IMG/VR virus record: IMGVR_UViG_3300024999_000207
Coordinates: 1 to 41,104 of that record
Length of the DNA: 41,104 nucleotides
Origin: a virus
Strand: one strand, 5' to 3'
Shown here one piece after another: positions 1-41,104 of this stretch. Position numbers and translations under genes: made by a program. The first letter of the stretch is position 1, and each line of letters starts with the position of its first letter. The notes under the pieces were generated by a model, which was not told where the DNA came from, did not search any database, and worked only from the letters and a program-made list of their open reading frames with translations.

Positions 1-1
1 T

Positions 2-376
2 ATATCTGCTGGTGGACACAGCGTTTTATTGACATATGATACCGTTGGTACTGCTGGCAATATGACTATTACTACAACTAGTGCAGCAAATTGTACGGTA
101 GAGAATTCAGTTGGTGGCACTGTTTCCGCAACAAAGCAAATGGTTATTGTAGATCGTGTTGTAACTGCACAAGATATATTGGCTAATGAAGTTAATGTTC
201 CTTTGCCATTTGCTCCAACAAAATTTATTATTCAACATTCCGATACGAATGGTGAAGACAACCCTACAACATGGAGAGCAACTATTCAAACTGCTCCTAA
301 TAGAATAAGGATTCTAGGACAAGGCGCGACTCAATTAATCGCAGGAGATGTCGTACAAATTTTAGTTTTCGAGTAG
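2..376 (+). CDS. Phage structural protein, C-terminal part (5' truncated by window edge)
   Basis: The reading frame is open to the left edge, so this is the C-terminal 124 residues of a longer gene. The TTG at 29 is unlikely to be the real start because it has no ribosome site and the frame continues upstream. The product is rich in Thr, Val, Asn and Gly, low in charge and has no membrane segment or catalytic motif, which fits a beta-rich virion protein such as the end of a capsid or decoration protein. It precedes other small structural genes. The exact role is unknown; the structural assignment is inference from composition and position. Confidence 0.6.
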   Translation: MSAGGHSVLLTYDTVGTAGNMTITTTSAANCTVENSVGGTVSATKQMVIVDRVVTAQDILANEVNVPLPFAPTKFIIQHSDTNGEDNPTTWRATIQTAPNRIRILGQGATQLIAGDVVQILVFE

Positions 377-398
377 AAAACAAATTATGGTTCTTTAA

Positions 399-412
399 TA
401 AGGTTCGAAACT
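399..412. promoter_or_regulatory. GGTTCGAAAC dyad upstream of HE gene (copy A)
   Basis: An imperfect palindrome centred on CG lies just downstream of the structural gene and just upstream of a terminator hairpin and an HE gene. Similar dyads stand at 3517-3527 and 6776-6788 in the same order relative to a hairpin and an HE gene. It could be a protein-binding site or part of an RNA structure. No known motif was recognised. Confidence 0.4.
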
Positions 413-426
413 TGTTGAAGGTAATT

Positions 427-458
427 AAAAGACATGTGCCTATACACATGTCTTTTCC
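427..458 (+). terminator. Rho-independent-type hairpin before HE gene (copy A)
   Basis: A perfect 12-bp stem (427-438 with 445-456) with a 6-base loop ends in a T-rich arm. It should reduce read-through from the structural gene into the downstream endonuclease. The stem is nearly identical to the one at 3541-3571, differing only in the loop. Confidence 0.75.
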
Positions 459-492
459 CAATTAATTCTCTAATATAGGAAGGAGAAAATAT

Positions 493-1878
493 ATGGGATT
501 ATTAACTAAAGAAGTTGAAGTTGGATTAAGTGGGGAAAATATAAAATGGTTTGAAAATTTAGGTTATATTATTCCTAGAGAAATAGATAAATGTGGAAGA
601 AATTGTGTTAAAAAGGGTACAACAATAATAGTAAACGTTGGAGATTTAAAAAGTAATAGTAATGCAATGGTAGAAGTTCAATGTGATAATAGCAGTTGTA
701 ATAAAATACTGAAAAAAATGCAATTAAATACTTATAATAAATATATTAAAGACGGTGTGTATTATTGTAAAACCTGTGCTTTAGAATTATATGGTTATAA
801 AAACTCGATGCAAACTAAATTAATTAACAGTATATCTTTTAAACAATGGTGTTTAGATAATAATCGACAGGATGTATTAGACAGATGGGATTATGTGTTA
901 AATAATTGTTTACCTAATGAAATTAGTTACAGTTCAAATAAAAAATATTACTTTCAATGTCCTAGGGGAATACATAAAAGTGAGTTAAAAAATATAAGTA
1001 ATTTTACAAAAAGAAATAGTATAATAACTTGTAACCAATGTAACTCTTTTGCTCAATGGGGTATTGATAATATTTGTAAAGATTTTCTTGAAAAATATTG
1101 GGATTATGATAAAAATATTCTAGATCCTTGGGAAATTAGCTATGCTAATAGTAGTAGTAAAGTATATATTATTTGCCAAGAAAAAGATTATCATGAGAAT
1201 TATCTAATTGCATGTGCTAGTTTTTCTGTGCAAAGAAGCAGATGTCCATATTGTACTAGTAAAAAAATACATAAGTTAGATAGTCTTGGAACATTATATC
1301 CTAAAGCATTAGCATTATGGTCTGATAAAAATAAAAAGTCTCCTTACGAATATACTACACATACTCACCAACAAGTTTATTGGAAATGCGAAAATGGAAA
1401 ACACAAGGATTATTTAAGAGGTGTAGACGGTTCTAATAGATATAATTTTCGTTGCCCTGAATGTGATTTTTCAAAAGGAGAAGAAAGAATAAGCAATAAT
1501 TTAATAAATAGTGATTGGATTCAAATTTCTCAAGAGGAATTTGATAAGATAATAAATAAATATAATAATAAATATTTCATTCCACAAAAAGAGTTTGAAG
1601 GACTTGTCGGTTTAGGTGGAGGTTTATTATCATACGATTTTTATTTGCCTAAATATAATTTATTAATTGAATATCAAGGCGAATACCATGATGGAACTGT
1701 GAAAAATCAAACTAAAGAAGACTTTGAGAAACAAGTCGAGCATGATAGACGCAAGAAGGAATACACTCAACAAAATGGATATAATTTTCTTGAAATATGG
1801 TATAAAGACTTTGATAACATAGAATCAATCTTAGCAAAAGAACTAAATGTTATCAAGGACTTTAATATAAGTATCTAA
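493..1878 (+). CDS. Free-standing homing endonuclease, zinc-finger array + PD-(D/E)XK nuclease (intact)
   Basis: Probable site-specific homing endonuclease of 461 residues. The N-terminal ~95 residues form a module shared with two other genes here, ending in CxxC-type pairs (about 64-69 and 92-95). Three further zinc-ribbon-like repeats follow, each with a WKC/FQC-type Cys and a CxxC, resembling the DUF4379 zinc-ribbon family of phage endonucleases. The C-terminal ~130 residues are nuclease: KGEERI, then YDFYLP (Asp382), then EYQGEYHD (Glu393), the PD-(D/E)XK/Vsr-like arrangement of EDxHD-type homing endonucleases. The start has GGAAGGAG about 8 bases upstream. It sits between structural genes behind a terminator hairpin, so it is an intergenic insertion. 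Family placement is established knowledge; homing activity is inferred. Confidence 0.8.
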   Translation: MGLLTKEVEVGLSGENIKWFENLGYIIPREIDKCGRNCVKKGTTIIVNVGDLKSNSNAMVEVQCDNSSCNKILKKMQLNTYNKYIKDGVYYCKTCALELYGYKNSMQTKLINSISFKQWCLDNNRQDVLDRWDYVLNNCLPNEISYSSNKKYYFQCPRGIHKSELKNISNFTKRNSIITCNQCNSFAQWGIDNICKDFLEKYWDYDKNILDPWEISYANSSSKVYIICQEKDYHENYLIACASFSVQRSRCPYCTSKKIHKLDSLGTLYPKALALWSDKNKKSPYEYTTHTHQQVYWKCENGKHKDYLRGVDGSNRYNFRCPECDFSKGEERISNNLINSDWIQISQEEFDKIINKYNNKYFIPQKEFEGLVGLGGGLLSYDFYLPKYNLLIEYQGEYHDGTVKNQTKEDFEKQVEHDRRKKEYTQQNGYNFLEIWYKDFDNIESILAKELNVIKDFNISI

Positions 1879-1913
1879 TTATAAAATTAAATAAATAAGA
1901 GGAGGAATTAATA

Positions 1914-2189
1914 ATGGCAAATACAACTGGGTATGTAAGTAAAAAATTAACGGCAAATATTTTAGCGCAAAGTGTTACTCTTGATGTAAAAGGTTTTTAT
2001 TTGATTAGTAATACGTCTGCCAATGTTGTAACAATAAATCTAGATAATTTAGTAACTGAAGATGGTGCTATAGAATTAGCAGCAGGTCAAAGCTTAGAAA
2101 ACTTTAAAGAGTATTGTAAAGTTTTACATTATAACGCAGCAGCAGATGCTTCAGTTTTAAAAATTATTGGTAAAAGAGAAAATATGTAA
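1914..2189 (+). CDS. Small phage structural protein, unknown
   Basis: A 91-residue protein with AGAGGAGG directly upstream. It looks like a small beta-rich domain (alternating hydrophobic residues, LDVKGFYLI, VVTINLDNLV) with no membrane segment or catalytic motif. It lies between virion genes and is likely a minor capsid, head-tail connector or fibre component. The endonuclease at 493-1878 separates it from the upstream structural gene. I do not recognise a specific family. Confidence 0.55.
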   Translation: MANTTGYVSKKLTANILAQSVTLDVKGFYLISNTSANVVTINLDNLVTEDGAIELAAGQSLENFKEYCKVLHYNAAADASVLKIIGKRENM

Positions 2190-2279
2190 TTATTAAACAA
2201 ATATAGGGGGAGTGAAAATCTCCCCTTTATACATAATTTTAATAATTTGTAAGAATTTATAAAGGAGGTTGATATTAAA

Positions 2280-3452
2280 TTGACTTGGTGGACGGATTAT
2301 CAAGCAAGAAGAGGTCAAGATAGAAAAACTTTGTTTACAGACAACATGAAGAATTTAGTATCAACTGAATTTGAAAATTCTACAAGTTATGAATTAGTTA
2401 AAATTAGTGATGTTGATAGAAAAACGAGAATTGTAGAAGAAAGTTCAATTATTAAGAATCCCAATAGGAAGAGATTATTATGTTTTCCTGATGAAACTAT
2501 AAATATTGGTGAAATTGTTGAATTTGATGATTCAAATTGGATTTGTGTAAACAATGACACAACTTCTCAAATATCAGATGTAGGAATTATTGAGAAATGC
2601 AACAACACCCTCCAATTCTACGACTCATCCTCAACCCTCCATCAAATCCCATGCATAATCTCAAAAGGTTCAATCTCCCTAGATGAACAAAAAATAATAT
2701 CAACTTTGGATTCAGAAATTGCAATACAAATAAGCAATACATCTATTACTAGACAAATTCCAATGAACTACGTGTTTAAAATTGGAATGAGGAATTATTC
2801 GGTAGTAAATATTGATGATATTACTGTGAATGGTTTATTGTTGATAAAAATGGTGTATAGCGAGGTTGAGCAAGTATTTCCATCATATTCTCTTACTATT
2901 TTAAATGGAGACTCGATTCAAGTCAATGAAAATGATTCATTAATAATTAATGCACAAGTGAAAATTGATGGGATAATTGTTTCTACTGTACCTAATTTAG
3001 TGTTTAGTAGTAATGATATTACAAAAGCAACTATTAATTCAATTACAGGAGTTGTGACAATTTTAGATGTTGGAAATGTTGTATTCAGTTGTAGGATGGC
3101 AAATGACTTGAATGTAATGGATGAAATTAGTGTTGAGATTGTTAGTGTACCACAAAATAATTATACTGTTGAAATTAGTGGAAGTACAAGTATAATCAAA
3201 ACATACACTAAAGAATATTTAGCAGTATTCAAAAATAATGGCTTACCTATAATTAAAGAATCATCTTTCTGGTTAACAGGAATTGATAATTTGCCAACTA
3301 CATTAGCAATTATTACATCACAAAATGCAATTAATAATACTTGTGTAGTAAGAGGGGATTATTTGGGATATGTGAAGATTTGGTGTAAGAGTGTGGATGA
3401 AGAAATTGTTAGTCAGGACGGAATGGTTATTCAGGTAAAGAGTTTGTTTTAA
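2280..3452 (+). CDS. Phage structural protein with C-terminal Ig-like (Big2) domain
   Basis: A 390-residue protein with a TTG start and AAAGGAGG at 2262-2269. The N-terminal ~200 residues begin MTWWTDYQARRG and contain a beta-rich region; I do not recognise its exact family, but it resembles small head-tail or head-closure proteins in position. From about residue 205 to 290 the pattern SYSLTILNGDSIQV...SSNDITKATINSITGVVT is that of a bacterial Ig-like group 2 domain, and a second similar domain follows to residue 390. Ig-like domains on virion proteins often mediate weak surface adhesion. A C-rich, G-poor stretch at about 2597-2690 differs in codon use from the rest of the gene. In-frame alternative starts (ATT at 2274) exist. 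Confidence 0.6.
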   Translation: MTWWTDYQARRGQDRKTLFTDNMKNLVSTEFENSTSYELVKISDVDRKTRIVEESSIIKNPNRKRLLCFPDETINIGEIVEFDDSNWICVNNDTTSQISDVGIIEKCNNTLQFYDSSSTLHQIPCIISKGSISLDEQKIISTLDSEIAIQISNTSITRQIPMNYVFKIGMRNYSVVNIDDITVNGLLLIKMVYSEVEQVFPSYSLTILNGDSIQVNENDSLIINAQVKIDGIIVSTVPNLVFSSNDITKATINSITGVVTILDVGNVVFSCRMANDLNVMDEISVEIVSVPQNNYTVEISGSTSIIKTYTKEYLAVFKNNGLPIIKESSFWLTGIDNLPTTLAIITSQNAINNTCVVRGDYLGYVKIWCKSVDEEIVSQDGMVIQVKSLF

Positions 3453-3516
3453 ATTTTTATTATAATAGTTAAATTGCAATTTATCTAATTATTAACCAAA
3501 TATGGTTCTCATATGG

Positions 3517-3527
3517 GGTTGCAAACC
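3517..3527. promoter_or_regulatory. GGTTGCAAACC dyad upstream of HE pseudogene (copy B)
   Basis: This dyad corresponds to the copy at 399-412 but has GC at the centre instead of CG and better symmetry. It is preceded by the same TATGGTTCT string and followed by GGTAATAAAAGACATG, as in copy A, so about 60 bases are shared between the two loci upstream of the HE genes. Confidence 0.4.
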
Positions 3528-3540
3528 TATATGGGGTAAT

Positions 3541-3573
3541 AAAAGACATGTGCCAGTATCACATGTCTTTTCC
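3541..3573 (+). terminator. Rho-independent-type hairpin before HE pseudogene (copy B)
   Basis: A 12-bp perfect stem (3541-3552 with 3560-3571) and 7-base loop. The stem sequence equals that at 427-456, but the loops differ, which suggests a conserved hairpin that moved with the endonuclease cassette. Confidence 0.75.
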
Positions 3574-3611
3574 CATTGTCTCTCTAAATACTGGAAGGAG
3601 AATGATAAATT

Positions 3612-4729
3612 ATGGGATTAATAACTAAAGAAGTTGAGGTTATTCTACATCCTACAATTATTGAATATTATGAAGGCAAGGGATACAAAATTGTAAGAAG
3701 AAATGATAAAAGGGGTAGATTAAAGGTTATACGAGGTTCTAAAATATTAGTAAAAGTTGATGATTTAAGTAAAGGTAGTCATGTCAAAGTTGACGCTGAA
3801 TGTGATAATTGCGGAAAGATTAAAGATATTCCATGGAAAGACTTTAATAAAATATCAAAAGAAGATGGAAAATATTATTGCCAAAACTGTGCATTAAAAT
3901 TATATGGTACGGAAAATCGAAGAAAATCCAGATTAAATAATAGCATATCTTTTGAACAATGGTGTATAGAAAATGAACGTCAAGACTTATTGGACAGGTG
4001 GGATTATGATTTAAATGAGTATAGTCCGAATGAAATAAGTTATGGTTCAAATATAAAACAATGGTTAAAATGTCCAAAAGGAATACATAATAGCGAATTG
4101 AAAAAATTAACTAATTTAGTTTTTGGGCAAGAAGGAAGTATACAGTGTAATAAATGCAATTCGTTAGGCTATAAGTATCCTAATGTTTTTAATTTTTGGT
4201 CTGACAAAAATGAAAAAACGCCCTATGATTATTCTTTTTGTAGCGGAAAAAGAGTGTGGTGGAAATGCCCCAATGGTAAACACAATGATTTCAAAAGAAT
4301 AATTTCAGGCTCAACGATTCTCGATTTTCATTGTCCGGAATGTAATTATTCAAAAGGCGAAGAAAGAATTAATGAAAAATTAATTGCTGAAAGTTTTACA
4401 AAAATTTTAGAAGATGAGTATAACGAAATAATTATTTTAGATAATCAAGTCTACTATATCCCACAAAAAACTTTTGAAGGGCTTGTAGGGTTAGGAAATG
4501 GTCTTTTGTCTTATGATTTCTATATTCTTAAATATAACTAGTAGAATATCAAGGGCAATATCATGATGGTACTGCAGGAAATCAAACCGAAGAAGAATAT
4601 AAAATTCAACAGGAACATGACAAAAGAAAGAAAGAATATGCTTTACAAAACGGATATAATTTTCTAGAGATTTGGTATTGGGATTTTGATAACATTGAAG
4701 AAATATTAGACGAATATTTATCTTTTTAA
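3612..4729 (+). pseudogene. Homing endonuclease pseudogene (paralogue of 493-1878), frameshifted at the active site
   Basis: The first 309 residues match the endonuclease at 493-1878: the MGLITKEVEV start, the shared N-terminal module, CxxC zinc-ribbon repeats (one fewer than the paralogue) and nuclease motif YDFY. The frame ends at a TAG at 4539-4541. Translation resumes in a shifted frame at 4544 with EYQGQYHD and runs to a TAA at 4727-4729, matching the C-terminus of the intact copy. Aligned to that copy, four bases are missing just before the EYQG codons, so the catalytic Glu and all that follows are lost. The gene is therefore inactive as read, unless programmed recoding occurs. Its Shine-Dalgarno sequence (GGAAGGAG) is intact, which suggests recent decay or a sequencing error. 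Confidence 0.85.
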
Positions 4730-4765
4730 AGGATGTGGTGCTATTAACAAAAGGAAGTGATATTT

Positions 4766-5290
4766 ATGTCTCTTAGCTTAAAATTTAAACATATGGGGAA
4801 AAATATTGTAAAAATATTAATTCCTATAATATCTAATCAAAATTTTCTTCGGTATGTATATTACTTAACTGATGAACCATTGTTGCATCAAACATATGAC
4901 ACACAAGGAAATTTGATAAATCAACCCGATATTCAAGATAACCCCATAGGTACTTCTTTGCTTTTAACCCCATTCGATCCAACAGTTTTAACAAATTCTG
5001 TTGTGAAAGTATTCATATATCCATTACGAGGTAATTTATCAGATCCTATAAGTAATGATGTTTATGAAATTATTATTCTTTGTGATATATCTCATTATAT
5101 TCTCAATGGGTCAGGGGAGCTTCGTTTATTTATGATTGCTTACGAGATATGTCAATCTATTGATAATCAATATATTGCAGGAGCAGGAAGTTCTGTTAAA
5201 ATAACAGATTGGCGAATGTTTAAAGTTAATGATACATATGCAGGATTATCAGTATGGGCAAATGTTAGTAATGGGACATTAAGAGGTTGA
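4766..5290 (+). CDS. Phage structural protein, possibly neck or tail completion
   Basis: A 174-residue protein. ATG 4766 is preferred over GTG 4757 because AAGGAAG at 4751-4757 then has a normal spacing. It is an alpha/beta protein with IYPLRG, EIIILCDISHYIL and WRMFKVNDTYAGLSVWANV and no catalytic motif. Position before the chaperone-like and tail-tube-like genes suggests a neck or tail-completion protein. It overlaps the next gene's ribosome site (stop at 5288-5290, next ATG at 5296), so the two are translationally linked. The specific role is inference. Confidence 0.5.
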   Translation: MSLSLKFKHMGKNIVKILIPIISNQNFLRYVYYLTDEPLLHQTYDTQGNLINQPDIQDNPIGTSLLLTPFDPTVLTNSVVKVFIYPLRGNLSDPISNDVYEIIILCDISHYILNGSGELRLFMIAYEICQSIDNQYIAGAGSSVKITDWRMFKVNDTYAGLSVWANVSNGTLRG

Positions 5291-5295
5291 ATATT

Positions 5296-5991
5296 ATGGA
5301 AGAATTATTTATATTTGGAGAATATCTTGAATTAGAGACACCAATTGGAATATGCCATTTCGTTAAAACAAAAGATTACCCAAAATTAATGCAATATATT
5401 TCCACAATGCATCTTGATAAAGCAGATATAATACCATTGATTGATCAGGAATTCAAATCATATTTTGAAGAAGCAAGTTTTATTGAAATTATAAATTATT
5501 TCAAAGAAGATAATTTTAATTTATTACAAGCATTTACAGATTTGTTTAATTTCATATTCTATGAAGATGTTTTCCATAAAATAAAAACAGATCAAGAATT
5601 AACTTATTACTTAGATTTGATAAAAAAAATGAATCATATTGAATATCATAAACCAAATCCTAATCCTGAAATTGAGTATTATAACAAGTTAGAAAGAATG
5701 ATGCAGGAACAAAAAGGTGAAGTATTGACGCTAAAAGCCATGATAACTAGTGCATGGTTATACACTAATCCTTTTGAATTGACGATATATCAACTATATG
5801 CTTTATTTGATAGAATTTCAAATTTTAAAACTTTTGATATGACTACACTGTTTGCAAGCCATGGTAGTGGGTCAGATATTAATTCTTGGTATAAAGACGT
5901 TGATTTAAGTAAAAAGAATAAAACAGCATTGAGTGAAGAAGATAAAAGTTTTGCAAATAGTCATATGACAATGATTCCTAGCAAGAAATAA
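5296..5991 (+). CDS. Unknown phage protein, possible tail assembly chaperone
   Basis: A 231-residue helical, acidic cytoplasmic-type protein. ATG 5296 fits the AAGAGG site at 5281-5286 better than the TTG at 5287. It contains a W-Y-NPFELTIYQLYALFDRI motif near residues 150-170, a pattern common in phage proteins from neck/tail modules that bind other virion proteins. There is no membrane segment. It sits six bases after the preceding gene and 17 before the probable tail protein, in one operon. The function is not recognised with certainty. Confidence 0.5.
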   Translation: MEELFIFGEYLELETPIGICHFVKTKDYPKLMQYISTMHLDKADIIPLIDQEFKSYFEEASFIEIINYFKEDNFNLLQAFTDLFNFIFYEDVFHKIKTDQELTYYLDLIKKMNHIEYHKPNPNPEIEYYNKLERMMQEQKGEVLTLKAMITSAWLYTNPFELTIYQLYALFDRISNFKTFDMTTLFASHGSGSDINSWYKDVDLSKKNKTALSEEDKSFANSHMTMIPSKK

Positions 5992-6008
5992 AAATAGGAG
6001 GTATTAAA

Positions 6009-6734
6009 ATGGATAATATTATTGTAAAAGACACAATGGAGGTATATCTTAAAGATTTATCTGATGCTACAAAGACATATTTCTTTGGTGTTACTTCAAA
6101 AGCAGACTGGGCAAGCAAAATTAAGAATGAACTTTTAAAAGGTGGTATTGGGAACTATACCCAAGGCATATTATTTTCCGAACGCGAAGAAGAGTTTTCA
6201 GTAACTCCCCTGTATTTCAGTGATTCTATTGTTGGAATTCAACATGGTGTTATTCCTACAAGTGGAAGCACGACAGTAATGACAAATGAAAATCTTAAAG
6301 TGGGAGTTCCTACGGTTGGAAAAGTTACACTAGTTGGAACGGCGACTGTTGGTACTACTACAGTAGAAGTTTTTGACGCGCAAGGGAAAAAATATTCAGG
6401 AGCATTGAGTGTTGGAGTCGTTACAATCACTTCCCCTCCTGCAGATGGAACCTATGTCACAGTTGTATATCCGCAAACAGTAACAGCCAATATAACAGCT
6501 TTAAGTGCAAACACAATTCCGAAAAACTACATGATTTGGGCAAAAACTATTGCTTATAACCCTGATACAAATGCAATTGTGCAAGATATTTACCTAAACT
6601 TTTATAAAGCGGCCCCTACAGGAGAAATTAACAATGCTTTTGAAGCAAAAAATCAAGGTATGCCAATAAGTTTCTTATGTATGTGTCCTTTGGGAACGAA
6701 AGATTTTGGGCAGTATTTAACAGTTGCTCGATAA
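6009..6734 (+). CDS. Probable major tail (tube) protein
   Basis: A 241-residue protein with a strong AATAGGAGG site. The N-terminal half contains LLKGGIGNYTQGILFSERE, which resembles the KGGIGN...REeVTVT segment of Firmicute phage major tail structural proteins. Residues ~95-160 form a repetitive Val/Thr/Gly beta region that may be a small inserted Ig-like domain. The C-terminal half has IAYNPDTNAIVQDIYLNFYKA and a typical closing beta strand. A strong terminator follows at 6803, as is common after abundantly expressed virion genes. Major tail protein is the best reading; a major capsid protein is less likely because no HK97-fold features are visible. Confidence 0.55.
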   Translation: MDNIIVKDTMEVYLKDLSDATKTYFFGVTSKADWASKIKNELLKGGIGNYTQGILFSEREEEFSVTPLYFSDSIVGIQHGVIPTSGSTTVMTNENLKVGVPTVGKVTLVGTATVGTTTVEVFDAQGKKYSGALSVGVVTITSPPADGTYVTVVYPQTVTANITALSANTIPKNYMIWAKTIAYNPDTNAIVQDIYLNFYKAAPTGEINNAFEAKNQGMPISFLCMCPLGTKDFGQYLTVAR

Positions 6735-6775
6735 TTAAATTTTAATAATTAATTTTAAAAGATAGGTAATAATTG

Positions 6776-6788
6776 AGGTTCGAAACTT
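6776..6788. promoter_or_regulatory. GGTTCGAAAC dyad upstream of HE pseudogene (copy C)
   Basis: GAGGTTCGAAACTT here repeats the dyad of copy A almost exactly and again stands between a structural gene and a terminator followed by an endonuclease gene. The hairpin sequence that follows is different from copies A and B. Confidence 0.4.
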
Positions 6789-6802
6789 AATTAATTACTG
6801 AT

Positions 6803-6834
6803 AAGAAGGGATTCTCTCATCCCTTCTTCTTTTA
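6803..6834 (+). terminator. Rho-independent terminator
   Basis: A 10-bp stem (6803-6812 with 6819-6828) with a six-base loop followed by CTTTT. It ends the transcript of the probable major tail gene. Confidence 0.85.
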
Positions 6835-6882
6835 TGTTTAATTTTAGAGAGAAAATATAACATTTTAGAGAGGATGTTGGTA

Positions 6883-8304
6883 ATGCTTATAAATAGTACA
6901 ACTTTAGTAAAATGGAATGGTCATAATTTAAGATATTATATTTCAAAGGGATACAATTATACAAAAACAGGAGAATATTTTGAAGTTAAAGTAGAGGATT
7001 TGCTTTACAATAGCCGATCAGAAGTTAATGTAGAATGTGATTATTGTGGTAAAAATTTTAATCTGCAATATACATCTTATACGAATCAAATGGAGTCACA
7101 TGTCCAGAAAATAGCTTGTGATGATTGTAAAACATTAAAAGTAAAAGAAGTAAACAAAATAAAGAAAACAAATAAAAAACCAGAAACAATTAAAAACACC
7201 AACATCATAATCACAGAAGAAAAATTGATTAATGATATTTCTAATCTAATAGAAAAATATGGTAGATTCCCTACAATGTCAGAAATTTATAATGAATTAT
7301 ATATTACAGATGGAGTAATTGCATCATTTGGAGGAATGACTCGTCTTCGTGAATTGCTTAATTATAAAGACGATACTGAACTAGTGGATGATCGAGGTTA
7401 TTTAAATTCTTCTACTTATGAATATATGACAGCACAATTTCTGATTAAATATGATAAACAATACAAGAGAGAGCAACATCCTTTTATTCAAGAAGAAGGA
7501 AATCATAGAAGTGATTTTACTTTTTACACTATTAATGGAGAAGAAATTCATTGCGAGGTATGGGGTTATGATTTAACAAGAACAGATTCCAGGATAAATA
7601 ATAGATATAGAGATCATAGAGAAAATAAGCAAAGATTATATGATAAGTATAATATAAATCTAATATCTATTGAGTGTGAAATATTTAATAATACATATGA
7701 TAATATCCAAAAGGAACTATATAATATATTTAAACCATATTTGGAATTATAATTCAAAGATGTAAGTTGCGATTATATAATTCCACCTACAAAAATATCT
7801 GATGAAGAGTTATTTAAAAGAACTATGGAATTATCTAAAGACGGTATAACTATGCCATTACCAAAAGATTTAAGAACTAATCACAGTGGATTATATAGAC
7901 AAATATGGCTACGATTTGGAGCATGGCGTAATTTTGCAGAGCGTTTTGACAAGGGAAAAGAAATAAGAGGTAGGGGTTATTGGACGGAAGATAATTTATT
8001 TAATACATTTATCTATGTATTAAATAAATATAATAAAGTTTTGAATGGTGATGAATTACAATTTTATTCAAAAGACGATATTGTTTTAAAAGGTTATTAT
8101 GGTGCAATCAAGAAAAATGGTAAATATATTGATTATACATTAAAATTTGCAGATAAATATATTACGAGTGACATGCCATTTAATAGTGGTTTAAATACAT
8201 ATTTAATTAATATAAAGAATAAAAGAAATAAGAATGTAACATTAATACAACAGGAATATGCAAAAGAAATATTAAAAACATCTAGTAATTTATCAGCAAA
8301 ATAA
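6883..8304 (+). pseudogene. Homing endonuclease split by an in-frame TAA
   Basis: One reading frame of about 473 codons is interrupted only by a TAA at 7750-7752. The same frame continues without another stop to 8304. The first part (289 residues from ATG 6883) has the N-terminal module shared with the other endonucleases, a CDYCGK...CDDCK zinc finger, an HEAR-type repeat (EEKLINDISNLIEKYGRFPTM...FGGMTRL) and a PD-(D/E)XK core (REQHPF, RSDFTF, HCEVWGYD). The second part contains two more HEAR-like helical repeats (LRFGAWRNFAERF) likely used for DNA binding. ATG 6883 is preferred to 6874, which touches the GAGAGG site. Either a nonsense mutation removed the C-terminal DNA-binding part, or the stop is read through. 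The nuclease half could still be made. Confidence 0.7.
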
Positions 8305-8347
8305 TCAAAATCAAAAAATCCAAAACAAAAAGGAGTATCATCAACTA

Positions 8348-8416
8348 ATGAACAAACCTAAAACCCTATCAACAATCAAAATCCTCCTTCACACTAAAAA
8401 CATTCCAATCTCTTGA
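8348..8416 (+). CDS. 22-codon leader ORF overlapping the next gene
   Basis: A short frame starting at ATG 8348 has AAAAGGAG 10 bases upstream, a better ribosome site than that of the following gene. Its TGA (8414-8416) overlaps the TTG start at 8413 of the next gene in the -1 frame. It may couple translation, or be the original 5' end of the next gene after a frameshift. The composition is C-rich and G-poor, unlike the downstream gene. Confidence 0.35.
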   Translation: MNKPKTLSTIKILLHTKNIPIS

Positions 8417-8748
8417 AAAACATCATAAGACATGTTGGCAATTTAACTTCTGATGATATGGAAGAAATATCAAATATTTTTGGTGAAGATTATATACTTG
8501 GCATTAAATATTGGTCAGGAAGAAAATCTTGTAGTTTAAAAAGGTATTTTGAGATGAGAGATGAATATTTGGTATTAGATAATAAAGAAATAGTTAGTAT
8601 CGAAGATGATTTTGAAGACAATTATCTAAACATAAGAGAAGTATATATTTGTGCCAGTGATTATGATTATCTGATAGACAGTGAAGATGAGCAGAAATAC
8701 AAATACGCCGAAGAAGAAATAGAAGAGCTTAGAAATAGACATAAATAA
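8413..8748 (+). CDS. Small acidic protein, unknown
   Basis: A 111-residue acidic protein (IEDDFEDNYLNIREV, DSEDEQKYKYAEEEIEEL) with a TTG start that has no ribosome site of its own; the start is embedded in the end of the 22-codon frame at 8348-8416. No domain is recognised. It lies between an inactivated endonuclease and a strong terminator and may be cargo of the endonuclease insertion. If translation enters from 8348 by a -1 shift, the product gains about 22 basic residues. Confidence 0.45.
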   Translation: MKNIIRHVGNLTSDDMEEISNIFGEDYILGIKYWSGRKSCSLKRYFEMRDEYLVLDNKEIVSIEDDFEDNYLNIREVYICASDYDYLIDSEDEQKYKYAEEEIEELRNRHK

Positions 8749-8807
8749 TAATTATAAGAAATGTACAATCCTATAATTATTACAAAAACATCCAACCAAA
8801 ACAAAAA

Positions 8808-8857
8808 ATAAGAGGAAGACAGACAGACAAAATTGTCTTCTTCCTCTTATTTTTTTA
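8808..8857 (+). terminator. Strong Rho-independent terminator
   Basis: A long stem (AATAAGAGGAAG at 8808-8819 with its complement at 8840-8851, extended inward by GAC/GTC) is followed by a run of seven Ts. It ends transcription before the next structural gene. Confidence 0.9.
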
Positions 8858-8921
8858 CTATTTTATCCATTGTTAATAAAATAAGATACATTATCAAAAT
8901 TTAGAAAGGTGGAAAATAAAA

Positions 8922-9326
8922 ATGGCTTATATTCATATGTACGATACAAATCCTACTGTAAATTTAACCGATGGAACACTTGTAAGCGAATCTGGCTTAG
9001 GAACACATCCTATTTTAATCATACTCAATGCAACGAACAACGAGATTTCATCAGGAGTAAAATTAGCTATTAGAACTGAGACTGGATTTCAGACAACCTC
9101 TGGTGTTAATACATCAATAAGTATTATAGGTACAAATTCAAATAAATGGGCATTAAGTTTAGACAATATAACTTGGGAAGCATACGGATCACCTCTAACA
9201 TTAACTGCTCAAATTACACCAATTAATAAAATTCTATATGTTCGTGCGAAAAGTACATCAGATGAGATTCCTATGAACGATATAAGTGTTTCTTTATCCT
9301 GTGTTTCTCAGATTGAAGCTATATAA
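8922..9326 (+). CDS. Small beta-rich virion protein
   Basis: A 134-residue protein with an AGAAAGGTGG ribosome site. Alternating polar and hydrophobic residues, ISIIGTNSNKWALSLDN and ILYVRAKSTSD indicate an all-beta, possibly Ig-like fold found on tail or capsid surfaces. It has no signal peptide or catalytic motif. It begins a group of probable receptor-interaction genes (repeat protein, small protein, fibre). Function inferred from context. Confidence 0.5.
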   Translation: MAYIHMYDTNPTVNLTDGTLVSESGLGTHPILIILNATNNEISSGVKLAIRTETGFQTTSGVNTSISIIGTNSNKWALSLDNITWEAYGSPLTLTAQITPINKILYVRAKSTSDEIPMNDISVSLSCVSQIEAI

Positions 9327-9365
9327 ATAATATATTATTCTCTAAAGCGAGGTGGTGTATAACTA

Positions 9366-10460
9366 TTGTTTAATACCTCATTATTGAACAGTTCCCAATT
9401 TAATACCTCCGGTATAAAAATAACTTATTCTGTTTCATTTAATACAGACACGTTTAGACAAATATCAACTCTAGAAACATCAATTAATGACACAACGAGA
9501 AATATTCACAAAACAATTATATCAACTATTGATTCAAAAAAAAGTGTAGTTAATCAAATACTCTCTCAGTGCGACACACTCCTAAAAATAACCAACACTT
9601 CAAATTCTCAACCACAAACAAACCGTAAAATATTAATATCACCTACAATAAATTCTAATATCCAAAGAAGAATTGTAATTAATCCATCCTTAAACTTCGA
9701 CACTTACAAAAAACTCTCAAATAATGTAACAGTTAATTCTGATATCAAGCGCAATATATCTAATATAATACAAACTTCCATCAATACAAATCGCAAAGTA
9801 ATATTAAATATACTTCAAGAAAATAATACATATCGTAAAATATCAATTAATCCAAATATATCAATAGATTCTACCCGTAAAATCCAAGTAACAATCACAT
9901 CAAATCATGATACAACCAGAAAAATTACAACAACAGAATTAATAAATCTAGATACCATTAGAATTGTATCAAATTTTATTACCATCAATATCAACTTAGA
10001 TACAGTAAGAAAAATTTTAGTAAATATTACAAATAATTCTGATGCAAAAAGAAAAACATTCCTTACAAATACTTCTACTCTTAATACTAAGCGTAAAATT
10101 ACAATATTAAATTCATTATCTCCAATTACTAAAAGAAAAGTCGTTGTCACATCTACAACAAACACCCAAACAAAACGTAAAATAAGCAAAATTATTCAAA
10201 TTGCATCAGATTTAACATTAAAAATTTCAAATTCAATTATAAGTCTATATGACACTGTAAGAAATATAGTTAATATCCAATCGAGAAGAGGCAATAAATA
10301 TATATTTACAGAGATTCAAGATAAATATATTATAACAGAATTTGCAGAAGTTGGATATTTATTTACAGAATTAAAAGATAAATATGTATTGCAAGAATTT
10401 GAAAATAATTATAATTTTACAGAGATTTCTAATAAATATATTGTTACAGAAGATGAATAA
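9366..10460 (+). CDS. Repeat protein with 14-residue 'DTxRKI' repeats, probable tail-associated protein
   Basis: A 364-residue protein with TTG start and GAGGTGG upstream. From about residue 20 to 300 it is built of some 20 imperfect repeats with a regular 14-residue period: a beta-strand-like I/V-rich half followed by (D/N)(T/I)xRK. The last ~60 residues change to a different repeat, (K)Y-hydrophobic-F/T-T-E repeated about seven times. There is no signal peptide, membrane segment or catalytic motif. Similar DT-R-K and KY-FTE repeats are known to me from uncharacterised Firmicute prophage proteins next to tail fibres. The repeats could form an elongated fibre or solenoid. Composition is very low in Gly, Cys and Trp. 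Confidence 0.5.
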   Translation: MFNTSLLNSSQFNTSGIKITYSVSFNTDTFRQISTLETSINDTTRNIHKTIISTIDSKKSVVNQILSQCDTLLKITNTSNSQPQTNRKILISPTINSNIQRRIVINPSLNFDTYKKLSNNVTVNSDIKRNISNIIQTSINTNRKVILNILQENNTYRKISINPNISIDSTRKIQVTITSNHDTTRKITTTELINLDTIRIVSNFITININLDTVRKILVNITNNSDAKRKTFLTNTSTLNTKRKITILNSLSPITKRKVVVTSTTNTQTKRKISKIIQIASDLTLKISNSIISLYDTVRNIVNIQSRRGNKYIFTEIQDKYIITEFAEVGYLFTELKDKYVLQEFENNYNFTEISNKYIVTEDE

Positions 10461-10468
10461 TAAATGAG

Positions 10469-10774
10469 GTGATTAGTATTTTATTCAAATTAGGGGAGCA
10501 GAAAGATGTTGGACTTAATGTTTCGTCAAAAGATGGGTCTAATTTTTCTTTTGAAAGTGTGACATACGAATATAAAGATAGAACGGGAACTGTTATATCA
10601 GAAGGAGAAGCTCAATTTGATAATAATTTTAAGAAAACATTCGTATTATTGTCTCCAACAACTGGAGGTAATGTGGAGTTTAAAATGAAGATGCGACCAT
10701 TATTAGCAAATGGAGAAATTGACTCATCTAAAAACATAGAAACAATAATTGAATCTATTCCTATAAGAATGTAA
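10469..10774 (+). CDS. Small tail-region protein, unknown
   Basis: Up to 101 residues. The GTG at 10469 lies inside the ribosome site GAGGTG, so initiation there is doubtful; the first in-frame codon at a normal distance is ATT 10478 (product MLFKLGEQKDVGL...), a rare AUU start. The protein has a beta-rich N-terminal region (SFESVTYEYKDRTGTVISEGEAQF) similar in type to small baseplate or BppU-like N-terminal domains preceding fibre genes. It is eight bases after the repeat protein and 38 before the fibre. Role inferred from position. Confidence 0.45.
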   Translation: MISILFKLGEQKDVGLNVSSKDGSNFSFESVTYEYKDRTGTVISEGEAQFDNNFKKTFVLLSPTTGGNVEFKMKMRPLLANGEIDSSKNIETIIESIPIRM

Positions 10775-10811
10775 AATTAAATAATTTATCCATAAAAGGA
10801 AGTGATAATAA

Positions 10812-12191
10812 TTGACTTTCCATAATATAGCCAACAATGCAGAATCAAATTTAGCATCTCCAGTTGGATTATCAGATTTGGAAATTACTGTAGTTGCAGA
10901 TAACTTCCCTTCTGCTCCATTTTACATTACTTTGGGAAATTCATCTATAAATGAAATAGTTGAAGTAACATCTAAAAATGGCAATGTATTTACTGTAGGT
11001 AGAGCAAGAGATGGGACTACTGCAAAAGAATTTATAATTGGAGATAAAGTTCAATTATTTATGGTTGCGGGATTATTGACAGAATTACAAACTGCGTCAG
11101 ATAATAAAGTAGACAAAGTAACAAATAAGCAATTATCAACTGAGGATTATACTTCAGATGAGAAAACTAAATTATCAGGAATTGCAATAGGAGCAAATGC
11201 ATATGTTCATCCCTCAACTGACGGTTCCCATCATGTTCCTGCTACTAATACGACAAATAATACCAAAGTATTAAAATCAGGAGCAACAGATGGAAGCGAA
11301 GCATGGGGGCAAGTTGTATTTAGTGAATTGGGTTCTGTACCTACAACTTTAGTTGGATATGGGATTACAGATGCTACTCCTATATCCATATTGGCTGGCA
11401 ATATATTTGTTCCATACAATGTCCTCCAACAAGCCATAATCAATGGCAATTTCTCCATAAATCAAAGAGTTGTATCTGGAACAGTCATTTTATCGGCAGG
11501 AGCATATGGACACGACAGGTGGAAAGCTGGTGCTTCTGGATGCACTTATACTTTTACAACATCGGCAAATATTACAACATTAACAATTAGTGCTGGCTCA
11601 CTACAACAAATCATTGAAGGATTAAATTTATACACAGGCACTTATACATTATCTTGGACAGGAACATCTCAAGGTAAAATAGGCGCAGGAAGTTATGGAG
11701 CAACAGGAATAACCGGAAGTGTAACTGGTGGCACTAATTTAACTGTAGAATTTGGAACGGGTACATTGAGTAAGGTTAATTTTAATTTTGGTAATACGGC
11801 ATTGCCTTTTCAAGCTAAAAGTTTTACAGATGAACTATTAGCCTGTTTGAGGTATTATGAGAAAACTTATGACGCTAATACCTCCCCTGGCACAAATACG
11901 GTATTTGGACTAATTTGTCTATCAGGAATGGCAGACTCAGCTGGATTCGCAGATATTATAAATGCATTTTCAGTTAAAAAAAGAGTAACCCCAACGGTTA
12001 AATGCTATAAGCTTGATGGTACTCCTAATGTATTAGTTATTTCAATAAATGGAGCTGTATCCGTAGATATAGCAGCATCTATAACTCCATTTACCAATAT
12101 AAGTCAAACAGGTTTTAGAAAACCAGGTGGATTAACTCCTGGTCAATCATTGATCTTTCAAGGGCATTATGTCGCTGATGCCGAAATATAG
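10812..12191 (+). CDS. Phage tail fibre / receptor-binding protein
   Basis: A 459-residue protein with a TTG start and AAAAGGAAG upstream. Residues ~1-85 form a beta module (NEIVEVTSKNGNVFTVGRARDGTTA) that attaches to the virion. Residues ~98-130 have the fibre signature VDKVTNKQLSTEDYTSDEKTKL followed by GAxxxVHP. From ~205 the segment INGNFSINQR...GHDRW...SFTDELLACLRYYEKTY is the C-terminal receptor-binding type domain found in many phage fibres. A DUF4376-like gene follows, as is usual for a fibre and its assembly partner. Strong family-level call; the receptor is unknown. Confidence 0.8.
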   Translation: MTFHNIANNAESNLASPVGLSDLEITVVADNFPSAPFYITLGNSSINEIVEVTSKNGNVFTVGRARDGTTAKEFIIGDKVQLFMVAGLLTELQTASDNKVDKVTNKQLSTEDYTSDEKTKLSGIAIGANAYVHPSTDGSHHVPATNTTNNTKVLKSGATDGSEAWGQVVFSELGSVPTTLVGYGITDATPISILAGNIFVPYNVLQQAIINGNFSINQRVVSGTVILSAGAYGHDRWKAGASGCTYTFTTSANITTLTISAGSLQQIIEGLNLYTGTYTLSWTGTSQGKIGAGSYGATGITGSVTGGTNLTVEFGTGTLSKVNFNFGNTALPFQAKSFTDELLACLRYYEKTYDANTSPGTNTVFGLICLSGMADSAGFADIINAFSVKKRVTPTVKCYKLDGTPNVLVISINGAVSVDIAASITPFTNISQTGFRKPGGLTPGQSLIFQGHYVADAEI

Positions 12192-12226
12192 ATGTGAACT
12201 AATCAAAATTATGGAGGGTTAATGTT

Positions 12227-12805
12227 ATGAATAAACATTATATTAGAGTAGATTTAAACAATAATATTATCTATGGTTTTTCAGATGCTTTTGAAAATCC
12301 ACAAGAGGGTGATATTTGCATTAATGAAAATGGAGAAAGGCATTTTGAGTTGTTAGGGGTTATTAATCCTAGTTTGATTACAACGGATGGAGTATATTTT
12401 TATCAGTATATTGATGGGAATGTGGTTTATATTGTTAATCCAGTGCTAAATATTGATAAAGTTAAGGACAATAAAATATTAGAACTAAATACAGCATGTA
12501 ATCAAACAATCCTAAACGGCTTTCAATCAAATTGCACAGGTGAAAATCATAGCTACAAATTCGACAAAGAATATCAAGGTAATTTTGCATTAACAATTGG
12601 AGCAGTAAGTGTATCTCCTGAAATACTGAATGTACCTTGGCCTACGTTGGATTCTGGGATTCAAGTACATACGAGATCAGAATTCATACAATTATATTTG
12701 GATGGAAAAGCATTTATGGAAGGTAATTTGTATAGGTATTTTTCGATGAAAGCCCAAGTTGAAAATTGCATTAATATTACTGAGGTTGAGAAATTTATTT
12801 GGTAG
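12227..12805 (+). CDS. DUF4376-like / XkdW-like tail protein, likely fibre assembly partner
   Basis: A 192-residue protein with ATGGAGGG upstream. The C-terminal half (KILELNTACNQTIL...GENHSYKFDKEYQGNF, WPTLDSGIQVHTRSEF, LYRYFSMKAQVENC) matches the DUF4376-type domain found directly after tail fibre genes. It has a paralogue at 40387-40944 behind the Tal gene; the two share most C-terminal motifs but differ in the N-terminal part. A chaperone role in fibre assembly is a common suggestion for the family but is not shown here. Confidence 0.65.
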   Translation: MNKHYIRVDLNNNIIYGFSDAFENPQEGDICINENGERHFELLGVINPSLITTDGVYFYQYIDGNVVYIVNPVLNIDKVKDNKILELNTACNQTILNGFQSNCTGENHSYKFDKEYQGNFALTIGAVSVSPEILNVPWPTLDSGIQVHTRSEFIQLYLDGKAFMEGNLYRYFSMKAQVENCINITEVEKFIW

Positions 12806-12838
12806 AGATTAATATGATAAATAATAAATAAGATATAT

Positions 12839-12875
12839 CAAAGACATGACTGAATTATTGGTTGTGTCTTTGTTT
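12839..12875 (+). terminator. Hairpin terminator candidate
   Basis: An 8-bp stem (12839-12846 with 12865-12872) with an 18-base loop followed by TTTG. It lies at the boundary between the structural block and the accessory block. Confidence 0.5.
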
Positions 12876-12916
12876 GTGATAATTTGAGTAATTGGGATTA
12901 AATAATTAAAATAGGA

Positions 12917-13006
12917 GTGAGAGAAATAGTAAATCAAATACTAAAATTAATATCCCCTATCAGTCCCTCAGTAAATCATTATTTGAAAGGAGTTTATTAT
13001 CATTAA
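12917..13006 (+). pseudogene. Possible remnant of a RusA-type gene N-terminus
   Basis: A short frame (GTG 12917 within AGGAGTG, or ATA 12926 at normal spacing) encodes LKLISPISPSVNHYLKG and stops at 13004-13006. The PSxNH segment resembles the N-terminus of RusA-family resolvases. The next gene is itself a RusA with its own PSINKW segment, so this may be the leftover 5' end of a second RusA gene after deletion, or a leader peptide. Low certainty. Confidence 0.3.
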
Positions 13007-13430
13007 TAAAATATTAATTACAATAGATAATTCTACATTGGAAAAATATAATAAATACTATTTTAATCTACATCCAAAACGAAGGAAAGAACCAATAGAA
13101 TCTCCTCATCATCCCTCTATTAATAAATGGATGATTATGAAACGTCCTCAAATGAATGGTTTAAAACAAACATGGAAGGATTTCATAATCTGGTTAATTG
13201 AAGATTATGGCTATAGCAATATAAATATAGAATCATGTGCTATGACATTTACATATTACTTTAAAACCAAAGCGAGGCATGATACAGATAATCTGTCTCC
13301 TAAATTCATTTTAGATGGTTTATCAGAAGGATTTATAGTTGACGATGATTATAAACATTTGCATACTCTTACTTTAAAATGCGGATATGATAAGGAAAAT
13401 CCAAGGACAGAAATATTGGTAGAATATTGA
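13002..13430 (+). CDS. rusA: RusA-family Holliday junction resolvase
   Basis: A dimeric endonuclease that would resolve four-way junctions during phage recombination or replication. Family motifs: PSINKW...R..MN.LK..W.DFI near the N-terminus, and the acidic cluster ARHDTDNLSPKFILDGL followed by IVDDD, supplying the metal-binding Asp residues and a Lys. PRTEILVEY closes the fold. The first TTG (13038) has no ribosome site. AAAGGAG at 12986-12992 points instead to the in-frame ATT at 13002, giving an N-terminus NKILITIDNS; a rare AUU start is therefore likely (142 residues versus 130). The stop overlaps the ATG of the GIY-YIG gene (TGATG). Confidence 0.75.
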   Translation: MNKILITIDNSTLEKYNKYYFNLHPKRRKEPIESPHHPSINKWMIMKRPQMNGLKQTWKDFIIWLIEDYGYSNINIESCAMTFTYYFKTKARHDTDNLSPKFILDGLSEGFIVDDDYKHLHTLTLKCGYDKENPRTEILVEY

Positions 13431-14320
13431 TGGAAAATAATAATTATACAGTTTATATGCACATTAATAAAATTAATTCAAAAAAGTATATAGGAATAAC
13501 AAAACAAAAACCAGAAAAAAGATGGAGTCACGGTAATCATTATAAAAGCAGTCCTCATTTTTATAGTTCTATTAAGAAATATAGATGGGATAACTTTGAA
13601 CATTTGATACTTTTTGAAAATTTAAATGAAGAAGATGCAAAGAATATGGAAAAACAACTTATATTTGAATTTAATACTTTAGATAATTATTATGGTTATA
13701 ATCAAACTGAAGGTGGAGAGGGATGTAATGGTTATAAACATACTGAAAAAACAAAAAATAAAATGAGTGAGATTGCTAAACAAAGAATCGTATCAGAAGA
13801 AACAAAAGAAAAGATGAGAAATATAATGACTGGTAGGGAATTTACAGATGAATGGAAACAAAAAATTAGCGAAAGTCATATAGGAGATAAAAATCCTTCT
13901 GCTAAACCAGTAGTTCAATTAAACGGTAATTTTGAGTTAATTAAAGAGTTTTCTTGTGGTAGATATGCTGAACAAGAATTGGGTATTAATGTTACTCATA
14001 TATCTGCGGTATGCCTAGAGAAAGAGAGAAGTGCAGGTGGTTATATATTTATGTTTAAAGATAATTATGAAATCAAAAAAGATAGTTTAAAAGATAAATG
14101 TATAGTCGTTAGACCTCAGAAAAGAAAAGTTGTTCAATTATCATTAAATGACGAATATATAAATATGTTTAATTCTATTGTAGATGCTTCAAATGAGTTA
14201 CATATAGATCCAAGCTCCATAGGGAATGTTTGTAAAGGTAAAAAGCAGAAAACCTGTGGTGGATTTAAATGGATGTATGAAGAAGACTACGAAAAACAAC
14301 AAGAGAATACAGCAAGTTAA
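13430..14320 (+). CDS. GIY-YIG homing endonuclease with NUMOD3 and NUMOD1 repeats
   Basis: A seg/I-TevI-type free-standing homing endonuclease of about 296 residues. The N-terminal catalytic domain has YTVYMHINKINSKKYIGIT (the GIY-YIG tandem in the form VYM...YIG), a downstream Arg (KRWSHG) and the Glu of EKQLI. Residues ~105-160 carry NUMOD3 DNA-binding motifs (HTEKTKNKMSE, SEETKEKMR, DEWKQKISESHIGDKNP). Two NUMOD1-type helix-turn-helix repeats follow (KPVVQLNGNFELIKEF...GGYIFMF and RKVVQLSLNDEYINMF...GGFKWMY). ATG 13430 overlaps the RusA stop. It is probably a mobile intruder between rusA and the recombinase. Intact. Confidence 0.9.
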   Translation: MENNNYTVYMHINKINSKKYIGITKQKPEKRWSHGNHYKSSPHFYSSIKKYRWDNFEHLILFENLNEEDAKNMEKQLIFEFNTLDNYYGYNQTEGGEGCNGYKHTEKTKNKMSEIAKQRIVSEETKEKMRNIMTGREFTDEWKQKISESHIGDKNPSAKPVVQLNGNFELIKEFSCGRYAEQELGINVTHISAVCLEKERSAGGYIFMFKDNYEIKKDSLKDKCIVVRPQKRKVVQLSLNDEYINMFNSIVDASNELHIDPSSIGNVCKGKKQKTCGGFKWMYEEDYEKQQENTAS

Positions 14321-14351
14321 TTTAAAAGTAAACTATAAAGGAAGTGAATTA

Positions 14352-15413
14352 ATGTCAGAACGTGGAAGAGTATATAATCCAATTTACACTAAAGAAGAAT
14401 GGTTAATAATTAATCCAAAGAACAAAGAAGTGATGAATGATTTTCTAGAAGAATATAGACAAAGAAAAAAGAAGAAAGGAACCATTGATGCATATTTCCA
14501 AGATTTAAGGATCATTATGATTTATATAAATAGATTTTGTGGTAATAAATGTATTCTTGATTTAGGAAAGAAGGATTTTAGAAGGTTAAGTATATGGTTA
14601 AGTGATGATTTAAAAGTATCTAATGCAAGAGCAAATAGATTAATGAGTTCCACTAGGTCTATGCTTTCGTACTGCGAGGAAGATGACGAGACAGAATATG
14701 AAAATAATGTATCCAGAAAGGTGAAAGGTCTTCCCTCAGAGCCAGTAAAAACTGATGAAGATAACTTTTTTATGACTTTTGATCAAATCTGGAGAATTAG
14801 AGGAGAATTGCTAAAACGTGGCAAATTACAGCTTGCTGTTTTACATATGCTTTTGTTTGATTCTGGGGGTCGTAGGAATGAGGTTTATCAAATCAAGAAG
14901 CAAGATGTTCAGGAAGGAAATAAAACAAATATCGTTGTTGGTAAAAGAGGAAAAACATTTCCATTAGTATATTTAAATGATACTAGAGAATTAGCTAGGA
15001 AACTTATTATTGAACGTGGTGAAGATAATTTGGATGCTTTGTGGATTACTGGAACTGGAGAAAATAAAAAAGAAGTAACTTATGGTGCTATATATGATAG
15101 AGTTGTTGCTATTTCTGTAATATTTAGTGAATTAGAAGGAAGAGAAATCCATATATTTCCACATTCCTACAGACACAGTAGATGCGAGTGTTTATTAGAG
15201 GGGCAAGATCCACGTATTATTGATCCTAAAACTGGATTACCAAAAAAATTCTCATTAGAAGAAGTTCAGCTTTTTCTTCACCATTCTGATCCTAAAACAA
15301 CACAGGGATATCGAAAGGATCATAGTGAGGAAATGATTGATGGTATGTTTAATTTTGATGGAGAAGTAGAAGATGTAACTAATAAAGAAATAATTTCAAA
15401 AGATAATAAATAA
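14352..15413 (+). CDS. Tyrosine recombinase / phage integrase family
   Basis: A 353-residue site-specific recombinase. ATG 14352 has AAAGGAAGTG upstream; the longer frame from 14226 overlaps the GIY-YIG gene and is not needed. Residues ~35-120 form a SAM-like core-binding domain. The catalytic domain shows the Arg box (SGGRRNEVYQI), the beta-hairpin Lys (VGKRGKTF), HSYRH (HxxR), the His of LHHSDP and the nucleophilic Tyr in TTQGYRKD. All five to six catalytic residues are present, so it should be active. An inverted repeat at 15677-15741 downstream could be a recombination site. It may integrate the phage or resolve genome multimers. Confidence 0.9.
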   Translation: MSERGRVYNPIYTKEEWLIINPKNKEVMNDFLEEYRQRKKKKGTIDAYFQDLRIIMIYINRFCGNKCILDLGKKDFRRLSIWLSDDLKVSNARANRLMSSTRSMLSYCEEDDETEYENNVSRKVKGLPSEPVKTDEDNFFMTFDQIWRIRGELLKRGKLQLAVLHMLLFDSGGRRNEVYQIKKQDVQEGNKTNIVVGKRGKTFPLVYLNDTRELARKLIIERGEDNLDALWITGTGENKKEVTYGAIYDRVVAISVIFSELEGREIHIFPHSYRHSRCECLLEGQDPRIIDPKTGLPKKFSLEEVQLFLHHSDPKTTQGYRKDHSEEMIDGMFNFDGEVEDVTNKEIISKDNK

Positions 15414-15437
15414 ATTAACAATCCAAAATAACCACTA

Positions 15438-15462
15438 GGGATTAAAATTACAAATTAATCCC
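15438..15462. terminator. Weak hairpin downstream of recombinase
   Basis: GGGATTAA (15438-15445) pairs with TTAATCCC (15455-15462) with a nine-base loop. No T-run follows, so termination is uncertain. A smaller hairpin with GTTTTTG lies at 15623-15648 and could serve as terminator instead. The flanking 90 bases are C-rich and G-poor. Confidence 0.4.
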
Positions 15463-15676
15463 TCTCCTCCTACCACCATCACATCACTCTAACCTCCAAC
15501 TAAATAAAAGGACATTTTCATAGGATATTGGATACTCTGAAAGTGGCCTGTAGCAAGGGTTTTATGATTTGTAATATTCTATAAATATAATAATTTAATA
15601 AAAATTTAAGATAGATTAAAATACCTTGATTATTTTTAAGGTGTTTTTGATGTGTCTTAAATCTGACACAAATTTT

Positions 15677-15741
15677 ACTAGTAGGGATAATGACCTCATG
15701 AATTATTATTAAAGGTAAACTCTCCACCTTGTCCTACTAGT
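15677..15741. repeat. Inverted repeat ACTAGTAGG / CCTACTAGT in the recombinase-404aa intergenic region
   Basis: Perfect 9-bp arms at 15677-15685 and 15733-15741 are separated by 47 bases. The 394-base gap 15414-15807 otherwise holds the two weak hairpins above and no gene. Adjacency to the tyrosine recombinase makes a recombination site or regulatory operator possible. No chromosomal att partner is visible in the window. Confidence 0.4.
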
Positions 15742-15807
15742 ATTTAATAATAACAATAAAGTGAGAGAAATAATTAAACTACAAAAGAAAGAGAGATGTA
15801 TTGAAAA

Positions 15808-17022
15808 ATGAATATTAGTAAATTATCAGGAAAAATGACCATTTCAAATTACAAAAAATTATGTGAATTATTAGAAGAGAAAGTATTAAATGGTAATGCA
15901 AAAATAGCTCAATTAAAAGAATTGGAGAGATATTTAAAATATCATAAATCAGGAAATAAATTTATAATTGATGAAATATACGATGAAGTCAAAGAAAAAG
16001 TTGATGGTCGCAAAGACACAAAAGGAAATAATAATGTTTATGGTAAATATATTGAACAATTAGTATTAGATTTGCTTGTACAAAAATATCAAACTACACA
16101 AGAAAGAAAAATATATTTAAGTAGAGATAAAATGTTACGAGCTTTAGACATGATCAACGATAATTATAGTTTTGGCAAATTCCATCGAGATATATTATCA
16201 GACTATATAAATGCAGATAGTGACAATGTTAAAGAATTTTATATGTTAAATAATAGAAACTTATATGAAACAGTTGAAAGAGCTTTTAAATCATTAGAAA
16301 GTAAGTGTTTAGTTAGCTGGAAATTAGTTACTACTGTTGCATGTGGTCTTACTGAATTTAATCAAAATATTGTTCTAGACGATGGTACTATAGTAGATAT
16401 ATTAGATTTTATTGGTGGAAGCGAAGAAGATAAAATTGCAATATCTAAAGAAACTCATACAACTGCTTCAGATGAAGAACTTGATACAATACTTTATGCA
16501 GAAAATAAAATTCTTGAAGTAATGGGTTTTGAAAGTAAGAAAGATGTATTTATTTGTGACAAATATACAGAATTTAATAAAAAGGTATGTGAATTATTAA
16601 ATAAAACATCTAATATTAGGTATTATTATAAATCTTATGACGTAATATTCCATGAGAAAGTTATCTTAGAATTAGAGAAAATAAGTCAATGGATATTGGA
16701 GCAAGAGGTAAGGCAAAACATTAAAGTTACTCTTAATGGAATTATATCTAATAAATTAGTAGTTAATGCTGAAGAAAGACAAAATAAAGCAATAGAAGAG
16801 GGATCTAAGATATTTGGTAAATTAAATACTGATAAATATAGTCATATGAAAATAGAAAGACGTTCAGAAGACAATTATGTTGAAGACAATAAAAATATTG
16901 TTAATACTGTAATTAATCATAATAAAGGTGATTTAAAAAGTCAAATGATTAAAGTACATAATGAAAAAGAAAAGAAATCTAAAGAAAGTTTTAAAGAATT
17001 ATTAGATGAATTTGTAAAATAA
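15808..17022 (+). CDS. Unknown protein, possible DNA-binding replication-type protein
   Basis: A 404-residue cytoplasmic protein with GAGAGATG upstream. The N-terminus (ISNYKKLCELLEEKVLNGNAKIAQLKELERYLKY...NKFIIDEIYDE) is a helical, probably helix-turn-helix-like module seen in uncharacterised proteins of clostridial plasmids and phages. Residues ~78-175 (YGKYIEQLVLDLL...LSRDKMLRALDMINDNY) are also helical. The C-terminal ~80 residues are Lys/Glu-rich and probably extended. No nuclease or ATPase motif is visible. It is followed by a 465-base structured non-coding region, an arrangement that would suit an initiator and its target site, but this is inference. Confidence 0.5.
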   Translation: MNISKLSGKMTISNYKKLCELLEEKVLNGNAKIAQLKELERYLKYHKSGNKFIIDEIYDEVKEKVDGRKDTKGNNNVYGKYIEQLVLDLLVQKYQTTQERKIYLSRDKMLRALDMINDNYSFGKFHRDILSDYINADSDNVKEFYMLNNRNLYETVERAFKSLESKCLVSWKLVTTVACGLTEFNQNIVLDDGTIVDILDFIGGSEEDKIAISKETHTTASDEELDTILYAENKILEVMGFESKKDVFICDKYTEFNKKVCELLNKTSNIRYYYKSYDVIFHEKVILELEKISQWILEQEVRQNIKVTLNGIISNKLVVNAEERQNKAIEEGSKIFGKLNTDKYSHMKIERRSEDNYVEDNKNIVNTVINHNKGDLKSQMIKVHNEKEKKSKESFKELLDEFVK

Positions 17023-17029
17023 TTATTTG

Positions 17030-17088
17030 TTGGCCATTTCTAGTCCCCAATATATTAGACTACTTCTTGTTGTATTACAAATGGCCAA
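17030..17088 (+). terminator. Hairpin with 10-bp stem after the 404-residue gene
   Basis: TTGGCCATTT (17030-17039) pairs perfectly with AAATGGCCAA (17079-17088) across a 39-base loop. It begins eight bases after the stop codon. The loop is long and no T-run follows directly, so it may act as an RNA-stabilising structure rather than a simple terminator. Confidence 0.45.
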
Positions 17089-17135
17089 GTTTATAAAAAT
17101 TTAAAAACAAAACAAAATCTATTATTCATGAAGTA

Positions 17136-17189
17136 ATTTTGGGACACCAAAATTGCTGAAATGATCCTCGATGGAAATCGCCCTAGCAA
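17136..17189. other. Structured intergenic element (two hairpins)
   Basis: ATTTTGG (17136-17142) pairs with CCAAAAT (17147-17153) around a GACA loop. Next, TTGCT (17153-17157) can pair with AGCAA (17185-17189), enclosing CGAT-GGAA-ATCG (17169-17180) with a GNRA-type loop. The string TTGCTGAAAT at 17153 recurs at 20373 upstream of the antirepressor. It could be a structured RNA or a protein-binding site. No known class recognised. Confidence 0.35.
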
Positions 17190-17240
17190 AATAATAAATA
17201 TATAAAAATAATAAAAATAATAATCTTATGACAAGTCAAA

Positions 17241-17304
17241 GGAACGAAGGGTAACGGGTGAAGCGTCACCCTTGCTAAACATTCGCAAGTGTGCTCATGT
17301 TTAG
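17241..17304. other. GC-richer double hairpin, candidate origin/oriT-like or structured RNA
   Basis: GGGTGA-AGCG-TCACCC (17256-17271) is a perfect 6-bp hairpin. CTAAACAT (17275-17282) pairs with ATGTTTAG (17297-17304). The second loop contains TTCGCAAGTGTGCTC, which resembles the nick region of MOB_Q-type transfer origins (AAGTGCGCCC core as I recall it), differing in two positions of the ten-base core. The segment is clearly richer in G+C than its flanks. No relaxase is in the window. Function undetermined. Confidence 0.35.
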
Positions 17305-24538: not shown

Positions 24539-24553
24539 AAGGAGTGTTAAAAA

Positions 24554-25108
24554 ATGACAGAACAAACATTATTAACAATTGAAACTATTAGGGAAAATAA
24601 CTATGATATTGATGTTTTAGATTTGTATATTAAACCATATCTATCTTTAACTGCGAAAAAGATACTAATTAAGAAAATATTAGATTTATGTATTATTGAA
24701 GGAGATATTAAGAAAATTGATTTTGCATTAAAAGAATTCGCTTCTGAATATGTGTTAATAAACGAATATTCAAATATAAATTTCGAATTAGAAGATGTAG
24801 TTTTTCTTTACGATGAGTTAAAAGAGAATTTGGTAATTGATAAAATCATGAAATTAATTCCTGAATCAGAAAAAGAATTTATTTATAATGTTTTGCAAAA
24901 TGAAATCGAACAGATATATCAAGTAGATAATAGTTTAGCAAATGTAATAAGTAAACAATTGAGTAGACTTGTAGAAAAACTTCCAGATAGCAAAGAAATC
25001 AATAAAATGATTCCTAAATTAAGCAAGCAAATTAATAAAATATTTCCTGATTCATTTAAATTTCTAACTGATGCAATGGGTTGGAGTAAAGGTAGTAAAG
25101 ATGCCTGA
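24554..25108 (+). CDS. Possible tail assembly chaperone-like protein
   Basis: A 184-residue helical acidic protein with GAAGGAG upstream. The N-terminal part (IKPYLSLTAKKILIKKILDLCIIEGDIKKIDFALKEFASEYVLI) resembles the start of Firmicute tail assembly chaperones that precede the tape measure. Here a short HK97-gp10-like gene intervenes. The C-terminal 60 residues are amphipathic helices. Its stop overlaps the next ATG at 25101. No slippery frameshift site is evident. Confidence 0.5.
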   Translation: MTEQTLLTIETIRENNYDIDVLDLYIKPYLSLTAKKILIKKILDLCIIEGDIKKIDFALKEFASEYVLINEYSNINFELEDVVFLYDELKENLVIDKIMKLIPESEKEFIYNVLQNEIEQIYQVDNSLANVISKQLSRLVEKLPDSKEINKMIPKLSKQINKIFPDSFKFLTDAMGWSKGSKDA

Positions 25109-25520
25109 TTTCAAATCAATTGCTGAATTAGAACTATATTTACAAAAGAAAATATCAGAAAGTTTACAGGTAGACGTTGCATTGGAAAGTAGACAATTAA
25201 TGCGAGAACATATTCAATCTGATGTTTATGAAGAGTATACTCCCACTCATTATGTTAATACTTGGGAATTAATCAATAGTTGCAAAACTACTCCAATTGG
25301 TGATGATGCTATTGAATTGACAAATACTAGACGAGGAGAAGAGGGAGAAAATATACCGTATATTATAGAATATTCTAAGGGATACAGTTGGGGTACTAAC
25401 TTAGATGAGAGAATTGGCCCAAGACCTTTTATGAAGAAAACATATGAATCGCTTTTAAATGGAAAAGCGAAATTATTTATGAAAATAGCTCTTAAAAAAC
25501 GAAATATTAATACTCAATAA
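25101..25520 (+). CDS. HK97 gp10-like tail completion protein
   Basis: A 139-residue protein. ATG 25101 follows AAAGG at 25088-25092 and overlaps the previous stop, and is preferred to 25071. The sequence (LQVDVALESRQLMREHIQSDVYEEYTPTHYVNTWELINSC...GPRPFMKKTYE) matches the HK97-gp10/neck family: helix with aRQLMREHI, beta hairpin, and a terminal GPRPFM motif. It would sit at the head-tail junction or complete the tail. Its position after the tail protein block and directly before the TMP is unusual. Confidence 0.7.
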   Translation: MPDFKSIAELELYLQKKISESLQVDVALESRQLMREHIQSDVYEEYTPTHYVNTWELINSCKTTPIGDDAIELTNTRRGEEGENIPYIIEYSKGYSWGTNLDERIGPRPFMKKTYESLLNGKAKLFMKIALKKRNINTQ

Positions 25521-25534
25521 TATAACAACAAACT

Positions 25535-25564
25535 CCCTACTCTTTAAAAGTAGGGTATTTTTAT
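25535..25564 (+). terminator. Hairpin terminator before the tape-measure gene
   Basis: CCCTACT (25535-25541) pairs with AGTAGGG (25549-25555) followed by TATTTTTATG. It would reduce read-through into the TMP gene. Confidence 0.75.
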
Positions 25565-25596
25565 GCCCTAAATTATAAAAGAGAGGATGAATTAAT

Positions 25597-27744
25597 TTGG
25601 ATGATTTAAATATTCTAATTAAAGCAAAGTTAGCATCAACAGTCTCTACAGATATAAATACACAAATTAATGAATTAAACACAAGTAAAAAAATAACAAG
25701 TGCAATTTCTGTAAAGTTAAATATTGATGCTAAAGATTTAACCATTATTAATGACACTATGGAAAAAATAAAAAAGGCAACATCGCAATCTGGTGGTAAG
25801 ATTACTATATTTAATGAGAAAGACCTAAAAGATCAAGGAATTAAATATAAACAAGGAGTAATGAGAACGATTGAAGATGTTGAAAAATATCTTCAAGGTG
25901 CTTATAATGGTAAAAAATTTGATTTAGGACCAATTTCAACAAACGCAAGTAAAGATATAAAATCATTTGAAGCCACTATTAAATCAACTAATGGACAACT
26001 TGAAAAAGTTAAGTTTAATTTAGCAGAAATAGCTAGGGAAAGTGCTAAAACCGGAAAGGTTAGTACAAACTCTGGGTATGTTTTAGATAGTTCTCAACTT
26101 TCAAGAATTGCAGTAAAACCAGAACAGATATTTGATAGAGCAAAGTTAGATGAAGAAGGTAGAAAATTCTTTTTTAATTCAAAAAATGTAATTGACAGAG
26201 TTAAAGCAGAGTTTTCTACGCTTGGTCAAGTAAATGTTTTTGAAACATTGAATAGCAAATCAAAATTAACGTCTTTTATTGCCGAAATTACTAAAGCTAA
26301 TGGAGTTGTTGAAAAACTTCAATTTAATATGGCAAAAATACAAACTGGAAGCAGTACGCAATCTGGATTTATTTTTATAGGTGAAAAAATAGTTGATAAA
26401 AATGCAGGGGCAAATTTAGATACGCTAAAAAATAAAATGCAGTCCTTTACAAACCAATTAGAAAGAATGAAGACTGGATTTACATCTCCTGCCACAGGAA
26501 TTACTGATCCGCAAAATTTAAATAATTTAATTGCTAAGTACGATCAAGTTAAGGCAACAATTAATCAAGTTCTACAAAGTAGCACAAATCTTTCCAGTGA
26601 ACAACGTAGAGGTATAGTTCAAAATTTAGCTGATTTGAGATTGCAGATAACTGAATATAAAGATTTACAACGCGCAATGGCAAAAAGCAACGGTTCTGAT
26701 AGTAAACAGGGAAATTGGACACCTGTATTGACAGATTTAAGTAGATTATCCAATGTAAAAACAACTATTGTTGATGGTCAAGAAGTTCAAAGAATCGCTA
26801 CTATTCATAATGAGTTGAATCAAACATTGACTGTTACTCAGCGTTTAAATGAAACTACTAAAAAGTGGGAAGAAAGCACTAGAGTAATTGGAAAATTAAA
26901 TGAAGATAATACGGTAAAACTTCAGAGACAATTAGAATTAGCACAAAAGAACTTTACTAATCGTGGAAATAATATAGAATCTCAATATGTAGGATCTTAT
27001 GATGTTTCTAAACTTGAAGATTTGCGTAGACAAGCTTCTAATCTTGTGATTAATCCTAATCTTTCACATCAAATATCTATTCTTCGAGAATCATTTGCAC
27101 AATTAGGAATTGAAGCGAGAAAAGCTTTTAATGTTACGACAAGTGGACAAGGGAATATGGAAAAAACATTAGATAAGCTTCAATTATACGAAAATAAAAT
27201 TGCAAAATTGAAGACCGGATTTACTTCCCCTGCCACTGGAATAAAAGACCCTGAAAATCTAGCTATTTTAATTGCTCAACATGATAGACTTAAAGTAGGT
27301 ATAGATCAAATAAGATCAAGTAATACATTTTTATCTAACGAACAAAGAAGAGGAATACTTCAAAATATAGCTAATTTGGAATTAGAAATTACCAAGTATA
27401 AAGATTTACAAAGAATAGCAACAACAGCAGATGCTAAAACTTTAAGTCCCAAGGATATTAGTTTATATCAAGCAGAGATGCAAAATAAAATTAATAGTTT
27501 ACAAGTTGGCAAAAGCACTGTTTTTTCTCAACCAGCAATACAGCAAGAATTGACTCGCTTAACAGAAAATATTGTAAGATTTGGTACTGCTGGGAGTTTG
27601 TCTGCTAGAGAAGTAAATTTACAATTTGCTCAATTGACTACATCTGTAAGAGCCGCAACTGCTGAAATTACAAGAATAAATGGTGCTGCGGATAGTGTAT
27701 TTACAACTTTCGGAAAAGATATATTTAAACTCGGAATTTGGAGT
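25597..27744 (+). CDS. Tape-measure protein, exon 1
   Basis: The N-terminal 716 residues of the TMP that sets tail length. The start is TTG 25597 with GAGAGG 10 bases upstream. The product is helical and Lys/Gln/Asn-rich. It contains two 80-residue copies (around 26455-26690 and 27180-27420) of LKTGFTSPATGI-DP-NL...SNEQRRGI-QN-A-L-EITKYKDLQR, and a second looser repeat earlier, so internal duplication has lengthened the protein. The frame reads through the predicted splice site and stops at 27766-27768. Exon 1 ends with ...FGKDIFKLGIWS at 27744 by the P1 pairing of the group I intron. Confidence 0.8.
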
Positions 27745-28239
27745 AATTTGTATATATTTGTCGAATAGATAATAAAATTTATATAAGTATTCGATAAACG
27801 TTAAGCTCCGCATATAGTGCAAACTGTATGTAGTGATAGATGACGTATAACAATCTATCCAATATCTCAACAATTGCTGGTAATCGCTAAGAGCTAACTA
27901 AACTACAACGTAGGTATGAAATATGGCCAAGCGTGAATGTTACGAAAGTAGAAAGAATTAGTTAGATGGCATAAGGTTAAATCCTAAGTGCTATAAACAA
28001 TGGGTCTTCAGCAGGATATATCCGAATAGGATACTCTTCAACGACCATTCCCTATGAGGGAAGTAGGGCCAAGTGGTGGGAGAAATCCCTTAAATCGAAA
28101 CGAGAGACTTTCTTATAATATGATTTATGAGAAATGATGATATGGTCTGGGCATGTATGGAAAACATACAGAAGTTCATTTTAAATAATATAATATATTA
28201 TATTATATTATATTATATTATTTAATTGAGAACTGGCAG
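27745..28239 (+). ncRNA. Group I self-splicing intron (IA-like) in the tape-measure gene
   Basis: The internal guide GCTCCG (27805-27810) pairs with exon end TGGAGT (27739-27744), putting the required U-G wobble at the 5' site. Between them is a long hairpin (TGTCGAATA with TATTCGATA). P4 is TGCTG (27875-27879) with CAGCA (28009-28013). P7 is GACCA (28043-28047) with TGGTC (28143-28147). A TTCCC-TATGA-GGGAA hairpin (P7.1) and GGGA-GAAA-TCCC (P8) lie between them, as in subgroup IA. P9 is TGTATG-GAAAA-CATACA, then a long AT-rich stem closed by AGTTC/GAACT. The 3' end is placed at G28239; G28236 also keeps frame. No ORF is inside. Confidence 0.88.
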
Positions 28240-31200
28240 AAATTAACGAATTCTGTCGAACACTACCGTTTAGCCGCAACATTAATGTACGCGCCATTTA
28301 GAGCCTTGAAGGATGGCATCCAATTCGTCTACCAGATGGATACAGCTCTTACAGATTTGTCGAAAGTTGTCGATTTTTCGTCTAATCAATTAAATGAAAT
28401 GGCAGATGCTTCTATTAATCTTGGAAAACAACTTGGTAAATCTAGCGTCGAAATTATGCAAGGAATGGCGGAATTTGGAAGAATTACTAAGGATCAAAAT
28501 GAGATAATCGAGTTGACTCGTGTTGCGACAATGGCATCGAACGTCACCACAATGACATCGGCAGAGGCAGCTAAGGCAATTACGACAAGTATGATTACAT
28601 TTGGTATAGAAGCAAAAGATTCTATGAAAATATTAAATTCCCTTAATGAAGTACAAAATAATTTTAGAATTTCAGCAGAAGACATGGTAGCATCAATTTC
28701 CAAGATCGGGGCGGCGAGCAGATTAGCCAACACAGATATGGAAGATTTAGAGGGTATGACTACAGCAATTGTACAATCTTTGGGAATTTCTGGAAATGAA
28801 GCTGGAACAGCCATAAAATCTTTTATGAGTCGTATATATAGGACGGATGAATCTAATCCTGACGAATTAGGTAAAACAGCAAAAGTATTAAAAGAAATTA
28901 TGAATATTGATACAACAGATGCAAATGATAACTTAAAAAGCTTTAATTCCCTTATTTCTGAGATTAAAAGTGGATGGAGTGAAATGTCAAAACAAGAGCA
29001 GTTGGCAGTTTCGCAAAGTATGGGTTCGACTTATCATTATTCGAAATTTATCGCCTTAATGGAGGCATACCAGATAAAACTAGATGCTGCTACCATGGCT
29101 AGGAACAGTGAAAACAGTGCTTTGGAAGAAAACGCTAAAAAACTTGACTCAATTTCGGGTCGTCTAGGATTGCTGAAAGTCGCATCGGAAGAATTTTGGG
29201 CATCAATAATAAATTCTAGTTCTCTAAAAACAATGGTATCATCTTTAACTTATTTGGTTTCTACTTTTGCTAATTTATCTACCATTTTAGTATTGATTGC
29301 ATCAGGATTTGCGATATTTAAAGGTACTGCTATAATTAAGTTTTTTAGCACGGCATCTTTTTCTGCGATGTTATTAAAATCAAGTTTAGTCCAAACTCAA
29401 ATGGCATTGATAAATTTATCGGAAGCTGAAATTTTAGCGACCACCACTACTGAAAGATTAATATTTGCTATGAAAGGATTGGGGGTTGCCATAAAAGCCA
29501 ATCCAATTGGCTTGATTATTACCAGCATATTTGCGGTTGTAATGGCAATGGATATATATAATCAAAAGCAAGAAGAAGCCGCACAGAAACAAAAAGAATC
29601 TATTGATATATATAAATCCCAACAAAATGAAATATCCTCTTTAATTGAAACATATCGTCAAAATGCAGAATTGGCCAAGACTGATGATAATGCAAAAAAA
29701 CAACTGATTGAAACTGAGAAAAAATTAAAAGATGTTTTTGGAGAAACTGCCCAAAGTCTTGATTTACAAAGTGGGTCAATTGATGATAATATTGCAAAAC
29801 TCGAAAAATTAGACTTAGCTAATCAAACAGCATTTAGAGATAAGCAAAAGGCATTTGCAGAAGATGCTAAAAATTCTTTAAATACTCCCAATCAGTACTC
29901 TGCTGGAGGACTTGCAGAACAAGATTTTTATGGCACACCAGAAGCTGCTCTTGAATATTATGAAAATCTTCGAAATGAGATTAATAAAAATTTACATAAG
30001 GCAACATCATTTGGTGGCGAAAATTCTACCGATACTATTGAAGAATCTAAACAAATAAGTGCGATGATTGATACTTTAAGCGAAAAAGTTAAAGTTTATA
30101 AAACTTCAATTCTTACGCTTGATGACGCTTATAAGATGGTAGCGCAGAGTTCTATAGAAGGTCTTGATAAATTATCTGAGAAACAAAAAACGGTTTTCGA
30201 TAATATAAAAGGCAAATTAACGTTTACTAATGAAGATCAATATAAGAAGAATTTATTAGAAGTTATGGATATTTTGTCAAAATTTGATGGCAAAAATATT
30301 GATGAAACGAATAGCAAATTACATAAGATTGATGCGTCTCTTCCTCCAATTTCAGATAACGCTAACAAATCTAAAAATACTGTGGATTCTTTCACAAAAT
30401 CCCTTACCACTCTCCAAGAAACCCTATCATCATCTGCATCATCTATCTCAGAAATACAATCAGCACTAACAGAATATAATGATGCAGGATCGTTTTCTCT
30501 GGATACACTTATAAAGCTTGCCGATAAACTAGAATCTCTTCTTCCAATTCTTGGTGATGAAAAAGCAGTCCATCAAGAATTAACAAACATAATCCAACAA
30601 GAGCAAGAAAAGTCAGAACAAGCGTATATAACTATGATAAACGGTTCAACTGACTTCTATAATGCTAACATTGAAGGAATTAAAAATCTTGTTGAAGGTT
30701 TAGGATTACAACGTGATGAAGATTTAAAAGGAGCAAAAGATTTAGCGTCTGCTAAATTGCTAGTTGAATTAGCATTAATCAAAAAACTAGCTACTTTGTG
30801 GTCAAGTTATTATGATACAAACACTGGTGCTTTTACAGGAGAAGTAGAACAAATCGGAAGTAGACAAGTTGTTACTGGTGGAAGCAACCATGAATCAACT
30901 TATGTTAGTGATGAAATGACTACTCAAATGTCAGCACTTGCTAGAGCAGAAAGAATTGCGAAAGAAAAATTTGACAATATTGTATTAGATAATTCAGGTA
31001 TTGATTTCTCTAAAATTGGTATGTCTGGAAGTAAATCCTCATCCAAAGATTCATCCAAAGACTCATCATCCGACTCATCCCAATCCCTCCAAATCGAAGA
31101 CCTCACTCAAGCTCTCATCACCCAAATAAATGCAGAACACTTACTCCAAAAAGCCAAATCAGACTCAATACAAAAAGACCTATCTCAAGCACAATCTCAA

Positions 31201-33036
31201 AAAGACTACCAAAAAACTCTATCCCTAACAAACTCTCTAATCTCCAGTCAAGCAGAAGAATTATCTCTTCTAAACTCTGCACATGATTCCATTAATTCCC
31301 TATCAGATTCCAACCTTCAATCATCATCATCATCTCAATTTGGTGATATCAATAAATGGTTTACTGGTTCAGATAATCAAGAATCAGTTGCATATGTAAA
31401 AGCCCATAATGAAGCATCAGAAGAAACTCGTAAAATAATGGATGAATTATTTAAATCTCAACAATTGGTAAGAAATGCTTGGGTTGCAAATTCAATTGCA
31501 ATTAAAGATAATATTGATGCTCAAAAAACTCTAAAAAATTCTCTAATCCAAATTGAAATTGATAAATTCGAACAATCTATGGCAAAATTAGATGCAAAAA
31601 TGAATCTGTCTAAATCAATAATGGATTTATATGATAAATCATCTGAAGAATATTCTAAAGAACAAGCAAGACAAGTCACTTTATTAAAAGAAAAAGAAGA
31701 TGCAATTTTTAATGAAATTGTTGCTATTGGTCATTTATTAAAAGCAACAGATTTAACTACAGAAGCTCAAAAAACTTTAAATGATGAAATGGCAAATCTA
31801 AAACTCACACTTAATCAAAATCAAAAATCCATGCAAGATTATGCTAATGATATAGTTCAAATTCTAAAAGATGCCGCAAAAATACGAAAAACAATTGATT
31901 TAGCAGTAATAGATGTGGAAATGAGATCCGAAGATAGAAGACATCAACAAGTTTTAGATGATATTGACAGCGAAGAAAAGGCCAGAGAAGATTCTATTAA
32001 TAAACAAATTTCTGCTATTGATCGTCTTGCAAATGCTGAAAATTATACAAAGGATTTAAATTCTGCTCAAACTGATGCTCAAACTCTTCAAAGTCAAATT
32101 GATGCGTTATCTCTTGATACATCGAACGAAGGAAAATCTAGAACAGCAGAATTACAAAAACAACTATTAGAAAAGCAATCATCTATTGATGATATGCAAA
32201 ATTCTCATGCTACTGATCTTCGTAAACAAAATTTGCAAGATGCTTTAGATGCTATTAAAAAAGAATCTGAGGCAAAGAAAAAATCCGAAAATGAAGCATA
32301 TGAGGCAAAAAAGCAATCTTTAGAGGATCAAAAAACTGCAACAGAAACCGCTTTTAATGAACTAATGTTAAATGATGAAATTTGGTCAGCAAAGGTTCAA
32401 GAAATTCTTGATGGGAATATTACGGGTATTCAAGACAGTCTTAATACTTTTGCTGATGAATTTACTACTACATTAACAACTCAAGCTGGCAAAATTGATA
32501 CTAGTTTTCAAGCAATAATCAATACGATAAAACAGATAAAATCTGCTGCTAATGAACTTGACGCATTTCCTAATTATGCATCTGGAACATCCTTCCACAA
32601 AGGAGGACTCGCAAAGACTTCTGAAGAGGGCAGAGAATTAATAATTCCTCCCAATAGTAAACCATTTCTTAGTGGAAATAATGGCCCTGAAATCATGAAT
32701 CTAGAAAAAGGAACTGAAGTTATTCCTCATAATTTAACGGAATCTATCCTTGCTAAATCAAAACTTTTAAATATTCCATCTTATGCCAATGGAATTGGAA
32801 TTACGAGTTCGATTATGGATTTAATAAAAAATATCCAACTTCCATCATTTAATCTTCCACAATTCCAAACACCACAATTTGCCAATAATTCTTCATCTGG
32901 AACAAATGTAACAATTCCAAACATTAATTTTAACGTCACGTCTACAGACGGGATAATCAGTAAAAAGAATTTGGAAATAGCATCCAATTATGTAATTAGA
33001 CAAATTGAGAGAGCACAGATTATTAGAGGAAGATAA
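28240..33036 (+). CDS. Tape-measure protein, exon 2
   Basis: About 1,598 residues that continue exon 1 in frame: after the junction LTNSVEHYRLAATLMYAPFRALKDG leads into the classic TMP core (DTALTDLSKVVDFSS, LGKQLGKSSVEIMQGMAEFGRITKD, ATMASNVTTMTSAEAAKAITTSMITF, DLEGMTTAIVQSLGISGNEAGTAIKSFMSR). Two hydrophobic segments at about 29225-29560 follow, then long coiled coils, a Ser/Asp-rich linker and the C-terminal FHKGGLAKTSEEGRELIIP motif of TMPs. Spliced length is about 2,314 residues, implying a tail of roughly 340 nm at 1.5 angstrom per residue. The ATG at 28285 has no ribosome site, so exon 2 is not an independent gene. A C-rich, G-poor patch lies at 31035-31330. Confidence 0.88.
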   Translation, partial: KLTNSVEHYRLAATLMYAPFRALKDGIQFVYQMDTALTDLSKVVDFSSNQLNEMADASINLGKQLGKSSVEIMQGMAEFGRITKDQNEIIELTRVATMASNVTTMTSAEAAKAITTSMITFGIEAKDSMKILNSLNEVQNNFRISAEDMVASISKIGAASRLANTDMEDLEGMTTAIVQSLGISGNEAGTAIKSFMSRIYRTDESNPDELGKTAKVLKEIMNIDTTDANDNLKSFNSLISEIKSGWSEMSKQEQLAVSQSMGSTYHYSKFIALMEAYQIKLDAATMARNSENSALEENAKKLDSISGRLGLLKVASEEFWASIINSSSLKTMVSSLTYLVSTFANLSTILVLIASGFAIFKGTAIIKFFSTASFSAMLLKSSLVQTQMALINLSEAEILATTTTERLIFAMKGLGVAIKANPIGLIITSIFAVVMAMDIYNQKQEEAAQKQKESIDIYKSQQNEISSLIETYRQNAELAKTDDNAKKQLIETEKKLKDVFGETAQSLDLQSGSIDDNIAKLEKLDLANQTAFRDKQKAFAEDAKNSLNTPNQYSAGGLAEQDFYGTPEAALEYYENLRNEINKNLHKATSFGGENSTDTIEESKQISAMIDTLSEKVKVYKTSILTLDDAYKMVAQSSIEGLDKLSEKQKTVFDNIKGKLTFTNEDQYKKNLLEVMDILSKFDGKNIDETNSKLHKIDASLPPISDNANKSKNTVDSFTKSLTTLQETLSSSASSISEIQSALTEYNDAGSFSLDTLIKLADKLESLLPILGDEKAVHQELTNIIQQEQEKSEQAYITMINGSTDFYNANIEGIKNLVEGLGLQRDEDLKGAKDLASAKLLVELALIKKLATLWSSYYDTNTGAFTGEVEQIGSRQVVTGGSNHESTYVSDEMTTQMSALARAERIAKEKFDNIVLDNSGIDFSKIGMSGSKSSSKDSSKDSSSDSSQSLQIEDLTQALITQINAEHLLQKAKSDSIQKDLSQAQSQKDYQKTLSLTNSLISSQAEELSLLNSAHDSINSLSDSNLQSSSSSQFGDINKWFTGSDNQESVAYVKAHNEASEETRKIMDELFKSQQLVRNAWVANSIAIKDNIDAQKTLKNSLIQIEIDKFEQSMAKLDAKMNLSKSIMDLYDKSSEEYSKEQARQVTLLKEKEDAIFNEIVAIGHLLKATDLTTEAQKTLNDEMANLKLTLNQNQKSMQDYANDIVQILKDAAKIRKTIDLAVIDVEMRSEDRRHQQVLDDIDSEEKAREDSINKQISAIDRLANAENYTKDLNSAQTDAQTLQSQIDALSLDTSNEGKSRTAELQKQLLEKQSSIDDMQNSHATDLRKQNLQDALDAIKKESEAKKKSENEAYEAKKQSLEDQKTATETAFNELMLNDEIWSAKVQEILDGNITGIQDSLNTFADEFTTTLTTQAGKIDTSFQAIINTIKQIKSAANELDAFPNYASGTSFHKGGLAKTSEEGRELIIPPNSKPFLSGNNGPEIMNLEKGTEVIPHNLTESILAKSKLLNIPSYANGIGITSSIMDLIKNIQLPSFNLPQFQTPQFANNSSSGTNVTIPNINFNVTSTDGIISKKNLEIASNYVIRQIERAQIIRGR

Positions 33037-33057
33037 TATATATATATCTTCCTCTTT
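33025..33057 (+). terminator. Hairpin overlapping the TMP stop codon
   Basis: An 11-bp stem (33025-33035 with 33043-33053) and seven-base loop followed by TTCT. It covers the TMP stop codon at 33034-33036, so terminating ribosomes would affect its folding. Confidence 0.7.
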
Positions 33058-33095
33058 TCTTATAAAAATCAAGAAAGGAAGGTGAAACTACAAAC

Positions 33096-33914
33096 ATGTC
33101 AATTTCAGAGTCATTATATTTTATATACGATAATATTAATTTCTATGAAGAATTCGGAATTATGAACGTACATGTCGATAATTCAGGATTATATCAAGAA
33201 ACATTTTTATCAAGTAGAGAAATTTTAGAACAAAGAACAAGATGGAATCCTAAACCATATTTATTTCAGGTAAAAGAACTTCCAAGGGAAATACAAATGT
33301 CTTTTGCATTTTCAGAATCATTTGATGAAGACAAACTTCGCTCTGTAGCAAGAGCGTTAACAAAAGATTCATATCGTAAATTAATTTTTTCTGAGAATCC
33401 AGACAAAATATTCTATGCTATTTGTGTTGACGAACCACAATTAATACACAATGGTTTAAAATTAGGTTATGTAACACTGAAATTTAGATGTAATTCTCCA
33501 TATGCTTACTCTCCAGTTTATATTGATGATTTAATAGACCTTTCCTCAAATCCATCTACAGGAACTCCAATAATATTCTCTAATCTTGGTGACATTCCAT
33601 GTCAACCTCAAATTTCCCTTCTCAAAATAAATGATGGTGATATTAGCATAATAAACAATTCTGACTCAGGAAAAGAATTTAAATTATCCTCATTATTAGA
33701 CAGCGAAGGAGTACCAATTGCATTATCCTCACTTAAAAATAATGAAGATTTATTCATTGATAATGAGAATGAAGAAATAACATCATCTATTCCTGATACT
33801 TATCGTATAAATAATCTCACAGGAGATTTTATTTCCTTGCCCAGAGGAATCAATAACCTAATTATAAAAGGCACTTGTAAAATCCAATTCAGATATCAAT
33901 TTAAAACAAGATAA
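33096..33914 (+). CDS. Distal tail protein (Dit, siphovirus tail component)
   Basis: A 272-residue protein with AAGGAAGGTG upstream. The N-terminal domain follows the Dit pattern: FIYDNINFYEEFGIMNVHVDNSG, REILEQ, PREIQMSFAFSE, LRSVARALTKDSYRKLIFSENPDKIFYAICVD, VTLKFRCNSPYAYSP. The C-terminal half is a beta-sandwich (galectin-like in the family). Hexamers of Dit join the tail tube to the tip and Tal. The order TMP-Dit-Tal is standard. Confidence 0.85.
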   Translation: MSISESLYFIYDNINFYEEFGIMNVHVDNSGLYQETFLSSREILEQRTRWNPKPYLFQVKELPREIQMSFAFSESFDEDKLRSVARALTKDSYRKLIFSENPDKIFYAICVDEPQLIHNGLKLGYVTLKFRCNSPYAYSPVYIDDLIDLSSNPSTGTPIIFSNLGDIPCQPQISLLKINDGDISIINNSDSGKEFKLSSLLDSEGVPIALSSLKNNEDLFIDNENEEITSSIPDTYRINNLTGDFISLPRGINNLIIKGTCKIQFRYQFKTR

Positions 33915-33958
33915 TAAAATAATAATTAAATTCCAATAAGTCGAAAGGATGAATAAAA

Positions 33959-36900
33959 ATGTTTCTTGATATTGACTTATCCCTTACTCCTCAAAGACCA
34001 AAATTATATCTCTGTAAACCAAATAAAACAATCATTGCATCATTAAAAGAACATTATGATGCTAATTTAAGAATGAATCTCACAACATTAAGCGAACTTA
34101 CTTTCAGTTTACCATATCAGATAGAAAAAGATCATGAACAACAATATAATATTCATTGTGAAATGCTAAAAAACAGATATTTAATTAAATTAATTTTAGG
34201 TGATTATACATCATATTTTATAATTGATAACCCTAGTCCAAATGCTGATGATTCTACAGATTTTTTACAAGTCAATTGCTATTCATTAGAGTATGAACTC
34301 AAAGACAAGAACATAAGAAAGGCTGTTTTTGATGCTGTGAAATTATCTGAAATAATGAGCGTTACTGGATATGATAGATCAACTACCGTAACTACAGACG
34401 GAATACCTGTAACAACCACAGTTCATACAGATGGAATCCTAAAAGAGACTGCTTGGTCTTTGGGTGAAATTCCAGAATCGCTAAATTCTGTATATCGCTC
34501 ATTTGAAGTTTCTGTAAAAACTAAATTAGATTTCATATTAGAGATTGCAGAAAAATTTAATTTAATTGCTAAATTTGATTCAATTAATAGAAAAATAAAT
34601 TTCTATACAATAAATGAATATGGGATTGATAAAGGATTCAGAATAAGTGATATTAAATACCTCCGTACAATTGTACAAAATATTGATAGTGAATTCTTTT
34701 GTACAAGATTAAAAGTTTACGGTAAAGATGGCTTAACAATAAATGAAATCAACCCTTCCGGTCAATCGTATGTTGAAAATTATAGTACGTTCCTTTTCCC
34801 ATTTCAAAGAAATGAAGAAACAAGAGAGGTTATCACTAGATCAGATTATATGTCTGACGAATTATGTCATAAACTTTTAGATTATCAAATTTTATTATTG
34901 CAAAATAAAGATGGATTTGCAACATATTTAGCACAATTATCTGCTCTTCAAATAGAATTAACTGTTTTGATAAACGAGATGACAGAACTGACAGATGCAA
35001 TGAAAATTATTGATGATAATATTGAAACAGCAAAAAATAGTGGTCATAGCACAACAACTTTAGATGCTGAAAAATTAGCATTACAATTATTAATCGATGG
35101 CCCAAGTGGGAAACAATCTGAAATAGATGCAAAAAATATTGAAATAACAGAAGTTCAAGCATTAATTGATGGTATTCAAACAACTCTAACCTATGAAGGA
35201 TTTTTTGCTGATGTTCCTGAATTATTATTAGAACTTCAAACATCGTACATGATAGACAAAGATTTCACGAATGGAAGTATTTCTAATGTCACTGACTTAT
35301 ATTTTGCAGGTATTGATGAAATGGAGGTTCGGAAGACACCAAAAACAATCGTTCAAATTAGTCTTGTAAATTTTTTAGAAATTCTAGAAGAACAACGCAA
35401 TTGGGGCAAAATTAATTTAGGAGATTCAATCTCTATAAAACATAAACAATTAGGAATTGACATAACTGCTAAAATAATTGAAATCAATTATGACTTCGAA
35501 AATGCAGATATACAATTAACAATTTCAAATGTAAAAACTGCTTCACAAAGATTGTCTGATTCTTTGTATCATGCAAGTTCATATGTAGACATTATTGACC
35601 TAAATAAGTTTAAATGGGATTCCTCACAAAGTAATGCCACAGAATATGTTGATCAACAAATAGAAGAACTAAATGGTTCACTTCTAAATCTAGAAATAGA
35701 CCTTACAAGATTTGGAAGTGATGGTTGGATAACCGCTATAGAAGCAAAATCACTCAAGTTAACATTGGAAAAACTAATCGCAGAATCATTAGATGTAATT
35801 ACCATAGCTACTCAACTTGAATTTCTTGATTTACCAGACGTAAACGAAAAAACAAATTATCAAGTTGCTCTAACTGCCCTAGAAACATATTTAGTTGCAA
35901 ATTGGATTGGCCCAACAACACCGCCATTAGTTTACCCAATTGCTATTATCAGTGATTCTAGCCCAGAAGATGAGAGAATTAAAATAAGAGATTTGTTTCA
36001 AGATGTTGAAAACAAAAAATCAATCCTAATTAATGCAATTGGCAAAGCTCGTCAAGATGATGGAAAAAGATATGTAGAATCTCAAATTGCAGAATTAAAC
36101 ACAGCATTAAGTGATTTTCAAATTCAAGTAAATGTATATATTAATGCAAAACAAATTACCGAAGCAGAATCTAATACATTAGAATTATTAAAAACAGCAG
36201 TACAAGATGAATCAGGTGATATTATTGCAATTGCTGATGAATTATTGGCAATAATAGGTGATGACAATATATCATATGATGGATTACTTGATGCAAAAGA
36301 TGATTATTATAAGATTGGCACTACTCCTAGTGGTGCAATTGTAACTGCATTAAATTCTGTAAGTGATTGGTTGGATCAATTGTCATCCCACTATCCAATA
36401 ACAATTAAACCAAGCAAAGGGGTAGATATAAACAAAAAACTTAAAATAGCTGAAACTAAAAAGGATATATTGACTGCATTAATTACTCAAGTACAAATTG
36501 ATAATGAACTAACTCTTGTAGATCAACAATTATTTGAAGTTAGTGTTGCAATTACTTCAATGCAAATGGATATAAAAGCATTTGCTAAAGATAATTATAT
36601 TACATATGATGAATCAGTTTCATTAGGTGAATCATTCCAAACAATTCTTGCTGAAAGTGCAGACGTAATTAATATTGCAACTACTTTAACTGTTTCAACT
36701 GATTTAATAAATAATTATCAAAATTCATTAACTGGAACAGTTGCATCATGTGGTGTTGATGGATTGCAAGTAGAATTAAATAAATGGGTAGGATTACCAT
36801 TAACAAGTTATGCAGGTAAAGGATTAAAAATAAAATCTTCAGAAAGGAAAGCATTCCTAAAGAAATTTGATTTAGTCATGAGTACAAAATTAGCATTAAA

Positions 36901-39900
36901 TAATGCAATAAACTTATTAACTGCTGAGTATTCTATTGATGGGGAATTATCTATTCGTGGAACAGGGGGTAATCAATCTAATAAAAGTAGAATATTTAAG
37001 ATCAATAAAAAGAATATTAGTGCAAGTGACGATTCTGGTACTGGTCTATTACTTACAGTCATTAGTAGAGAAGATTTGTCTGTAATAACTGAACATACTC
37101 ATATTTATAACACTTATAATTCTGATGAAGCAGACAGAAACGCTTTGGCTACAAAATTAAATTCATTAGATGATACTGTAATCGTAACATTAACATCATA
37201 TAATTCAATTGGATGGAATCAAAATCTATTAAATGCAATGATTAGATGTGGAGGAACAGGAACAGATACGGGAACAGGTAGATTTCCTTTTGCTTTTGTT
37301 GGAATACCTAAACTATTTAAAGGAACTGCCTTAGAAGTATTTTATGACACTGGTAAAAAAGCACCATATGCAGACATAAATACAAAAATAGTAGATGGTA
37401 CACCTCAAGGAATTGCTGTTGGGACTACATTAATTTCAGCAGAAGCAACTTTAGCAGTTCAAGTAGCAAAAGCAAATAGAGATATAGTTAATGTTGAAAT
37501 TGCAAAAATAGCAAGCAACACAACTGTTACATCAAAAGAAAAGAAAGTTGTTAAAAGTTATTGGGATATAATTATAAGTGAAAAAAATACAGTAGAAATG
37601 CAAGCAGATTATTGGAATAATACCATTTATCCTACTGTGGCTACACTTTTATCTAATTATCAAACTTCATATTCTAATTTAAATTCTTATATTAGTTCTA
37701 TATTAGCTGATTTAACTTCAAGTTCAACAATTGTAAGTGCAACATTTATTAATTATTTTCAATTGTACTTTGATAATAAAATTGCATTGCTTGAAGAATT
37801 AATGGTTATTGCGAGAGATTATATAGGGGAATCAATATCAGGATTAGCAGAATCAATAATTGCATTGGGATTAAAAATAACTAGTTCATTTAGTAGTTTT
37901 ACAATAAGTGTAAATGATTCCATTATACTTGGAACTGATTTGGATTTAGTAATAGAAGAATCTAAACCATTAACTGATCTTGCTACTAAATTAGGATTAT
38001 CTGATATAAGTCCTAATGAAAAAACAAATTTTCAAACTGCATTAAATTCGTTGCAATTGGAATTAAATAATTGGATTAATTTATCAATACCCAAATCAAT
38101 TACTGCACCACAAATAGGGGTTATTCAAACATTATATGATAGTTTAAACAATACTAAAAAAATACTTATTGCAAAAGTATCAACTTTAGAAATTGATAAT
38201 TCTAAACCAAATGCAGTTATAGCAACATCATTAAAATTATTTGCAGACACCTTATATAATGCAGACAATACTAATTTTCAGAATCAAAGTGTAGATGGTA
38301 AAATTGAGTGTTGGTTTTATGGTTATTTACCTACATTAATTAATCTTCCTAGTAGTGCTTGGATAACAAACACTATCAAAGATAACCATTTAGGCGATCA
38401 ATTTTATGATGTAATTGCAGGGAACGCTTATAGATTTTCATCTTTATATCAATGGGATTTAATAGATAATGTTGATGTAATTAAAGTATTGTCTGATGCT
38501 TCAAGAGCACAGGGTTCACTAGATTCAGAATTGAGAATATTTGTTGGAATACCTCAACCTCCATATAGCATTCAAGATTTATGGAGACAAACTAATGGAG
38601 ATTTTAAAATTTGTATAGTCGAAAGGGAGACAGGAAGTTATATTGCTTCTGATTGGATTTATTATACTGAATATACTGATGATGTCGCAGCGAATATTAC
38701 TAAGTCTTTAGCAAATAAAGCACAAACAGACGCTAGTGTTGCTTTAGAAGATTTAGATAATATAGCTAATGGTGGGAAAATCACAAAAAGTGAAAAAGTT
38801 AAAACGTTGAAACCTATATGGGATTCTATAGTTGTAGAAAAGACAAATTTAGATGCACAAGTTTTATTGTACCCATCAAGTACAATGACCACATTATATG
38901 GGGAATATGTTGATTCTTTCAGTGGTGCAAACGGTTTAAATAATTATCTTAATGTTGCCATTCTTAATGGTAATACAACTACAATTTTGGGTGATTTAAC
39001 AATAACTTCCACTGTTATTAGAGGGGATTTTGATGCCAAATTTAATGCATATTATAGTGCTAGAAGCGAGTTATTACAATATATTGCATCTTCCGCAAAA
39101 ACACATGTAGATAATATTCAAATTGGCGGAAGGAATTTATTGCTTGGTTCATTTAGTGGAGTAGGTTGGAGTGCTGACACTATACAGAATGGCGAATTTT
39201 CTATAACAAGGGCTTCTACTGTGGAGAGTGGATTTATATATAGTCCTTATATGTATCTTTACGGAGGATTAACGGTTACATTATCATTTGAATCAAAAGA
39301 AGATGCTAATATTAATTCAAGAGATTTATTCCTACTGCCAGACAATTTCCTTAGTGTTGGTCTTCTTAGTGCTAGTTTTATTAAAAGCACTACATGGATT
39401 AAGCAAACTATGACATTTATTACTCCTGTTGCATGGGGTGACATAGACAACCCAACACTATTAAAATTAAGAATAGATCATAACGGGAGCGTTGATGGTT
39501 TGTCTGCTACTATTTGGGTTCGTAATGTAAAACTTGAAATAGGAAATAAAGCAACAGATTGGACTCCTGCACCAGAAGATGTTCAGGCAGATATTGATGC
39601 AGCAAATTCTTTATTGGCAGAAATTGCATCAGATAGTAAATTAGCCCCTAATGAAAAATTATTGGTATTAAAAGAATGGAGTATAATTACAGGAGAATAT
39701 TCGCCAATTATCACGCAAGCAGGAGCATATTCTATTTCTTCAACAAGTTATGAAACTGCTAAAAGTGCTTTAGGTACTTATTTGAATGAAACTGTCATTT
39801 CTCCAAATACCACGGCAATTATGGCAGATTTAGCTATCACTAGTGATATTGTGGGAGGTACATTTAGGGGTAAATTTACAGATTATTATAATGCGAAAAT

Positions 39901-40369
39901 AGCAATCCTTAATGCTATATCTGCTAGAATTTCTGTTCCTGAAACTTTCATTCCTTTGTATTACCCAGATCATAGATCATATTTGAGTACATCCTTGGCG
40001 AGTTCATATGGACTATTGGCTATGGGGGCTTCGAGCGTAACCCCAGAAACAAGTAAAACTCTGGCAAATTTAGTTTACACAATACCCGACATATTTCCCG
40101 TAGGCACTAAGTTTGCACTAGACGTTACAATCAGTACAACTAGTGCAAGTGGAGGGGGTGTTGTGAGATTATTTAATTATGATACTGTTGCCTCGATTAA
40201 TGGTACAGCTATGTATTGTGAGACATGGGAGACTGCTCCTACAAAAATGCGTACTGTTTCAGTGGTATTAGTGCCAGGAACTAAGTTAGCTGTAGGCATA
40301 CTATCATTTAATTCTTCTTATTCTGTAAGATTATATAGAGCGGATTTAGTAGCAATACCAACTATTTAA
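33959..40369 (+). CDS. Giant Tal-type tail-tip protein with ILEI and carbohydrate-binding-like domains
   Basis: A 2136-residue tip protein. Residues ~1-530 are the prophage tail (gp27/Tal) domain with a coiled-coil insertion at about 320-410. Then come helical repeats of the IAELNTALSDFQ-type (550-970), an ILEI/FAM3-like domain (995-1150: SRIFKINKKNISAS...HTHIYNTY...AMIRCGGTG...FAFVGIP), more helical units of the ASNTTVTSKEKKVVKSYWDII type, a conserved tail module at 1437-1580 (WFYGYLPTLINLP, NHLGDQFYDV, PPYSIQDLWRQ), a jelly-roll-like carbohydrate-binding domain (1722-1870: IGGRNLLLGS...KLEIGNKATDWTPAPEDV), a last helical unit and a unique beta C-terminus. No lysozyme or peptidase motif is visible, so binding rather than wall cleavage is likely. 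Confidence 0.85.
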   Translation: MFLDIDLSLTPQRPKLYLCKPNKTIIASLKEHYDANLRMNLTTLSELTFSLPYQIEKDHEQQYNIHCEMLKNRYLIKLILGDYTSYFIIDNPSPNADDSTDFLQVNCYSLEYELKDKNIRKAVFDAVKLSEIMSVTGYDRSTTVTTDGIPVTTTVHTDGILKETAWSLGEIPESLNSVYRSFEVSVKTKLDFILEIAEKFNLIAKFDSINRKINFYTINEYGIDKGFRISDIKYLRTIVQNIDSEFFCTRLKVYGKDGLTINEINPSGQSYVENYSTFLFPFQRNEETREVITRSDYMSDELCHKLLDYQILLLQNKDGFATYLAQLSALQIELTVLINEMTELTDAMKIIDDNIETAKNSGHSTTTLDAEKLALQLLIDGPSGKQSEIDAKNIEITEVQALIDGIQTTLTYEGFFADVPELLLELQTSYMIDKDFTNGSISNVTDLYFAGIDEMEVRKTPKTIVQISLVNFLEILEEQRNWGKINLGDSISIKHKQLGIDITAKIIEINYDFENADIQLTISNVKTASQRLSDSLYHASSYVDIIDLNKFKWDSSQSNATEYVDQQIEELNGSLLNLEIDLTRFGSDGWITAIEAKSLKLTLEKLIAESLDVITIATQLEFLDLPDVNEKTNYQVALTALETYLVANWIGPTTPPLVYPIAIISDSSPEDERIKIRDLFQDVENKKSILINAIGKARQDDGKRYVESQIAELNTALSDFQIQVNVYINAKQITEAESNTLELLKTAVQDESGDIIAIADELLAIIGDDNISYDGLLDAKDDYYKIGTTPSGAIVTALNSVSDWLDQLSSHYPITIKPSKGVDINKKLKIAETKKDILTALITQVQIDNELTLVDQQLFEVSVAITSMQMDIKAFAKDNYITYDESVSLGESFQTILAESADVINIATTLTVSTDLINNYQNSLTGTVASCGVDGLQVELNKWVGLPLTSYAGKGLKIKSSERKAFLKKFDLVMSTKLALNNAINLLTAEYSIDGELSIRGTGGNQSNKSRIFKINKKNISASDDSGTGLLLTVISREDLSVITEHTHIYNTYNSDEADRNALATKLNSLDDTVIVTLTSYNSIGWNQNLLNAMIRCGGTGTDTGTGRFPFAFVGIPKLFKGTALEVFYDTGKKAPYADINTKIVDGTPQGIAVGTTLISAEATLAVQVAKANRDIVNVEIAKIASNTTVTSKEKKVVKSYWDIIISEKNTVEMQADYWNNTIYPTVATLLSNYQTSYSNLNSYISSILADLTSSSTIVSATFINYFQLYFDNKIALLEELMVIARDYIGESISGLAESIIALGLKITSSFSSFTISVNDSIILGTDLDLVIEESKPLTDLATKLGLSDISPNEKTNFQTALNSLQLELNNWINLSIPKSITAPQIGVIQTLYDSLNNTKKILIAKVSTLEIDNSKPNAVIATSLKLFADTLYNADNTNFQNQSVDGKIECWFYGYLPTLINLPSSAWITNTIKDNHLGDQFYDVIAGNAYRFSSLYQWDLIDNVDVIKVLSDASRAQGSLDSELRIFVGIPQPPYSIQDLWRQTNGDFKICIVERETGSYIASDWIYYTEYTDDVAANITKSLANKAQTDASVALEDLDNIANGGKITKSEKVKTLKPIWDSIVVEKTNLDAQVLLYPSSTMTTLYGEYVDSFSGANGLNNYLNVAILNGNTTTILGDLTITSTVIRGDFDAKFNAYYSARSELLQYIASSAKTHVDNIQIGGRNLLLGSFSGVGWSADTIQNGEFSITRASTVESGFIYSPYMYLYGGLTVTLSFESKEDANINSRDLFLLPDNFLSVGLLSASFIKSTTWIKQTMTFITPVAWGDIDNPTLLKLRIDHNGSVDGLSATIWVRNVKLEIGNKATDWTPAPEDVQADIDAANSLLAEIASDSKLAPNEKLLVLKEWSIITGEYSPIITQAGAYSISSTSYETAKSALGTYLNETVISPNTTAIMADLAITSDIVGGTFRGKFTDYYNAKIAILNAISARISVPETFIPLYYPDHRSYLSTSLASSYGLLAMGASSVTPETSKTLANLVYTIPDIFPVGTKFALDVTISTTSASGGGVVRLFNYDTVASINGTAMYCETWETAPTKMRTVSVVLVPGTKLAVGILSFNSSYSVRLYRADLVAIPTI

Positions 40370-40386
40370 AAAAGGGGAAATAAATA

Positions 40387-40944
40387 ATGTATGTATTTTA
40401 TAATTCTAATGGAAAAATTATCGGTAGAATTGGTGCAGATTCTCCCAATGATAAGTTGACTTATACTCCACATGAGTCTAAAGCTTTGTATTTTGATGAT
40501 AATGAATATTCTGAGTTAGCAAGGAATTCATCATATTATACAATTGTAGATAATATTCCTGTTTATACTCCAATTCCTGATGAAATTAAACTTCTTCCTT
40601 TACAACAATCTAAAATAGAAGAAATAAATTTAGCTTGTAATCAAGAGATATTAGGTAATTTTTTTAGCAGTTGCACAGGAACAGAGCATACCTATAAATT
40701 TGATATGGAGTATCAAGCTAATTTAAATCAACAAATGGGAATGCTCAATATTGATGAAACAATATTATCTATCCCTTGGCCTACAGTTGATAATGGGATT
40801 GTGATTCATAATCGTTCGCAATTTATTGATCTATTGAAAGATGCAAGTGATTTTAAAACAAGTAAACTGTATAGATATTTTGATTTAAAAGCGCAGGTTA
40901 TGAATTGCCAACACACAGATGAAGTAAAGTTAATTCAATGGTAA
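40387..40944 (+). CDS. DUF4376-like tail protein (second copy)
   Basis: A 185-residue protein 17 bases after the Tal gene, with AAAAGGGG upstream. The C-terminal half parallels the protein at 12227-12805: KIEEINLACNQEIL...CTGTEHTYKFDMEYQANL, WPTVDNGIVIHNRSQF, LYRYFDLKAQVMNC. The N-terminal half is unrelated in detail (FYNSNGKIIGRIG), so each copy may fit a different fibre or tip partner. Likely an assembly factor or minor tip component. Confidence 0.65.
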   Translation: MYVFYNSNGKIIGRIGADSPNDKLTYTPHESKALYFDDNEYSELARNSSYYTIVDNIPVYTPIPDEIKLLPLQQSKIEEINLACNQEILGNFFSSCTGTEHTYKFDMEYQANLNQQMGMLNIDETILSIPWPTVDNGIVIHNRSQFIDLLKDASDFKTSKLYRYFDLKAQVMNCQHTDEVKLIQW

Positions 40945-41037
40945 AGTAATAAATAAAATATTAATCCCAAAATGAAATTACGATTTTATTCTAATTTTGA
41001 GCTTGAAAAACGGAGTAAATAGAAGTATCAGTGAGCA

Positions 41038-41104
<67 letters not shown>

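Follow-up and report, generated by a model that had tools for sequence, protein, structure and literature searches.

In the ordinary group I pathway a guanosine attacks the 5' junction and the freed 5' exon then attacks after omega-G. The last base of the 5' exon is virtually, if not strictly, always a U paired with G, and omega-G is the near-universal last base of the intron. Group B IStrons are known to carry a one-base shift at the 5' site: RT-PCR of BcISt1 proved splicing after G, with the U belonging to the intron (Tourasse 2014, PMC4227781). The same paper names IStrons of C. botulinum phage c-st. Introns free of an IS and close to group B IStrons are already known from Turicibacter (PMC4227781), and phage ICP1 offers a precedent for introns that are spliced out of a tape-measure gene, as RNA-seq and RT-PCR demonstrated (PMC10448857).

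We analyzed a 41,104-nt stretch of virus DNA (IMG/VR record IMGVR_UViG_3300024999_000207; the window), whose tape-measure (TMP) gene consists of two ORFs (25597-27768 and 28285-33036). Profile searches match exon 2 to tape-measure family phrog_4211 (E 7e-116) and to Pfam PhageMin_Tail (PF10145). Both exons are open across 7 kb, the gap between them contains stops in all frames, and the gene is interrupted by a group I intron. Judged from sequence, positions 27744-28268 are with high probability an ORF-less group IA2 intron of 525 nt, a transposon-free sister of TnpB IStrons that is a passenger in a phage tape-measure gene. A separate protein in the phage structural region (17488-19218) joins Big_2 Ig-like domains to leucine-rich repeats.

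RF00028 matches 28046-28171 at 24.7 bits (E 4.8e-4). The Infernal check suggested in the preliminary description thus gave a match, but one short of the gathering score of 50, which is a detection threshold and no biological feature; an Rfam search of the window at that threshold returned no match. The model scores 70 on a relative of the intron in the tail-tube gene of Alicyclobacillus phage KKP_3916 (L014). A blastn search matched parts of the P2-P6 core to IStrons on plasmids and to IA2-type introns in 185 phage records, most of them from staphylococcal phages. The fold beats 100 of 100 shuffles (z -4.3).

Comparison among relatives establishes the fold. When six related introns are set into a group IA2 fold of 15 helices, 97.8% of cells are paired, and the P3-P9 core carries P7.1/P7.2 and P9.0-P9.2 as in group IA2. 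Compensatory changes occur at 25 of 78 pairs (n = 6 sequences), where shuffles average 8.3 and sliding gives 1-3; P5 accounts for five and P6 for two, and P4 is invariant. The U27744-G27805 wobble sits one base inside the intron and is UG in five sequences and CG in one. A near-perfect AU-rich palindrome with TATAT repeats lies at 28181-28225 inside P9.1; it is absent in L095 (a virus contig considered below) and L014, and its length differs among the relatives that have it. The preliminary description had recognized a group I intron in the TMP gene, which RF00028, blastn, the stop-rich gap, phrog_4211, the fold against shuffles and the compensatory pairs all support, and relatives with and without the intron lend good support to its reading as an ORF-less intron in this gene. 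The P1 with U-G wobble, P4, P7, P7.1 and P9 drawn there reappear in the six-sequence fold; the P8 with a GAAA loop does not, as that hairpin (28078-28089) is an add-on to P7.2 common only to the window and L006, and P8 lies elsewhere (Table 1).

Table 1. Coordinates in the window of the tape-measure exons, the predicted intron and its helices. Slashes mark cuts in junction sequences and separate the two strands of a helix.
Feature	Position	Strand	Details
Tape-measure exon 1	25597-27743	+	TTG start, end ...TGG AG; shares the frame of exon 2; homologs are the N-terminal TMP parts in L003-L006
Group IA2 intron, no ORF	27744-28268	+	First nt U27744, last nt omega-G G28268; from junction test and covariation
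P1 5' strand GGAG/U	27740-27744	+	Pairs with 27805-27809 (GCUCC); GGAG/CUCC pairing invariant in 6 sequences
P1 extension hairpin	27757-27798	+	27757-27767/27788-27798; stem re-forms with other sequence in L005 and L006; from an alignment inspected by eye
Internal guide sequence GCUCC	27805-27809	+	Pairs with P1 5' strand
P2 and P2.1	27811-27859	+	27811-27817/27824-27830; 27835-27841/27853-27859; 4 + 4 compensatory pairs
P3	27862-28143	+	27862-27869/28135-28143; 93% of cells paired
P4, P5, P6	27875-28013	+	27875-27880/28008-28013; 27894-27900/27959-27965; 27968-27971/27989-27992
P7, G-binding site region	28043-28147	+	28043-28046/28144-28147; all paired, 1 compensatory pair
P7.1, P7.2, extra GAAA hairpin	28048-28089	+	28048-28052/28058-28062; 28068-28070/28075-28077; 28078-28089
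P8	28110-28133	+	From sequence pairing; CCUUA/UAAGG in L005 and L045
P9.0 5' strand GG	28150-28151	+	Pairs with CC 28266-28267 directly before omega-G
P9, GAAA-type loop	28154-28170	+	From covariation alignment
P9.1	28173-28234	+	28173-28177/28230-28234, invariant; AU-rich hairpin of variable length between
P9.2 hairpin	28237-28255	+	28237-28241/28251-28255; 4 of 5 pairs with compensatory change; includes G28239
Tape-measure exon 2	28269-33036	+	Start U UUA GCC; phrog_4211, PF10145

Close tape-measure genes were found in four virus contigs, L003, L004, L005 and L006; a second, alignment-based scan returned the same four, and no TMP relatives were found in bacterial genomes. The alignment with intronless homologues that the preliminary description had called for is provided by L003 and L004, whose genes read through the site uninterrupted (KLGLWSAAATIFYLP, KLGLWAGAATAFYAP). 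In L005 and L006 a homologous intron (446 and 511 nt) occupies precisely this TMP site, and RF00028 matches both of them and neither L003 nor L004. A scan of genome_contigs with the guide sequence gave 118 stretches, none recognized as this intron type among the loci examined.

The flanking exons suggest how the intron arrived. In the last 120 nt upstream of the intron 21 of 27 informative sites are like those of the intron-bearing L006, as are 19 of 22 over the initial 60 nt of exon 2; between 120 and 600 nt downstream the window is mostly like the intronless L003, and further upstream it is mixed. This recombination tract argues that the intron probably moved between phages together with flanking exon, and it is compatible with transfer with or without a homing endonuclease. 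No endonuclease partner can be named for it, because intronless relatives, too, have endonuclease-like genes close to their tape-measure gene. Five homing-endonuclease-like genes are present in the window (493-1878, 3612-4541, 6874-7752, 13427-14320 and 22586-23743), of the HNH or DUF4379 type plus one GIY-YIG with NUMOD motifs, and one such gene lies ~1.9 kb upstream of the tape-measure gene. At 13427-15413 the GIY-YIG ORF and an integrase ORF read in a different frame share 95 bases.

Two further relatives, in L045 and L095, share with the tape-measure introns the guide AAGCTCCGCATATAG and the after-G site. Behind P9.2 of L045 lies a TnpB-type gene (Pfam OrfB_IS605 and Cas12f1-like_TNB), the L095 ORF in that place is similar by eye to the TnpB type, and both contain RAGATH-18 RNA, a TnpB guide RNA; with these parts behind P9.2, L045 and L095 are IStrons. 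In a tree of 18 intron cores, built from sequences other than the published group B IStrons, the three tape-measure introns and L045 and L095 form one clade with support 99/99. Where these IStrons have the whole transposon half, the tape-measure introns have only TACCG, TCCG or ACCG. In L045 a TnpB IStron of 1,897 nt (3770-5666) sits in a phage gene (MANVNNVVTGRYG...) of which related samples contain 27 intronless alleles. In L095 (3400-6790; virus contig 3300017917_002918) the tape-measure gene appears to be disrupted by three short insertions of a different kind; all of them end near GTAACAGAAT, and RF00028 matches none. The third holds a complete TnpB IStron with RAGATH-18 and looks like an intron inside an intron.

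Comparison likewise establishes the boundaries. Among the related introns conservation continues beyond G28239. For the genes of the window, L005 and L006 we combined every 3' cut behind a G in this region with each of the two 5' cuts. GGAG/U...CCG/ is the sole junction valid for every one of these genes, and the resulting proteins (KLGIWSLAATLMYAP, KLGLWSAAATVFYAP, KLGIWSLAATLMYAP) equal the intronless proteins in length. At the first pair of P9.0 the three TMP introns have G-C, whereas the CAG-ending introns of L045, L095 and L014 have U-A. Together the junction test and this covariation place the intron at 27744-28268, with G28268, backed by P9.0, as omega-G. Since G28268 is the last intron base, the 5' cut would follow G27743 and the U of the U-G pair would be the first base of the intron; with this 3' end only the cut after G27743 keeps the frame. 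The intron does have the U-G pair, yet its 5' cut is placed one base upstream of the canonical position behind the U. The spliced gene is predicted to encode an uninterrupted protein of 2,304 residues with the junction ...GGA AUU UGG AG/U UUA GCC..., and these are the boundaries needed to assemble the tape-measure protein in annotation.

The sister introns follow the same rule. The L045 junction reads ACTGGGAG/TAAT...GCATCAG/ATACGGT and 27 intronless loci read ACT GGT AGA TAT GGT or close variants, an empty-site comparison that, as far as sequence can tell, fixes unambiguously the cut after G and the intron end at CAG. L014 reads GGAG/C...TTCAG/CTAACC, and when spliced gives GGQGANRLLTWDYG versus GGKGAPRLVGWDYG in the intronless Brevibacillus phage Sundance. 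In the window and L006, the G/U...G/U and U/...U/ cuts yield identical spliced sequence; what locates the 5' cut chemically in the window is therefore omega-G, together with P9.0 and the evidence of the sister elements. Cuts after U27744 and U28269 would thus give the same mRNA here and in L006 and would retain the canonical U-G at the 5' cut. They would also break the near-universal omega-G rule, end the L005 intron in C, and fit the L045 junction only by a frameshift. With BcISt1 RT-PCR assigning the U to the intron as well (PMC4227781), we consider such cuts very unlikely.

We infer, for the intron cut after G27743, the following course of splicing. Free guanosine held in P7 would attack the 5' junction presented by P1 (GGAG with CUCC), a single base ahead of the U-G wobble, the position also cut in group B IStrons; the freed 5' exon would then attack after omega-G28268, and ligation would restore the 2,304-residue tape-measure protein. 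Between phages the intron would spread through recombination or through homing by other elements.

That the intron has decayed and no longer splices, leaving the tape-measure gene broken in this contig, is highly unlikely: its low Rfam score, its lack of an ORF and its extra AU-rich hairpin would suit such a remnant, whereas every core helix is preserved, compensatory changes are seen in them, and both exons have stayed open over their 7 kb. The preliminary description had proposed a candidate regulatory intron, whose splicing efficiency would control tail assembly. Tape-measure function would presumably require splicing, but the intron is missing from two close relatives, its length and sequence vary and no conserved switch element is seen, which makes regulation extremely improbable. 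Absence in related phages, a length range of 446-525 nt and the horizontal-transfer tract fit a mobile passenger without sign of regulation. The boundaries first proposed, with a 5' site after U27744 regarded as firm (off by 1 nt) and a 3' site at G28239 (29 nt short of G28268) or G28236, have next to no probability left: they put the canonical U-G at the cut and join the TMP halves in frame in the window, but G28239 is a poor splice-site candidate because it pairs with C28253 in the covarying P9.2 (U-A in L095), the equivalent cuts leave no open frame in L006 and a wrong frame in L005, and ten residues would be added that intronless relatives do not have.

The complementarity of CGTTAA beside the guide to TTAACG, read there as P10, looks like chance: the guide side is CGTGAA in L005 and CGTAAA in L006, L045 and L095, and TTAACG forms the loop of P9.2, which four of the six introns retain. 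If P10 instead joined UUUAGC of exon 2 to GUUAAG of the guide (27800-27805), the window would fit, but L005 and L006 would make only about four of the six pairs, and we do not propose this pairing. Among the related introns there is no clear conservation of P10.

The phage contigs, several of the same metagenome, form a natural set of intronless, intron-only and intron-plus-TnpB states. In this set the atypical 5' splice site known from group B IStrons occurs with no transposon attached, and the cause of the one-base shift is thereby testable on a short ribozyme.

Among known systems, the tape-measure introns of the Vibrio phage ICP1, likened by description and not by sequence, likewise split the gene and are removed by splicing to rejoin the exons, but they number three and include an HNH endonuclease gene (PMC10448857). 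The staphylococcal phage IA2 introns of the Twort type match the P3-P6 core in sequence and share the same general helices, yet the tree does not place them in the clade that unites TMP introns with TnpB IStrons. The IA2 intron of Turicibacter, also likened by description, is an IS-free relative of group B with a G-ending site (GGAGG) and a non-IStron 3' end (PMC4227781). Closest are the group B IStrons themselves, BcISt1 of Bacillus cereus and CsISt1 of Clostridium sporogenes (PMC4227781): like them, the window intron is of the IA2 type with P7.1, P7.2 and P9.0-P9.2, follows a 5' exon ending in G, begins with a U that pairs with the guide G, has an internal loop after the U-G pair, and carries the GAACAC motif after P9.2; in the tree it groups with the TnpB IStrons L045 and L095. 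Unlike them, it sits in a phage tape-measure gene, it has neither an IS component with a TnpB or serine recombinase ORF nor an AU-rich IR stem after P9.2, only TACCG follows GAACAC, and all three TMP introns end in CCG rather than in CGG or, as CsISt1 does, in CAG. We regard as evenly balanced the proposal that the tape-measure introns are group B IStrons minus the transposon half, splicing-only passengers moved by recombination together with flanking exon (or, in reverse, the intron stock that gave rise to TnpB IStrons). If it is true, the after-G cut rule would belong to the ribozyme and not to the transposon.
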